A stretch of 56,832 nucleotides of DNA, taken from IMG/VR virus record IMGVR_UViG_3300020152_000004, positions 1-56,832 of that record; one strand, given 5' to 3'. The notes beneath the pieces were generated by a model. It did not search any database. It saw only the letters and a program-made list of their open reading frames with translations, and was not told where the DNA came from. Shown here in pieces: positions 1 to 56,832 of this stretch. The DNA comes from a virus. Both the position numbers and the translations under genes were made by a program. Positions within the stretch are counted from its first letter, which is position 1; each line of letters begins with the position of its first letter.

Positions 1-127
1 CGCGCTGCAGCTGGCAACGGAAGGACTCTCGGCCGCTGAAGTCCGAGCGCTGGTGACGAAGCGAGCGGTCAACCGAGAACTCGCTGAAAGTCAGGAGCGA
101 GAGAAGGACCGCCTCAAAGACCTGGCC
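1..127. repeat. Terminal direct repeat, left copy (circular contig overlap)
   Basis: Identical base for base to 56706-56832. The exact 127-base length is a common assembler k-mer size, and the tape-measure reading frame is unbroken across the join. It is best read as the overlap of a circular assembly, not as biological terminal repeats. Confidence 0.93.
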
Positions 128-688
128 GAGGCTCGAGCGAAGGCACTCGCAGAGGAGCTCGATGCGCGGGATCGGTTGATGAAGGCGAAGGAGCAGGAGA
201 TCCAGTCCGTCGCAGACAGCATGGCCGGCGCATCGGGCGATGCTTTTACTGACTGGATCTCGGGCACCGAAACACTCGCGCGGTCGTTCACGCGGATGGT
301 CAACTCAATGATCAGGGATATCGTTCGGCTCGCGGCGCAAAAAGCCTTCGTGGATCCGCTTGCGGCCGCGCTGGGCGATATCCTGAAGACAGGAATCGGT
401 ATGCTCGCGCCGAATGCCGGCGGGGGTGGATTTATCCCCGGAGGCGTGCGTGTCGACGGCGGCGGTGGGCTGGCCCTTATGGGCGCCCCGTCATCAGCGC
501 TATCCGGTGTCCGCGCTTCGAGCGGGACGACCGTTCACGTCCACCAGACAATTCCGATCAGTGTGCAGTCTCTCGACGCGCTTACTGCCTATGACCTCAT
601 CTTGGCAAACCAAGGCGCAGTCGCTGAGGCGATGATCAGCGCCGCACACAGCTCCGCCGCGGTCAGGGCCGCGCTTCGCGATGGCTGA
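1..688 (+). CDS. Tail tape-measure protein, C-terminal part
   Basis: C-terminal part of the tape-measure protein, which sets tail length and lies in the tail lumen. Base 1 is the third base of a codon. Joined through the circular overlap to the gene starting at 54574, it gives one 939-residue protein (2132 + 688 nt). This part starts with a charged alpha-helical region, continues into a segment like the lambda gpH C-terminus (TDWISGTETLARSFTRMVNS, then an LAAQKAFVDPL block) and ends in a Gly-rich and Ala-rich tail. A Met codon at 53 is internal and should not be taken as the start. The stop overlaps the next gene by 8 nt. Confidence 0.9.
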   Translation, partial: ALQLATEGLSAAEVRALVTKRAVNRELAESQEREKDRLKDLAEARAKALAEELDARDRLMKAKEQEIQSVADSMAGASGDAFTDWISGTETLARSFTRMVNSMIRDIVRLAAQKAFVDPLAAALGDILKTGIGMLAPNAGGGGFIPGGVRVDGGGGLALMGAPSSALSGVRASSGTTVHVHQTIPISVQSLDALTAYDLILANQGAVAEAMISAAHSSAAVRAALRDG

Positions 689-1298
689 CTTCCCCCGCAC
701 CATCAAGCCGGCGCAGGTGTCGCCCTTCCGCGTGTCGACTGGGCTGGTCTCACCCGGGGTGACAGGCAAGGATCAACTTCGGGCCGTTGTAGCGATGGGC
801 CGCGAGTGGGATGAGATCTATTCCAACCTGAGAGTGGGCACGCCGGACGTCGACGCCCTGATGGCCACGCTTGAGGACGCGTACAACCAGATGACAGCGT
901 TCACGATCCGGCACCTGATGTCGCCAGGGTCCGGCCGGCCACGTCATGGCGTCGGCGGAGGCACGCCGGTGGTGAACGGTGCAGGTCAAACTGGTTCCAC
1001 CCTGATGACCGACGGGTGGACGCCCAGCGTAGCGAACTCCGTCGTGAAGGGCGACGTCTTCAAGATTGCCAACGTATCTCCTCTCTTCCGTGTGATGGAG
1101 ACCGCTGCGAGCGATGCATCCGGCAACCTCGCGCTGAAGCTGTCACCACCCATTCCCGCCGGCATGAGCCCGGGCGACGGTGCAGCGCTGGATCTGGAAA
1201 CGACGCTCAACGCGTACATCACGTCGCTCGTGCTGCCGCCGGCTATACCGGGCCGGCTCGTCGACGGGATCCGCGTGACTTGGAAGGAGCTCATCTGA
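681..1298 (+). CDS. Minor tail protein (unrecognised family)
   Basis: 205 residues starting inside the end of the tape-measure gene, the usual translational coupling in this tail region. The slot right after the tape measure, before a DUF2163-like gene, matches the lambda gpM-type distal tail position. A Gly/Thr-rich middle (about 90-115) is followed by a segment VVKGDVFKIANVSPLF that resembles beta-rich tail proteins. No catalytic motif or membrane helix is visible. The assignment rests on position and general composition. Confidence 0.6.
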   Translation: MADFPRTIKPAQVSPFRVSTGLVSPGVTGKDQLRAVVAMGREWDEIYSNLRVGTPDVDALMATLEDAYNQMTAFTIRHLMSPGSGRPRHGVGGGTPVVNGAGQTGSTLMTDGWTPSVANSVVKGDVFKIANVSPLFRVMETAASDASGNLALKLSPPIPAGMSPGDGAALDLETTLNAYITSLVLPPAIPGRLVDGIRVTWKELI

Positions 1299-1299
1299 C

Positions 1300-1947
1300 A
1301 TGAGGGCTCTTTCCGCGGGTATGCAGACCGCTGTCGCTGCGCAGCGCGGCACGATTCTGTATTTCCTGCAGATCAGCTCGTCCGGTGGAGAGACTTACCT
1401 CTCGACCGCTCCCGTTGATATCGATTGGAACAGCCTGACATGGCAGGGGGTGGGAGGTCACCTCGTATTCGGAGCGATCGACGAGACTCCGGACACCGAT
1501 GGCCAGGGCGTCGATCTCGCGCTCTCGGGAGTGGATCAGTCCATCATCGGCCTGCTGCTTACGAACAACGTCCGCGGTCGGCCAATCCGGATCTGGCTCG
1601 CCCACCTGGATGACGGCGACGTGATCGACACTCCCGAGATGATCTTCCGGGGCCATCAGCTCGCGGACTATTCAATTCGCGAACGTAGAGCGCGCGAGGG
1701 TGGCGGCGTCGAAGTGAAGACCCGCGTCGAATCGCGACTCGCCGTGCTTCGCTACGCGACTCCCGTGCACACGAATCCCGTCAGCCACAATGACATGCTG
1801 AAGCGCGCAGGGCTCCCGACCGGAGACACGTTCTTTCAGCATGCCCCGAACCTCGCCGGCCGATCTATTCGCTGGGGTCCCGTGCAGATCGGACCGACGA
1901 GTCCGAGCTTGTTTGACCGCCTCCGCAACTTCCGAAACCGCCGATGA
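1300..1947 (+). CDS. Minor tail protein, gpL/DUF2163-like
   Basis: 215 residues; the ATG lies one base after the previous stop. The N-terminus (YFLQISSSGGETYLSTAP, then DIDWNSLTWQGVGG) is typical of phage minor tail proteins that recognise a substrate-like beta sandwich. The segment VDLALSGVDQSIIGLLLTN, followed by a region on altered surface values (RIWLAHLDDGD), fits the DUF2163/gpL-type family placed between tape measure and NlpC-like gene. It probably forms part of the distal tail hub. Its stop overlaps the next ATG by 4 nt. Confidence 0.65.
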   Translation: MRALSAGMQTAVAAQRGTILYFLQISSSGGETYLSTAPVDIDWNSLTWQGVGGHLVFGAIDETPDTDGQGVDLALSGVDQSIIGLLLTNNVRGRPIRIWLAHLDDGDVIDTPEMIFRGHQLADYSIRERRAREGGGVEVKTRVESRLAVLRYATPVHTNPVSHNDMLKRAGLPTGDTFFQHAPNLAGRSIRWGPVQIGPTSPSLFDRLRNFRNRR

Positions 1948-2363
1948 AGCGCGTCCGGAACTGGGACATTCGTCTGCACGAATGGGCGGAGTCAGTGCGC
2001 GGTCGACCGTACGAGTGGGGCGCAACGGACTGCGGAACGCTCGTGCGGGAGGCATTCTGCGTCATGTACGGTGAGGACATCGCAGCCGACGTGGAACCCT
2101 ACACGACACAGCGCGGCGCCGCGCGCGTTCACGCGGAGACTGGCGGAGTCGAATTCATCCTCCGACTGCTCGGGGCAACGGACATCGCGCCGGCGTTCGC
2201 CCAGAGCGGGGACATCTGGATCGACGAGGACGGTGACGGCTTCCCCGCAGCTGGCGTCGTCATTGGCCGGGACGTGATCTGGGCGACCCTCGAGGATGGA
2301 GTCGTGCGCGCCCCGAAGCGAATGCGTACGGGCGGTGTCCTGCTGCGGGTGCCTCATGGGTAA
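1944..2363 (+). CDS. NlpC/P60-like (DUF6950-type) tail assembly protein
   Basis: 139 residues with the pattern RPYEWGATDCGTLVREAF near residues 20-38. This is the nucleophile-Cys segment of NlpC/P60-like peptidases in tail-tip proteins, with Cys at about residue 30. A later Gly-Asp-Ile-Trp and Gly-Val-Val-Ile stretch could supply the His-containing strand, but the catalytic His is not obvious. In lambda the matching slot is gpK. It may be a cell-wall peptidase or an inactive structural relative. It starts 4 nt inside the previous gene. Confidence 0.65.
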   Translation: MKRVRNWDIRLHEWAESVRGRPYEWGATDCGTLVREAFCVMYGEDIAADVEPYTTQRGAARVHAETGGVEFILRLLGATDIAPAFAQSGDIWIDEDGDGFPAAGVVIGRDVIWATLEDGVVRAPKRMRTGGVLLRVPHG

Positions 2364-5300
2364 GCGGAACGCGATCCAGATCGGTCTTGGAGCGATCCTG
2401 ATCGCCGGGACGATCCTGTCAGGTGGCGCGCTTTCCCCTACACTCGCCCTATACGTGAAGGGCGCTGCAGCGTCCCTTATCGTCGGCGGGATTACCGGTG
2501 CACTGGCGGCCACGCATCACAACCGCCTTCAGAGCACGATCTCGCCGATGTCCCCTTTGCCGGTGATCTACGGTGAGGCGCGGACGGCCGTTACATGGGT
2601 AGAGGTTCGGAAGCACCCCTCGGATAAGGACATCATCTACCTGGTCGGCGCGTTTGCGCTCGGACCGGTAGCGGACGTCTCAGCGATCTACTTCGACGAC
2701 AACGTTCTGGCCAACAATCCGGACACCACAGGTGCGCAAGTAAACACGAACATCGTCGGGAAGTTCGACGAGCATGTGAAGTACGCGATTCATTTGGGGA
2801 GTCACGCTCAGGCCGTCAATGCGGAGCTGACGGGACAGTTTCCGACCGCATGGCCATCGACTTCGAAAGGCGCCGGCGTCGGATACATTCTCCTCTGGCT
2901 CAAATACGAGGAGGAGCTATTCCCAGCAGGGTTTCCCAACGTCACGCTGAAAGTGCAGGGTCGAACGTTATACGACCCACGTGACAGCACCACCGCATAT
3001 TCAACGAATCCGGCTCTCTGCATCCGTGACTATCTCGTTAACCCGAACTACGGCTGCGGGCTGGACGCGAGCGAGCTCGATGACGAGTCGATCGAGGACG
3101 CGGCCAACTATTGCGATGAGACGGTGGACACGACTGCGTACAACGGCCCCCGCTTCACGGCGAATGGGATCCTCGACACGTCGCAGAGCAGGTCACAGAA
3201 CCTGGCGGCGCTTCTCACGGCATGCCGCGGAGAGATCGTCTTTCAGAGCGGCAAGCTCCGGCTGATCGTTCGGCAGGTGGAGACACCGTCGGCATTCGAG
3301 CTCACGGAGCACAACATCACGGGTGAATGGGAGCTCGTGCGGAGCGGCTCGAGCGTTCCGAACTCCGTGACGGTGGCATTCGTGGATCCGGCGATGCAGG
3401 ACCAGGTCCGTGAGGTGACGTGGCCGGAGGCTGGCGCCACGAACGGCTTCCTCGAGGCAGACAACGGTATCCCGCAGAACGTGCGTATCGATCTTCCATT
3501 CACGCAGAACGCATACATGGCGAAGCAGATCGCCATGGTGGCGCTGCGGGAGGCTCGGCTGGACCTGACCGTGTCGTGCACGGTTCACGAAGAGGGATTG
3601 AAGCTCCAAGCCGGTGAGGTGGTGAACGTCACTCACTCGACCCCGGGCTTCACCGCAAAGCCGTTCCGCGTGCACGGCATGAGCATTCGGCCAAATGCCA
3701 CAGTGCGGCCGATCCTGCGTGAGTATGACGCCTCCGCGTACGAGCTCGACGAACAGGACACAGAGGACGTTCCGCCCGGCACCGACCTGCCGGATCCGTT
3801 CACGTGCGCTCCGCCGACAGATGTCATACTGACCAGCGATGAGACGACGGCGCTGCCGACGCAGGACGGTCAGTACGTGCCGCGCATCCTGGTGGCGTGG
3901 ACCGCAGCCGACGAGCCGTTCCTCGACTACTATGAAATCCGGTATCGGCCGACCGCCACGCCGCTCGCAGCATGGACGCCGGCGCCCGGAGCGCGGAAGG
4001 ATGCGACGGCGGCGTATATCAACGGGGTTACCAGCGGCGTCGAGTACGATGTCGAGATCCGAGCTGTGAACACGCTGGGTGTGCCGAGCGACTGGGTGGA
4101 TGCGGGATCGGTAACGGTCGGGACAAACAGCCGGGCCCAGCTGCTGAATGTTCGCACAGTAGTGGACACGATATCGGAGCGCGGCGAGGGGTGGGAGTGG
4201 GGCGAGAGCGTGGACGAGATCTGGATCTGGGACATGCTCCTGGACCACGAGATCACCGAGGACGAATGGCCAGATCCCGATGTGCCAGCCGCACCGACCG
4301 AGATCCTGACCAGAGATCCAATCGCCCCTGCGATGCTCGATGCGGCCGACTTCTCGACGTTCACGATGACGCAAACGCCAACACGCGTCGCCGGCGCCGT
4401 CACGAAGGGCGGCGTCCTGCTCGACCAGGTGGCAGATGACTCCCTCGCACAGAATGAGTTCTTCCGGAAGGTTGTGCCGTTCACCACGGACGGTCAGAAA
4501 GTCGTGCAGTTCGTCGTTGCGGAGGCCGACATCCCGAATGGTGGCAATGTCCAACTATTCGATGTCACCGCAGGTGTTAACCGTCTCTCGCTGACCATCG
4601 CCTTCCTTGGCAGCGGTGCGCTACCCACCGTGGCGACGTCAGGCCTTCCGGGCGCTGCTGTGCTCTCGATCGATGACATCGGCGACGGCGCGGTGCGAGT
4701 TACAGCGCTTGGGGCCACCACACTGCTCGCGGCAAATGTGAATGAGTTCCGCGTGCGGCCGGCGCCGGTCGGTGCCATCGGCGATATGTACGTTGGTGCC
4801 ATGAAGGCGTGGGACGCGGCCGTTATGACCGGTCCCGAACAGCGCCAGTACGTCACCGCGGTCCCGGCCGGCCGCGAGATCCGTTACGTCCAGATCGTAG
4901 CGTACAGCGCGAGCGGTCGAGCGGGCGACGTGCTTCGCATCGAGATTCCCGGGATCGGCCGGTACCCGAAGTTCATCGGCCCGCCGCTCTCTGAAATCAT
5001 CGACACCGATCTAGTAATCCTGCTCTCGATTGCGGATGAGGTCTGTCGATCGCAGAAGGTTGAACGGATCGATGGTGGCGGGACATGGGAAAGCGAGCGT
5101 GACGGGCAGTCGGTTCGATTCAAGGTCCCGGTGCCGGAAGACACGGCATGGCTGCTCCGCCGCACCGCGCGCAGCGATGCGATCGCGAACCTCGACGCCG
5201 ACACGTACGAAACGACCGAGGACTTCCAGCTGGTGAACGGCAACCCTGGTACGCCGGTCTGGGATGAGGACGAGTCGGTTGTCCTGGCGCCAGCGCCCGG

Positions 5301-5622
5301 CTCCAGCGTCGCGACATTGAAGCTCAAGGCGAGTTCGGCGCCCGCGCTTTCGATCGCGCGCGCATATGCCAGATATGCCTTCGGCGACAGCCGGTTCGGG
5401 GCGTTTGAGGAGATCACGTCGTCGCTTTCGCCGGCGCTCACTGCCCCACCCACAGCCGTGACATCCTTCACATTCGACACCGGGTACCCGGCAATGGCGA
5501 AGGAAATCCCCCTGCCGCCCGAAGTGCAGATCGAGGTGGATATAGAGATTGAGGATGGCAGTGGGAATGAGTTGGGCCACCTGACTGTGAAGACCAGCTG
5601 GTACAGGAACGTCAACATATGA
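2356..5622 (+). CDS. Tail tip / host-specificity protein, gpJ-like, with fibronectin III domain
   Basis: 1088 residues from the ATG at 2356, which overlaps the previous gene by 8 nt; an upstream in-frame start at 2296 would overlap too far. The N-terminus has a hydrophobic stretch (about 8-45), followed by SPMSPLPVIYGEARTAVTWV and the central hub region typical of lambda gpJ-like tail tip proteins. Around residues 505-590 a fibronectin type III module is visible (ILVAWTAADEPFLDYYEIRY to YDVEIRAVNTLGVPSDW). The rest is beta-rich and probably reaches toward the receptor. It is likely the central fibre or hub that determines adsorption. Confidence 0.85.
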   Translation: MGKRNAIQIGLGAILIAGTILSGGALSPTLALYVKGAAASLIVGGITGALAATHHNRLQSTISPMSPLPVIYGEARTAVTWVEVRKHPSDKDIIYLVGAFALGPVADVSAIYFDDNVLANNPDTTGAQVNTNIVGKFDEHVKYAIHLGSHAQAVNAELTGQFPTAWPSTSKGAGVGYILLWLKYEEELFPAGFPNVTLKVQGRTLYDPRDSTTAYSTNPALCIRDYLVNPNYGCGLDASELDDESIEDAANYCDETVDTTAYNGPRFTANGILDTSQSRSQNLAALLTACRGEIVFQSGKLRLIVRQVETPSAFELTEHNITGEWELVRSGSSVPNSVTVAFVDPAMQDQVREVTWPEAGATNGFLEADNGIPQNVRIDLPFTQNAYMAKQIAMVALREARLDLTVSCTVHEEGLKLQAGEVVNVTHSTPGFTAKPFRVHGMSIRPNATVRPILREYDASAYELDEQDTEDVPPGTDLPDPFTCAPPTDVILTSDETTALPTQDGQYVPRILVAWTAADEPFLDYYEIRYRPTATPLAAWTPAPGARKDATAAYINGVTSGVEYDVEIRAVNTLGVPSDWVDAGSVTVGTNSRAQLLNVRTVVDTISERGEGWEWGESVDEIWIWDMLLDHEITEDEWPDPDVPAAPTEILTRDPIAPAMLDAADFSTFTMTQTPTRVAGAVTKGGVLLDQVADDSLAQNEFFRKVVPFTTDGQKVVQFVVAEADIPNGGNVQLFDVTAGVNRLSLTIAFLGSGALPTVATSGLPGAAVLSIDDIGDGAVRVTALGATTLLAANVNEFRVRPAPVGAIGDMYVGAMKAWDAAVMTGPEQRQYVTAVPAGREIRYVQIVAYSASGRAGDVLRIEIPGIGRYPKFIGPPLSEIIDTDLVILLSIADEVCRSQKVERIDGGGTWESERDGQSVRFKVPVPEDTAWLLRRTARSDAIANLDADTYETTEDFQLVNGNPGTPVWDEDESVVLAPAPGSSVATLKLKASSAPALSIARAYARYAFGDSRFGAFEEITSSLSPALTAPPTAVTSFTFDTGYPAMAKEIPLPPEVQIEVDIEIEDGSGNELGHLTVKTSWYRNVNI

Positions 5623-5879
5623 AAATCCGGCGGGGTAGCGTGGTACGTCACACGGGCGAGAAGGAGGGCGGCGGCGAGGCGGCGGTATACACGACCGCTG
5701 AAGGCGCTGCGGACGTCTCCCGACTGGCATGGAGCGTCGTAGACGGCCGGCTGATTCTCGATCCTGCCGGACAGCCCATGGTCCGAAACGCAGCCGGCTT
5801 CACAGTCCTGCAGGAACATGCAACCTATGGCATGCCGGTGCGCACAACCCGTACGGGCGGAAAGATCCTGGTGTACTGA
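5619..5879 (+). CDS. Small hypothetical protein between tip and tailspike
   Basis: 86 residues starting with ATGA overlap on the gpJ-like stop and ending directly before the tailspike ATG. It is basic at the N-terminus and otherwise Gly/Val-rich, with no recognised motif. Small genes in this slot often encode tailspike adaptors or chaperones, but nothing in the sequence proves this. Confidence 0.6.
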   Translation: MKIRRGSVVRHTGEKEGGGEAAVYTTAEGAADVSRLAWSVVDGRLILDPAGQPMVRNAAGFTVLQEHATYGMPVRTTRTGGKILVY

Positions 5880-8033
5880 ATGTTCACCGAAGAGCTGCCA
5901 TACGTCGTAGTCGATGACGGTGGGTCCGGGCTGCACAATGTGCATCATCCGAGTTACGCCGCAGAGGGCGATGGCGTTGCGAACGACCGGACGGCTATAT
6001 CCAGCGCTGACACCGCTGGCGGCGCTCAGCTGCGCGCAGGACGCTCCTATCGCGTGAACTCGGATCTGGCGCTCGCGAACCCGTTCCGGCCGAGCACCGG
6101 GAAACTGAAGCCCGCGGCCGGCGCTACGGTAACGGTCTCTTCGTTTGATGGGCTGCCAGGGCCCGTACAGTGGATCGACCTCTCGCTCGGCGGCGTCGTG
6201 GCCTTCACGCACGGGGCCGTACCCTACGTCCTGCCGCAGTGGTGGGGTGCGAAGGGTGACGGCGCGACCGACTGCACGGCCGCGACACAGGCCGCACTCG
6301 ATGCGCTGGACGTGCTCGGCGGCGGCACGCTGTTCCTGCCACCCGGGACGTATATGATTTCGGACGAGCTGCTGTATGGCTCGAACGTGACGATCGAGGG
6401 CGTCGGCAGCCGGAGCGTGATCAAGATGGCTTCGGGCCTCACCGTCGGGAACCGCATCATGATGGGCCCGGCTGCGTCGGGCGTCGAAGGCGCGCTGCTC
6501 CGGCGTTTCAAGCTCGACCAGAACGGCACGGCGGCCGGTACATGGTCAGGATCGGACCAGTGCCTCTCCGTCAATCGCACGATCGGCTGCGTCGTGGAGC
6601 AGGTGCACTTCGCGGACATCCTCACCATGGCCATCTGGTGCGACTCACCTTCCACGGCCGTGACGGAAGGGCTCGTCGTGCGCGACTGCCGGATCAAGGG
6701 CGGCGACTGGACGTTCGGCGGGATCAGCCTGTTCGGCTTCATGCGCAACATCCTGATCGACGGCAACTGGATCGAGGACTGTACCGACGACTCAATCGCG
6801 ATTCAGGCGGGATCACAGGACTCGAGCTCGCTGTGCTTCAACGTCGTGATCAATGGGAATCGCGTGCGCAATGGGAACCGCCGGATCGATGTGGGCGGCG
6901 GCCTCGCGACCGCGCCGAACGGCATCGTGGTGTGGGGCCTGGCCAGCGGCGCGATCACCGGCAATATCGTTGAGAACGTCGTTTCCTGCGGGATCCGCTG
7001 GGAGGAGTCTGGGGCGCCCGCCGTTGCGGTCGCGGAGAACAGCGAGCTCGCGATCACGGGCAACGTCGTGCGCTATGCGGGCATCACGGCCGACGATACG
7101 ACGGGCGTGCCTGGACACGGCTTCTACGGCTATCACAGCCGGAATGTCACGGTCAGCGGGAACGTAGCGCTCGGCTGCCGCGAGCGGGGCTACGCGCTGA
7201 CCGAGTGCTGGGAGCACACGGTCGCCGGCAATACGTCGAAGGAGAACGGGTACTGCGGGATCGGCGCCGACGACGGCTATGATCAGGTGATCGCAAGCAA
7301 CGTCGTCCTGAACAACGGCGTTAGCGGGACAGAGCCGTACGGCATCCTGCTGAACGACGGCGGCGCGATGGGCAGGATCATTGTGAACGGCAACCGCAGC
7401 GGCGACACGCGTAGCAGCGGCAAGACGCAGACACACGGCTACTACGTGGTCGGCGCACCGGCGTACCTGACCGTGACAAGCAACGACTTCGCCGGAAATG
7501 CGACCGCGCCGATGGGCGGCGCGTGGTTCAACCTGCAGTACGTGATCGAGCACAACCAGGACGGTGTGATCCGGTATTCGCGATCGAGCCAGATCCTCGC
7601 GGCGGGCAGTGTGGGCACTGCGAGAAGGGCATCGGGCAGCAGCGCGATCCTGAATGGAAATGCGAGCCGCACAATCACGCACGGCCTGTCCTCGACACCG
7701 GAGCGGATCCGCATCACGCCGGTCGGCAATCCTGGCGCGGTCATGTACGCCCAAAACGTCGACAGCGACAGCTTTGACGTGGCCGTCGCGTCCGCCGTCT
7801 CCGGCGACAAGGCATTTCTATGGGAGGCGGAATATACGCAGACCGGAACGGACGCGTGGACCTTCGCGCACGGGCTGGGCGGCACCCCGACCCGGGTGCG
7901 GATGACATGGCGCGATGATCCCGGCTCGCCGTGGTGGGTGGAAACGGACGCGACTAACATCGAGGTGCACACGGAGCAGCCGCTCCTGGGCAACGCGGAG
8001 ATCAGCTGGGAGGCGTGGTACGACTTCAGCTGA
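5880..8033 (+). CDS. Tailspike with pectate-lyase-type beta-helix
   Basis: 717 residues. After about 115 N-terminal residues that probably attach the spike to the tail, the sequence YVLPQWWGAKGDGATDCTAA begins a classic pectate lyase superfamily domain. It is followed by GGGTLFLPPGTYMIS and many short repeats of the form I-x-G-N-x-V (for example ITGNIVENVVSCGIRW, VTVSGNVALGC), which mark rungs of a right-handed parallel beta-helix up to about residue 560. Two similar beta blocks with HGLSSTPERIRITPVG and HGLGGTPTRVRMTW form the C-terminus. It likely binds or depolymerises host surface polysaccharide. It is the last gene before a terminator. Confidence 0.85.
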   Translation: MFTEELPYVVVDDGGSGLHNVHHPSYAAEGDGVANDRTAISSADTAGGAQLRAGRSYRVNSDLALANPFRPSTGKLKPAAGATVTVSSFDGLPGPVQWIDLSLGGVVAFTHGAVPYVLPQWWGAKGDGATDCTAATQAALDALDVLGGGTLFLPPGTYMISDELLYGSNVTIEGVGSRSVIKMASGLTVGNRIMMGPAASGVEGALLRRFKLDQNGTAAGTWSGSDQCLSVNRTIGCVVEQVHFADILTMAIWCDSPSTAVTEGLVVRDCRIKGGDWTFGGISLFGFMRNILIDGNWIEDCTDDSIAIQAGSQDSSSLCFNVVINGNRVRNGNRRIDVGGGLATAPNGIVVWGLASGAITGNIVENVVSCGIRWEESGAPAVAVAENSELAITGNVVRYAGITADDTTGVPGHGFYGYHSRNVTVSGNVALGCRERGYALTECWEHTVAGNTSKENGYCGIGADDGYDQVIASNVVLNNGVSGTEPYGILLNDGGAMGRIIVNGNRSGDTRSSGKTQTHGYYVVGAPAYLTVTSNDFAGNATAPMGGAWFNLQYVIEHNQDGVIRYSRSSQILAAGSVGTARRASGSSAILNGNASRTITHGLSSTPERIRITPVGNPGAVMYAQNVDSDSFDVAVASAVSGDKAFLWEAEYTQTGTDAWTFAHGLGGTPTRVRMTWRDDPGSPWWVETDATNIEVHTEQPLLGNAEISWEAWYDFS

Positions 8034-8139
8034 CGGGCTGCGACATAAAGAGCATTGAGGCACCGCCCGCCCCGCGGTAGATTATTCCAACAGAACGCCG
8101 CGCCCTGGGCATTCGCCGGGCGGCGGCCGGCTCTTCCGT

Positions 8140-8175
8140 GGGTCACTCGTGCAATGCGCGCGAGTGGCCCTTTTT
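8140..8175 (+). terminator. Intrinsic terminator between tail and lysis modules
   Basis: Ten-pair stem GGGTCACTCG (8140-8149) with CGAGTGGCCC (8161-8170), one G-T wobble, an 11-nt loop and a TTTTT run at 8171-8175. It ends the tail transcript, and the lysis genes start just downstream. Confidence 0.85.
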
Positions 8176-8200
8176 CGTTTACGCTGCGACCGGACAGGCG

Positions 8201-8827
8201 ATGAGCCCTCAGCGACTCTTGCAGCAGGTACGATCGACGGCAACCGCCGAACCCGCGACCCTCGGCGCCGTCGTGACCATGGCGCTCGCGACCGTCGTCA
8301 ATGGTGTGAATGTATTCCTGTTCCTACTCCTGCTCGTCGCATTCATCGCGGACCAGATCTCTGGGATCCTGAAGGCAATCATCGTCACGCCGAAGGGAGC
8401 GAAGTGGTACGATGGCCAGGTCTTCATGCGGGGTGCCGCGAAGAAGGGTCTGATCGTTGTCGCCGTGCTCGTAGCTGCGTCGATGGACATGGCCCTGACG
8501 TACCTGCCGGCCTTCGGTGACCTCAGCCGGGATCTCTCGCCAGTAACGAAGATCGCCCTCGTCTACTTCCTCATCGGGCAATGGACCAGCGCGCTGCGCA
8601 ATGTCGCTGTGGTGAAGGACGCGCGCGCCGGCGTCGAGTTCATGATCCGTCGAATGGACGCGGCGAAACTCGGCCACGAGCCGCCCCTCCGACGCGACTA
8701 CGACGCCGCGGCGCTGAAAGAGGAGCTGACCCTCCCCACGAACGACGGCCGGGCATTCCGGGACGTCGCCGTTCACATCGATCGAAAGCTCGATCCTTCC
8801 GACCCTGAACCCGAGGTGAGTCCATGA
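8201..8827 (+). CDS. Holin (phage lysis/toxin-secretion holin type)
   Basis: 208 residues with three or four hydrophobic segments (about 22-50, 85-105, 118-135). The pattern FIADQISGILKAII followed by a basic turn is characteristic of the phage holin family that includes toxin-secretion holins. A longer in-frame reading from 8138 is rejected because it would be translated through the terminator stem; the ATG at 8201 lies after it. The C-terminus is hydrophilic and cytoplasmic. It overlaps the next gene by 4 nt and precedes the endolysin, so it most likely forms the membrane hole that releases it. Confidence 0.8.
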   Translation: MSPQRLLQQVRSTATAEPATLGAVVTMALATVVNGVNVFLFLLLLVAFIADQISGILKAIIVTPKGAKWYDGQVFMRGAAKKGLIVVAVLVAASMDMALTYLPAFGDLSRDLSPVTKIALVYFLIGQWTSALRNVAVVKDARAGVEFMIRRMDAAKLGHEPPLRRDYDAAALKEELTLPTNDGRAFRDVAVHIDRKLDPSDPEPEVSP

Positions 8828-9069
8828 AGACGGTCCTCTCCAAGTCGGCCGTGAGCAGCAAGACCGTGATCGTCAACGCAGTGGTGATCCTGCTGGCGTG
8901 CGTTACGGCGCTCACGGACGCGAACATCCCGTTCGTCTCCGAACAGCTCCAGAGTGAAACAGCGATCGCGATCCTCGCAGTCGTGAACGTCATCCTTCGC
9001 TTTTTCACGAAGCAGCCCGTAACGGTCACGGGCGGGGAGCCGGTACCTGTGGAGGATAGGCCGCTCTGA
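8824..9069 (+). CDS. Small membrane protein, possible second holin or antiholin
   Basis: 81 residues with two hydrophobic segments (about 15-32 and 45-60), the second ending in RFFTKQP. It lies between holin and endolysin with overlaps on both sides. Size, topology and location fit a class II holin or a holin modulator, but no family motif is clear. Confidence 0.65.
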   Translation: MKTVLSKSAVSSKTVIVNAVVILLACVTALTDANIPFVSEQLQSETAIAILAVVNVILRFFTKQPVTVTGGEPVPVEDRPL

Positions 9070-9785
9070 TGAGCGCCGGGATGATGCCGGCGGCTGCCGA
9101 ACCGCAGCCGTCGCGCAACCTCGATCTCCTCGCGCCAAAGGTGCGCGCTGCGGTGCAAGCAGCGATCGCGGAGTGCAACGCGCCCGGCGGGCCCGGGGAT
9201 GTCCTGCTCTACGAGGCGATGCGATCGGCCGAGCTGCAGGCGATCTACTACGCGCGCGGCCGCACCGTGAAGCCGCCCTATCAGACCGTCACGAACGCGA
9301 AGAGCAACCTGTACAGCTGGCACGGGTTCGGGCTCGCCGTCGACGTTGTGCACCGGATACTGCTCTGGTCGCCGCCTGCGGCTTGGTGGCATGCCGTCGC
9401 GAAGATCTTCAAGAAGCACGGACTCGACTGGGGCGGCGACTGGCATCAAGTCGATCTGCCGCATTTCCAGTGGGGCACGCTCCGGAAGTCGCCGAGCGAT
9501 CGCGCGCGTCAGCTGCTCGCCGACGGCGGGCTCGCTGCCGTGTGGAAAGAGGTCGGCGCCGACGGTCCGCCTGTACCCGCGGTCCTGTCCCCGCAACGCG
9601 CACGGATCCTCACGCTCGGACTCAAGGGCGACGACGTCGCGGAGCTGCAGCTGAAGCTCGGCGTACCGGTCACGCGCGTGTTCGACGCGGACACGGATGC
9701 GCGCGTGCGAGCCGTGCAGCGCCGCCACGGACTCGCCGTCGACGGCGACGTCGGTCCGAAGACCCGCGCCGTGCTCGGACTTTGA
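9069..9785 (+). CDS. Endolysin: M15 D,D/L,D-peptidase with peptidoglycan-binding domain
   Basis: 238 residues. The N-terminal domain carries the M15 (VanY/L-alanyl-D-glutamate peptidase) zinc site: SWHGFGLAVDVV gives His85 and Asp92, and DLPHFQW gives His132. The C-terminal 65 residues (LGLKGDDVAELQLKLGV to VDGDVGPKTRAVLGL) are a peptidoglycan-binding-1 module. The protein should cut peptide cross-links or stems of murein during lysis. No signal peptide is seen, so export should depend on the upstream holin. Confidence 0.92.
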   Translation: MSAGMMPAAAEPQPSRNLDLLAPKVRAAVQAAIAECNAPGGPGDVLLYEAMRSAELQAIYYARGRTVKPPYQTVTNAKSNLYSWHGFGLAVDVVHRILLWSPPAAWWHAVAKIFKKHGLDWGGDWHQVDLPHFQWGTLRKSPSDRARQLLADGGLAAVWKEVGADGPPVPAVLSPQRARILTLGLKGDDVAELQLKLGVPVTRVFDADTDARVRAVQRRHGLAVDGDVGPKTRAVLGL

Positions 9786-9793
9786 GGCTGCTG

Positions 9794-9880
9794 ATGCTCA
9801 TCGTCGAAATGGCCGTGCTATTGGCGATTTTGCTCTTTCTGGCTTGGCAAAGGCTGGCGGAGAAGGGAGCAGCATGGTGA
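9794..9880 (+). CDS. Possible 28-residue membrane peptide
   Basis: Short frame between endolysin and the spanin-like gene: one hydrophobic helix (VEMAVLLAILLFLAW) and a short basic end. Its stop overlaps the next ATG region. It resembles tiny lysis-cassette membrane peptides, but the size makes the call weak. Confidence 0.35.
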   Translation: MLIVEMAVLLAILLFLAWQRLAEKGAAW

Positions 9881-10605
9881 TGCGGCGGCTTCGCCCATAC
9901 CTGATCGGGGGAGCCGTAGCGGTCCTCGCGATCGCGCTTCTTCTCGTTTACCGGGCAGGCAAGGATGCGCAACGCGTTGCGGATCAAGTCACGATCCAGC
10001 AGGCGCAGCTGGAGCGTGAGAACGCCATCGCGCGCGCGGACTCGAGCCGCCGGTTGTGGCAGGCCGATTCCGCCGTCGCATACCGCCGCGTCCAGCAGCT
10101 CGAGCTCGCGGCGATCCAGCTGACGGACTCACTCCGGATCCAGCGCCGCATGACGGCCGAGCTGGTCATCCGAACCGACACGTTGCGCGCGCGCATCGCT
10201 GCCGCGCCGGTTCCGGATAGCGCGGGCGTGCGGCGCCAGGCGTTCCACGCGGAGCAGCCGCCGATCACGGTAGACGTCGACGTCGAGGCCCGCCCCGACT
10301 CGATCCTGGCGCTCATACGGGCATCGCTCGCGCCGATCCGGCTGAATGTCACCGGCGGATGCGTTGATCAGCCCGGATCCGTACGGGCCGCGTACGTGAC
10401 GGCGTCTGCGCAGGGCTTCCCGAACATCGATGTCGGCTCCTCCACCTTCGCTCCGGACGTGTGCAATCCGCTGCCGGTCCCTGAGCATCGCACGCTCGGT
10501 GATAAGGTGCGCACCGGCATTCCGTGGGCGGTGGCCGGCGGCGCTGCAGTGCTCCTCTGGAATGACATCAAGGATGTAGTGACATCCATCCTCGGAAAGG
10601 AATAG
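9874..10605 (+). CDS. Spanin-like membrane-anchored coiled-coil protein
   Basis: 243 residues from the ATG at 9874 (GGGAG ribosome site 5 nt upstream). An N-terminal membrane anchor (about 8-26) is followed by a long Gln/Arg/Ala-rich coiled coil (about 28-110), then a periplasm-type region with two Cys and a second hydrophobic stretch near 213-228. Position after the endolysin and this layout match an inner-membrane spanin (Rz type). No lipoprotein partner is visible, so it could be a divergent one-protein spanin or another lysis accessory protein. Confidence 0.55.
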   Translation: MVMRRLRPYLIGGAVAVLAIALLLVYRAGKDAQRVADQVTIQQAQLERENAIARADSSRRLWQADSAVAYRRVQQLELAAIQLTDSLRIQRRMTAELVIRTDTLRARIAAAPVPDSAGVRRQAFHAEQPPITVDVDVEARPDSILALIRASLAPIRLNVTGGCVDQPGSVRAAYVTASAQGFPNIDVGSSTFAPDVCNPLPVPEHRTLGDKVRTGIPWAVAGGAAVLLWNDIKDVVTSILGKE

Positions 10606-10608
10606 ATC

Positions 10609-11157
10609 ATGGCCATCGTAGCGACCGACATTCTGTTCAAGCTCTCGCGCACTGCAGGCTCTGCCGGCGACGCAGGCTCGAGCACGCCCGCGGCATCGCT
10701 CGGCAAGTACATCTCGACCACGGCCATCGACCTGGGCACGCCGCTGAACAACCTCTTCGACGATATCTCGGGCGACGAGGCCGCGGCAGGCCGGGTCGAG
10801 TATCGCTGCTTCTTCGTGCACAACAACCACGCGACGCTCGCGCTGCTCGTTCCCGTGCGTGCGTGGATCAGCGCGGATGCGGCGGGTGGCGCCGCATGGG
10901 CGATCGGCCTGGACCCCGCTGGCGTCACGGCAAAGGGAAGCGCCTCGGCCCAGGCGGCCGAGATCGCGGACGAGACCACCGCTCCGTCCGGCGTCTCGTT
11001 CAGCGCGCCGACTGACAAAGCCGGCGGGCTGGTTATCGCCAGCATCCCGGCCCAGTCGGTCGTGGCGATCTGGGTCCGTCGCACAATCACAGCAGGAACC
11101 GCTGCGGTGGATGCCGACAGCGTCACCCTGCGCGTCGAGGGAGACACCGCCGCATGA
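10609..11157 (+). CDS. Putative virion or accessory structural protein
   Basis: 182 residues, beta-rich and Ala/Thr-rich, with no signal peptide or catalytic motif. The segment AGRVEYRCFFVHNNHATLALLV looks like an immunoglobulin-like beta sandwich. A good ribosome site (AAGGA) precedes it and its stop overlaps the next gene. Position among surface proteins suggests a decoration or fibre component; the function is not known. Confidence 0.5.
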   Translation: MAIVATDILFKLSRTAGSAGDAGSSTPAASLGKYISTTAIDLGTPLNNLFDDISGDEAAAGRVEYRCFFVHNNHATLALLVPVRAWISADAAGGAAWAIGLDPAGVTAKGSASAQAAEIADETTAPSGVSFSAPTDKAGGLVIASIPAQSVVAIWVRRTITAGTAAVDADSVTLRVEGDTAA

Positions 11158-12185
11158 CATGGAATCCGAGAAGCATCGTGAAGGTGGCAGCCCTGGTCGT
11201 ACTGGCGCTGCTGGCCATTGCACTTCCTGCAGCTGCACAAACGCGTGCGCAGGCGGACAGCCTGCGCGCGAAGATGGTGAGTGCCTGCGGCGCCGCGAAG
11301 GCCGCGGACACGCAGCTGACAAAGGCCGTCGCCGCGGATTCGGCGACGCGCGACGTGCAGTTCACGGAGCTCATCCGCTCCCGCGGCTTCGTGCGCTCGA
11401 GCATCACGCAGTGCACGAGCTCGATTGCGTACTTCGATCAGTTGCTCGGCCGGGCGCCAGCGCCTGCGCCGGTACCGCCGGCTCCGCCGTCGACGGGGTC
11501 GCCATTCTTCGCGGACGACGGCACAACACTCACGGGCACCGGGCGCTGGACGGAGTTCAACCAGGTGTCGCGCGTCACGTTCGACGGTGGCCCTGCGTTG
11601 CGGTTCCGCTATCGGGCGAACCCGATCGGCGAGGACGGCTGGAGCGAGCTGCGCCTGCAGCTGACGCCGGACGCTGCGTCAGCCCCGACCGAGGTGTGGA
11701 TGGAGTACGAGTGGCATGTGCCGCTCAACTACCAGCACCGCGGCGGTGCTCCCACGAATAACAAATTCATGACGCTCTGGGCGGAGACGTACAGCGGCGG
11801 GCGGGACGCGCAGTTCTACCTGTCGCTCGAGCGCCAGTCGGACACGTCCTCGCGCCTCGCAATCATTTCCATCCACGGCGACGACCCGCGGCGGAACACG
11901 GAGCGCGGCTGGTTCGAGGCGTCGAACTTCGTCACGCCTGCCGACTTCGGGAAATGGATGAAGGTCCGCATCCATGCTCGAATCGCGAGGGACGGCGGTG
12001 TCCGGGTGTGGAAGAACGGTCAGCTATTCGTGCAGACCGGGCCGTACAACATGGTCTCGGCCGGCGCGAATCTGAACTACTTCCGGCACGGCTACCTGAT
12101 GGGCTGGAGCAACAGCGGCTTCACGCAGCAGACCGACTTCCATATCCGGAACTTGGAGATCTTCCGGGTCAACCCCGGCTGGTGA
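11154..12185 (+). CDS. Secreted polysaccharide-lyase/lectin-like protein
   Basis: 343 residues. The N-terminus is a Sec signal peptide: basic start, hydrophobic core AALVVLALLAIALP, and a probable cut after AAA before QT at about residue 28. A short helical region (about 30-100) and a Pro/Ala linker lead to a beta-jelly-roll domain (about 115-343) with WMEYEWHVPLNYQHRGG, NKFMTLWAETYSGG and a C-terminal DFHIRNLEIF strand. This is the layout of concanavalin-A-like polysaccharide lyases. The family is inferred from pattern, not proven. A Sec-exported protein among phage late genes is unusual and suggests action at or outside the host surface. Confidence 0.6.
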   Translation: MTWNPRSIVKVAALVVLALLAIALPAAAQTRAQADSLRAKMVSACGAAKAADTQLTKAVAADSATRDVQFTELIRSRGFVRSSITQCTSSIAYFDQLLGRAPAPAPVPPAPPSTGSPFFADDGTTLTGTGRWTEFNQVSRVTFDGGPALRFRYRANPIGEDGWSELRLQLTPDAASAPTEVWMEYEWHVPLNYQHRGGAPTNNKFMTLWAETYSGGRDAQFYLSLERQSDTSSRLAIISIHGDDPRRNTERGWFEASNFVTPADFGKWMKVRIHARIARDGGVRVWKNGQLFVQTGPYNMVSAGANLNYFRHGYLMGWSNSGFTQQTDFHIRNLEIFRVNPGW

Positions 12186-12190
12186 GCTGA

Positions 12191-13549
12191 ATGGCGTTCT
12201 CCGACAATTTCAACCGGGCTGACGGTACCGTAGGCACTACGAACTACGATACCGTCACCGGATTCAACCTCTGCAACATCTTCAGCAATGGCTTTCGAGG
12301 GAATGGTGATCTCTCGATGGCTCTGGTGAAGACGTCTGCTGAGGACTTCGGAGACGACCAGGAAACGCAGTTTACCGTCGTATCCGTCGGCACCGGCGAC
12401 ATCATCGGCATGGTGGTGCGCGGATCGACAGCTGGCACCGGCTACCTGTTCTGGCTGGACGGCGTCGCGGAAGCCTCCCGAGGCATATACCGCTTCGCCA
12501 GCGCTGCGTCGATGACAAAGATCAGCGGCAGTACTCAGATCATCGATGCAGTGGCTGGCGATGTCGTTCGGTTCAGGGCAGAGGGGAATACCCTCACGGT
12601 CTATGTGAATGGAGTCGCAGTCGCGACCGCCACGGACTCCACATACACGACGGGCCAGCCTGGCATCTGGTACGCTCGCTCGAATATCAACGCTTCGCGC
12701 GCGGACGACTTCTCGGCCCAATCACTCAGCAGCACGACGCCTGTCGGCCGAGATCTCACGTCGACGGCCCGCGTCCGGAATGCGATCGGACGGTCAGCAA
12801 CCTCGACTGCGAATGTCCGCGGCACGTCGACCAGGTCGGTCACGCACACGGCAAACGTACGGGCAACGGCGACCCGGTCTATCACATCGGCCGCCAACGT
12901 TCGGAACGCCTCGGGCCGATCGGGAACGTTCGAGTCCTCGGTGCGAGATCTCGCCGGCCGCGATGCGCAACTCGACGCCAATGTGCGCGCCGCGGCGGGG
13001 CAATCCGCGCAAGCCACCGCGAACATCAGGAACGTGGTCGGACGCGACCTGGGCGTCGCTGCGGATGTCGAGGGGGTGGCCGGGACTGTCGGCCGATCGA
13101 TCGAGTTCGCCGCCTCGATCCGTACCACTGCCGGTCAGGAAGCGGAGCTCGCTGCGAGCGTCCGGGCGACTGTCACCCGCTCAGGCACGGTCGCCGCCAA
13201 TGTGCGCGCCGCATCAGGAAGGGATCTGACAGTCGGCGGCGGGGTCCGGGGCCCGGCCGGAAGGAGTGTCACGGCCTCGAGTGACATCCGAGGCACCGTC
13301 CAGAGGACCGGGTCCTTCTCGGCGAGCCTGCGTGAACTGACCGGCCGCAGTCTCGGTACATCCGCGAACGTGCGCATGCTGGTCGGCCGAACAATCGAGT
13401 TGCGAGCCAGGCTGGGCGACGCTCCGGAAATTCCGCGGCCTGGCACCATCACATTGACGTTGCTCGAGAGAACAGCCACTGCAGAGGCTCTCACCCGTGA
13501 CACATCGATCACAGTGCTCGAGCGCGGTCTCACCATCGGAGTCGAATAA
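12191..13549 (+). CDS. Lectin-domain protein with sixteen 14-residue repeats
   Basis: 452 residues. Residues 1-180 form a LamG/concanavalin-A-like domain (DNFNRADGTVG start, FRAEGNTLTVYVNGV strand). Residues 186-411 are a tandem array of about sixteen 14-residue units with pattern G-R-[ST]-x4-[AS]-x-[VI]-R-x3; one unit carries a 3-residue insert. The C-terminal 40 residues form two short similar strands (ITLTLLERT, SITVLERG). The regular alternation suggests a stacked beta fibre or shaft carrying the lectin head. It is probably a virion or cell-surface fibre. No known fibre family is recognised. Confidence 0.6.
   Translation: MAFSDNFNRADGTVGTTNYDTVTGFNLCNIFSNGFRGNGDLSMALVKTSAEDFGDDQETQFTVVSVGTGDIIGMVVRGSTAGTGYLFWLDGVAEASRGIYRFASAASMTKISGSTQIIDAVAGDVVRFRAEGNTLTVYVNGVAVATATDSTYTTGQPGIWYARSNINASRADDFSAQSLSSTTPVGRDLTSTARVRNAIGRSATSTANVRGTSTRSVTHTANVRATATRSITSAANVRNASGRSGTFESSVRDLAGRDAQLDANVRAAAGQSAQATANIRNVVGRDLGVAADVEGVAGTVGRSIEFAASIRTTAGQEAELAASVRATVTRSGTVAANVRAASGRDLTVGGGVRGPAGRSVTASSDIRGTVQRTGSFSASLRELTGRSLGTSANVRMLVGRTIELRARLGDAPEIPRPGTITLTLLERTATAEALTRDTSITVLERGLTIGVE
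12746..13423 (+). repeat. Coding tandem repeat, 42-bp period, about 16 units
   Basis: In-frame repeat encoding 14-residue units that start with Gly-Arg or Thr-Arg and carry a Val-Arg pair near position 10-11. The nucleotide copies have diverged while the amino-acid pattern stays, so the repeat is under protein-level selection. Confidence 0.85.
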
Positions 13550-13860
13550 TGGCCAGAATCGGGTCCACCGTCCGGCTGACTTTCACGTTCCGCGCCTTCC
13601 CCGTGCCTCCGGCAACGGTAGGGGAGCTGGCCGACTCGAGCACGCCGGTCATGATCCAGCCGATGAAGGGGAAGAAGGCGATCGGCAGCCCGATCAACCT
13701 GATGGAGGCCGGCGGCTCACACCCCAGCCTGGGCGTCTACCAGTACGACTACGTCATCCCGGACGTCGACGCACCGGTGATCACGATCGAGGCGACCGGC
13801 ACCATCGAAGGGACGCCGTCAGTGGCGCGGGAAGGGATTCCGATCAGCTGGGGGGCGTAG
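13549..13860 (+). CDS. Small structural-type hypothetical protein
   Basis: 103 residues, beta-rich (STVRLTFTFRAFPVPP, VYQYDYVIPDVDAPVITIEA). It follows the repeat protein with a TAATG overlap and is the last gene of the rightward late transcript. It ends 17 nt inside the convergent reverse-strand gene. Possibly a fibre-associated domain; no family recognised. Confidence 0.55.
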   Translation: MARIGSTVRLTFTFRAFPVPPATVGELADSSTPVMIQPMKGKKAIGSPINLMEAGGSHPSLGVYQYDYVIPDVDAPVITIEATGTIEGTPSVAREGIPISWGA

Positions 13861-15844
13861 CGGATTTAAGATGATCAGGAAGGTACTGGCTGTGCGTGCG
13901 TTTGAGGTAGTCCAATCCTGCCGCACGATCAGCGGTAAACTGCAGCTTTTCCTCGAACATCTTCAAGCGCGCCTTACAGTCGTTGATGACCTCTGACCAT
14001 GATTTGACCCACACCGTCATCCGCAGCTGGGAGTTCTGGTAGAGGATACCGCGTGGCCGGTTGTCCTGCTGAATCTCACTACGTACGTCGGGATGGATGT
14101 CATTCGAGACAGCCCAGAACACCCACTTCGTTTCAAGATCCCGAAATCTCTCGTCGCGTTGAACCGCCAAGGCATAGCTCTTAATCTGTTGAGCCACATT
14201 CGGAGTGATTTTCTGCCTGGGTCGTTTTAGCTCGACAACCAAATGCTCTCGCTTGCTGGCATCCTGATGGTAGATGAGCCGTGACAACATCAAGTCGATG
14301 ATACCGTCGGATCCATCGCTGCGCACCACGGGAACATGGGCATCTGTTTTCTCGCCCTCGTCCTGAAGTGGGTCCTCTACTGGCCGCAGGTGCGTGGATC
14401 GATGCTGGAGAAGCACTTCATTCAATGACTCATCGTCGACAGTCAGATTGTACTCCTCTCCGAATATCCACGTCTCTCGCGCTAGGATCCGATGCAGTTC
14501 CTTACGTTCGAGTAGGGTTTTCTTTGAGACAGGATCGTAAAGCAGGATTTCTAGCCCGCGGATAAACTCCAACCGTTCCGCAACCATATTGGCGGCCTCA
14601 ATGACCGCCGAGAGTGATGTCCGTTCTAGAAGTCGGGCAAGCTCATTCTGTTTGTCCGAGGGCAAGGCCAAGACATCGCGGAAGATGCGCTGCAGCGCTT
14701 CTGGGTTCTCCTTAAGGGCGCCTTTAAGTAGTTCGAACGAAAACTTCTTGCTGGTGGGATCTGCCTCTGCGAACGAAGGCATATAGTTGTTGACGTTGAT
14801 CGCGAGAACGTCGAACATCTGCCGTTCGACCTGCTCGACCACGTCCCTCGGCTGGCCTTGATACGGGTATACCTTGTCTCGCTTCCATTCCTCCACGAGA
14901 TCCGCTCGTTGCTCTGCCGCGCGCGCTCTAAAATGATCGCGAAGCTGCTTTTTCGCGGCGGCAACAATGGGCTCAAGCACCGGATTCTCTGGTCCCAGTT
15001 CCAACAAGTTGGCTTCTTCGAGTTCCTTAATATAAGAGGTTCGCAAATAGCAAGTATACGAAAACCCCGGCGCATGAATCCGCGGCTGGAAAGAGAACAA
15101 AGAGAACCCATTCGCGTCACACAAATGCAACGATCTACTAAATTCGGTCTTCCACTCGACGATCGTTAGCACCATGTCGTGGATCCATGTGCCACCCGGA
15201 ACCTGTACGGAATCAAGCCTGTATTCTTGAACGTGCAGCTCAAGGTCTGCTGGATGCAGGCGGCTCTTGTGGTATACGACCGAGATGTCCGGGTAGTTGC
15301 GGAGATATAGTGCAAAGAGCTCCAGCAGTTCTTCGCGGGTCGATTGCTTCAAAAGGTGCGCAAGGTTGGGACGCACGCTGCCGATAGACACCGTGGTTCC
15401 TGTCTGGGTATCATCGCTCGGGATCGAATCGGAGATGTCGAATTGACGGATATCCTGCTTTGATCCCTTGATTCTGAACTCCTGCAGGCGACCAGGTTCC
15501 CCCGTGACGGTTCTCCACTCGACGTCCTCACCTAGTGCGTAGGCCCTTAACCTGCCTTTGCCTTCCTTCCCATGAATGGTTCGGCCGCGCGTGCGAGTTT
15601 TCTGACGGTTTCTCTTCCATGAACCGCCAATGCTCCCAAAGCCCGCCTCGGCGTCAGCTTCGGTCATCCCTGTACCGTTATCGGTGACCGTTATGCCGGC
15701 GATGCTCCCGTTCAACAGACTCTGGTCAAAATCGACCCGGATCAGCGTCGCATCAGCGTCGAGCGCATTCCAAACCAGTTCCGCCAAGGCGACAACGGGG
15801 CGGGCGTTCGTGAGCGCGTGAACGTGGTCGGATGCTACCTTCAT
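13844..15844 (-). CDS. GHKL ATPase fused to PD-(D/E)XK nuclease (putative defence protein)
   Basis: 666 residues from the ATG at 15844. N-terminal GHKL (MutL/Hsp90/gyrase-type) ATPase: N-box ELVWNALDADA with Glu22, Asn26, Asp29; Bergerat D-x-G-x-G at 55-59 (TVTDNGTGM); flexible G2 lid GKEGKGRLRAY near 92-101; GTTVSIG further on. A long helical middle leads to a C-terminal PD-(D/E)XK nuclease: Asp517 (GIIDLMLS), Glu538-x-Lys540 (VVELKRP), Gln552/553 with Tyr557. GHKL ATPases with endonuclease partners are known from restriction-type systems related to MORC/MutL. It is the last gene of the reverse operon, starting 11 nt after the previous stop. A TTG start overlapping the upstream TGA is an alternative. 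Confidence 0.85.
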   Translation of the reverse strand: MKVASDHVHALTNARPVVALAELVWNALDADATLIRVDFDQSLLNGSIAGITVTDNGTGMTEADAEAGFGSIGGSWKRNRQKTRTRGRTIHGKEGKGRLRAYALGEDVEWRTVTGEPGRLQEFRIKGSKQDIRQFDISDSIPSDDTQTGTTVSIGSVRPNLAHLLKQSTREELLELFALYLRNYPDISVVYHKSRLHPADLELHVQEYRLDSVQVPGGTWIHDMVLTIVEWKTEFSRSLHLCDANGFSLFSFQPRIHAPGFSYTCYLRTSYIKELEEANLLELGPENPVLEPIVAAAKKQLRDHFRARAAEQRADLVEEWKRDKVYPYQGQPRDVVEQVERQMFDVLAINVNNYMPSFAEADPTSKKFSFELLKGALKENPEALQRIFRDVLALPSDKQNELARLLERTSLSAVIEAANMVAERLEFIRGLEILLYDPVSKKTLLERKELHRILARETWIFGEEYNLTVDDESLNEVLLQHRSTHLRPVEDPLQDEGEKTDAHVPVVRSDGSDGIIDLMLSRLIYHQDASKREHLVVELKRPRQKITPNVAQQIKSYALAVQRDERFRDLETKWVFWAVSNDIHPDVRSEIQQDNRPRGILYQNSQLRMTVWVKSWSEVINDCKARLKMFEEKLQFTADRAAGLDYLKRTHSQYLPDHLKSATPPS

Positions 15845-15855
15845 TGTTACGCGCT

Positions 15856-16125
15856 TCAAGACCCGACCCTCCCTCCAACGGTAGCTGACGAGGCGTCCCT
15901 CCGCCTCGCGTTCTCGACCAACTCCCCGATCGCCGCGAACAGTTCCTCGCTGTCCACATCCGGATCCACCGGAATCACCCCTGAATACCAGCGGTGACGG
16001 TCCGTTCGGCGAAGCCCGACCCACCAAGTGGGGTTCCCGCGCTCGAGCGCCATGCGGCCGCCGATCGGCTCCAGCTCGTATGCGATCTCCCATGTGCCGG
16101 ACGGGCGTTCAACAAAACGGGTCAC
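15856..16125 (-). CDS. Small hypothetical protein of the reverse cassette
   Basis: 89 residues from a GTG whose GTGA overlaps the upstream stop, indicating coupled translation. Trp/Arg-rich beta segments (TWEIAYELEP, TWWVGLRR, RWYSGVIPVD) are followed by a C-terminal helix. No family recognised. Its place directly before the ATPase-nuclease gene suggests a partner or regulator of that protein. Confidence 0.65.
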   Translation of the reverse strand: MTRFVERPSGTWEIAYELEPIGGRMALERGNPTWWVGLRRTDRHRWYSGVIPVDPDVDSEELFAAIGELVENARRRDASSATVGGRVGS

Positions 16126-16802
16126 GGAGTCTCCTCCCGAAGTGACACTCCCGCGGCGCGGGCGGCATCCATCATACTCGTTCTGACAGCGACGTAGTCC
16201 TCAGCACTGTCCATGCTGGCGAACATTGCTCGTAGGTTGGCTTCGGCATTGTCGTCGAGATGAGGCGCTAGTATGAGAATGTTACTCTCAAACGTGCGAT
16301 GAAGAATCATTGCCTTATCTATGATGTTGTAGGAAACAACGCCGAAAAGTGTAACCGCTCCAATCAAAATGAATAGCAAGGCTTGGAGCTTTCGTAGCTC
16401 TTTCCTGTAGACGCGCGCCATCCGCTCAGCCCGTGTATCCACGTCGCCCCGCTCGCCCTCGAGTTCTACGCGCATCTCAAGCTTTCGCGTCAAACGGCGA
16501 GCCTTGGGTTTACTGAACAAGACTCCGACCGCAACCGATGGGAGCATGATAATTAGGTATAGTATCACCATCCCCGGGAGAGGACGGGGATCTAGTGCTG
16601 CCGCGGAGTAGGGAAGATCACGCACATACCGAGAGCCGAGCGTAACACCGTAGGATATTGCGGATGCTACGCGATTGAGGCCGGGCCGCGCGATGAGATC
16701 CCAGATTCCACTTCCAATCACACCTATCGCTAGAGCCCCGAGCGCCGTGACGGCGAACCTGTTCAGCCTCGAAGGCCGATCCCCCGTGCCCATGGACAGC
16801 AT
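16122..16802 (-). CDS. Membrane protein with three predicted helices
   Basis: 226 residues. Hydrophobic segments are seen at about 15-40 (AVTALGALAIGVIGSGIWDLI), 76-97 (GMVILYLIIMLPSVAVGVLF) and 138-160 (ALLFILIGAVTLFGVVSY), the last two separated by a charged, probably cytoplasmic coil. The C-terminal 60 residues form a soluble helical domain (LDDNAEANLRAMFASMDS). No known family is recognised. In an immunity cassette such a protein could be a superinfection-exclusion or membrane effector; that is inference. Confidence 0.7.
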   Translation of the reverse strand: MLSMGTGDRPSRLNRFAVTALGALAIGVIGSGIWDLIARPGLNRVASAISYGVTLGSRYVRDLPYSAAALDPRPLPGMVILYLIIMLPSVAVGVLFSKPKARRLTRKLEMRVELEGERGDVDTRAERMARVYRKELRKLQALLFILIGAVTLFGVVSYNIIDKAMILHRTFESNILILAPHLDDNAEANLRAMFASMDSAEDYVAVRTSMMDAARAAGVSLREETP

Positions 16803-16812
16803 TCAAACGCTC

Positions 16813-17025
16813 CTAATTGTATAAGCCGCGATCGATTCGCATGAGCAGATAGAGCTCCATCCGCTCGATCGCGTGCGTCAGGTCGCACACCGCCCGGGGA
16901 TTACAGCTCCACTCGAGTCGGCTTCTCCTCATCTCGAGGAGACATGCTTCGATGACGTCCCGCTCGGTGAATGGCGAGCACTCGCAGTCCACCAGGAGAT
17001 ACATGTCCTCCCGGCAACCGCTCAT
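16813..17025 (-). CDS. Small Cys-rich hypothetical protein
   Basis: 70 residues from the ATG at 17025, whose ATGA overlaps the upstream stop; a GTG 18 nt further up is possible but lacks the coupling. Mixed helix with four or five Cys (CRED, DCEC, ACLL, SCNP, VCDL). No family recognised. Confidence 0.55.
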   Translation of the reverse strand: MSGCREDMYLLVDCECSPFTERDVIEACLLEMRRSRLEWSCNPRAVCDLTHAIERMELYLLMRIDRGLYN

Positions 17026-17372
17026 GGAACGATCAGCATCCACAGGACGATCGCCACGATCACGAATGCGACCAGTTTGGCGATCTGCGTTTTGGGGCTG
17101 TCCACGGCGGATGCCGCAACAATGCGCTCTGTCTCAGCATTGGTGTGGGCCGCCCATGCCTGCAGTTCCTCGGCGTACATATCCCAGAAACGCTTCGCGT
17201 CGACTTCGGATAGGAGTGCAGCGAAACGTCGTGCCTCGTCGGTATTGTCAATGTCCACCTGGTGCATGTTCAGCCCCGCCGAGGCTGCGGCGTTCAAGGC
17301 TGCGCCGTGGCGAGCCACGAGCGACCGAACGGCGGCACGCTCGAGAGGGTGCGGCACCATCCTGGGATCCAT
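17022..17372 (-). CDS. Tail-anchored membrane protein of the reverse cassette
   Basis: 116 residues from the ATG at 17372 (AGGGA ribosome site just upstream). A soluble helical domain with charged and Ala-rich stretches is followed by a single C-terminal membrane helix (AKLVAFVIVAIVLWMLIVP) that ends the protein, the layout of a tail-anchored protein facing the cytoplasm. An upstream in-frame start at 17438 would sit inside the metallopeptidase reading and is less likely. No family recognised. Confidence 0.65.
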   Translation of the reverse strand: MDPRMVPHPLERAAVRSLVARHGAALNAAASAGLNMHQVDIDNTDEARRFAALLSEVDAKRFWDMYAEELQAWAAHTNAETERIVAASAVDSPKTQIAKLVAFVIVAIVLWMLIVP

Positions 17373-17379
17373 GCTTTCC

Positions 17380-17575
17380 CTAATCCAGATAATGATCGAT
17401 GAGTGCGCGCATGCGAATGACACGCGGCGCGAGATCACGAATCCGGTAGTCCTGCCACCCTCGGTCCTCGAGCGGAACCATCTCGCGAATTTTCGACTCT
17501 ACCCATTCCTCACCTTGGCCCAGGTGCACCTCGTCGAGCATTCCACAGAGGGCAAAGAGGTCGCTGGTCGGCTCG
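17380..17575 (-). pseudogene. Out-of-frame C-terminal part of the ImmA/IrrE-like gene
   Basis: In the -1 frame relative to the metallopeptidase gene, the sequence continues as a well-formed protein: CEPTSDLFALCGMLDEVHLG, then EEWVESKIREMVPLEDR, then RIRDLAPRVIRMRALIDHYLD, stop at 17380-17382. That stop lies 7 nt before the next ATG, exactly the spacing seen in the rest of the operon. The annotated frame instead ends in a low-quality tail at 17499. A single-base loss in the GCGCG tract near 17580 or an assembly error would explain it. Confidence 0.6.
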
Positions 17576-17897
17576 CACGCGCCGGAAGAGGATCGATATG
17601 GTGCATGATGACCGGCCCCTCCTCCTCGACGTCGCCGGCGCGGATGTGCTGCGTCTCGTGCAGAATGATGTAGCGTCGAGCTGAACCCCGGATGCCAGGC
17701 TGCAGCGCCAGGCGGAAATGAACGAGACCCCGGTCACCGAACGGGAAGGTCAACAGAGCGGGCACACTCAAACCTTCAATCGTGTGGACCCGGAGATTGG
17801 CTGCACCTGCAAGCCGGTCTGTGTCCGCGTCTGATACGGGGAATCCCCGAGCGTACTCGGGCACCACCGTTCGCGCCCAAGTGACGGCGCGCAGCAC
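17499..17897 (-). CDS. ImmA/IrrE-like zinc metallopeptidase (frameshifted C-terminus)
   Basis: About 132 residues from a GTG at 17897, 13 nt after the repressor stop; ATGs at 17996 and 18071 would overlap the repressor by 85-160 nt. The core RRYIILHETQHIRAGD contains the HExxH zinc site (HETQH). ImmA-type peptidases cleave or remove the adjacent phage/ICE repressor after DNA damage, and the gene sits directly after an HTH repressor gene here. After IMHHIDPLPARA the frame appears shifted (see 17380-17575). As written, the protein would lack its C-terminal third. M56-type HExxH-x-GD peptidases are an alternative, but no membrane helices are present. Confidence 0.7.
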   Translation of the reverse strand: MLRAVTWARTVVPEYARGFPVSDADTDRLAGAANLRVHTIEGLSVPALLTFPFGDRGLVHFRLALQPGIRGSARRYIILHETQHIRAGDVEEEGPVIMHHIDPLPARASRPATSLPSVECSTRCTWAKVRNG

Positions 17898-17910
17898 GCG
17901 ACGCTCGAGA

Positions 17911-18390
17911 CTACTCGGCCGGCTGGTCGGTGGAGCCGAGTATTCTGTCTCGGATCCGGTCGAGCGCCGCCAGCTTGTCCTTTTTCCATCCGTCATCGAC
18001 AGCGACTCCATAGACGGTCTTGACCAGGTCCCCCGGTGAATAGCGCCGGAAGGCGGTCCGGAGGCCGCCACTGACCCCCATCAGGTCCAGCAACTCCTCG
18101 ACCGCGTCCGTCGCGTAGGACCCCGCAGCTTCCGGGACCACCCCCGCCCCTGTTCCACGTGACACTAGATGGCGGTCGATGCCGAGTTCCCGTTCCAAGG
18201 TCTCGACGGCGCGCACCATGGGCCCCCGAACCTCGTCGTTCATACGCCGGGTGGGATAGTAATCCTTTGCCATATAACGATATACGGTACGGGACGGAAG
18301 CCCGAACCGTCTCTCTATGTCCTCGGCCGACGCCTGGGCGGCGACGACCTTGAATCGATCAATAAGAGCCCTCTCGCCAGATTCCGCCAC
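17911..18390 (-). CDS. HTH-domain lysogeny repressor
   Basis: 159 residues from a GTG at 18390 with a strong AAGGGG ribosome site. An upstream in-frame start at 18501 would run through the divergent promoter region. N-terminal HTH: SAEDIERRFGLPSRTVYRYM (about 20-40). The C-terminal part is helical and may dimerise (VEELLDLMGVSGGLRTAFRR). It lies divergent from a Cro-like gene across a 92-nt gap, and a metallopeptidase gene follows, the ImmR/ImmA arrangement of temperate elements. It probably represses the rightward early promoter and starts the immunity operon. Confidence 0.75.
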   Translation of the reverse strand: MAESGERALIDRFKVVAAQASAEDIERRFGLPSRTVYRYMAKDYYPTRRMNDEVRGPMVRAVETLERELGIDRHLVSRGTGAGVVPEAAGSYATDAVEELLDLMGVSGGLRTAFRRYSPGDLVKTVYGVAVDDGWKKDKLAALDRIRDRILGSTDQPAE

Positions 18391-18482
18391 GAACCCCTTG
18401 CACCTTCCGCCATGAACCGCTATGATGTGCCACGTTATCCGTATCGAACGAAACGAAACACGAAGCAAGGTAAGACGCCCAG
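18391..18482. promoter_or_regulatory. Divergent repressor/Cro control region
   Basis: Ninety-two nt between divergent regulators. It holds direct repeats of CGAA(A) type (CGAACGAAACGAAACACGAA at 18456-18475) and an A/T-richer stretch around 18420-18460 suitable for back-to-back promoters. Exact -35/-10 boxes cannot be assigned with confidence. Confidence 0.55.
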
Positions 18483-18764
18483 ATGGCCACAGGCAACGCA
18501 CTTCGAGTCGATGGACTGATCGTCACGCTGCTGAGCGGGAGAGAGAAGCTGCGTGCACTGGTGGTCAATCGAAACGGGACGATTCAAGGCTGGGCGCAGT
18601 CCCACGGGCTCTATCCCGCGCAAGTCCACATGACGCTCTCCGGGACGCGCGAATACCCCGAGGTGCGCGAGCGCCTGGCAGCCGACTTCGACATCCCGCG
18701 AGACGAAATCGACGCCCTCCTCGATGCCGATGGAGACACATCGGAAGGCAGCTCCAATGCCTGA
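18483..18764 (+). CDS. Cro/Ner-like HTH regulator
   Basis: 93 residues. The segment GTIQGWAQSHGLYPAQVHMT with the following LSGTREYPEVRERLAADFDI has the layout of Ner/Nlp and Cro-like helix-turn-helix proteins. It is the first gene of the rightward early operon, divergent from the repressor. It probably binds the intergenic operators and shuts off the repressor during lytic growth. Its stop overlaps the next ATG. Confidence 0.75.
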   Translation: MATGNALRVDGLIVTLLSGREKLRALVVNRNGTIQGWAQSHGLYPAQVHMTLSGTREYPEVRERLAADFDIPRDEIDALLDADGDTSEGSSNA

Positions 18765-19152
18765 GTTAGCCCCCACACTCGCGGGCGAGACCTTCTCCGA
18801 GGAACTCGCAACAGAGCTCCGCTTCCTCCGCTGGGGCCTCAAGCAGCCCGGCCTGCCGCGCCAGGTGCGCATGGCGATGGAGCTGCGTGCGCAGTCCGTG
18901 GAACGCCGCGAGGCGACGATCCCGTGCGCGCATCCGACGGACAGCCTCCGGTTCGACGGAATGTGGCCGCTCGAGATGTTCAATCCGCCGCGCGCGGCGG
19001 TCACGTGCACAGCCTGCGGCAACTCCCTGACGGTATCGCTCCGCATTGACGTCGCGGAGCAACTGATCGCGCAGGTCGCAGCTGCGGAACTCGGTGGTGG
19101 TGCGCGTGAGGTGACCATGCCGGGAACGATAGAGGCCGACCATGGGCGGTGA
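18757..19152 (+). CDS. Early hypothetical protein with Cys/His cluster
   Basis: 131 residues from the ATG at 18757, overlapping the Cro-like gene by 8 nt. Residues near 55-90 hold IPCAHP and VTCTACGNSL, a possible zinc site of the C-H-CxxC type. No family recognised; probably a DNA- or protein-binding early protein. Confidence 0.6.
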   Translation: MPELAPTLAGETFSEELATELRFLRWGLKQPGLPRQVRMAMELRAQSVERREATIPCAHPTDSLRFDGMWPLEMFNPPRAAVTCTACGNSLTVSLRIDVAEQLIAQVAAAELGGGAREVTMPGTIEADHGR

Positions 19153-19648
19153 GAAGCAATTCGGACACGCCGCGTTGCAGGCCAGGTTGGACAGCCTGCG
19201 GATCGAAGATGCGCTGCTTCTCACAGACATCACCGATGGCAGGGAAGGCGCCGACTTCGAAATCACCGGCTTCATGCACCGGTCCGCGCTCGCCCGCATG
19301 CGAAACGGTTGCTCTTCGAACCTGATCCTGCGCGGCGACGTTCTCATCCTCTCGCTGTATGCGGCGGGTGTCCCGCGCGCCAAGGCCGAGCGCGTCATTG
19401 CGCACTGGACTTCGGTGATGACCGAGGTCTACGCGGACGACCTCCCGACGTTTCCGGAAGCGGTTGTTGCCGAGCAGGCATCGGACTGCGATGAGGATTG
19501 GGCCGGCGTCCAGGCACTGCTCGACCGCGAGAAGCATTCGGATATATGGATCGCTGAACTCGAGCGCTACATCGGGCACGCGAACACGCTGCTGACGGTC
19601 CTGCGCCGGGACAAGACCGAACGCCGGCAGATCGCGAGGGCCGCGTGA
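19142..19648 (+). CDS. Early hypothetical protein
   Basis: 168 residues, mostly helical and acidic. The segment GFMHRSALARMRNGCSSNL looks like a short HTH-like turn but does not match a named family. It is coupled on both sides (11-nt overlap upstream, GTGA overlap downstream). Confidence 0.6.
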   Translation: MGGEKQFGHAALQARLDSLRIEDALLLTDITDGREGADFEITGFMHRSALARMRNGCSSNLILRGDVLILSLYAAGVPRAKAERVIAHWTSVMTEVYADDLPTFPEAVVAEQASDCDEDWAGVQALLDREKHSDIWIAELERYIGHANTLLTVLRRDKTERRQIARAA

Positions 19649-19887
19649 ATCGCGCTCTCTGGATCTGTGCCGGCGTCGGGATCGGCATCATCGCGATCGT
19701 GGCGGTCGCGCTCCCGCAGGTACAGCCGCATGACGACGAAGCATGCGCTGAGTACGGAGATATCGCTCGGTACCATCTGCCGCAGTTCACACGCGATCTG
19801 CGACGTGTCGAGGCCGGGCTGAAGGACATAGAGCGGAGGATCCTGGTCGATCGTGCCGCACGGGCACGCAGAACGGCCACGACGTGA
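19645..19887 (+). CDS. Small single-helix membrane protein
   Basis: 80 residues from a GTG that overlaps the previous stop. One N-terminal membrane helix (ALWICAGVGIGIIAIVAVAL) is followed by a charged helix (FTRDLRRVEAGLKDIERRIL). No family recognised. Confidence 0.6.
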   Translation: MNRALWICAGVGIGIIAIVAVALPQVQPHDDEACAEYGDIARYHLPQFTRDLRRVEAGLKDIERRILVDRAARARRTATT

Positions 19888-19897
19888 TATCGAGACC

Positions 19898-19970
19898 TGC
19901 GGGGAGCTGAACTGGTGGACAGCTGAGGCCCATACCCTCGGTACGGTGGGTTCGATTCCCACCCCCGCTA
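19898..19970 (+). tRNA. tRNA-Met(CAT)-like gene
   Basis: Folds as a 73-nt cloverleaf: acceptor TGCGGGG/CCCCGCT with a mismatch at pair 1-72, D arm with GG at 18-19, anticodon stem TGAGG/CCTCG, loop CCCATAC (anticodon CAT), variable GTACG, T arm GTGGG-TTCGATT-CCCAC, discriminator A. Oddities are A at position 8 instead of U and C at position 33 instead of U, so it may be a degenerate or specialised tRNA. CCA is not encoded. Confidence 0.65.
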
Positions 19971-20071
19971 TACAAAGCAGAACCGCCAGACCAGTGACAC
20001 CCGGGAAGGCAGACACTGAGCTGGCGGCGGGTCCGGACGAGCCGGACAACACTTGAACGATAGAGGACCTC

Positions 20072-20227
20072 ATGTCTCTGGTCAATCTGTTTCGTCGAAA
20101 GAGGAAGCCGCGCTGGTCATTCCTCGCAGGCCGCCTCCGCAAGGGTGAACCCGCAAAGGTCATTCGTTTTCCCATAGAGCGGCGGCTGTACAGCACGCGG
20201 CGCTCGATGCAGAACGGCGCTGCGTAA
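20072..20227 (+). CDS. Small basic hypothetical protein
   Basis: 51 residues with an AGAGGA ribosome site 6 nt before the ATG. Very Arg/Lys-rich (NLFRRKRKPRWSF). It ends directly before the next ATG. It may bind nucleic acid; no family recognised. Confidence 0.5.
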   Translation: MSLVNLFRRKRKPRWSFLAGRLRKGEPAKVIRFPIERRLYSTRRSMQNGAA

Positions 20228-20419
20228 ATGGCGGATGTCGCGTCGACCGCTGCTGACCTCTGCCCGAACTGCAAAGGGGAGGGGACCGTCACGCGCCAGG
20301 TGTCCGTCGATGACGGATACCATGAGGACTATCGGAACGAATTGATTCCGACGGTTGCGATGGACGTCGAGGTCCGCTGTGGCGAGTGCGGCGGCGAAGG
20401 CGTCCTGTCCGATGAGTAA
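20228..20419 (+). CDS. Small zinc-finger protein, DnaJ-type CxxCxGxG repeats
   Basis: 63 residues with two matching zinc knuckles: CPNCKGEG (about 12-19) and CGECGGEG (about 51-58). This is the spacing of the DnaJ central zinc domain, reduced to one pair. Small proteins of this type are frequent in phage early operons. Overlaps the next gene by 8 nt. Confidence 0.7.
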   Translation: MADVASTAADLCPNCKGEGTVTRQVSVDDGYHEDYRNELIPTVAMDVEVRCGECGGEGVLSDE

Positions 20420-20690
20420 GAGAAGCAATCGGGAACTCGAGCTGATGGTTCATCTGACCCTCGCGGTCCTGGTACAGGAAGCAACGGACCCGGCCGCGAT
20501 CGCAATGCGGATGCGGATCCGGTCGGAGGAGCTCGCTGCGCGGGCAGACACCGCTGAGGACGCTGCGCTGTACCGGCGCGTTGCGGACGAGCTGACAGAC
20601 ATGCTGATCGAACACACTGAAATCAAGCGCGAGGTATACGCGATCTTCGCGAGCCCGCGCATTCTGAAAGAAGGAGCAATCCATGGGTAA
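20412..20690 (+). CDS. Helical early hypothetical protein
   Basis: 92 residues from the ATG at 20412, almost entirely helical (TLAVLVQEATDPAAIAMRMR, AALYRRVADELTDMLIEHTE). No family recognised. The gene lies directly before the recombination genes and overlaps them by 8 nt. Confidence 0.55.
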   Translation: MSKRSNRELELMVHLTLAVLVQEATDPAAIAMRMRIRSEELAARADTAEDAALYRRVADELTDMLIEHTEIKREVYAIFASPRILKEGAIHG

Positions 20691-22002
20691 CGAGACGGGA
20701 ACCGGCGTCGCCATGCTGGAGCGACGCGGCGCAGAGCTCGATTCGGCGGATCAGGCCAAGATCGAACAGTTCAAGCGCGCAGGGTACCTCGCGATCGCCG
20801 AGAAGAAGACCCTCGCCGAGATGGACGCGATGATCATGGGCTGCGAGTGGGGCAATATTCGCGGCGCCAACATGTCGCCCGCCACCCGGGCGGCCGTGTC
20901 GAAGTACTGCGTCATGGTCCGGGCAAACCCCATCACGGACGTCGACATCCTCGGCGGCAAGCCGTATCTGAACGCGAACTATTACCACAATCGCGTCAGT
21001 GGCGACGTCCACTTCATCGATGACGAGATCATCAACCTCGACCTGAAGCGCGCGCAGCTGCTGCGCGCACAGGCCAAGGCGGCGCTGCAGGAGGCGAAGG
21101 ACCTGGGACTGCCGGAGCCGACTGCTGAGGTGCAGGAGATCCTCAAGGTGGCTCGCCAGATCGAAGCGGCGCGCGCGGAGTGGGGCGTGCCCGACAACGC
21201 GCTTGCGGCATACGAGGTCCGCATCCGCCGCTACATCCCGAACGCGCCGCTCGATGACCTGAAGAACGGCCGCGTGCAGAACCCGGAGCAGTACATCCGG
21301 GTCGTGCGCGAGGCGAACTGGGTCACGTCGGGGCGCAATGATCCTGTCGGCAAGGCGGAGCCGGAAAAGACCGCTCGTTCGCGCGCGTATCGTCGCTGCG
21401 GCAAGTCGGCATTCCCGACCTGGTACGACAACTTCGAGGAAGCGATCGAGCAGGCCGGCCGTGCAATCGAGGCGGAGTGGCACATGCTGGAGGAAGACCA
21501 GGCCGAGCGCAGGCAGATCAGCGCGGGCGGAAACGCGGTGGCCACCGGCAACGGCGAACCGACCGCGGCCGTAGCTGGCCGCCCCCGTCCGCTCCCGGTG
21601 CAGGACCTCGACCGCGGGGATACGAATGCGACGCGGCCCGCCGATCCGGCGGAAGATGATGACTCGCAGCAGGCGGGCACCGAGCTGCTGTCAGAGGCCG
21701 ATCGCGACAGGTTGCGGAAGGGCTTTATGGGCACGCTGCGCGCGGCGGGCATTACGCAGGATGACCGCAAGGCCTGGCAGGCGGAACACGGACTCCCCGA
21801 ATCCACGTCGAAGTGGACGCGCGAGGACTTCGAGCGCGCGCGGAAGATCCTCGAGGCCCCGACACGCGAAGCGATTATGCGGTACGTCGGTGACGCCGGC
21901 TGCGAGACAATCGCAGAGTACTGCCAGATGAACGAGCTGGGCGGCGAGCCGGCTACGTTGTCGGGTCTCATTGCCCTCCTGAAGCACATCCAGGAGAGCT
22001 GA
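20683..22002 (+). CDS. Putative single-strand annealing or recombination-partner protein
   Basis: 439 residues. The N-terminal part (about 60-260) has NPITDVDILGGKPYLNANYY and EKTARSRAYRRCGKSAFPTW, which resemble the core of RecT-like annealing proteins. A Pro/Asp-rich linker separates a helical C-terminus (TREDFERARKILEAPTREAI). It directly precedes SbcD- and SbcC-like genes, which matches annealase plus exonuclease operons. The family match is only by pattern, so a different replication role is possible. Confidence 0.45.
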   Translation: MGNETGTGVAMLERRGAELDSADQAKIEQFKRAGYLAIAEKKTLAEMDAMIMGCEWGNIRGANMSPATRAAVSKYCVMVRANPITDVDILGGKPYLNANYYHNRVSGDVHFIDDEIINLDLKRAQLLRAQAKAALQEAKDLGLPEPTAEVQEILKVARQIEAARAEWGVPDNALAAYEVRIRRYIPNAPLDDLKNGRVQNPEQYIRVVREANWVTSGRNDPVGKAEPEKTARSRAYRRCGKSAFPTWYDNFEEAIEQAGRAIEAEWHMLEEDQAERRQISAGGNAVATGNGEPTAAVAGRPRPLPVQDLDRGDTNATRPADPAEDDDSQQAGTELLSEADRDRLRKGFMGTLRAAGITQDDRKAWQAEHGLPESTSKWTREDFERARKILEAPTREAIMRYVGDAGCETIAEYCQMNELGGEPATLSGLIALLKHIQES

Positions 22003-23142
22003 GTGAGGGGCGCCGCAGTAGCCGACCTGCACCTGGGGTTCTCTGCCTTCCCGACGTTGCGGGGGGGCAGGAACGCCCGGGAGCAGGACGTGGAGATCGC
22101 GTGGGATCGCGCGGTCGACACGATCATCACGGCACAGCCCGATCTCGTCACCGTCGCCGGTGACTGCCTCCATCACGCGCGCGTGTCCGACTACGCGAAG
22201 CGCGCGCTGCAGCTCGGCCTCCGCCGCATTGCGGAGAACACCGCGGCGCGCGTGATCGTCATTCCGGGGAACCACGACGGGAGCAAGACCGTCCAAGTCC
22301 TATCGCCGGTGGTGCTCGCGGACGGCCACCAGCGCATCCACATCGTGACGGACACTCAGCGGGTCGTTTTCACGACGCGCGCGGGCGAGCGGGTGAACGT
22401 CGCCTGCTACCCGTTCGTCGCGCTGGCCGAGTCAGGCTTGGACTCGATCGATCCGGACCCGGACTGCGACGTGAACGTGATGCTGATCCACGCGGCTGTC
22501 CGAACGTCCGAAGCGGACGGCGCGCTGCCTCGCTTCTACGCGGGTGACGTGTCGATCGACGTGGGCCGTCACGCAGAAGCCTGGGACGTCATAGCAGCAG
22601 GGGATTACCACGAGTTCACGCGGCTTCATCCGACGCGGCTGGCGTTCTACTCCGGGTCGATCGAGCGGACCAGCTCGAACATGTGGCCCGAGACCGCACC
22701 GAAGGGCGTCGTGGTTTACGACACCGAAACCAACGAGCTCGAGTTCCGCGACATCCCGACGCGTCCCGTATTTGATGTCGCCGCCCCCCATTGGCCGCTG
22801 ATGGACAAGGCAGTAAACGCCGCAGAGTTGAACATCATGCTGAGCGATCTCGCGACGAAGCCCGAATACCGAGATGCCATCGTTCGCCTGAAGGTCGACG
22901 GCTTTCCGCGAGAGGAGCGGATGCAGATCGATGCCAAGCTGGTCCGCGCGCTCAAGGCGCTGACGTTCCACTTCCAGCTGGACATCTCATTCGCCGCGCG
23001 AGAGCGGGTAGCGGCCGGCGACCGCCGGGAGCGCGCTTCGCAACCGATTGGTGTGTCGGCCGAGCAGTTCTTCGCGGAGGATCCGGAGCCGGTGCGGGAA
23101 TGCGCACTCGAGTACCTGGCCGCGGCTGGAGGTGTCGCATGA
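22003..23142 (+). CDS. sbcD: SbcD/Mre11-like nuclease
   Basis: 379 residues from a GTG directly after the previous stop. Calcineurin-type metallophosphoesterase motifs in order: VADLHLG (6-12), TVAGDCLHH (about 49-57), IPGNHDGS (about 87-94), LIHAAV and AAGDYHEF. SbcD acts with SbcC as an ATP-dependent double-strand DNA exonuclease and hairpin nuclease. The ATGA overlap with the next gene, which encodes the SbcC partner, supports the pairing. The fourth motif reads GDYHEF instead of GH-x-H, so the active site is slightly divergent. Confidence 0.85.
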   Translation: MRGAAVADLHLGFSAFPTLRGGRNAREQDVEIAWDRAVDTIITAQPDLVTVAGDCLHHARVSDYAKRALQLGLRRIAENTAARVIVIPGNHDGSKTVQVLSPVVLADGHQRIHIVTDTQRVVFTTRAGERVNVACYPFVALAESGLDSIDPDPDCDVNVMLIHAAVRTSEADGALPRFYAGDVSIDVGRHAEAWDVIAAGDYHEFTRLHPTRLAFYSGSIERTSSNMWPETAPKGVVVYDTETNELEFRDIPTRPVFDVAAPHWPLMDKAVNAAELNIMLSDLATKPEYRDAIVRLKVDGFPREERMQIDAKLVRALKALTFHFQLDISFAARERVAAGDRRERASQPIGVSAEQFFAEDPEPVRECALEYLAAAGGVA

Positions 23143-25595
23143 GGCTCGTTTCTCTGCGCCTGCAGAACTGCCGGCAACATGCCGACACGACCATCGTGTT
23201 TCCGGGCACGGGCATCACCGGCATCCTCGGCGCGAACGAGGCGGGGAAGTCCACAGTCCTCGAATGCGTGCTCTGGGCATTATTCGGCGCGAAGGACGCG
23301 CTCCGGTCCAGCGCCGAGGATTTCCGCTGGAAGCGCTCACCCGCCAAGCGGAAGGCAGTAGCCGAGCTGACGTTCGAAATCGGCGGATCCACGTACATCG
23401 TGAACCGCACCGAGGACACCGCGCATCTCTATCTCTCGACGGGCGGTGCACCGATCGCGGCCGGCACGACGCCGGTGAATGACTACCTCCGCACGCAGGT
23501 CCTGCGGATGTCCTTCGACGAGTTCACGCGCAGCCATGTCTGCCTCCAGAAGGAGCTGACTGCGCTGGCGACGTTGAAGCCGGCGCCGCGGCAGGAGTTC
23601 GTGCGCGAAGTACTCGGTCTCAACGTGCTCGATCGCGCGCTCGAGGGGTGCCGGAAGCGCATGAACGAGATGAAGCGCGAGCGCGACGGACAGCGGGTTG
23701 GCCTCGGTGAACGTGAGCCGCTCGAGACGGAACTGGAGTCCGCTCGCCAAGCGCATTCAGCTGCGGCGGATCAGGTCGCGGGGCTCGTGACTGACCGCAG
23801 CTTGGCCAGCGCCGCTGCAGACTCAGCCCGCGCTGCCGCGGGTGCGTTCGCTGCAGACGCGGAGCGGTACGCTGAGCTGCAGGCGGATGTGCGGGATGCG
23901 ACGCGCCGCGAGGCCGAGGCCCAGGAGAAGCTCACCACGCTGATGACGCAGCTCGAGGACGCGGACGAGGCGCATGCGGAGCTGATGCTGGCGGAGCGGG
24001 ATCTCGCGAGCCTGACATCCCGGCGGGATGAGATCCAGCGCGTGAAGGACCGGGCCTCCGAGCGAGCGGGCGTTGTTTCGTCGATCGCGAGCGCCGAGAT
24101 GGACCTGAATACCGCCAAGGCGACACTCGCACAACTGGATGCGACGATCGCCGCTTTCGACCCCGAGGCGTTGAAGAATGCACGGGCGTTGCACGACGCG
24201 CATACGAAGGCGCTCACAGCGGTCCGCGCGCGGATCGCCTCCGAACGGGGCCAAGCGGTCGCTCTTGCGCGCAGCACGGAACAGGACATCAACAAGGCCG
24301 CGCGCAAGATTGCGGCAATTAAGGACGCCGGCGCAGAAGGCGTCTGCCCGACCTGCCTGCGTACGCTGAGCGACACGCTCGGGCTCGTGCTCGATCGGCT
24401 GGAGGCGGAGCTGGCGGACGCGAATCGGCGGCACATCGAGGCCGTGAAGGTCGCGGACACCTACTGCGGGGACGAAAAGTCGGACGACGAACTGCTCGCT
24501 GAGGAGGATGTCAGTGCGGCGGAGGATACGGTCCGGGCGCTTCGCGTGCAGCAGACGAAGGCCGAGACCGCCGCGGCCGACCGTCCGCGGATTGCAGCGC
24601 AGATCGAACGCATCAGCACGCAGCTCGGTGAGTACCGGGAGCGGCTCGACAAGCTGCCGTCCGCCGGCACCGTCGACGAGCTGGAGCTCAAGTCGATCGT
24701 CGCGGACATCGAACGGGTCGCCGGTATCCCGAACAACCCGCGTGTACCTGGGCGGATCGCGGGGCTGCGGAATAAGGCCGGCGGACGAGACACGCTCCGC
24801 CGGCAGATCGAGGAATGGGAAAAGGCGTCACTCGGGGCCGTCGACAAGCTGCATCAGGCGAATAACGCAATCGTCGCCCTCGCCTTCGATTCGATCGCGC
24901 ACGAACAGGCAGTGCGGGCTGCGGACGTGGCCGCGAAAGAGCTGAGCACGCTGACGACGCGGTTGGCGACGGCAGAGGCGGAACTGAAGGCTGCGGTCGA
25001 CTGGCAGGGCCGGGCGTCGAAGGCGCTCGCGACGCACGACACGCGCGCGGCAGGGCTCAAGGACCTGGAGCAGCAGATCCAGACGCACGAGCGCGCGGCG
25101 ACGCGCCTGGACGACTTCCGGGCGGCGCAGGCGGCAGCGGTTCGGCCGGAGATGGAGGAGCTGATCTCTGGGCTGATCAATGTCCTCACCGATGGCCGGC
25201 ACCCGACGGTGACCGTCAACGAGGACTTCTCGCTTACGCTGCAGAAGGACGGCGTCGACGAAGCGGTGGTGTCCGGCGGGACGGAAGATCTGGCGGCGCT
25301 GGCGCAGCGCATCGCAATCAGCGTGATGAGCGAGCAGCGCGCCGGGCATCCGGTATCGCTCCTCTGGCTGGACGAACCCTTTCTGTCCAGCGACGAGACC
25401 CGCCGCGGGAACGTGCTGAATCTGATCCGGGAGCTGGGCGACCGGTTCAGCCAGGTGATCCTGATCAGCCACGTCGAGGAGACCCGCACGTGCGCGGATC
25501 ACATCATCGAGCTCGCGTACGATGAGGACGCCGGCTGCACGCGCGTCGCGGCGAACATGCCGAAGGCCGATGAGGCCGAGCTGGTGGCAGCATGA
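23139..25595 (+). CDS. sbcC: SbcC/Rad50-like SMC ATPase
   Basis: 818 residues from the ATG at 23139; an in-frame start 348 nt upstream lies inside the SbcD gene. Walker A GANEAGKST (31-39), long coiled-coil arms, a zinc hook CPTC at Cys403-Cys406, and C-terminal signature SGGTEDLAALAQR with Walker B LLWLDEP (Asp745-Glu746). Shorter than chromosomal SbcC (about 1000 residues) because of shorter arms, as usual in phages. It works with the SbcD subunit on DNA ends, probably in phage recombination or replication. Confidence 0.9.
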   Translation: MRLVSLRLQNCRQHADTTIVFPGTGITGILGANEAGKSTVLECVLWALFGAKDALRSSAEDFRWKRSPAKRKAVAELTFEIGGSTYIVNRTEDTAHLYLSTGGAPIAAGTTPVNDYLRTQVLRMSFDEFTRSHVCLQKELTALATLKPAPRQEFVREVLGLNVLDRALEGCRKRMNEMKRERDGQRVGLGEREPLETELESARQAHSAAADQVAGLVTDRSLASAAADSARAAAGAFAADAERYAELQADVRDATRREAEAQEKLTTLMTQLEDADEAHAELMLAERDLASLTSRRDEIQRVKDRASERAGVVSSIASAEMDLNTAKATLAQLDATIAAFDPEALKNARALHDAHTKALTAVRARIASERGQAVALARSTEQDINKAARKIAAIKDAGAEGVCPTCLRTLSDTLGLVLDRLEAELADANRRHIEAVKVADTYCGDEKSDDELLAEEDVSAAEDTVRALRVQQTKAETAAADRPRIAAQIERISTQLGEYRERLDKLPSAGTVDELELKSIVADIERVAGIPNNPRVPGRIAGLRNKAGGRDTLRRQIEEWEKASLGAVDKLHQANNAIVALAFDSIAHEQAVRAADVAAKELSTLTTRLATAEAELKAAVDWQGRASKALATHDTRAAGLKDLEQQIQTHERAATRLDDFRAAQAAAVRPEMEELISGLINVLTDGRHPTVTVNEDFSLTLQKDGVDEAVVSGGTEDLAALAQRIAISVMSEQRAGHPVSLLWLDEPFLSSDETRRGNVLNLIRELGDRFSQVILISHVEETRTCADHIIELAYDEDAGCTRVAANMPKADEAELVAA

Positions 25596-25873
25596 CAGAC
25601 CTCCTCGGGCTCATGACGAACGAATACGCGCTCCGGTCCAAGTCCGGCCATCGCATCAGCCGCGGCCGCATCCTAGAGCGGTTCCGGCTGGCCATGATGA
25701 GCGTGCAGGATCGACGTCGACGGGGTCAGATCACGGAGGCGAAGCGGCTCGCCGCCGATGCCCGGAACGAGGCGTTCAAGCTGCTGGGCGTGTCCTGGCG
25801 GTGGTCGGCCATCATGAAGCACGCGACGGCGATCAACCGGATCCTCGATCGGGAGGAGGCGCGTCATGGCTGA
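25592..25873 (+). CDS. Basic helical hypothetical protein
   Basis: 93 residues, helical and rich in Arg (RGRILERFRLAMMSVQDRRR). ATGA overlap with sbcC. It probably binds nucleic acid or protein. No family recognised. Confidence 0.55.
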   Translation: MTDLLGLMTNEYALRSKSGHRISRGRILERFRLAMMSVQDRRRRGQITEAKRLAADARNEAFKLLGVSWRWSAIMKHATAINRILDREEARHG

Positions 25874-26270
25874 GTCCACGGGGAACCCGCAGGCGTTGCT
25901 TCTCGAAGCCGGAGTCCCGCTGCCGCCGCACGCCGAACACTTGGCGGGCTGTCGCTGGCCCAAGGAATGGGCCGCGCGCGTGGGAGTATCCCGGCGGACA
26001 CTGGCCCGCCACTGCCGCGAGACAGGTGTGCTGCGGCCGGGGCTCTACGTCCAGCTCGCGCAGTTGCTTCCAGCCGTCGCTGAGCTGCACAAGGGCGAGC
26101 CGCTGCATGTCGTCGCGACCCGGCACGGCTACCCCTCACCGTTCGATATGTCGAACCGGTGCGTACGCGTGCTCGGCCTCAGGCCGTCTGCGCTGCGAAC
26201 GATGGACTGGCGCGCGACGGTGCGACAGCGCTTCGCGGGTTCGACGGAAGCGATGGTGCGGCATGGGTGA
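25866..26270 (+). CDS. AraC-type HTH protein
   Basis: 134 residues. Two HTH units are seen: EWAARVGVSRRTLARHCRET (about 35-54) and EPLHVVATRHGYPSPFDMSN followed by VLGLRPSALR, the standard second half of AraC/XylS DNA-binding domains. There is no separate ligand domain, so it is probably a minimal DNA-binding regulator of the early or late region. It overlaps its neighbours by 8 nt each. Confidence 0.65.
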   Translation: MAESTGNPQALLLEAGVPLPPHAEHLAGCRWPKEWAARVGVSRRTLARHCRETGVLRPGLYVQLAQLLPAVAELHKGEPLHVVATRHGYPSPFDMSNRCVRVLGLRPSALRTMDWRATVRQRFAGSTEAMVRHG

Positions 26271-27297
26271 CAAGAGCCCGATCCAGTGGACCGAGGCGAC
26301 GTGGAATCCGCTCGCGGCATTTGACCGCGATACCGGCAAGCGTGGCTGGTTCTGCACGAAGGTGAGCGACGGTTGCACGCATTGCTATGCGGAGAAGCTG
26401 AACGTGCGACTCGGCAACGGACACCTGTACCGCGTCGGCAATCTGTCGAAGATCGAATGGCGACTCGTGAACATCGATCAGCCGATCCGGTGGAAGCGGC
26501 CGCGGATGATCTTCGTGAACAGCATGACCGACCTGTTTCATCAGGATGTACCCGACGACTACATCGCCCAGGTGTTCGCGGTCATGCAGCTCGCGTCGCA
26601 CCACACCTTCCAAGTGCTGACGAAGCGGACGCTGCGCATGCGCGACCTGCTCACCTCGGACGAGTTTGTCCGTGCGATCGACGACTACCGCGCGACCGTC
26701 CAGCCCGATTGCCGGGATTTCGTGTGGCCAATTCCGAACGTGCATATCGGCACATCCGTCGAACACCAGGTAGCAGCGGACGAGCGCGTGCCGCTCCTGC
26801 TGCAAACGCCCGCCGCGATTCGCTTCCTGTCGTGCGAGCCGCTTCTCGGAGCCGTGAACCTCACGCCGTGGATCATCTCCGGGAGCGACGAATGCCCCGA
26901 GGGCGATCCCGACTGTGAAGCTCCGGACGATGGCGAGTGGCACGACCACAGCGCGTGCGAGCCATGCGGCCTGCATTGGGTGATCGTCGGCGGGGAGAGC
27001 GGGCTCGGCGCGCGGCCGTTCAGGCTTTCGTGGGCGCGTTCCCTGATTGCGCAGTGCAAGGAGTCGGGCACCGCCGTGTTCGTGAAGCAACTCGGCGCGA
27101 ACATCCACTGCCGGAACGACAACGGATTTGACGGAGACACGCCGTCCGCATGGCCCGACGGCATCGACCCCGACCGCGTAACGGGTGACTTCTCGTATCA
27201 GGGAGGAGATGTCCGCGTCCAGGTGCGCGACACGAAGGGCGGCGACGTGCGCGAGTGGCCGGAGGATCTGCGTGTGCGGGAGATGCCGACGGTATGA
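26263..27297 (+). CDS. Phage Gp37/Gp68-family (DUF5131) protein
   Basis: 344 residues from the ATG at 26263; a much longer frame from 25522 runs out of phase with the neighbours. N-terminal SPIQWTEATWNP and CTKVSDGCTHCYAE form the family signature with three Cys, similar to a radical-SAM cluster motif. MIFVNSMTDLFH and FQVLTKRTLRMRD follow, and CLHWVIVGGESG-like elements lie in the C-terminal half. The family is widespread in phages and its reaction is not established. A metal or Fe-S cofactor is likely. Confidence 0.8.
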   Translation: MGDKSPIQWTEATWNPLAAFDRDTGKRGWFCTKVSDGCTHCYAEKLNVRLGNGHLYRVGNLSKIEWRLVNIDQPIRWKRPRMIFVNSMTDLFHQDVPDDYIAQVFAVMQLASHHTFQVLTKRTLRMRDLLTSDEFVRAIDDYRATVQPDCRDFVWPIPNVHIGTSVEHQVAADERVPLLLQTPAAIRFLSCEPLLGAVNLTPWIISGSDECPEGDPDCEAPDDGEWHDHSACEPCGLHWVIVGGESGLGARPFRLSWARSLIAQCKESGTAVFVKQLGANIHCRNDNGFDGDTPSAWPDGIDPDRVTGDFSYQGGDVRVQVRDTKGGDVREWPEDLRVREMPTV

Positions 27298-27653
27298 CGC
27301 CTAGCGCCCGCATTCAGAAGCTACGCGCAGACGCTGACCTGCTCCGTGCATACGGGCAACGTAGCGCTGCACGCCTGCTGCTGAATGTGGCCGCGGACCT
27401 CGAGACCGACCTCGCAGAGCTGGAGTCCACACCGATTGGCCGAGCGGCGTTCGCCCAGGCGGCCGGCGTCCATCCGGACAGCGTCACGCGGGCAGTCCGC
27501 TCGGGCCGCGTAACTCTCACGGTGGGCGACGTTTCCAAGGTCCAGCCGCACCGGAAGCGCGCCGCGGCACCTTCCCAGGAGCCGGGATCACCCTCCACCT
27601 TGGACCGGTTCAGCCGAAGGGCTGTTGCCACCAGTTCGAGAGGGAGGACGTGA
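27294..27653 (+). CDS. Candidate excisionase / small HTH protein
   Basis: 119 residues from the ATG at 27294 with ATGA overlap. A helical N-terminus is followed by an HTH-like segment GRAAFAQAAGVHPDSVTRAV and a basic C-terminus. It lies directly before the integrase gene, the usual place for a recombination directionality factor. Function is inferred from position and the HTH. Confidence 0.5.
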   Translation: MTPSARIQKLRADADLLRAYGQRSAARLLLNVAADLETDLAELESTPIGRAAFAQAAGVHPDSVTRAVRSGRVTLTVGDVSKVQPHRKRAAAPSQEPGSPSTLDRFSRRAVATSSRGRT

Positions 27654-27655
27654 AC

Positions 27656-28891
27656 ATGCCGATCCGGAAAGAGGCAGGGTCACACGGTTGCAAGGTGAAG
27701 TTCGGCGAGCGCGTTGACGGCGGGCCGCTCTACCTGTTCGTGCCGCGCAAAGATGGGGGCTACGACAAGGTGAGTCTCGGCCACCGCGACTGGCAGGTCG
27801 CGGAGGCGGAAGCGCTGAAGCTCGCAGCCAGGCGGCGTGCAGCACGCGAGACCACGCGTGCCGGGAAGATGCGCATCAGCGTGCTGCTCTCGCGCTACGA
27901 GAACGAGGAGACCCCACATAAGAAGGGGCAGCAGCCCGCGGAAGATCGACGCCGTGTGGAGCTCTGGCTCGCGTTCTTCGATCGGGATCCGGAAGTCCGT
28001 CACATCACGAACAACGACATGAAGCGGTTCGTCCGCATGCGACGGCGTGGAGAGATCAAGCTCCCTGTCGTCGAGCGCGCCGATGGTCGCGGCGTGATGC
28101 GGAAGCTGTCGGAGAACCCGAAGCCTGGAACCATCGGCGCCGACATCGTGTTCCTGCAGACCGTGCTCAACTGGGCGGTCGACGGCCGCATGATCCGGAA
28201 GAACCCAATCGCGACGTTCAAGCGACCGGTGACCAGAAACCCCGCGCAGCCGGCCGCGTCGATGGAGCGGTATCTCACGATCTACCGGCACACGCCGTAC
28301 GTCGAGCCGACGGGGCTTTTCCGCGTGTTCTTCGGCCTGATCGGCCATGAGCTCGACTGGCGCGTGTCCGCGCTGTGTGCGGTGAAGGTGAGTCATGTGG
28401 ACCTGCGCGCGCGAAGGGGCGCGCCGGACGGCCGTGTGTGGAAGGCCGCAGAGAAGCATGACGAGGAGGGGCACTGGGTTCCGCTCTCGCCGCGCGGGCG
28501 GAAGCTGTTCCAGCGCGCGCTCCGGATCCGCGGTGCCATCGGTGACGTTTACCTGTTCGAGGCGCCGAAGCGTCGCGGCCAGCCGTGGCGCCGGCAGTAT
28601 GCGACGTCACTGCTCGAGCGCGCGGAGGCGCGTGCAGGGCTCGAGCCGATCGAGGGCGGCGACTTCCATCCGTACCGCCGGAAGTGGTCGACGGAGCGGA
28701 AGGACGAGCCCTGGGCAGACGTTGCTGCGGTGAGCGGACGTAAGGACCGGAAGACGTTCGAGAAGTCGTACGCAAAGGCAGACGAGGACACGTCGCTGCG
28801 GGTCGCGCGCGGAAAGCGGTATGCGCGGAAGGCAGCAGCGGCGGCGCGTAACATTGGACCACAAACTGAACCACGTAAGGTAGGAAGCTAG
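27656..28891 (+). CDS. int: Tyrosine-recombinase integrase
   Basis: 411 residues. The ATG at 27656 is chosen over the GTG at 27650 because the AGGGAGG site ends 8 nt before it. An N-terminal arm-binding part (about 1-65) and core-binding part (about 65-190) are followed by the catalytic domain: Arg236 (HELDWRVSALC), His338-x-x-Arg341 (FHPYRRKW) and the nucleophile Tyr372 (KTFEKSYAKAD). It catalyses site-specific integration and excision. A tRNA-derived attP follows 47 nt after the stop. Confidence 0.9.
   Translation: MPIRKEAGSHGCKVKFGERVDGGPLYLFVPRKDGGYDKVSLGHRDWQVAEAEALKLAARRRAARETTRAGKMRISVLLSRYENEETPHKKGQQPAEDRRRVELWLAFFDRDPEVRHITNNDMKRFVRMRRRGEIKLPVVERADGRGVMRKLSENPKPGTIGADIVFLQTVLNWAVDGRMIRKNPIATFKRPVTRNPAQPAASMERYLTIYRHTPYVEPTGLFRVFFGLIGHELDWRVSALCAVKVSHVDLRARRGAPDGRVWKAAEKHDEEGHWVPLSPRGRKLFQRALRIRGAIGDVYLFEAPKRRGQPWRRQYATSLLERAEARAGLEPIEGGDFHPYRRKWSTERKDEPWADVAAVSGRKDRKTFEKSYAKADEDTSLRVARGKRYARKAAAAARNIGPQTEPRKVGS
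28853..28875 (+). repeat. attP arm-type direct repeat, left copy
   Basis: Twenty-three bases matching 29089-29111 with one difference. Each copy holds two TGGACCAC-like units separated by AAAC (the second here is TGAACCAC). It lies at the end of int and flanks the attP core, as arm-type integrase sites do. Confidence 0.7.
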
Positions 28892-28893
28892 AA

Positions 28894-28923
28894 GCCCCCG
28901 CAACGCTAATGCGCTGCGAGGGC
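28894..28923 (+). terminator. Hairpin after the integrase gene
   Basis: Stem GCCCCCGCAACGC (28894-28906) with GCGCTGCGAGGGC (28911-28923), 11 of 13 pairs, loop TAAT. No T run follows, so it may end int transcription with a factor, protect the mRNA end or separate attP from transcription. Confidence 0.5.
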
Positions 28924-28938
28924 CACAGTTATGTCGAG

Positions 28939-28980
28939 TCGGGACGGCGGGATTTGAACCCGCGACCCCCTGAACCCCAT
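28939..28980 (-). other. attP: attP core: 3' half of a tRNA-Pro(GGG) gene
   Basis: On the reverse strand these 42 bases read as a tRNA from anticodon loop to discriminator: loop ATGGGGT (anticodon GGG, G at 37 as in tRNA-Pro), stem TCAGG, variable GGGTC, T arm GCGGG-TTCAAAT-CCCGC, acceptor CGTCCCG, A73. The bases upstream (CAGAA) do not pair with TCAGG, so there is no complete tRNA. This is the classic anticodon-loop crossover core that rebuilds the host tRNA gene after integration. Confidence 0.88.
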
Positions 28981-29088
28981 TTCTGTACGGGGGGTCACCC
29001 GATTCCGCTAACTGTCTGATCTAGCAGCACATCCCACCTGACAACGTCGGTTCAGGGCACCCCGGAAATACCGGGATGTCGGGTCCAA

Positions 29089-29111
29089 ATTGGACCACAA
29101 ACTGGACCACG
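29089..29111 (+). repeat. attP arm-type direct repeat, right copy
   Basis: Matches 28853-28875 with one difference; holds TGGACCAC twice, separated by AAAC. A preceding GGTCCAA/TTGGACC inverted repeat (29082-29096) overlaps it. It ends 4 nt before the methyltransferase ATG. Confidence 0.7.
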
Positions 29112-29115
29112 CTGA

Positions 29116-30972
29116 ATGACGTTCCCGCAGTTTCATCTAGACTTGCACGACGAGCTGATCGTCGACCTGTTCGCCGGCGGCGGCGGCGCCTCCGACGGCA
29201 TCCGTGAGGCGCTGGGGCGCGAGTCTGACATCGCGATCAACCATGACGCCGCGGCCGTCGCGCTCCACAAGCTGAATCACCCTCAGACCCACCATCACAC
29301 GTGCGACGTCTTCGAGGTCGACCCCCGGACCGTCACCGGCGGTCGCCCGGTCGGACTGCTCTGGGCGTCGCCGGACTGCACGTATCACAGCAAGGCGCGG
29401 GGCGCGAAGCCGATACGGCACGCGAACAAGAAGCGCCGCGCGCTCGCCTGGGTCGTGACCCGCTGGTGCGCGCAGATGAAGCCCCGCGTGGTCATGCTCG
29501 AGAACGTCGAGGAGTTCGTCCACTGGGGCCCGCTCGTCGCGAAGCGCGACCCAGAGACCGGCCGCGTGCTGAAGCTGGTGAACCCGGGCGCGGACATGGA
29601 CGATGCGGACGAGTCGAAGCGGCCGAAGTACGTGGTCGCGGAACCGGGAGAGGTCGTGCCGGTGGAGCTCCAGGCTCTCACGCCGGACCCGCGCCGCCGC
29701 GCGAAGCATTTCCGCCGCTGGTTACGCTCCCTCGAGGAGCTGGGCTACGTCGTCGATTACAGGGAACTGAAGGCATGCGACTTCGGTGCACCGACGATCC
29801 GCAAGCGGCTGTTCCTCGTCGCGCGCTGCGACGGGCAGCCGATCGTGTGGCCGGAGCCGACGCACGGACCAGGGCGCGCGTATCCGTACCGCACGGCCGC
29901 CGAGTGCATCGACTGGTCAATCCCCATGCTCTCCATCTTCGCGACGAAATCGGAGGCGCGTGCGTGGGCGAAGAAGCTCGGCCAGGCGATCCCGATCCGT
30001 CCGCTCGCCGAAGCGACGATGCGGCGCGTTGCGCGCGGCGTCATGCGGTATGTGGTGAATGCGGCCCGGCCGTTCATCGTCCCCATCCAGAACGCCAGTG
30101 GCCGCGGAGCGCAGAGCGCGGACGAGCCGCTACGCACAGTGACCGCAATGCCAAAGGGAGGCGGCTTCGCTGTCGCAGCGCCGATGCTGGTACCGCGCTA
30201 TGGCGAGCGCGACGGGCAGGAGCCGCGCGTGCGCTCAACCGAGCAGCCGCTCGCGACGATTGTAGCCACCGACAACGGCGGCAGCCTCGCCGCCGCACAG
30301 CTTGCGACCTACTACGGATCGAAGTCCGATCGTGACGTGCGCGGGTCGGCAATGTCGGAGCCCGTCGACACAATCCCGACGGAGAACCGTCACGCGCTCG
30401 TCGCGTCGTTCATGGCGCGGCACTACGGCGGCGTGGTGGGCAAGGATCTTCGGGAACCCCAGGGTACCGTTCTCTCGAAGGGCGCGCAGGACCAGCTCGT
30501 CGCCGCTCACCTGTCGCACATGTATACGAGCAATACGGCCGGTGGGCAGGGCGATCCAACGCAGCCGCTCAAGACGCAGACGACGGCCAATCACGCCGGT
30601 CTGATCTACGGGTTCCTGCAGAAGTACTACGGCCAGGGCATCGGTCAGGATGCAGGCGCGCCGATGGACACCATCACGACGAAGGACCGGTTCGGCATCG
30701 TGATGGTCACGGTCGACGGCGTTCTGTTCGCGATCGTCGATATCTGCATGCGCATGCTGCAGCCGCGCGAGCTGTACAACGCGCAGGGCTTCTCGCCCAA
30801 CTACCGCATCAACTGCCAGGTCTGGGACATGACACGGAAGAAACCGCGCTGGCGCTGGCTGACGAAGACTGAGCAGGTCCGGATGGTCGGCAACAGCGTA
30901 TCCCCGCCAGTCGCCACCGCACTCGCAGCGGCGAACGTCCCCGAGCTCGCAATGCGCAAGGTGGCCGCATGA
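29116..30972 (+). CDS. DNA cytosine-5 methyltransferase
   Basis: 618 residues. C5-methyltransferase motifs: I DLFAGGGGAS (17-26), IV ASPDCTYHS with catalytic Cys88 (PDC instead of the usual PPC, as in a phage subfamily), VI MLENVEEF, VIII-like FGAPTIRKRLFLVAR, and X near the C-terminus (RMVGNSVSPPVATALAA). The target recognition region (about 325-540) consists of about six related units of pattern P-hydrophobic-x-T-[IV]-x-[TA]-K/N-x-hydrophobic-A. It methylates cytosine in phage DNA, probably as protection from host restriction. There is no matching endonuclease gene next to it. Confidence 0.9.
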   Translation: MTFPQFHLDLHDELIVDLFAGGGGASDGIREALGRESDIAINHDAAAVALHKLNHPQTHHHTCDVFEVDPRTVTGGRPVGLLWASPDCTYHSKARGAKPIRHANKKRRALAWVVTRWCAQMKPRVVMLENVEEFVHWGPLVAKRDPETGRVLKLVNPGADMDDADESKRPKYVVAEPGEVVPVELQALTPDPRRRAKHFRRWLRSLEELGYVVDYRELKACDFGAPTIRKRLFLVARCDGQPIVWPEPTHGPGRAYPYRTAAECIDWSIPMLSIFATKSEARAWAKKLGQAIPIRPLAEATMRRVARGVMRYVVNAARPFIVPIQNASGRGAQSADEPLRTVTAMPKGGGFAVAAPMLVPRYGERDGQEPRVRSTEQPLATIVATDNGGSLAAAQLATYYGSKSDRDVRGSAMSEPVDTIPTENRHALVASFMARHYGGVVGKDLREPQGTVLSKGAQDQLVAAHLSHMYTSNTAGGQGDPTQPLKTQTTANHAGLIYGFLQKYYGQGIGQDAGAPMDTITTKDRFGIVMVTVDGVLFAIVDICMRMLQPRELYNAQGFSPNYRINCQVWDMTRKKPRWRWLTKTEQVRMVGNSVSPPVATALAAANVPELAMRKVAA

Positions 30973-31487
30973 CACGCATGTCAGCGAACCAGCTCGACAC
31001 CGTCGCCTCGAAGATTCTCGAGGGCCTGCTCGTCCACATGCCCGACGTCCCGCCCGACAAGCTCGAGCTCATTCTCGCGCGCGTCGCACGGATGCATCGC
31101 GAGCGCGTGGAGCAGAGCGAGGCCGCCGGCGTAGCTGCAATCGAGGAAGCCGCGCGCGCGGAAGCCGTTGAGCGGATGCAGCGAGCGGAAGCCCTCATGC
31201 TCGCGCGCCAGGCGGAGGCGAAGCAGCGCGATGAGGTGATCGAGAAGCAGCGGCAGGGTGTAGCCGCCGCGCGTCTCGCGCGTGCAATCAAGGACGGCGC
31301 TGGGTCGCCCCTGAAGCGGAAGAAGAAGTTCCCGGTGCTCGTCGGGCAGATCCGCGCGCTGCGCCGGGATAATCCGACGATCAAGCAGTCAGCCGCATTG
31401 CGCCATTTCGAGACGATGTATGGCCCGAAGTACCTATCGGGTCCGGGCTTCCGCGTCTACTGGCTGGAGGCGACGGGGCCGCGATGA
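30969..31487 (+). CDS. Coiled-coil hypothetical protein
   Basis: 172 residues with a long Glu/Ala/Arg coiled coil (about 30-110) and a basic C-terminal part ending in YLSGPGFRVYWLEATGPR. ATGA-type overlaps with both methyltransferase genes. It may help DNA binding or methylation. No family recognised. Confidence 0.6.
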   Translation: MTRMSANQLDTVASKILEGLLVHMPDVPPDKLELILARVARMHRERVEQSEAAGVAAIEEAARAEAVERMQRAEALMLARQAEAKQRDEVIEKQRQGVAAARLARAIKDGAGSPLKRKKKFPVLVGQIRALRRDNPTIKQSAALRHFETMYGPKYLSGPGFRVYWLEATGPR

Positions 31488-32038
31488 GTTACATGACCCA
31501 CCGGGCAACGAATCATCCCCAACAAGTCGCTGCGAATGGAGTGCGCGACGACGTAGACGATCGCGCGACGACGCCCGAACTGTTCGCGAAAATACACGCG
31601 CGATTCGGATTTACTATTGACGCTGCAGCGGCTTCTCATAACGCGAAGCTTCCGCGCTTCTTCGACCGAGCGACATGCGGCCTGTCGCAGCCGTGGGCGG
31701 GCGAGCGCGTGTGGTGCAACCCTCCGTACAGCCGGATCCGCCCGTGGATCGAAAAGGCGTGGGCGTCTGAAGACGCGCCGCTGATCGTGATGATCCTGCC
31801 TGCGAACCGTACCGAGCAGGGCTGGTGGCAACATCTCGTCGAGCCGTTCCGGGACCGTCCGGGCTCAGTTCTTCGAACGGAGTTCCTCCCCGGACGCATT
31901 CGGTTCCTTAAGCCTGGACAAAGCAGGATCGGGCCGAACGAGCGCTCTCCATTCGGCTGCGTTCTGCTCATCTGGGACCGGCATAACACAACCGCGGCCT
32001 CCCCGCGGCCGCATATCCCCAATCACCCGGGAAGATAG
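31484..32038 (+). CDS. dam: Phage N6-adenine methyltransferase (Dam-like, PF05869 type)
   Basis: 184 residues. N-terminal ATTPELFAKIHARFGFTIDA gives the family start, TIDAAAASHNAKLPRFF the SAM side, and GERVWCNPPYS the catalytic NPPY (Asn79-Tyr82). This is the short phage DNA N-6-adenine-methyltransferase family. It probably modifies adenine in phage DNA against restriction. Confidence 0.87.
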   Translation: MSYMTHRATNHPQQVAANGVRDDVDDRATTPELFAKIHARFGFTIDAAAASHNAKLPRFFDRATCGLSQPWAGERVWCNPPYSRIRPWIEKAWASEDAPLIVMILPANRTEQGWWQHLVEPFRDRPGSVLRTEFLPGRIRFLKPGQSRIGPNERSPFGCVLLIWDRHNTTAASPRPHIPNHPGR

Positions 32039-32043
32039 GACAC

Positions 32044-33510
32044 ATGAAGTTCACGAAGATCAAATACGCGAACGAGGAAGTGGAGCTCGTCTACACCGAG
32101 ACGGGCGACGACAACAGCGTGGCGATCACGCAGAAGTCGACGCAGGAGCCGACCCCGCAGTTCCAGAAGGCGTTCAGGGACCTGCACAAGCACGTGCCCG
32201 GACTTACGGACATGCCCGAGAAGTATCTCGCATCGGCCGAAGTCACCAGTGTGCATCTGTCTTACGACAAGGATGGCCAGCGCAGCCTGGTCTCGCTCAG
32301 CGTGAAACGACCGGTGAAGAAGTCGAACTCGCCGCTCGTGTTCACGACACCGAACCTGAGCGAGAACGAGCTGACCGCGGACGATCCGATTTTCACCGAC
32401 ATCGACAAGCTGTGCCGGCTTGCGCGCGGATACGTGAATGGCGAGCGGTCCCAGACCGTCATGTTCGAGGGGACGAAGAAAGCGCGGAAGAAGGACGCCG
32501 AGCGCGGCCAGACGAACCTGGTGGATGAGATCGAGGCGGAGAAGAAGGAAGGCGCTCGCCTGGTCCGCCAGCGCGAAGCGCAGGAAGCGTTCGCGATGAT
32601 CATGGGCCCGAAGCCGGACCTCGTGCCGGAGGACGACGCCGAGCTGCAGAACATCATCATGCGCCGCTTCGACGAGGTCCAACACGTCGACAACGACGGT
32701 GACCCGGACGCACGCAGGATCGATGGTCTGTACCGGTGGGAGCGGCCGGTCGACGAGGGCGAGACCCCGAGCGTCGTCTGGTGCCAGGTGAGCACGGAGG
32801 GCGGCCTCGAGCGGTACTGGTTCGATGTGCTGCCGGAGAAGTTCGACGCCGGCGCGCTCGTCCCGACAGCGCTCGGACCGAGGCTCGTGCGCATGCTCCG
32901 CACGGCGTGGGGAATGGAGCTGCCGGATGATGAGCAGCCAGAGGAGACGGAGCCGGAGCAGGATGAGCCCGCACCGGATACATCGGCCGCCGACTACCGG
33001 AAGCGGATCCGGCCGGCGCCGATGCCGGAGGGCACGGCGGTCACCACCGAGATGCTCATGCAGGCGGTGCACTCCGCATTGTTCGACATGGTGGGCGGCG
33101 GTGAGAAGATCGAAGCGTTCTGGTTCGAACTGCATCGGTCAGGCGCAACCGACGAGCAGCTGCAGGGCGCGATTGACACCGCGCTGCACATGCGCGGCGG
33201 CGGTCTGCCGTCATTCCGTTTCAATGAGGCGATCGGGCTTCAGCAGAACGAGAAGGGCTTGGTCTACCACAACGTCGAGATCTCACGGAACCCGCTGCGC
33301 TTCGTGGTCGGCAAGGGCCGCAAGCGGAAGACGATGGACGGCGACACGCTAGTCGCAGCCGTCCGCACCATGCTCGAGATCCCCGAGCTGGACGGGGAGT
33401 CAATCCAGCAGCCTCAGTCGGAGGGAGGTGAGCCCTATGTAGAGGCCGCCGATGAAAGCGGCGGGGATTCGACGGCGTCCGTCGACGTCGAGACGGGCGC
33501 CCGCGCATGA
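32044..33510 (+). CDS. Large hypothetical early protein
   Basis: 488 residues, no membrane helix. A beta-rich N-terminus (VTSVHLSYDKDGQRSLVSLS, NSPLVFTTPNL), a charged middle (about 140-300), an acidic Pro/Glu linker near 300-320 and a C-terminal part with MRGGGLPSFRFNEAIGLQQN. The place before a J-domain protein and the replication genes suggests DNA metabolism. Function unknown. Confidence 0.6.
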   Translation: MKFTKIKYANEEVELVYTETGDDNSVAITQKSTQEPTPQFQKAFRDLHKHVPGLTDMPEKYLASAEVTSVHLSYDKDGQRSLVSLSVKRPVKKSNSPLVFTTPNLSENELTADDPIFTDIDKLCRLARGYVNGERSQTVMFEGTKKARKKDAERGQTNLVDEIEAEKKEGARLVRQREAQEAFAMIMGPKPDLVPEDDAELQNIIMRRFDEVQHVDNDGDPDARRIDGLYRWERPVDEGETPSVVWCQVSTEGGLERYWFDVLPEKFDAGALVPTALGPRLVRMLRTAWGMELPDDEQPEETEPEQDEPAPDTSAADYRKRIRPAPMPEGTAVTTEMLMQAVHSALFDMVGGGEKIEAFWFELHRSGATDEQLQGAIDTALHMRGGGLPSFRFNEAIGLQQNEKGLVYHNVEISRNPLRFVVGKGRKRKTMDGDTLVAAVRTMLEIPELDGESIQQPQSEGGEPYVEAADESGGDSTASVDVETGARA

Positions 33511-34157
33511 GCCGCTACACGATCAACGCCAGGTTCGTCGCCAACTTCGAGTGGCCGGGCACGCCGACTCCCAACTGGAAGCGAAAGCGCGGGACATTCA
33601 AGGTGACACCTGGGCGCACGCAAGCCGACCTGCAGCGCGAGCTGGGGCACCTTCGCGCGAAGAACGTCACGATCCACCTCGACTGCGACCCGGGGGAGAT
33701 CCGGAAAGACGGATACCCGCGGTCGAACGCGCGCGTCCGCGGTCCCGGGGTGATCGTCAGCTTCGATCTGCCGGACGGGACGCAGCTCTCCTATCCCTGC
33801 GACACCTACACGCACTGGGATGACAACCTGCGCGCGATCACGCTGGCCCTGGCTGCGTTGCGCGCAGTCGATCGGTACGGCGTCACCAAGCGCGGGGAGC
33901 AGTATCAGGGCTGGGCGAAGCTTCCGCCGGCGGGAGGCAGCTCGAGCACGATGACCGCGAACGCGGCCGCGCAGATCATCGCAGAGCTGGCTGATTATCG
34001 CGCGGACCTGATCTTGGGCGACCGGATCCACGCTTCCACGGCCATCCGCCGCGCAGCGATGAAGACCCATCCTGACACGGGCGGCACGGACGAGCAGTTC
34101 CACCGATGGAAGGCTGCGAGCACTGTGCTCAACGCGCATCACGGTGGCGCCCGGTGA
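33507..34157 (+). CDS. J-domain protein
   Basis: 216 residues. The N-terminal 150 residues are a phage-specific domain (TYTHWDDNLRAITLALAALR, DRYGVTKRGEQYQGW). The C-terminus ends in a compact J-domain: AIRRAAMKTHPDTGGTDEQF with the HPD motif that stimulates Hsp70 ATPase. Such proteins are common in phage early regions and probably recruit host DnaK to a phage complex. Confidence 0.75.
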   Translation: MSRYTINARFVANFEWPGTPTPNWKRKRGTFKVTPGRTQADLQRELGHLRAKNVTIHLDCDPGEIRKDGYPRSNARVRGPGVIVSFDLPDGTQLSYPCDTYTHWDDNLRAITLALAALRAVDRYGVTKRGEQYQGWAKLPPAGGSSSTMTANAAAQIIAELADYRADLILGDRIHASTAIRRAAMKTHPDTGGTDEQFHRWKAASTVLNAHHGGAR

Positions 34158-34375
34158 GCGCGCTCGCGCGATTCCTCACGCACCCAGTGCCCCTGTGGCT
34201 GGTCTGGTCGATCGGCTTCATGTGGGCCATCGCATCAATCCGCCGCATCACCGGAAAGAAGCCCACCCGCTGGTCCGAACTCGCGTGGTGGATCATCGCA
34301 GCCCTGTTCGCATGGCCGTGGGTGATGGGAACGGACGTCCAGGACGCAGTACGAGACGATCACCGCCATGGGTAA
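34154..34375 (+). CDS. Small membrane protein
   Basis: 73 residues from a GTG overlapping the upstream TGA; an upstream ATG at 34106 would overlap the J-domain gene by 50 nt. Two hydrophobic segments (PLWLVWSIGFMWAIASI; LAWWIIAALFAWPWVMG). No family recognised. Confidence 0.55.
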   Translation: MSALARFLTHPVPLWLVWSIGFMWAIASIRRITGKKPTRWSELAWWIIAALFAWPWVMGTDVQDAVRDDHRHG

Positions 34376-34673
34376 GCGTCCAGGCGGGCTCAACTTCCAG
34401 TATTCGCCGGCGCAACGGCTCCGTGCCCGAGTGTATCGGCGCGACTACTTCAGCTGCGTCGACTGCGGGTGGTGCCCGCCGTATGTGCCGATCGATTACG
34501 ACGGCAGCACGACGCTACCATGCGTCTACGACAGGCTCCCGGATTACCTGCCACGCCCAGATCGCTTCCTCACAATCGATCATCGTAAACCGTTGCACCG
34601 CGGAGGGACGAGCCATCCTCGCAACCTCCGGACGATGTGCAATCGGTGCAATTCATCCAAAGGCATCAGCTGA
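34368..34673 (+). CDS. HNH endonuclease
   Basis: 101 residues. Two CxxC pairs (CVDC at 30-33, CNRC at 91-94) surround LTIDHRKPLHRGGTSHPRNL, the ββα-metal HNH core with the Asp-His pair and the following Asn. This is a free-standing small HNH nuclease of the early region. It could be a homing-type enzyme, or serve packaging or host DNA breakdown. Confidence 0.85.
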   Translation: MGKRPGGLNFQYSPAQRLRARVYRRDYFSCVDCGWCPPYVPIDYDGSTTLPCVYDRLPDYLPRPDRFLTIDHRKPLHRGGTSHPRNLRTMCNRCNSSKGIS

Positions 34674-36074
34674 ATGGCATACTCGAAAGTCGAACGCGAC
34701 ACATGGCATGATGAGCGGGTCAGAACATGGCCCCGCGTGCGTCGCGACGTCTGGTTTTATCTGCTGGTGAACCCGCACATGGACCGACCAGGTGGGCGGA
34801 TCGGGTGCTACGTCCTGGACCCGTTCTACGTGGCCGCAGACCTATCCTGCATCGACTGGCGGCCAACCCCACAGGAGGTCGAGGCCGAGCTCATCGAGCT
34901 CGATCGCATCGGCCGGATCGTGTGGGATCCGAAGACACGGGTGGTGATGCTGACCCAGTTCTTCAAGCACAATCAGCCTGAGAACCCCAACGTCCTGACC
35001 GCCGCGGCCGGCGATGTGAACGCGCTGCCGTTCTCCGAAACAGTTTTGAAAGGGTTGATTTCGGCGGCCGAGACGCTCCTTCCGGAACGGTTCGCCAAGG
35101 GTCAGCCATACGCGGAGGTAATTGCCGACGCGGCCCGCGCCCGACTCGCCGCTCACGACGCGGCACATGGTAAATGGCGGAATGGCGCGGATTTCAACCG
35201 TTCCGAAACTGTTGCTGGAACGGTTACCGAAACCCTTCCGGAACGGTATGGCAAACCAGCCCGAAACCCAGAGCCGGAACCGGAGCCGGAGCCTTTACCA
35301 GAACCAGATCCGGAACCAAAACGACCAACGACCCCCGCGCGCGCCGTACGTGCGCACGCGAGCACGCCCGCGTCGCACGCGCACGAGAACGTCGGTCGGT
35401 CGGTCGAGGACTTCGTAAGCGAGGTCATCATCCTCGCAAACCGGGGCATGGCGGACGCCGGGATCGAGTACCGCCCGCTGCTCACCACCGGCAAGCACCG
35501 GCAGCCCGTGTTCGACTGGCTGCAGGCGGGATACTCCGAGGCGGTCATCCGCTCCGCGGTATATCACACCGCCAGGGCCTTCGTGCCTGACGTCGACAAC
35601 GCCCAGATCAGCTCCATGGCCTACTTCACCGCGGCCGTGAAGCGCACCCACGAAACCGGCCAGGCGTCGCGAGTCGAGATCCCACCCGACAGCATCGCCG
35701 GACGCATCGCCGCGCAGCTGCCCAAGGACCGCAACGGTCACCCCGTCGAGGCCGGCATGTACCGGCCGAAGGGGTCCATGGCCGATCGCGACACGAACGG
35801 CCCCACGGGCATTGTCGACACCCTGAACGCGGTGATCTCGAAGACCGCAACCCAGGCCATGAGCGAGCGCGTCGCGGAATGGGAACGTGAGAACCCCGAC
35901 GACGCCGAGTGGCTGCGCCAGGACATCGAGGAGGAGCTCGACCGCGAGATCTCGGCAGCAGCCGAAACCGATGACGACCCGGAGGAGTGGCCACCGGTCC
36001 GGAAAAAGCTCGAGCTCGCCAGCCGATTCCTCACACGCGTGCGTGAAAAGTTCGAGGCAGGTGCCGATGCATGA
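34674..36074 (+). CDS. Replication-initiator-like protein
   Basis: 466 residues. The N-terminal 110 residues (VRRDVWFYLLVNPHMDRPGG, LIELDRIGRIVWDPKTRVVM, FFKHNQPENP) have the winged-helix layout of phage replisome-organiser/DnaD-like N-termini. A Pro-Glu repeat linker (about 203-215) leads to a helical middle and an acidic C-terminus. As in lambda O, iteron-like DNA repeats lie inside the gene (about 35083-35248). No helicase gene lies next to it, so it probably recruits host DnaB. Confidence 0.6.
   Translation: MAYSKVERDTWHDERVRTWPRVRRDVWFYLLVNPHMDRPGGRIGCYVLDPFYVAADLSCIDWRPTPQEVEAELIELDRIGRIVWDPKTRVVMLTQFFKHNQPENPNVLTAAAGDVNALPFSETVLKGLISAAETLLPERFAKGQPYAEVIADAARARLAAHDAAHGKWRNGADFNRSETVAGTVTETLPERYGKPARNPEPEPEPEPLPEPDPEPKRPTTPARAVRAHASTPASHAHENVGRSVEDFVSEVIILANRGMADAGIEYRPLLTTGKHRQPVFDWLQAGYSEAVIRSAVYHTARAFVPDVDNAQISSMAYFTAAVKRTHETGQASRVEIPPDSIAGRIAAQLPKDRNGHPVEAGMYRPKGSMADRDTNGPTGIVDTLNAVISKTATQAMSERVAEWERENPDDAEWLRQDIEEELDREISAAAETDDDPEEWPPVRKKLELASRFLTRVREKFEAGADA
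35083..35248. promoter_or_regulatory. Candidate origin: iteron-like repeats inside the replication gene
   Basis: Four copies of a CGGAACGGTT motif (one with T at position 1, one with A at the end) at 35083-35092, 35196-35205 (reverse), 35216-35225 and 35239-35248. CCGAAAC repeats at 35203 and 35227 accompany them. The cluster is inside the initiator gene, as the lambda origin is inside gene O. Confidence 0.5.
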
Positions 36075-36216
36075 CCTCCGCGAACCGCCGCCCTCTCCGG
36101 CGGAACAGAGACTCATGGTGCTCAGCGCAATCATCGTGATCGGAGCGCTCTCATTCGGCATCGGCTTGGTCTACCTGGCGAAATATCTCATCGCCCATCT
36201 CGTGTGGGTGCCCTGA
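36067..36216 (+). CDS. Small single-helix membrane protein
   Basis: 49 residues from the ATG at 36067, overlapping the previous stop. One membrane helix (MVLSAIIVIGALSFGIGLVY). Its TGA overlaps the next ATG. Confidence 0.5.
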   Translation: MHDLREPPPSPAEQRLMVLSAIIVIGALSFGIGLVYLAKYLIAHLVWVP

Positions 36217-36533
36217 TGCCGCTTTTCGTCTGCGAGAACCCGGAATGCCGGGCCGTCGAGAACACCGCACGCGTCGAGGGATGGCTCGCCCGGAAGATGG
36301 CCCGCACCCAGGTCCGTCTCACCGGCAGCGCACACCCGTGGGCGCCCGAGATCGCCACCATGCCGCAGCTCTGCAGCGAGTGCATCACCGGCAGATGGCA
36401 CGGCCACTTCCCGAAGCGGCAGTACGACCCGTCCACGGATCCGCCGTTCGTCGTTCCGGGCGAGCCGCAGCTCGCAAACCCCGTCGAACCAGGGCCACAC
36501 GATCCGACAGCTGAAAAAAGGGCGGGGAGCTGA
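36216..36533 (+). CDS. Small Cys-containing hypothetical protein
   Basis: 105 residues from the ATG at 36216 (TGATG overlap); a GTG at 36204 is possible. CENPEC near residue 6 and CSEC near 51 could bind zinc. Pro-rich C-terminus. No family recognised. Confidence 0.55.
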   Translation: MPLFVCENPECRAVENTARVEGWLARKMARTQVRLTGSAHPWAPEIATMPQLCSECITGRWHGHFPKRQYDPSTDPPFVVPGEPQLANPVEPGPHDPTAEKRAGS

Positions 36534-37021
36534 TGGAGCTTTTCGCCACCGAACCGCGCGTGCTGTTCCGGCTGACGGTTCAGGGTCACCCCGAGCCGGC
36601 GGGTTCGAAGAAGGCTCTGCCGCTCGGCGGGAAGCACGGCGGCAGACCGATCGTGGTCGATGCCAACCCGAAAGCGAAGCCGTGGAAGAACACGATCGCG
36701 CGCCAGGCTCAGCTCGCCATGGTCGGGCTACCAATCATCACGTTCCCCGTCGAGGCTGAGTTCAAGTTCTGGCTGCTGCGGCCGGCCAGCCACTTCAACG
36801 CGTCAGGGAAGCTGAAGCCGCGCGCGCCCAGGTTCCCAGGCGTTCGGCCGGATCTCCTGAAGTTCGCGCGCGCAGCCGAGGATGCGTTGACGGACATCGT
36901 TTACGAAGACGACGCGCTGATCGTGACCGAGATCCTGAAGAAGCGATACAGCCGGACACAGCGGATGGAGATCATCATCCGCGAAGCGACACTTACCGAT
37001 GACGACGAGTGCGAGGAATGA
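36533..37021 (+). CDS. rusA: RusA-type Holliday-junction resolvase
   Basis: 162 residues. VQGHPEPAGSKKA start, then PDLLKFARAAEDALTDIVYE followed by DDALIVTEILKKRY gives the conserved Asp and Lys residues of the RusA fold. RusA cuts four-way DNA junctions formed in recombination or replication and resolves branched phage DNA before packaging. Overlaps neighbours by 1-4 nt. Confidence 0.88.
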   Translation: MELFATEPRVLFRLTVQGHPEPAGSKKALPLGGKHGGRPIVVDANPKAKPWKNTIARQAQLAMVGLPIITFPVEAEFKFWLLRPASHFNASGKLKPRAPRFPGVRPDLLKFARAAEDALTDIVYEDDALIVTEILKKRYSRTQRMEIIIREATLTDDDECEE

Positions 37022-38040
37022 GTACAATGCGAGAGAAGCCGATGAACGAGACGGAATCCCCTGGATCGACACCGGACGCCACCCCGGAGCCGTGCGCTCG
37101 ATGCGGTAAGCCAGCGGAATCGCGCGACGACTACGGGATCTGCGACGCGTGCTGTGCGCTGGAAGTCGCTGCGATGACGGGCGGGTCGGACGCCACAGGG
37201 ATGCAGGATGCAGCGAAGGCGTATGACCCGAAGGCGGTAGAGTTGGTGGCTGCGCTGATCGGCGCGAGTATCGACTTAGGCGAGGCGACGACGGTAGCCG
37301 AAAACGACGCCTGCGACGCCTTGGTGAACGACGCCGAGTCCGCCCTGCTGGACTACATCGCACGGCTGGCCGCTCCGTCATCCTCCACACCCGCGCAGAT
37401 ACCAGCAGCCGAGCCGGACGGTATCTGCTTCGTGCTGGTGCGTGACGGTCATGTGCTGCTGGAGCAGTGCCCGCGAAAGCGCGTCGTGCTCGGCGTTGGC
37501 GAGTGGTTCGTGCCGGGCGGTAAGGTGGAGCCGGGAGAGACAGGCGACGAAGCCCTGCACCGCGAGATCATGGAGGAACTAGGCATCCGCATTATCGCGG
37601 GTCAGGCGCTCCCCCTCATCGAAGGCTCGGCGATCCCGCCGACCGAAAAGGGTGTGTTCATCATGCGCCCGTACGCGGTCACGGAATGGGATGGCGAGGT
37701 GCCCGCGCAGACGTATGACCATGACGGCGTACCGCTCCGCTGGACGCCTATCGCGGAGGCCCTGCAATCGCCCGTGCCGCAGGTCCGCGCAATGGTCGCA
37801 ATGGCCGCCGCCCTGCGCGCATCCACACCCTCACCAGCACCGGAGCAGGACGGGATGCCGGAAGCGTGGATGGTTCGCTACCTCGACGGTCATGAATGGC
37901 GGCGTGCTCGTTTCAACGACAGCGCTGTGCCGTGCTTTACGAGCGATGCGGATGATGCCCGAGCGATGGCGGCGGTCCTGCGAGAGGACGGCTACAAAGT
38001 CGAGGTGTGTTCTGTCCACCGCAGGGCGTCCGATGCTTAG
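37018..38040 (+). CDS. Nudix hydrolase fused to zinc-finger and C-terminal domains
   Basis: 340 residues from the ATG overlapping rusA's stop. Residues about 20-46 hold a zinc knuckle (CARCGKPAES, CDACC). A complete Nudix box GKVEPGETGDEALHREIMEE (about 166-188) lies in a Nudix domain at about 130-255. The last 60 residues form a separate small domain (MVRYLDGHEWRRARFNDSAV). Nudix enzymes cut nucleoside diphosphates linked to another group. The substrate may be a modified nucleotide or NAD-type compound. The fusion is unusual. Confidence 0.75.
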   Translation: MSTMREKPMNETESPGSTPDATPEPCARCGKPAESRDDYGICDACCALEVAAMTGGSDATGMQDAAKAYDPKAVELVAALIGASIDLGEATTVAENDACDALVNDAESALLDYIARLAAPSSSTPAQIPAAEPDGICFVLVRDGHVLLEQCPRKRVVLGVGEWFVPGGKVEPGETGDEALHREIMEELGIRIIAGQALPLIEGSAIPPTEKGVFIMRPYAVTEWDGEVPAQTYDHDGVPLRWTPIAEALQSPVPQVRAMVAMAAALRASTPSPAPEQDGMPEAWMVRYLDGHEWRRARFNDSAVPCFTSDADDARAMAAVLREDGYKVEVCSVHRRASDA

Positions 38041-38248
38041 GATCGAGCGCCTCATGGAGATGGCCAAGGTGGACGCGGCGAAGGAGGGCTTCGACCCGCG
38101 CGGCGGATACGTCACGATGTGGATCGTCGGCCACCGCAGTCCCTACGCAATGCCATTCGAGATATGGAACGAAGCCCAGACCGCTGGCTTCTACGCTGGA
38201 CAGATCGCGGCCCGCGCGCCGCACCTTCGGGAGGACGACAATGGGTAA
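38033..38248 (+). CDS. Small hypothetical protein
   Basis: 71 residues from the ATG at 38033, overlapping the Nudix gene by 8 nt. Contains a GGYVTMWIVGHRSPYAM segment and a helical C-terminus. No family recognised. Confidence 0.5.
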   Translation: MLRIERLMEMAKVDAAKEGFDPRGGYVTMWIVGHRSPYAMPFEIWNEAQTAGFYAGQIAARAPHLREDDNG

Positions 38249-39689
38249 CCCGTTCGGGCCGGGATGGATCACGGAACCACTCAACGACGCCAATTGCCCG
38301 CACTGTGTTGCCGGATGCACATGCCTCCGTGTTTGGCCCGCCTCACCAGCAGTGCAGGTAGACGCAGCCACGACACTCGCGGAGCTGGATCACATTCTCG
38401 GCTCGGTGGACATACCGCACGCACGCAACGGCGTCATGGTGCCGATCATCGAGCGAGCAGAGCAGTTTCGGGACACGGTGCGCAGGCAGGATAGCATAAT
38501 TGAGGCGCTGAAGGCGGGCGCTCCCGTCATCAAGTGCTGCGAGCATTGCGAACTGTGCGCGGCCGAACGGGACGACCCGGACAATCCGTGGGAACCAGCT
38601 AAAGGGGGCGACGAGCCGGGGATGCTAAAGCACTCCGGGTCCGCAGAAGCGGTCCAGCTCTCGCCTGCCCCCGATCAGTTACGGAGCGCGCTGGAGAAGA
38701 TCGTCGGGCTGACGTTCGACTCGCCGCTCGATCCGCCGCCATACAACGATCGGTCCCACATGCACAACAAGATCGTGCTTGTGAATCGCGCCGCACGGCA
38801 GGCGCTCGACGCATGGGCGGCCATGCAGCCCGACGCCGAGCGGGTAGAAGCAGCCACGATTCCGGATACGACCCTCATGGACACGTATATCGGTCCGGTT
38901 CGGTTGCAGCCCGACGCCTCACAGGCAGCCGCGATTCAGGACGACATGCGGACGCTGCTGGAGCTGCTCGGGCTACCGACGCACGCGCGGGATAAATCGC
39001 CTCGGGAAGTCATGCAGGGCGAAATCATTCCTGCCGTCCGTGGACTCGTGCAGCCCGACGCCGAGCGGGGCACAGTGCAGGCTATGCCGATCATCGAGGT
39101 GCGGCAGATGGATTGGATACCGGGATTCGCCGCGTTCGTGGACGGCGCCGAAGGTCCGCAAGGCGAGGCGCAGGTCGTGCTCAACGTGGGCGCGCTGGTC
39201 GCAGCCGTGGACATGGAAGACATCGACGCATCGGAGGTGCCGTACTTCGTGGCCGAGAGCATCATGCACGAAGTCATGCACGTACTGGAAAAATGGGCGG
39301 GTGTCGAGTTCAGCGAGGATCGCATCGAAGCCCTCACGGATCGCTACCGTGCCGCCGCATCTGGCGCTCCTGAGAGTGTCGTAAAGGGAGAGGCAATCAG
39401 CGCACCGGCAGAGCGAGCAGCGAAAGCTTGGATAGCCGGCGTAGCGACGAGGACGAGCCAGCGTTATACGCTTGCCTGCAACCCTGCCGCATACGCCCGC
39501 GACGTTGCTGATCTCACTGCCCTGATCGCCCGCGAGTTCGGGGCCGCGCACACCGATGGAGTGAAAGAACGGGCAGAGCGGATCGCACGGGAGTTTTACT
39601 GCCACATGATCGTTGAGGCAGAGGTCGCTCGCCTCGCAGCACGGATCGCCCGCGAGTTCGGACCCGATGGGCAGGAGGATGCACGATGA
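38241..39689 (+). CDS. Hypothetical protein with HExxH motif
   Basis: 482 residues from the ATG at 38241; a longer frame from 38007 overlaps the previous genes. Cys pairs near the N-terminus (CPHC, CTC) and at about 97-103 (CEHCELC). The segment VAESIMHEVMHVLEKWAGVE carries a HEVMH zinc site (His343), with Glu further on (FSEDRIEALTDRY). Two similar short blocks end in RIAREF near the C-terminus. It may be a metallopeptidase or a metal-binding accessory protein. Several QPDAER copies suggest modular growth. Confidence 0.55.
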   Translation: MGNPFGPGWITEPLNDANCPHCVAGCTCLRVWPASPAVQVDAATTLAELDHILGSVDIPHARNGVMVPIIERAEQFRDTVRRQDSIIEALKAGAPVIKCCEHCELCAAERDDPDNPWEPAKGGDEPGMLKHSGSAEAVQLSPAPDQLRSALEKIVGLTFDSPLDPPPYNDRSHMHNKIVLVNRAARQALDAWAAMQPDAERVEAATIPDTTLMDTYIGPVRLQPDASQAAAIQDDMRTLLELLGLPTHARDKSPREVMQGEIIPAVRGLVQPDAERGTVQAMPIIEVRQMDWIPGFAAFVDGAEGPQGEAQVVLNVGALVAAVDMEDIDASEVPYFVAESIMHEVMHVLEKWAGVEFSEDRIEALTDRYRAAASGAPESVVKGEAISAPAERAAKAWIAGVATRTSQRYTLACNPAAYARDVADLTALIAREFGAAHTDGVKERAERIAREFYCHMIVEAEVARLAARIAREFGPDGQEDAR

Positions 39690-39958
39690 GCGACGAGCTG
39701 GTTACGGTCGAGGAGCTGCGCGAGTTCGCCGCCGAGATGACGCGGGCGTCCGAGCTGTACCGCACAAATTCCAAGTTCGCCCCGGATGAAGCACGGCGAG
39801 CGCCACGACCCGCAACCGTTCTGATCGTTGATCTTTCAATCTGGGTTGGTGTAGCTTTGAACATAGACGTCATGAGTTCCGGACCTTCCGCGGTCCCCTT
39901 CCTTGCGCCGAGATGCGCAACGGAAGCGGGACCGCGCGTCGTTGTAGGAGACAGGTAG
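39686..39958 (+). CDS. Doubtful small protein with a possible degenerate C-terminus
   Basis: 90 residues starting with ATGA overlap. The first 35 residues (DELVTVEELREFAAEMTRAS) read well as helix. The rest, from about residue 40, has low-quality composition over an A/T-richer stretch holding a hairpin at 39881-39896. It may be a truncated gene or a leader next to a promoter. Confidence 0.35.
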   Translation: MSDELVTVEELREFAAEMTRASELYRTNSKFAPDEARRAPRPATVLIVDLSIWVGVALNIDVMSSGPSAVPFLAPRCATEAGPRVVVGDR

Positions 39959-39959
39959 C

Positions 39960-40229
39960 ATGAGCCGACCACCACTGCGCGCATACCGCGGGAAGGTCTA
40001 CCGATGCGCGGATCCACTCTGCGGCCGCAAGCGGGAGCGTGATGCATTCGGCCAGTGGCGCATTTACAAATGCGACAACTGCGGGCTCGACATGTACGTG
40101 GAGGCTCGCGCGGACAAGACGGAAGTCGTGGGACTGACGCCCGAGCAGGCGACATACATCCGGCAGAACCTGGATGGCGCCGGGCCCGGTGAGGTTCTGT
40201 TCTTCCTGGGCGTCGCCGAGTCGCTATGA
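39960..40229 (+). CDS. Small zinc-ribbon protein
   Basis: 89 residues. CADPLC near the N-terminus and CDNC near residue 39 form a zinc ribbon. GLTPEQATYIRQNLD and a short hydrophobic end follow. No family recognised. Confidence 0.6.
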   Translation: MSRPPLRAYRGKVYRCADPLCGRKRERDAFGQWRIYKCDNCGLDMYVEARADKTEVVGLTPEQATYIRQNLDGAGPGEVLFFLGVAESL

Positions 40230-40237
40230 CGGCGAGA

Positions 40238-40432
40238 TCACCGCTTCATCTCGCGGGCGACGTCGCGCAGCGCGCGGAGAAGGAACGGAGGAGCTGCGCG
40301 GTGGTGCGGAGATCCCGCCGGCTGCTCCCATCGCCAGACCGTGTGCCTATTGACGTCCAGGGCCGACGCCAGCTCGTCCAGCGTCATGCGCAGCCGGCGC
40401 TCGCGGAAGGTTCGGATTTCGTCGGGCGTCAT
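40238..40432 (-). CDS. XRE-family HTH regulator on the reverse strand
   Basis: 64 residues, the only reverse-strand gene outside the immunity cassette. MTPDEIRTFRERRLRMTLDE followed by ASALDVNRHTVWRWEQPAG is a standard XRE/Cro helix-turn-helix with tryptophans typical for the family. It is convergent with the gene on its left and divergent from the gene at 40521. A 17-bp palindrome lies between (40485-40501). It probably controls the rightward methyltransferase/packaging transcript and its own. Confidence 0.8.
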   Translation of the reverse strand: MTPDEIRTFRERRLRMTLDELASALDVNRHTVWRWEQPAGSPHHRAAPPFLLRALRDVAREMKR

Positions 40433-40484
40433 GACGAAACGCTATCCCTCGTGAAACTGGCGCGCACCGCTCAACGGGCGTACC

Positions 40485-40501
40485 GTGTGCCGTTGGCACA
40501 C
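40485..40501. promoter_or_regulatory. Operator-like palindrome (7-3-7)
   Basis: GTGTGCC-gtt-GGCACAC, a perfect inverted repeat in the 88-nt gap between the reverse XRE gene and the rightward gene. It is a likely binding site of the XRE protein. Confidence 0.6.
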
Positions 40502-40520
40502 TGGAAATGGAGCGCAGAGC

Positions 40521-40703
40521 ATGAGGGATCTTCACAGCCGGGCGGCGCAGCTGGTCAAGGACGCATTCGAGCGTTCACGCGAACGGGAGATCGAGATCCG
40601 CGCCGAGAGCTGGCCACAGGACCCGCCAGCCGATGCGAACGCGGACTCGCAGGCGTGGGCCTATGTGCTGGCCGTGCTCGAGGAGCGAAAACCACCGAAG
40701 TAG
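40521..40703 (+). CDS. Small helical protein
   Basis: 60 residues from the ATG at 40521 (GGAG site 8 nt upstream). It is the first gene right of the operator palindrome. Mixed charged helix ending in AYVLAVLEERKPPK. No family recognised. Confidence 0.5.
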   Translation: MRDLHSRAAQLVKDAFERSREREIEIRAESWPQDPPADANADSQAWAYVLAVLEERKPPK

Positions 40704-40710
40704 GAATGCC

Positions 40711-42090
40711 ATGAGGATCATCAACGAAACCACGGAGCTGGTACCTGTCACGCAGCTCCGGCCGCACCCGAAGAACGCGCGCGCCGGCGACGTTGATGAA
40801 ATCCATTCGAGCATCCGGGACAATGGCTTCTACGGGTCGCTGGTCGTGCAGCGATCGACCGGGTACATCCTCGCAGGTAACCACCGCTTCCAAGGCGCGC
40901 TGCGCGCCGGCGCGCGCACGCTGCCGGTCACTTGGGTCGACGTTGACGACACCACGGCGCTCCGCATCCTGCTCGTCGACAACCGCACGAACGACCTCGC
41001 CGGGTACGATGATGTCGCGCTGACCAACCTGCTTGAGGAGATCCTCGAGGAGAGCGGCACCCTGGACGGGACCGGCTACGACCGTGACGCACTGGACGAG
41101 CTGCTCGCGCATGTCGCGGAGGAGGAAGCCCGCGACGAGGGCGACACGTTGATCGTCCTCCCCGAGGCGCCGAAGTCCCAGCGCGGGGAGGTGTATGAGC
41201 TCGGGCCGCACCGGCTGATGTGCGGCGACAGCACGGACCTCCGCGACGTGCAGCGGCTGATGGGCGGCGATCGCGCGCACCTCGTGAATACGGACCCGCC
41301 ATATGGTGTGTCGTACCAGGGCACGGGGTTCGACGTCATCCAGAATGACAACCTGCGCGGCGACGATCTGCTGAGCATCTTGATGCCGGCGCTGCAGCTC
41401 GCGGCCGAGTTCGCGGTGGAGAACGCGGCGTTCTACATCTGGCACGCCAGCTCGACGCGGAAAGACTTCGAGTGGGCCATGGACGCGGCCGGCCTCGAGG
41501 AGAAGCAGTACATCCTCTGGGCCAAGGACTCATTCGTCCTCGGGCACGCCGACTACCACTGGCAGCACGAGCCCTGCTTTTATGCCCGGAAGGTCGGCTG
41601 CACCCCACCGTTCTATGCCGACCGCACTCAGAGTACCGTGTGGCGGTTCGCCGCTCGGCGCGCATCCGGCGAACGGAGCGTCGCGCTCGCGAACGGGATC
41701 CGCATATCCAACGGCGCCGGGGCCGAGGTTTACGTTCAGCCGCAGGCGCCGAAGACGCGCCGCACGCGTCTCGTCCGCCTGCACGCCGGCGAATCAGTGC
41801 TGCTCGTCCCCGGACCGGGCGGTGTCACGGACCTCTGGGACGTGAAGCTGGACACCGATGCGTACCAGCATCCCACGCAGAAGCCTGTCGCGCTCGCGGT
41901 GAACGCGATTCAGAACAGTTCGCGCCCAGGCGACATCGTGCTCGACCTGTTCGGTGGTGGGGGATTCACGCTGCTCGGAGCGGAGGCCACAAAGCGCGTC
42001 GCGCGCGTAATGGAGCTGGACCCGCGCTACTGTGACGTCATCCGCCGTCGCTACGCCGAATTCGCGGGTCGGCCGGAGCTCGCGCCGTGA
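40711..42090 (+). CDS. ParB-like domain fused to DNA methyltransferase
   Basis: 459 residues. N-terminal ParB/Srx-like module (VTQLRPHPKNARAGDVDEI, LAGNHRFQGALRAG at about 50). The C-terminal N6-adenine/N4-cytosine methyltransferase has NTDPPYG (motif IV, Asp195-Tyr198) and, later, LDLFGGGGFTLLGAE (motif I), the beta-class order. QHPTQKP marks the region between. Such fusions are frequent near terminase genes and probably modify phage DNA before packaging. Confidence 0.88.
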   Translation: MRIINETTELVPVTQLRPHPKNARAGDVDEIHSSIRDNGFYGSLVVQRSTGYILAGNHRFQGALRAGARTLPVTWVDVDDTTALRILLVDNRTNDLAGYDDVALTNLLEEILEESGTLDGTGYDRDALDELLAHVAEEEARDEGDTLIVLPEAPKSQRGEVYELGPHRLMCGDSTDLRDVQRLMGGDRAHLVNTDPPYGVSYQGTGFDVIQNDNLRGDDLLSILMPALQLAAEFAVENAAFYIWHASSTRKDFEWAMDAAGLEEKQYILWAKDSFVLGHADYHWQHEPCFYARKVGCTPPFYADRTQSTVWRFAARRASGERSVALANGIRISNGAGAEVYVQPQAPKTRRTRLVRLHAGESVLLVPGPGGVTDLWDVKLDTDAYQHPTQKPVALAVNAIQNSSRPGDIVLDLFGGGGFTLLGAEATKRVARVMELDPRYCDVIRRRYAEFAGRPELAP

Positions 42091-42707
42091 AGAATCTCCG
42101 CTGCTCGGACTTCGGTGGCCGGCGGAAGTCGGGAGCTGCGTGCGGCCGTGCGCCTGGGTGGGGCACGGACAAGGACACGGGCCCATGCAAGGACCACGTG
42201 GCCATCGTGGCCGCTGCGGCCGAGACCGGCATCAAGGTCCGGAACCAGACCGCGTTCCTGGCAGCGATGCGGCGCACAGGCAACATCAGCGCGGCCGCGC
42301 GCGCGGCGAACGTCGACCGCTCGATGCATTACACGTGGCTCGAGCAGGACTTCAACTACCGAAAGTCATTCGAGGACGCCAAGGCGGAGTCGATCGAGGT
42401 CCTCGAGGCGGAAGCGCGGCGCCGCGCGATCGCCGGCATCAAGCGGCTGAAGTTCACACGCAATGGCAAGCCGATCATCGATCCGAAGACCGGCGAGCCC
42501 TATGTGGAGCACGCGTACAGCGACACCCTGCTGATCTTCCTGCTGAAGGCGGAGGCGCCGGAGAAGTACCGCGAGCGCCTGGACGTCAGCGGACCCGGGG
42601 GCGGTCCAATCGCGACGGTGGCGGAGCACAGTCTGAGCGGGAAGTCTCTCGCCGAGCTCGCGGCCATGCGCGCTACGCTGCTCGCACAGTCGGCCGGCAC
42701 CGAATGA
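42087..42707 (+). CDS. terS: Terminase small subunit
   Basis: 206 residues from a GTG overlapping the previous stop. The HTH-like segment AAMRRTGNISAAARAANVDR (about 59-78), followed by YTWLEQDFNYRKSFEDAK, is typical for small terminases that bind the packaging start site. It directly precedes the large subunit (4-nt overlap). Confidence 0.8.
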   Translation: MKNLRCSDFGGRRKSGAACGRAPGWGTDKDTGPCKDHVAIVAAAAETGIKVRNQTAFLAAMRRTGNISAAARAANVDRSMHYTWLEQDFNYRKSFEDAKAESIEVLEAEARRRAIAGIKRLKFTRNGKPIIDPKTGEPYVEHAYSDTLLIFLLKAEAPEKYRERLDVSGPGGGPIATVAEHSLSGKSLAELAAMRATLLAQSAGTE

Positions 42708-44515
42708 TGATGACGAACGACGAGGTGCGGCGGATCCTCACGCCCATGTCGCAGGACGAGCTGCTCAAGCTGATCGCGTCACCAGCGGACACCGGGCACA
42801 TCCCACCTGAAGTACTGCTCGGCTCCGACCTCGTCGCCGTGCCCGAGGCCGGGGAGGATGGCGTCCGTTGCCGTCTCATGCCGCGTACGACTGCGACCGA
42901 CCTGGTGCGCGTCGAGCGGGAGCTCGTCCGCATCGCGCCTGCGCCGGCGCAGGACGTCGAGTGGCACCTCTGCAAGCACGATCGCGCATACTTCATTGCA
43001 CGGTGGCTGGACATCGAGACGAAGTTCCCGATCGGTAAGGACCGCAGCACGCCGTTCCTGCCGTTCCTCTATCAGCTGCGCATCATCCGGCTCTACGACC
43101 GCGCACGCGCCGAGCAGCGCGGCATCTTCGAAGAGAAGTCGCGCCAGCTGGGACTCAGCTGGCTGTGGATGGCGCTCTTCCTCCACGGCCTGCTGTTCGA
43201 GGACCAGGCATCGTTCTTCGCGACATCCCGACGCCAGGACGAGGTGGATGACGGCGGCCGTGGCAGCACCACGAAAAGCATCTTCGGCCGGCTGCGGTTC
43301 ATGTACGAGCGGCTGCCTGCATTCCTGCGCCAGGACTCGGCCACTCACAAGGACGTCCTCACGTTCAAACTGCTGAGCGTGCTGCACACGACGTCTGGGT
43401 CGTACCTCTCGGGCGAGGCCGCGACGGCGAATATCGGCCGCGGCGGCAGCTTCACGGTCGGCCTCCTGGATGAGTTCGCGCACATCGAGCAATCCGAGTC
43501 CGCATGGGCATCCGCGGATGAGGCCATCCAATGCCCGATCGTGAGCAGTACTCCATTCGGCGAGGACAACAAGTTCGCGGATCTCCGGGACAAACTCGCG
43601 CGGCCGAAGAATGACAGCGAGCGGGAGGTGCGGAAGCGCTTCCTGGTCTCGCGCTCGCACTGGTCGGAGCATCCGTATTTCGCGCGCGGCATTGCGCGCG
43701 GCGAGGACGGCCGCCTGACGTCGCCGTGGTACCGGCGTGCGTGCGCAACGAAGACACCTGAGAAGGCGGCGCAGGAGTATGACATCGCCTACGCGGGTTC
43801 TTTGCCCGGACGGTTCTTCCCAGAGTTCAGCCGCGGCGTGCATGTCCCTCTCGAGGAGATCGCGCTCCACACCGGCTACTGGTTCTACCTGTCGGCCGAT
43901 CACGGCCTCTCGGACACGGAAGTATGGGGTCTGTGGCAGACGGACGGGTCCACGTTCGCCGAGCTGCTCGACGAATGGCACTCCGTTCCGGAAGGGTCAC
44001 ACCATGGCGTGGACCTGACGAGCCGCGAAGTCGCGGCAGGCATCGTGGAATGGCTGCGCGAGGAATGGGGCCTCCCGCTCGGCCGCATCGAGGGCATCAT
44101 CCCGGATCCGGCTGGCGGCGCGCGTGATGAAACGTCGGGACAGTCGCATCACGACCTGCTGAAGGCGACCTGGAGCAGGCTCGGACAGAAGATCCCGGCG
44201 TGGTGGCCCGCCAACAACTCGATCGTCGACGGTATCGAGTCCACACGTCTGCTGCTCGCCGGCACCTACAACGGGAAGACATTCCGGCTCCGCGTCTCCC
44301 CGCGCTGCACGCTCACGATCGACAGCCTGATCAACTATCGCAGGCGGACGCTGCGTGACGGCCGGGTGACGGATCAGGAGCACAAGGACTGGACGAACCA
44401 CGCGGCCGACATGTTCCGCTATTTCTGTCACACGATGTTCCCCGCGATCGGCGACGTCGCAATCGAAATGCTCGAGCCGCACGCGTACACCTCCGCAACG
44501 CAGGGAAGGATCTGA
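42704..44515 (+). CDS. terL: Terminase large subunit
   Basis: 603 residues from the first of three in-frame ATGs at 42704; a longer frame to 42032 lies inside the upstream genes. The ATPase domain has a Walker-A-like EEKSRQLGLSW (about 143) and Walker B VGLLDEFAHIE (about 253). The C-terminal nuclease domain has YLSADHGLSDTEV and, near the end, NHAADMFRYF with acidic residues. It drives DNA into the prohead and cuts it. The packaging type (cos or pac) cannot be told from the sequence. Confidence 0.88.
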   Translation: MMMTNDEVRRILTPMSQDELLKLIASPADTGHIPPEVLLGSDLVAVPEAGEDGVRCRLMPRTTATDLVRVERELVRIAPAPAQDVEWHLCKHDRAYFIARWLDIETKFPIGKDRSTPFLPFLYQLRIIRLYDRARAEQRGIFEEKSRQLGLSWLWMALFLHGLLFEDQASFFATSRRQDEVDDGGRGSTTKSIFGRLRFMYERLPAFLRQDSATHKDVLTFKLLSVLHTTSGSYLSGEAATANIGRGGSFTVGLLDEFAHIEQSESAWASADEAIQCPIVSSTPFGEDNKFADLRDKLARPKNDSEREVRKRFLVSRSHWSEHPYFARGIARGEDGRLTSPWYRRACATKTPEKAAQEYDIAYAGSLPGRFFPEFSRGVHVPLEEIALHTGYWFYLSADHGLSDTEVWGLWQTDGSTFAELLDEWHSVPEGSHHGVDLTSREVAAGIVEWLREEWGLPLGRIEGIIPDPAGGARDETSGQSHHDLLKATWSRLGQKIPAWWPANNSIVDGIESTRLLLAGTYNGKTFRLRVSPRCTLTIDSLINYRRRTLRDGRVTDQEHKDWTNHAADMFRYFCHTMFPAIGDVAIEMLEPHAYTSATQGRI

Positions 44516-44518
44516 CCA

Positions 44519-46207
44519 ATGGGCACGTTTGCAACCTCTGTGATGGGATGGCTGTCGGCACTGGTCGATGAGGGGAAGCTGCTGCCCTACAAGGGCGAGT
44601 GGGTCCCCTCCGATCACCATGAACGGCTCCGACAGTACGAGATCTTCCGGGCGCTTACGGAGAACCGATTCGGCGCTCTGCTGCGAAGCAAGGAAACGGG
44701 GAAGAAGCTGCGCGGATACGGCGACTATGCGCTGATCGTCGACACGAGCCGCGACGCAGTGCTCGGGGACCGCGTTGAGATTGAGGTCCCCGGATCCACG
44801 GATGAGAAGAACGCCGGCGCCGTTGCACGCAAGGCGTTCCTGGACCGGTGGGCGCGGAACGAGCGCTGGGCGTCGAAGCTCTACCGAGCCGAGACCGACG
44901 CTGCGGCCGTGGGCGACTGCGTCTATGAGCTGCGGCCCGATGGTAGCCGCCTGCGCCTGCGCACGCACGACCCTGAGTCATTTTTCCCGGTGTGGGTCAA
45001 TGCGGAGGGCGACTTCGATGAGGCGTATCTCGCTTGGGAGGAGCTGAACACCGCGCAGTATCTGCCGGTGCGTCCGGGGAACATGACCGACATCCGGAAC
45101 CGGGACGGCGAGGTCATCGTGTACCGCCGACACTACCGGGTGATCTCGCGCGAGCGGGCTACCGAGCTCGGGATCACACTCGTCGGTGCGCGCAGCCGAA
45201 AGGAGATCTGCATCGTCTCGGCCGGATGGTACCGCATCGAGACGAAGGGCGGCGCCGCTGCAGTGGGTCTCGAGTACCTGCAGCTGCTCGGTTCAGAGCT
45301 GCTCGACGACGACACCCCGATCGTGAACCTGGACACGGGCTTCGACACTGTGCCGGTGTTCTATGTACCGAACCGCGAGGCGACGAATCAGCCATGGGGG
45401 CTGCCGGAGGGTGAGGCCGTGCTGCAACTCCTCCTGGATGCGTCACAGGACGCGACCGACCTGAAGGACAACACGTTTCACAACGCGTTCCCGATCCTGT
45501 ACGACGAGAATCCGCCGATCGCGACGTTGCCGCGGCCGGGCCAGCAGGGCGCAGCGACCCAATCCTCTGAGAAGTACCGGCCGGGCACGATCTACAACGG
45601 GCGGAAGCTCGGGACCGTCGACATGTCGAAGGGCAACACGATCCTGCTCGAGCACGAGAAGTGGCTGATCACGAAGGCCCTGTCGAACTCCCGCACGACG
45701 CTGATCGCGGCGGGGAAGCTCGAGGTGGGAGAAATTCCGTCGGGCATCGCGCTTCTGATCGCCATGCTGCCCCTGTTCTCGAAGACGCTGCCGAAGCGCA
45801 CGACGCGGCGGGACAAGCTCGGGATGCTGCTGAAGCATGTGATTCGCTGGCACCGCGAGTTCGGAAGGCCGTCCGACTTCTTCGGCGCGGCGCAGCCGGC
45901 GGACGGGCAGGGCAGTGCAGAGCCACAGTGGCCCGCGGGCATCTGGAACAGCGAGGAGGCATACCCGTCGTTCGGATCGATCATCCCGATCGATCGCACC
46001 CAGGTCTCCGAGATCGTCGCGAGCCTCCTGCACGCGGACGCCATCAGTGACGAGGTCGCAGTCGAGATGCTGCAGCAGGCGGGCTTCCCCATCCACGACG
46101 CAGCGGAGGAAGTGCAGCGGATCAAGGAGCGCCGCGCCCTCCCAGTGGGCGCTCCGGGCAGCGGGCTCGGGAATCAAGGCATCGCTATCCCGGGGATCGA
46201 CGCGTAG
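44519..46207 (+). CDS. Portal protein
   Basis: 562 residues, directly after the large terminase. The N-terminal part (YEIFRALTENRFGALLRSKE) and the central region with VPVFYVPNREATNQPWGLPE and LLDASQDATDLKDNTFHN are typical for portal rings. A long helix near the C-terminus (EEVQRIKERRALPVG) fits the crown. It forms the dodecamer through which DNA enters. Confidence 0.82.
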   Translation: MGTFATSVMGWLSALVDEGKLLPYKGEWVPSDHHERLRQYEIFRALTENRFGALLRSKETGKKLRGYGDYALIVDTSRDAVLGDRVEIEVPGSTDEKNAGAVARKAFLDRWARNERWASKLYRAETDAAAVGDCVYELRPDGSRLRLRTHDPESFFPVWVNAEGDFDEAYLAWEELNTAQYLPVRPGNMTDIRNRDGEVIVYRRHYRVISRERATELGITLVGARSRKEICIVSAGWYRIETKGGAAAVGLEYLQLLGSELLDDDTPIVNLDTGFDTVPVFYVPNREATNQPWGLPEGEAVLQLLLDASQDATDLKDNTFHNAFPILYDENPPIATLPRPGQQGAATQSSEKYRPGTIYNGRKLGTVDMSKGNTILLEHEKWLITKALSNSRTTLIAAGKLEVGEIPSGIALLIAMLPLFSKTLPKRTTRRDKLGMLLKHVIRWHREFGRPSDFFGAAQPADGQGSAEPQWPAGIWNSEEAYPSFGSIIPIDRTQVSEIVASLLHADAISDEVAVEMLQQAGFPIHDAAEEVQRIKERRALPVGAPGSGLGNQGIAIPGIDA

Positions 46208-46209
46208 GC

Positions 46210-46701
46210 ATGACTGACACGGAGACCGAAACGATCAAGGACTGGTCACCCGGCGTACTGCGTGACTTTGCCCATCTCTTCTGCGGCGAGCATCTGGGTG
46301 GCGGCATCGGACGACAGGTCTATGTTCTGCTGACCGATCCCACCAAGGTTGTGAAGATCGAGACCCAGGCGTACAGCTTCCAGAACGCACTCGAGTGGTC
46401 GACATGGAAGGAACTGTCGGAGACGAAACTGTCGCAGTATCTGGCGCCATGCCATTTCATCTCCCCGTGCGGCATGGCCCTGATCCAATCGCGGGTTCAG
46501 CCCCTGCCAACCGCGGCTGAGGAGAAGGCCGCGGGGACGAACGTGCTGAAGGACGTGAGGCTGCCGCGGTTCCTGACAGACTTCAAACGCGGCAATTACG
46601 GGATCCTCGACGGACGGGTCGTGGCATGTGACTACGGGACCCACCTGGCGATCGGCTACGGCGCCACGCGCCACCTGCGGAAGCCCGACTGGTGGGAATG
46701 A
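46210..46701 (+). CDS. Miniature protein-kinase-like protein
   Basis: 163 residues with a compact set of kinase elements: Gly-rich loop GGGIGRQVY (30-38), Lys49 (VVKIE), possible Glu62 (NALEWSTWK), catalytic loop D-x-K-x-x-N at 124-129 (TDFKRGNYG) and D-Y-G at 141-143 in place of DFG. The C-lobe is almost absent. It lies between portal and JAMM genes. It could phosphorylate a capsid or host protein, or be a structural relative. Assignment is by motif order only. Confidence 0.55.
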   Translation: MTDTETETIKDWSPGVLRDFAHLFCGEHLGGGIGRQVYVLLTDPTKVVKIETQAYSFQNALEWSTWKELSETKLSQYLAPCHFISPCGMALIQSRVQPLPTAAEEKAAGTNVLKDVRLPRFLTDFKRGNYGILDGRVVACDYGTHLAIGYGATRHLRKPDWWE

Positions 46702-47204
46702 CGCTGAAGGTGCGGCCGGAAGCTGCCGCCCAGATCGCGCAGCTCTGCGCAGATGCCCCCCAGCTGGAAACCGGCGGCGTCCTCGTCGGCTGGAGGTACA
46801 ATGAGGTCGCCGCGGAGGTGGTCCATGCGACCGGGCCGGGACCGAATGCCCTACTACAGGCCCGGGAGATGGAGTGGGACCCGAGCTACATCCAGGGCAT
46901 CATGGACGGAATCCAGCTCACCCGGGGGGGCTTTGGCATCATCGGGCGCTGGCACAAACACGCCGCTCCCGTCATACTTGCGAGTCAGCAGGATCGGCAC
47001 GGCGCCGAATGGTTCCGGATGGCGATCGCACCGGAAGACGCCACGGTGGAGCTGATCGTCGGGACCGGCGAAAATGACATGCCGCTCGCCTACGGTGCAT
47101 ATCTATGTACGTGCGACGGACTGCAGCGAATCGAGTGCGAGACGGACGCCACTGATGATGAAGAGCTTTCCCCCCGCCAACTGGCGCCAGCAGATACGGC
47201 GTAA
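46698..47204 (+). CDS. JAMM/MPN+ metallopeptidase
   Basis: 168 residues from the ATG at 46698 (ATGA overlap). JAMM motif: Glu24 (QLETGGVLVG), His86-x-His88, seven residues, Ser96-x-x-Asp99 (RWHKHAAPVILASQQDR). All zinc ligands are present. In lambda-type tails JAB domains sit in gpK, but here the gene lies between portal and scaffold, the place of the head maturation protease. No S49, ClpP-like or other protease is seen in this head module, so a capsid role is plausible. Confidence 0.75.
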   Translation: MTLKVRPEAAAQIAQLCADAPQLETGGVLVGWRYNEVAAEVVHATGPGPNALLQAREMEWDPSYIQGIMDGIQLTRGGFGIIGRWHKHAAPVILASQQDRHGAEWFRMAIAPEDATVELIVGTGENDMPLAYGAYLCTCDGLQRIECETDATDDEELSPRQLAPADTA

Positions 47205-47415
47205 CCTGCCGTTCCCGCCGGGACGCGGAGACGACGAGTTCGAAGCCATCATCACGAAGTTCCAGCAGGTTTATCAGCTCAATCTTGCCACGGGTGAAGT
47301 GTTCGTCCGGACCGGTGCGCACACATGGGATCAGCCCGCGTGGCTGGAGCTGCCGGACGTCGTGCGCGCCCGTATCCACGAGGCACTCAAAAACAGAGAT
47401 ACGTTGACGCAGTAA
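47155..47415 (+). CDS. Small hypothetical protein after JAMM gene
   Basis: 86 residues with a start 50 nt inside the JAMM gene. NWRQQIRRNLPFPPGRGDDE, then AIITKFQQVYQLNLATGEVF. No family recognised. It ends before a terminator. Confidence 0.5.
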   Translation: MMKSFPPANWRQQIRRNLPFPPGRGDDEFEAIITKFQQVYQLNLATGEVFVRTGAHTWDQPAWLELPDVVRARIHEALKNRDTLTQ

Positions 47416-47488
47416 CTCTGACGTTTATACATTCAGATCGTTCGCCATAGAGCAAAGCGCTCGAACCGGCAAGTCGTATCGACCTTCC

Positions 47489-47538
47489 GCGGTCGGACCC
47501 ACCTCGAGAAATCGGGGAACGGGCCCGGCCGCTTTTTT
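47489..47538 (+). terminator. Intrinsic terminator before the capsid genes
   Basis: Stem GCGGTCGGACCC (47489-47500) with GGGCCCGGCCGC (47521-47532), one mismatch, one wobble, 20-nt loop, T run at 47533-47538. It should lower or stop transcription between portal-region and scaffold genes, perhaps so that the capsid genes use their own promoter. Confidence 0.8.
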
Positions 47539-47612
47539 GTTTCCGCTCCCGCCGAGCGAAATCGGCGCCTCCGTCGCGACGACGTAAACCGATGCCATTG
47601 GAGACACTTCAG

Positions 47613-48281
47613 ATGCGGACACTGTCGAACTTGAAGATGCTGCCGTTGCTCGTGCTGGCTGGCCGTTTCAACGCACCGGAAGGTGATGAGGGCGGCGCAG
47701 GCGGCGATGCGAAGGGAAAGGCCGAGGACAAGTCCAGCGAAAAGCCCGCGGACAAATCCAAGGAGAAGGCGGACGAGAAGGGCGATGAAGACAAGCCTGC
47801 GATCCCATACGCCCGATTCACTGAGGTGAATCAGCAGCGGCGGGATGCGGAGGCGAAGGTCACCACCCTGACCGCCGACAACGAACGGCTGACCCGCGAG
47901 AACACGCAGCTCAAGTCGGCAGACCAGGCCGGCGCCCTCGCCGCGGCACAGGACCGCGTGAAGGAGCTCGAGAAGTCGATCGGCGAAGTGGAGAAGGAGT
48001 TCGAGGACATGCTCGAGGTCGCTCTCGCACCGCTGCCGAAGGAGAAGGCCGCGATCGTCCGGGACATTCCCGGCGGCGCGCGCATTCAGTTCGCCTGGTT
48101 CAACAAGCATCGGAGTTCGCTCGTCGGCGAGGATTCGCCGAAGGGTCCCCCGGGCGTGAAGGGTCCGAAGCACGAGAAGAAGCCGGGCGCGAAGGACGAG
48201 CCGGTCGCGTCCAGCGTCGCACAGTCATTCGTCGAACAGGCGAAGCCGGCCGAGAAGACAGGATTCAAGGGCCTCCTCTGA
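47613..48281 (+). CDS. Scaffolding protein
   Basis: 222 residues from the ATG at 47613, chosen because GGAG lies 9 nt upstream; an ATG at 47592 lacks such a site. Lys/Glu/Asp-rich N-terminus, a coiled coil (TTLTADNERLTRENTQLKSA and onward to about 150) and a basic C-terminal end for capsid contact. Place before decoration and major capsid genes is the usual slot. Confidence 0.75.
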   Translation: MRTLSNLKMLPLLVLAGRFNAPEGDEGGAGGDAKGKAEDKSSEKPADKSKEKADEKGDEDKPAIPYARFTEVNQQRRDAEAKVTTLTADNERLTRENTQLKSADQAGALAAAQDRVKELEKSIGEVEKEFEDMLEVALAPLPKEKAAIVRDIPGGARIQFAWFNKHRSSLVGEDSPKGPPGVKGPKHEKKPGAKDEPVASSVAQSFVEQAKPAEKTGFKGLL

Positions 48282-48318
48282 TCGGGGGAGCGCCAGCGGG
48301 AACTACACGGAGGCCTGA

Positions 48319-48900
48319 ATGAAACTCGGACTAACGACCGACTCGGTCGCTGCGAATCCGACGTGGCTCGACTCCACGGAAGGCATGCGCTTCCTGGTGG
48401 GCGGCGTCACGATTGACAGCGCCAAGGTTCGGCTGGGCGACGACGGCAAGCGCGTCGTCCGGAGCGGTACCCCCATCGGGAAGTCGGGCTCGAAGTACCG
48501 CCCGGCAGTCTACACGCAGCTCGCCGCGGCAGCACTGAGCGCCGCAACCACGATCGACGTCGACGATGCATCCGGGATGGTCGTCGGGGATTCGATCGTT
48601 ATCGGCGGGACCGCCAAGACCATCGATTCGATCGACATGGGCGGCGGCACAGGCGGCTCAGACCGGATCACCCTCACCGCAGCGCTCGGAGCGGACAAGG
48701 CGGACAACGCGCTTGTGATCGGTGCGGATGTCGGCGTCGGCGTCGTCGGTCTGCTGTGGGAGACGCTCGATGTGACGGACGGCGATGCGCACGGCGCCGT
48801 GCTCGACCATGGCCGTGTGAACGCGGCCGCAATTCCTGTCGACATTCACGCTGATGTGCGGGAAGCGCTGTCCGCCATCGGTATCACGTTCAAGAGCTGA
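48319..48900 (+). CDS. Head decoration protein
   Basis: 193 residues with a CGGAGG ribosome site. Beta-rich: DGKRVVRSGTPIGKSG, ATTIDVDDASGMVVGDSIVI, then VGLLWETLDVTDGDAHGAVL. The last block is often seen in decoration/capsid-stabilising proteins. Place between scaffold and major capsid genes supports it. Likely sits on capsid three-fold or local sites. Confidence 0.7.
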   Translation: MKLGLTTDSVAANPTWLDSTEGMRFLVGGVTIDSAKVRLGDDGKRVVRSGTPIGKSGSKYRPAVYTQLAAAALSAATTIDVDDASGMVVGDSIVIGGTAKTIDSIDMGGGTGGSDRITLTAALGADKADNALVIGADVGVGVVGLLWETLDVTDGDAHGAVLDHGRVNAAAIPVDIHADVREALSAIGITFKS

Positions 48901-48904
48901 GGCG

Positions 48905-50308
48905 ATGATGATCCGACGCACCTGTCTCTGGGTTGCAGCGCACGTGGCGCTGCTGCTGACCGAGCTCGGGCGACTCACCGTCGTCGCACCGAAGCTCCCG
49001 CGGCTGATTCAGTTCAGCCTGCATCCGTTCGTGAAACGCGGGCACGGCAAGGTCCTCGCCGGCGGTGGCCGAAGCGGTGGCTTCGCACTGCGCCTGACAG
49101 TCGCAGTCGCCGTGCTCGCATTCCTGGTCGTAGGGGCAACCGTGGTTTCGGACTTCATGCACACCGGATCCGGCGCAACACTCGCCGGCGCCATGATGCT
49201 GATCCCCGGGGCCGCGGGTCGGTTCGGTGACGCGAGTTCGGACCTGCTGACCGAGATCGACGGGCTGTCTACGACCGACATCCAGTACGTCGTCGACAAC
49301 ACCAACCCATTCGATCGGCTCGCGCCAGGTGGTCTGCTCGGCGACGCACTCTTTCCGGCCCGTCCGACGCAGGAGCTCGACTTCAAGTACCTGAAGGGGG
49401 CCGGCGGTGCGGCGGTGATGGCACACGTCACGACGCACAACTCCGAGGCGCCGCTGGTGAACCGGCGCGGCCTCGAGACGGTCTCCGGTCAGATCCCGGC
49501 GATCAAGCAGAAGCGCTATCAGGATGCGCACACGCTGATCCGGCTGCAGAGTGCGGATGCACTCATCCAGAGCCAGGTCGTGCGGGACATCTATGATGAC
49601 GTCACGGACACGAGGCTGGGCGTTGTCGCGCGGCTGGAGAAGCTGCGAATGGACGCACTCGCCACGGGCACGGTGTCGCAGCTGACCGAGGAAGGGCTCG
49701 TTTACAGCGTCGACTACGGCGTGCCGAACGACCACAAGGAAACGCTTTCGGGCGGGGACCTGTGGAGCGCCACGACGGCCGAACCGCTGTCCGACCTCGA
49801 GCGCTGGCAGAACATCATGGTGGGCGACACCGGCCACCAGATGGCTGTCGGTGTGACGAGCTCCGCAGCGATCAGCGCGCTTCGTCAGCATGAGAGCGTC
49901 CGGAAGGCAATCTGGGGCGTAAACTACGACCGTCGCGTGACGAACGACGAGCTGAATCAGTTCCTGACTGCTCAGGGCCTCCCGACGCTGATCTCTTACG
50001 ACCAGATGGTCGCGCAGCAGGCGGCGAACGGCACGCAGTCAGCAGTCCGCCTGTTCCCCGAGAACCGTCTGACGCTGATCCCGGCGGTTGCGACGGGCTC
50101 GCTCGGCCGCACGCTCCGCGCACCGACGGCGGAGGAGGCGGTCCGCTCGATCGCAGACGGCGTGATTGTGGTCGATCAGTTCCGGATCGCGACGCACGTC
50201 TACGTCGCCACCCAGGACCCAAAGGGTCTGGTGACGCTCAGCGTGGCCAGCACGTTCCCGAGCTTCGAGCGTGCCGGCCACGTTTTCCAGGCCGTGGTGC
50301 TGGCGTAA
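48905..50308 (+). CDS. Major capsid protein, E-type, with N-terminal extension
   Basis: 467 residues from ATG 48905 (ATG 48908 has the better spacing from GAGG). The E-type capsid fold starts near the ATG at 49193: GRFGDASSDLLTEIDGLS, LGDALFPARPTQELDFKY and HNSEAPLVNRRGLETVSGQI, giving 371 residues, the usual length. The 96 residues before it contain two hydrophobic segments (CLWVAAHVALLLTEL; LTVAVAVLAFLVVGATVV) not expected in a capsid protein. They may be a removable N-terminal domain, a separate membrane protein fused to the capsid gene, or untranslated leader. The C-terminal part ends in SFERAGHVFQAVVLA. Confidence 0.8.
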   Translation: MMIRRTCLWVAAHVALLLTELGRLTVVAPKLPRLIQFSLHPFVKRGHGKVLAGGGRSGGFALRLTVAVAVLAFLVVGATVVSDFMHTGSGATLAGAMMLIPGAAGRFGDASSDLLTEIDGLSTTDIQYVVDNTNPFDRLAPGGLLGDALFPARPTQELDFKYLKGAGGAAVMAHVTTHNSEAPLVNRRGLETVSGQIPAIKQKRYQDAHTLIRLQSADALIQSQVVRDIYDDVTDTRLGVVARLEKLRMDALATGTVSQLTEEGLVYSVDYGVPNDHKETLSGGDLWSATTAEPLSDLERWQNIMVGDTGHQMAVGVTSSAAISALRQHESVRKAIWGVNYDRRVTNDELNQFLTAQGLPTLISYDQMVAQQAANGTQSAVRLFPENRLTLIPAVATGSLGRTLRAPTAEEAVRSIADGVIVVDQFRIATHVYVATQDPKGLVTLSVASTFPSFERAGHVFQAVVLA

Positions 50309-50370
50309 CCCTGAACCCGAACGCTTGGCGTGGCCCGCCCGCTGCGCCGAGCCCCTCAAGGATGGTGATC

Positions 50371-50781
50371 ATGGCAGGCAAGACGGCGTACACCGCGGTC
50401 ACGCGGATCAAGATGGGCGGCAAGCTCTACTTGCCCGGAGAATCGATCGAGCTCGACGCGGACGAGGCCAAGCGCATGGGTACGGCAGTGAAGGCGGCCG
50501 CGCCGGTGAAGGGACCGGTTGCGAAGCGCGCGACGGGTCGTACGGCGTCCCCGAACGACGCCGGCGGAAGCGGCGCGGATGACGGCGCCGGCAACGGTAC
50601 GGATGACGGTGGCGATCCGCTGGACGGCATGCAGTTCGCCTCCCCCCAGGCCCGCCTGCGGGCGCAGGAGGAGAACCTCACGGCCGAGACCTTCAAGCAT
50701 CAGCGCAAGGAAAGCGAGAACGGCTTCACGGTCGCGGATGTGGAGAGGATTGCTGAGAAGAAGGGCACTCCGGACGCGTAG
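50371..50781 (+). CDS. Head-region hypothetical protein
   Basis: 136 residues. The ATG at 50371 is chosen because AAGGA lies 9 nt upstream; an ATG at 50362 is too close to it. N-terminal beta part (AYTAVTRIKMGGKLYLPGES), a Gly/Asp-rich linker (about 67-85) and a helical end. It lies between capsid and connector genes. Confidence 0.55.
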   Translation: MAGKTAYTAVTRIKMGGKLYLPGESIELDADEAKRMGTAVKAAAPVKGPVAKRATGRTASPNDAGGSGADDGAGNGTDDGGDPLDGMQFASPQARLRAQEENLTAETFKHQRKESENGFTVADVERIAEKKGTPDA

Positions 50782-50827
50782 CTGCGGCCGGGGATTACGA
50801 TGAACTCCCGGTAACCAGCCCGGCGAT

Positions 50828-50847
50828 GGGGGGGCGAGCCCCCTTTT
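50828..50847 (+). terminator. Short intrinsic terminator
   Basis: G-run 50828-50834, loop CGAG, C-run 50839-50843 and TTTT at 50844-50847. It lies in the 88-nt gap after the hypothetical head protein. Confidence 0.65.
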
Positions 50848-50869
50848 CACTTCCCAGTAGCGAGGCCAC

Positions 50870-51262
50870 ATGGCGCAGACAATCACGCTGACCGAGCCGG
50901 TGGCATCCGATGACCTCACCGCGGCATATCCGCGCTCCACGCGCGGGATGAGCGCTACGGAAATCGAGACGAAGCTCCGCATCCTGGAGCGCGCGTTGCG
51001 CTCGACCTACTGCATCCTGGATCAATCTTCAGACTGTGACTCCGTGCTCGCGGACGCGATGATCGCCGCATGGCCGTCGTTCCTCGTCCAGCTCGAGCAG
51101 GTGGCATCGAAGCAGACCTCCCCCGACTCTCATGCCGTCCGCTATGCGACGGCCTCAACGAAGTTCGACTTCCCGGCGATTATCGGGACCATGCTCGGAG
51201 ACTACGTGGATGTCGACGCCGTCGGTGCACCGCCGTCGACCACGAAGCTCGAGCGCTGCTAG
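50870..51262 (+). CDS. Head-tail connector protein
   Basis: 130 residues, helical, with LRSTYCILDQSSDCDSVLAD and RYATASTKFDFPAIIG. The length and place right after the capsid genes match gp6-like head-tail adaptors (HK97 type). Name is by position and fold pattern. Confidence 0.5.
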   Translation: MAQTITLTEPVASDDLTAAYPRSTRGMSATEIETKLRILERALRSTYCILDQSSDCDSVLADAMIAAWPSFLVQLEQVASKQTSPDSHAVRYATASTKFDFPAIIGTMLGDYVDVDAVGAPPSTTKLERC

Positions 51263-51265
51263 GCC

Positions 51266-52321
51266 ATGTCTACAATCCCCCCAGGCACTGCACTTGATCG
51301 CGCGGCCATGGAGCGCGTGGAAGCCTTGGCGGAGCTGTTCCGCGTGGCGGCGAAGGAGCTGCGTCAGCTCGAGAGACAGATGCGCGCGAACACATACCGC
51401 CGGGCGTACCTGAAGGCACGCATCGCGGAGGCGCAGCGCATCATTGACTCGCTGATCTCCATTCGAACCGGATCGATGACCGGCACCGTGGTCGACTGGG
51501 CCCGGGTCAGCATCCCGCCGACTTACCAGTTCGGCGCCGGCCTCGCAGTCCGGGATCTCCAGGTGCAGATGGTGGCGGTGACGGCCGGTGCGCCCACGAT
51601 CCACGTGCGGGCGGTCGACGCGCTCATCGACCGTTTCCTCACGAATAGCACTCAGATCGTCATCAAGATGCAGGCGAACGTGCTGCGCACAGTGCGCGTC
51701 GTCCTGGAGCAGTCTGGCTTCGGACCCGAGATCGCGCAGGGCATCATCGGTGGCCTGCCGCGCCGCACGGTGTCGAAGCAGCTTGCCACCGCGCTCCGAA
51801 AGGCCGCGAGCGTTCCCCTCCCGGCATCCAAGCCGGCTGACTTCACGCATGTGGAGATCAACGGCAGGTTTTTCCCAGTAGAGACGTGGGCGGAAATGCA
51901 TGCCCGGACTGAGCTCGCTCGGGCCAGCACCGCCGGCACGAGGGTGATGACGGTCGTGAACGGCGTGCGTCATGTGCAGATCACATCCCATGCACACGAG
52001 CCGTGCATCTGCACCCCGTTTGAGGGGCGGATCTACGCGCTCGAGCAGGGGGATCCGGATTTCTCGTGGATCGGGGATGTACCGAACGGCGGGTGTCCGA
52101 TGCACCCGAACTGCGTGCACCGCGAGGCGCCTGCGGTCATCGCTTTCCTGCAGGAGCGTGGAGAGATCGAGGGGCGCACGAGGATCCCGGAGGCGTTTGT
52201 CGGCCTGGATGCTTCTGAGCTCGCGCGCATCGTGCGCGAGAACCGCGACCAGCTCCAGTCATACTCGATGCGCCGCAGCGGTTACCTGCCCGAATCTTTC
52301 CGCATCAAGGCGGTCGCCTGA
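51266..52321 (+). CDS. MuF-like minor head protein
   Basis: 351 residues. Helical N-terminus, then the region HAHEPCICTPFEGRIYAL and GGCPMHPNCVHREAP, which is the C-terminal Cys/His signature of MuF-type head morphogenesis proteins (H-P-N-C-x-H). Unusually placed after the capsid gene, not after portal. Likely minor capsid or injected protein. Confidence 0.7.
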   Translation: MSTIPPGTALDRAAMERVEALAELFRVAAKELRQLERQMRANTYRRAYLKARIAEAQRIIDSLISIRTGSMTGTVVDWARVSIPPTYQFGAGLAVRDLQVQMVAVTAGAPTIHVRAVDALIDRFLTNSTQIVIKMQANVLRTVRVVLEQSGFGPEIAQGIIGGLPRRTVSKQLATALRKAASVPLPASKPADFTHVEINGRFFPVETWAEMHARTELARASTAGTRVMTVVNGVRHVQITSHAHEPCICTPFEGRIYALEQGDPDFSWIGDVPNGGCPMHPNCVHREAPAVIAFLQERGEIEGRTRIPEAFVGLDASELARIVRENRDQLQSYSMRRSGYLPESFRIKAVA

Positions 52322-52605
52322 TGTACGACGAAATGCGCGACACGGTCTCGTGGAAGCGGTCCCTGGGAGAATCGAAGATCCCAGGGTTCCGTCAGTACGG
52401 TGACCCGGTTTCGATTCCAGCGAGGAAATCCCGGTCAATCCAGGACATAGGTGGCGACCTGACGTCGGATGTCCAGTTCACGGTACTGCCCGAACATGAA
52501 GTGAGCCCGCAGGACGTGATCGATGGCGCAGAGATCCTGAAGGTGGCGGAGGCGCAGGATGACTACGGCAACGTCCTCTGGAGGACGGCATATGGCCGGT
52601 CGTAA
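52321..52605 (+). CDS. Head closure / head-tail joining protein
   Basis: 94 residues with ATGA-type overlap. Short beta-barrel-like protein (SDVQFTVLPEHEVSPQDVID, then EILKVAEAQDD) typical for stopper proteins of the phage head-tail interface. Overlaps the next gene by 14 nt. Confidence 0.6.
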   Translation: MYDEMRDTVSWKRSLGESKIPGFRQYGDPVSIPARKSRSIQDIGGDLTSDVQFTVLPEHEVSPQDVIDGAEILKVAEAQDDYGNVLWRTAYGRS

Positions 52606-53023
52606 CCTCGTCCAGGCGACCGACCGGTATGCCCAGGTAGCGGCCGAGATGCGCGCTGGTGTATCGCAGGGGCTGAAAGACATCACGCTGGATCTGTTGG
52701 GCCTTTCGGTAGCCCGAGCACCAGTCGACGAAGGCAACCTCCGCGGGTCAGGCACCGCGCACTTCGGTGGCCAGCGAATCGCCGATGGTAGAGACTTCGA
52801 TCGCGAGGCGATCGGGAACGAAGGCGTCACCGGCGGCGCAGGATCGGACTCCACGACCGGAATCGTCGCCTTCAACAAGGTCTATGCTGTCGCGCAGCAT
52901 GAGCGGACCGACTACGCGCACCCGAAGGGTGGCGAAGCGAAGTTCCTCGAGCGCCCGCTCGAGGAGAACCGCCAGCGTTACATCCGGCACCTTCGCGACT
53001 CCGGAAAGCGAGCGGTCCGCTGA
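52592..53023 (+). CDS. HK97 gp10-like tail completion protein
   Basis: 143 residues from the ATG at 52592. SVARAPVDEGNLRGSGTAHF and YAVAQHERTDYAHPKGGEAK, then FLERPLEENRQRYI, are typical for the HK97-gp10/tail completion family. It connects head to tail and precedes the terminator gene. Confidence 0.82.
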   Translation: MAGRNLVQATDRYAQVAAEMRAGVSQGLKDITLDLLGLSVARAPVDEGNLRGSGTAHFGGQRIADGRDFDREAIGNEGVTGGAGSDSTTGIVAFNKVYAVAQHERTDYAHPKGGEAKFLERPLEENRQRYIRHLRDSGKRAVR

Positions 53024-53439
53024 TGCTCGCGATCGCGATTCAGCAGTATCTGGCCGACGCCGGCGTCGCGTGGGTCGGCGTGGATGCGCTGGGCGATTTC
53101 GCGACGACCGGCCCCGCGAAGGTGTCAGTGCACACCGAGTCCGACGCGAACGCTGAGCTCAACACCGATACGTACGGCGCGCGCGTGCAGCTCCGGAGTC
53201 GTGCGCCCAATGCTGTCGATGCTGAGAAAGCATGCCGCACCGCGCTTGAACTGCTCCTCGCGGCCGATGGGCAGACCCTGCAGTGGGAGGACCCCACCGG
53301 CGAACCCGTATCCCACGCATACACTCTCGAAGCGATCAGCGTGGTGACCCGCCCGACCTGGTATCCAACAAAGGAGCCCGGGGAGGAAACGAGCTGCAAT
53401 GTGCGGCTGTTCGTAACCGAAACTCCAACGGAGGACTGA
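53023..53439 (+). CDS. Tail terminator / minor capsid protein
   Basis: 138 residues, beta-rich (VSVHTESDANAELNTDTYGA, then QLRSRAPNAVDAEKACRT). Position before major tail protein fits a tail terminator (gpU-like). Confidence 0.6.
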   Translation: MLAIAIQQYLADAGVAWVGVDALGDFATTGPAKVSVHTESDANAELNTDTYGARVQLRSRAPNAVDAEKACRTALELLLAADGQTLQWEDPTGEPVSHAYTLEAISVVTRPTWYPTKEPGEETSCNVRLFVTETPTED

Positions 53440-53440
53440 A

Positions 53441-53869
53441 ATGGCAAAGGCAATTGCGCTCGGAACCAAGCTGCTGATCGAGAATGACGAGGACCCGGCC
53501 GAGTTTGTCGCGGTTGGTAACCTCACGTCGATCGGAGTTCCGGGTCCGGAAAAGGGCGAAGTGGATTCGACGGACTTCGACAGCGAAGCGGTGGAGTCCC
53601 TGCCCACGCTGCCGGACAACGGCGAGTTCGAGTTTGCAGGGAACCTGAACGAGGGCGACGCGGGTCAGGCTCTCGCATTCGCAGACGCGAACGACGCAGA
53701 CGCACCTGTTCGGAACATGAAGATCCAGTTCACGCGGCAGGACGTGGAGTACCTGTTCACTGGATGGGTCAAGCGGTTCCGGCCGACCGCTCCCGGCCCC
53801 CAGCAGCTCTACACGTTCACCGGCAGCATCCGGGTGAGCGGCGCTGTCACGAAGGGCGCGATCGCATGA
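53441..53869 (+). CDS. Major tail protein
   Basis: 142 residues. The pattern VDSTDFDSEAVESLPTLPDN, GEFEFAGNLNEGD and YLFTGWVKRFRPTAPG is that of gpV/TP901-type tube proteins. Position before the gpG/GT frameshift pair and tape measure confirms it. It forms the stacked tail tube. Confidence 0.85.
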   Translation: MAKAIALGTKLLIENDEDPAEFVAVGNLTSIGVPGPEKGEVDSTDFDSEAVESLPTLPDNGEFEFAGNLNEGDAGQALAFADANDADAPVRNMKIQFTRQDVEYLFTGWVKRFRPTAPGPQQLYTFTGSIRVSGAVTKGAIA

Positions 53870-54255
53870 CGATGGAGAACGTCAGCACGCGGACGATCAA
53901 CCTCGATCGTCCGCGCCGGATCGCTCTCACGCTCGGCGCGTTGCGCCGCATGCGCGAACAGGACGTCAGCCTCGAACAGGTGCTCCAGGCGGGGCCGGAT
54001 GCGTCGTCAGACCCGTTCGAATCGCTGGGCATCATCGTGTGGTGCGCGCTGGTGAACGGGGACCGGGAAGACCTCGACCCGACGCAGATGGAGGAGATGA
54101 TCGAGCTGTCTGCGATTCCCTCCATCCAGATCGCGCTCTTCGACCTGATCGCAGGGCAGCAGCAGGACATGCAGAAGGTCGAGACATCGGTGCCCGGAGC
54201 TGTGTCCCGGGGAAAAGCAGGCGCGCGCAAGGGAGCAGGGCGCGCGAAGAAGTAG
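53866..54255 (+). CDS. Tail assembly chaperone G
   Basis: 129 residues from the ATG overlapping the tube-protein stop. RTINLDRPRRIALTLGALRR, helical and acidic, as in gpG-type chaperones. Near its end lies the slippery heptamer G-GGA-AAA (54210-54216), which moves ribosomes into the -1 frame. Chaperones G and GT bind the tape measure and tube protein during tail assembly. Confidence 0.78.
   Translation: MTMENVSTRTINLDRPRRIALTLGALRRMREQDVSLEQVLQAGPDASSDPFESLGIIVWCALVNGDREDLDPTQMEEMIELSAIPSIQIALFDLIAGQQQDMQKVETSVPGAVSRGKAGARKGAGRAKK
54210..54216 (+). other. Programmed -1 ribosomal frameshift site
   Basis: Heptamer GGGAAAA read G-GGA-AAA in the G frame. This is one base from lambda's GGGAAAG slip site and it enters the frame that runs to 54566. 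The product would be 233 residues. Confidence 0.75.
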
Positions 54256-54566
54256 ACCTCGACATGCTCTGGGCGGCGGGTGTGATCGACATGGGCATAC
54301 CTGCGGATCTGTTCTGGTCCCTCACCATGCCGCTCTTCGTCCGCCTGTGGGACCGGCACCGCGCGCGGGAGAAGATGCTCGATCGCCGAGCCGGCACGAT
54401 TGCGGTGGCGATCTACAACGTGAACCGGGACACCACGAAGTATCCGAAGGCGTGGGACTGGACAGACGTGTTCACCGAGCATAAGCCGCCGCCGAAGCCC
54501 ATGACGGAAGACGAGATGATCAAGGCGATGGACATGATGGTCGCCAGGACAGCGCACAGGAAGTAG
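54216..54566 (+). CDS. Tail assembly chaperone T extension (made as GT)
   Basis: 116 residues in the -1 frame, continuing from Lys117 of G as SRRAQGSRAREEVDLD, then MLWAAGVIDMGIPADLFWSL. An ATG at 54264 exists, but the slippery site upstream indicates production as the GT fusion. It ends 7 nt before the tape-measure ATG. Confidence 0.75.
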   Translation, partial: SRRAQGSRAREEVDLDMLWAAGVIDMGIPADLFWSLTMPLFVRLWDRHRAREKMLDRRAGTIAVAIYNVNRDTTKYPKAWDWTDVFTEHKPPPKPMTEDEMIKAMDMMVARTAHRK

Positions 54567-54573
54567 GGGGTCG

Positions 54574-56832
54574 ATGTCCGGAGAAATTGCACGGCTATGG
54601 GCAACGCTCGGGGTCAATGACACCGAGCATCGCGTCAAGATGGCGGCCGCAGAGAGCCGCTTTCAGTCGTTGCGCCGGACAGCGTCCACCGTCACGACCG
54701 CCCTGGCCAGCGTGGGTCTCGCAGTCGGGATTCGCGAGCTCACGCAGTACGCAGACACCTGGAAGCTGGTCGAGGGCCGCCTCAAGCTCGTTTCAGGTTC
54801 GACCACCGAGCTGCGCACCGTCCAATCCGAGCTTTTCCGCATTGCGCAGGAAGCCCGCACTCCATTTGACCAGACGGCGGACATCTATGCGCGGATGGCT
54901 CGCAATGCAGACGGCCTGAACGCCTCCCAGAGCCAGATGCTGACCGTTACGCGCGCCATCAGTCAATCGATGGCCGTGTCCGGTGCTTCGACCGAATCTG
55001 CGCGCGCCGCCCTCATCCAGCTCAATCAGGCGTTCGGAAGCGGCGTCCTCCGCGGGGAAGAGCTCAACAGCGTCCTCGAGCAGGCGCCGCGCCTCGCAGA
55101 AGCTATCGCCACCGGCATGGGCGTAACCGTGGGTGAGCTGCGCGCCTTGGGCGAGCAAGGGAAACTCACCGCAGAGGAAGTATTCCAAGCGCTGCTCGGC
55201 CAATCCACCGCGATCGAGCGTGAATTTGCCGACATGCCCAGGACCGTCGGGCAGGCCCTCACGCAAGTCCGCAACAGCATTATGAGGCAGATCGGCGAGA
55301 TCGACCGATCATCGGGAGCCACGGCGGCGCTTGCGGCCGGCATTGGATCCATCGCCGATAACATGCGCGCACTGGTGGGCGCCATCGGGATCGCCGCAGC
55401 TGCGCTCACCGGACGATTCCTGGTTTCACTGGGAGCTGCCGGCGCCGCGAAGATCCAGTCCGCGCGGCACTCGCATGCGCTCGCACTGGCCGAGCGCGCT
55501 CAGGCTGCCGCATCGCTTGACGCCGCGCGCGCGTCGGAGGTAGAGGCCGCGGCCAAGGTCAGGGAGCTGCAGGTCACTCGTGCCGCGATCGAGCTGTCGC
55601 GGCAGGAGACGGTAGCCGCCCTCCAGCGCAACCAGGCTTTCCTCTCTCGCGCGGTCCCAATCGAGAACCTGCGTCCGCTCGGACATGCTGCGGTCGAGCG
55701 GGAGCTACTGCGACGTGCGCAGGCGACGCAGGCAGTATCTGCGGCGACGGGGGAGCTGGCAGTGCTGGGGCAGCAGCAGGCTCGCATCAATGCCGCGCTG
55801 TCAGGTGCGACGATGAGCGTTGCTGCCGCCGCCGGCGTCGCGGAGGCCCGCGTAACCGCCTTGGCGGCTGCCAGCGCGCGCGCGTCCATTGCGCAGCGAG
55901 CCATGGCCGCGTCATCCGCGCTCATGAGCCGGGCGATGGCTTTCCTGACCGGTCCGTGGGGCATTGCGCTCACGGCGCTCGCGATCGGATTCATGGCGTT
56001 GCGGAAGCCGACGGATGACAGTGCCGCGAGCATGACTGACGCAAGCGAGGCCGCGGACCAGCTCCGGACAGCGTATTCCAACCTCTCACGCGAACAAGTG
56101 ACCGCCGCGAAGACCGCCGCGGCCCTCGCCGTGGAACAGACCCGAGCCCAGATCAAAATGCTCGAGCTGCAGCGCCAGGCTGCGGAGAAAGGAAAGCCCT
56201 CTACGGCCGGTGTTGCCGCACGTGCGATCCTCCCGTCAATCGGCGCCAGCATCGCCACCCGCCTGCCGCAGGTTCGCCTTAACCCGGAGGACCAGGCCGC
56301 CATCGCGTCCACCGAGGCTCTGGACGACGCGATCTCGCAGCTGAACCGCGTACTCGAGATGCAGCAGGGACTCCTGTCGGGCGCGTCGACGGCGCTCGAC
56401 CGATACGGTGAGGAGAGTTCGGACGCGTTCAACAAGATCATCGAGGGCCTCCGCGAGCAGCGCGCGGAGTTCGAGGGCGGAGAACGGGCAGCGTTCCAGT
56501 ACTCGCTCTCGACACGCGACCTGACCGACTCACAGGAGGCAGCGGCGCTCGCGGAGTGGGACCTGACGGAGGCCGCGCGCAGATCGAGGGAGGCACGTGA
56601 GGAGGCGCAGCGCACCAACCAGCAGCTGAAGGAGCGAGTCGCGGACCTGAATCAGGAGATGGCGATCGAATACGAGAGGCTGACTCGCGGGGAAGACGCT
56701 GCGTACGCGCTGCAGCTGGCAACGGAAGGACTCTCGGCCGCTGAAGTCCGAGCGCTGGTGACGAAGCGAGCGGTCAACCGAGAACTCGCTGAAAGTCAGG
56801 AGCGAGAGAAGGACCGCCTCAAAGACCTGGCC
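54574..56832 (+). CDS. Tail tape-measure protein, N-terminal part
   Basis: Starts at ATG 54574 and stays open to the end of the window; in the circle it continues at base 1 and ends at 688 (939 residues). The N-terminal region (about 60-215) has YADTWKLVEGRLKLVSGST, FDQTADIYARMARNADGLNA and AFGSGVLRGEELNSVLEQAP, the tape-measure N-terminal domain typical of lambda gpH. Ala-rich helices and a hydrophobic segment (FLTGPWGIALTALAIGFMAL) follow. Two thirds of the protein is Ala-rich helix. Confidence 0.9.
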   Translation, partial: MSGEIARLWATLGVNDTEHRVKMAAAESRFQSLRRTASTVTTALASVGLAVGIRELTQYADTWKLVEGRLKLVSGSTTELRTVQSELFRIAQEARTPFDQTADIYARMARNADGLNASQSQMLTVTRAISQSMAVSGASTESARAALIQLNQAFGSGVLRGEELNSVLEQAPRLAEAIATGMGVTVGELRALGEQGKLTAEEVFQALLGQSTAIEREFADMPRTVGQALTQVRNSIMRQIGEIDRSSGATAALAAGIGSIADNMRALVGAIGIAAAALTGRFLVSLGAAGAAKIQSARHSHALALAERAQAAASLDAARASEVEAAAKVRELQVTRAAIELSRQETVAALQRNQAFLSRAVPIENLRPLGHAAVERELLRRAQATQAVSAATGELAVLGQQQARINAALSGATMSVAAAAGVAEARVTALAAASARASIAQRAMAASSALMSRAMAFLTGPWGIALTALAIGFMALRKPTDDSAASMTDASEAADQLRTAYSNLSREQVTAAKTAAALAVEQTRAQIKMLELQRQAAEKGKPSTAGVAARAILPSIGASIATRLPQVRLNPEDQAAIASTEALDDAISQLNRVLEMQQGLLSGASTALDRYGEESSDAFNKIIEGLREQRAEFEGGERAAFQYSLSTRDLTDSQEAAALAEWDLTEAARRSREAREEAQRTNQQLKERVADLNQEMAIEYERLTRGEDAAYALQLATEGLSAAEVRALVTKRAVNRELAESQEREKDRLKDLA
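56706..56832. repeat. Terminal direct repeat, right copy (circular contig overlap)
   Basis: Exact copy of 1-127; see that entry. Removing one copy gives a 56,705-bp circle. Confidence 0.93.

Follow-up and report, generated by a model that had tools for sequence, protein, structure and literature searches.

The gene and its setting in the phage genome

The window, i.e., the whole stretch of 56,832 nucleotides of viral DNA that was analyzed (IMG/VR record IMGVR_UViG_3300020152_000004), contains on its minus strand an open reading frame that was first placed at positions 13844-15844 and that comprises 666 amino acids when counted from its ATG codon (frame inspection). Most likely, these coordinates are five codons short and the true start is the TTG codon at 15859. 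The TTG is preferred because it overlaps the stop codon of the preceding 89-aa reading frame as TTGA (15857-15859 for the TTG), because it is preceded by the strong ribosome-binding site GGAGGGAGG, and because it matches the starts of annotated homologs, which lie about 5 aa ahead of the ATG of the window. Unless ATG numbering is stated, residues are counted from the TTG start (671 aa). The gene, its domains, and the adjacent features are as follows:

13844..15859, minus strand: GHKL ATPase - PD-(D/E)XK nuclease gene, 671 aa; TTG start, stop codon 13846-13844
13940..14515, minus strand: restriction-endonuclease-fold nuclease domain, about residues 449-640; E451, D522, E543xK545, Q558
14516..14989, minus strand: helical linker, about residues 291-448; helical in the model, presumed clamp or dimer arm
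14990..15364, minus strand: transducer or S5-like middle domain, about residues 166-290; strands and helices in the model, Foldseek alignments
15365..15859, minus strand: GHKL (Bergerat) ATP-binding domain, about residues 1-165; E27/N31, D60xG62xG64, K82, H96GxxGxGR103
15868..15876, minus strand: strong ribosome-binding site GGAGGGAGG, located 8 nt upstream of the TTG
15856..16125, minus strand: 89-aa reading frame; overlaps at both ends (translational coupling), its TGA stop with the TTG as TTGA and its GTG start with the stop of the preceding frame
16122..16802, minus strand: predicted membrane protein of 226 aa, same operon; hydrophobic stretches found by eye
16813..17025, minus strand: reading frame of about 70 aa, same operon; ATGA overlap with the upstream stop
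17022..17438, minus strand: 138-aa reading frame, same operon; hydrophobic C-terminus
17499..18071, minus strand: peptidase-like reading frame; HETQH...GD motif, weak match to Peptidase_M56 (E 0.098), start probably nearer 17910
17911..18501, minus strand: probable repressor at the operon head; Xre-like-HTH match below the cut-off (E 0.012), position, and divergent HTH gene
18483..18764, plus strand: small HTH protein, divergent, in a Cro-like position; PHROG 925 HTH DNA binding protein (E 1e-4)

Judged by its reading frame, the gene is intact and encodes one well-formed protein composed of an ATPase and a DNA-cutting domain. About seven leftward genes, tightly spaced or overlapping, form an operon that ends with this gene. 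No Pfam, PADLOC, or PHROG match was obtained for the 89-aa reading frame, and no family match above the cut-off for the 226-aa protein or, in Pfam, for the 138-aa reading frame. Together with the divergent HTH gene, the region 15856-18764 looks like a lysogeny switch or immunity region, the parts of which are poorly matched to known families. Therefore, expression of the gene in a lysogen seems likely. A promoter scan yielded fewer sites than were found in shuffled sequence, and thus no promoter is claimed. The phage is probably temperate, a life style that we only infer because the candidate tyrosine integrase (27650-28891) is below the Pfam cut-off and the repressor match is weak.

Several other features of the phage genome were observed. 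A tRNA-Met (CAT) gene is located close to the switch region (19898-19970), genes for an SbcD-like phosphoesterase and an SbcC-like ATPase lie side by side (22003-25595), and two DNA methyltransferases are encoded, a C5-cytosine enzyme (29116-30972) and a ParB-methyltransferase fusion (40633-42090). The C-terminal half of a virion-protein-like reading frame (12191-13549) consists of short repeats (AxVRxxxGRS...), as seen by eye in the translation.

Architecture of the ATPase and nuclease halves

The sequence-only reading had claimed that a single protein joins a complete GHKL ATPase to a complete PD-(D/E)XK nuclease, and this is borne out by a Pfam match, by structural models and Foldseek comparisons, and by residue conservation. 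The ATPase domain matches HATPase_c_3 with an E-value of 4.8e-15, and the N-box, the D-x-G-x-G motif, K82, and all residues of the lid are present. The catalytic residues that had been listed for the nuclease in ATG numbering, Asp517, Glu538, Lys540, and Gln553, are likewise found and correspond to D522, E543, K545, and Q558 in TTG numbering.

An AlphaFold2 model of the whole protein, based on a 43-member alignment, reached a mean pLDDT of 87; because its pTM is 0.58, the arrangement of the domains relative to one another is uncertain. The structure prediction and the comparison with MORC- and MutL-type ATPases that had been proposed as a check gave confident models and the anticipated folds. 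The N-terminal approximately 400 residues match TRAP1, MORC3, MORC4, MutL, and MORC2 in Foldseek, with alignments of 330-445 columns, and the matches also cover the transducers of MORC, MutL, and TRAP1. The 400-residue middle had been regarded as unusual, but in the model it is mostly the GHKL transducer (S5) plus the helical linker expected of GHKL ATPases, and the linker presumably serves as a clamp or dimer arm. When the whole protein was compared with viral models using Foldseek, rIIA and topoisomerases were matched mainly via the ATPase part, and a kinship to these proteins was not adopted.

A restriction endonuclease fold of the C-terminal domain had been set beforehand as a test, and this fold was predicted when the domain was modeled alone (AlphaFold, pLDDT 91, pTM 0.87). 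The best Foldseek match is MspJI (E 2.9e-4, prob 1.0), further matches are EcoO109I, FokI, AspBHI, and McrBC, and there is a weak match to E. coli SduA. The sequence signal of this domain is faint in the window protein itself, the C-terminal part of which matches HSDR_N_2 at an E-value of 0.06 only and has no strong Pfam match; HSDR_N_2 was matched in 36 of 43 relatives, with a best E-value of 1e-6. A sequence-profile search of the nuclease against the PDB gave no usable match.

The active-site residues are conserved far beyond chance in the sequences of the family. E27, N31, D60, G62, K82, H96, G97, G100, G102, R103, D522, and K545 are invariant in 113 of 113 full-length relatives, and G64, E543, and Q558 occur in 112 of these. 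E451, a candidate for the first glutamate of an E-D-ExK pattern, is likewise invariant. Therefore, both active sites seem to be under strong constraint throughout the family. The expectation that both halves should be active stands as far as the residues are concerned; catalytic activity of the ATPase and of the nuclease is what we infer from their conservation.

Distribution of the family and gene neighborhoods

PHROG 6203, a phage protein family without assigned function, matches the whole protein (residues 7-638, E 4e-67). Relatives with 34% identity are carried by two Pasteurella phages, and 41 viral contigs in IMG/VR contain relatives, most of them full length. The location in a phage is therefore not unusual, in contrast to the sequence-only reading. 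Relatives were also found on 48 plasmid records and, with one single pattern, at 311 confirmed stretches of species genomes, and homologs occur in a patchy fashion across about 10 bacterial phyla, plasmids, and phages. The closest relative, from a Myxococcota bin, is 49% identical. In the tree one group of 21 rows contains 18 viral rows, while the remaining viral rows are scattered among bacterial ones, and the placement of the window protein is without firm support. The TerL protein of the phage has distant matches only, and a search with two neighboring proteins for the nearest relatives of the phage, intended to test presence or absence of the gene at this site, found none.

The GC content of the gene is 54.4%, compared to 65.0% in its surroundings, and is lower than that of every other 2-kb stretch sampled in the window. 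The same tendency is seen in the family: at 31 of the 32 viral loci, and at 65 of the 78 loci in genomes, the gene is below its surroundings in GC content. By its base composition the gene is apparently foreign cargo in the phage. In the viral contigs L094, L113, L117, and others the family gene is close to CI-like repressor genes, and in L104 and L105 it comes after lysis genes. The copies in L063 and L120 are interrupted by an in-frame stop, and thus the gene is sometimes lost.

The genome position invites the question whether the protein acts during lytic growth, as a weapon or host-takeover nuclease directed against host DNA, rival plasmids, or phages. Phage-borne nucleases with such roles exist, and the gene adjoins late tail and lysis genes. 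However, it runs against the late genes and is apparently transcribed together with the probable repressor, and chromosomes and plasmids, on which a nuclease with this purpose would hardly be of use, frequently carry relatives. We regard a function of this kind as highly unlikely.

A contribution of the protein to the replication or recombination of the phage itself, as a DNA-processing or repair factor in the manner of a MutL- or SbcCD-like helper, is also rather unlikely. The combination of GHKL domain and nuclease resembles MutL with its endonuclease domain, and the phage encodes the SbcC- and SbcD-like proteins mentioned above. But MutL models score far under their cut-off (35.6 versus 180 bits) and match residues 15-66 only, the gene is on the opposite strand to the replication genes and its GC content is much lower, and the presence of the family is patchy, its members being located at numerous unrelated sites of phages, plasmids, and chromosomes.

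A common partner gene was sought by clustering of the neighbors within 5 kb at about 113 loci, and none was found; neither a methyltransferase nor a helicase is a conserved neighbor across these loci. The gene stands alone in most of them. The commonest neighbors are type I restriction genes, present at 8-9 of the loci, mostly from related Streptomyces. At individual loci the gene lies next to other defense genes, namely Drt2, dcm together with LlaMI, an Abi gene, or the gene of an ISP restriction enzyme, and GajA-, AriA-, Old-, or PtuA-like proteins occur in a few of 107 immediate neighbors, which is a raw tally without a control set. The sequence-only reading had linked the protein to restriction-type systems. 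This link holds insofar as the protein is related to the MORC/MutL-type ATPases known around such systems, but a restriction-modification setting is unsupported for most members because a methyltransferase or helicase is not conserved next to the gene.

The same observations bear on the possibility that the protein is a BbrUII/HgiDII-like type II restriction enzyme and that a phage methyltransferase protects the DNA of phage and lysogen. The best curated name match is indeed NF050001 (BbrUII/HgiDII), with which the protein shares the N-terminal GHKL domain, PADLOC REase_II models are matched as well, and the phage possesses the C5 methyltransferase and the ParB-methyltransferase fusion. However, the match to NF050001 is limited to residues 20-171 and reaches 64.6 bits at a cut-off of 550, the two phage methyltransferase genes are at least 13 kb away, the cognate methyltransferase that would be expected next to a BbrUII/HgiDII gene does not adjoin it, and methyltransferases are not conserved neighbors over about 110 loci. 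A restriction-modification pair was therefore rejected as the main reading, and is unlikely.

Comparison with related proteins and proposed function

The joining of a GHKL ATPase and a nuclease in one protein had been considered unusual, but it has been described before. Iyer, Abhiman and Aravind (2008; PMC2292703) defined paraMORC3 proteins, which have a GHKL domain with all motifs, an S5 domain, and a C-terminal restriction endonuclease fold with an E-D-ExK pattern; a subset stands alone without neighbors, and the authors predicted a role with restriction systems. The window protein shares the N-terminal GHKL domain and the full set of its ATP-binding motifs, the S5/transducer domain that follows it in the model and in the Foldseek alignments, and the C-terminal fold with E451, D522, E543, and K545. 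It is thus of the paraMORC3 type, an assignment that was made by the published features of the family. In contrast to the role predicted for paraMORC3, no conserved restriction partner was found here. A relative is present in Streptomyces avermitilis, a species shown in a figure of that paper, the overlap concerning the species.

The second precedent is VcSduA, a single Vibrio cholerae protein with an N-terminal GHKL domain and a C-terminal DUF4263 nuclease, named 'type I-D Shedu' and located on a genomic island (2025 Nature Microbiology, PMC12137116). VcSduA protects against Drexlerviridae and vibriophage X29, protection is lost with E27A or K557A, and the protein was modeled by its authors as an entwined dimer with a clamp-like middle (PMC12137116). 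A single gene, the GHKL residue E27, a (here presumed) clamp-like middle, and a C-terminal PD-(D/E)xK domain are common to VcSduA and the window protein. The lysine of the ExK motif is K557 in VcSduA and K545 in the window protein, and the motif spacing is 530 versus 518 residues. The two proteins differ in that VcSduA carries DUF4263/SduA_C, whereas the window family scores HSDR_N_2, and in that VcSduA is found on a genomic island, while the gene of the window is found in a phage.

The Pfam domain SduA_C is absent in 43 of 43 members, with the full-length proteins searched at E 0.1 and the C-terminal parts at E 0.5, and PADLOC SduA matches are weak and occur in 8 of 43 members at best. Therefore, a Shedu assignment was rejected, and what links the protein to VcSduA is its architecture and a distant homology. 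In the alignments a Vibrio GHKL-SduA_C protein (L175:484-2577) was used as a stand-in for VcSduA. It has a GHKL domain, a weak SduA_C match (E 1.7e-4), an N-box E34, and an ExK K569, and is likely to be a relative of the VcSduA subfamily. The stand-in aligns colinearly with the window family over both domains (hhalign 97%, E 8e-11), and the match is less clear for the nuclease part alone (60%). A search for SduA_C in 225 Vibrio genomes gave 18 matches; the frames were no longer than 542 aa, and an evident GHKL fusion was not among them. The E. coli SduA (PDB 8ps5) likewise has a nuclease with the restriction endonuclease fold, but lacks the GHKL domain; it is a weak structural match (Foldseek rank 21, E 0.12, prob 0.63, TM 0.40 on the query) that ranks by E-value below MspJI, EcoO109I, and FokI. 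From these comparisons the window protein in all likelihood works like VcSduA, yet it is not called Shedu.

We therefore consider it likely that the phage carries, as cargo, the gene of a self-contained anti-phage nuclease that belongs to the paraMORC3/VcSduA type. The nuclease is probably an ATP-gated, prophage-borne enzyme that shields the lysogen from other phages. The protein would dimerize, and its GHKL domains would close after binding ATP, in the manner of MutL, MORC, and Hsp90. A clamp around DNA may be formed by the transducer together with the helical arms. When this clamp closes, or when ATP is turned over, on a structure in foreign DNA or in replicating phage DNA, the C-terminal nuclease would be freed to cut. 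Expressed with the repressor in the lysogen, the protein would protect the host, and hence the prophage, from other phages. A bolder proposal, which is tentative and falls somewhat short of an even chance, is that proteins of the PHROG 6203 type represent a separate class of GHKL-gated anti-phage nucleases, HSDR_N-like and not Shedu, that has been repeatedly acquired by phages as prophage-encoded immunity.

The fusion of a GHKL ATPase and a nuclease is not a new kind of protein, but a widespread single-gene architecture that was already known, and the present results extend published work modestly and do not describe a novel type of system. They make a concrete test possible, namely, whether a GHKL clamp gates the nuclease and whether its target differs from that of Shedu. 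A phage protein family without assigned function, PHROG 6203, is now tied to a proven anti-phage architecture, and phages themselves are shown to carry such proteins, in many cases as cargo of low GC content that lies close to the repressor or within the late region.
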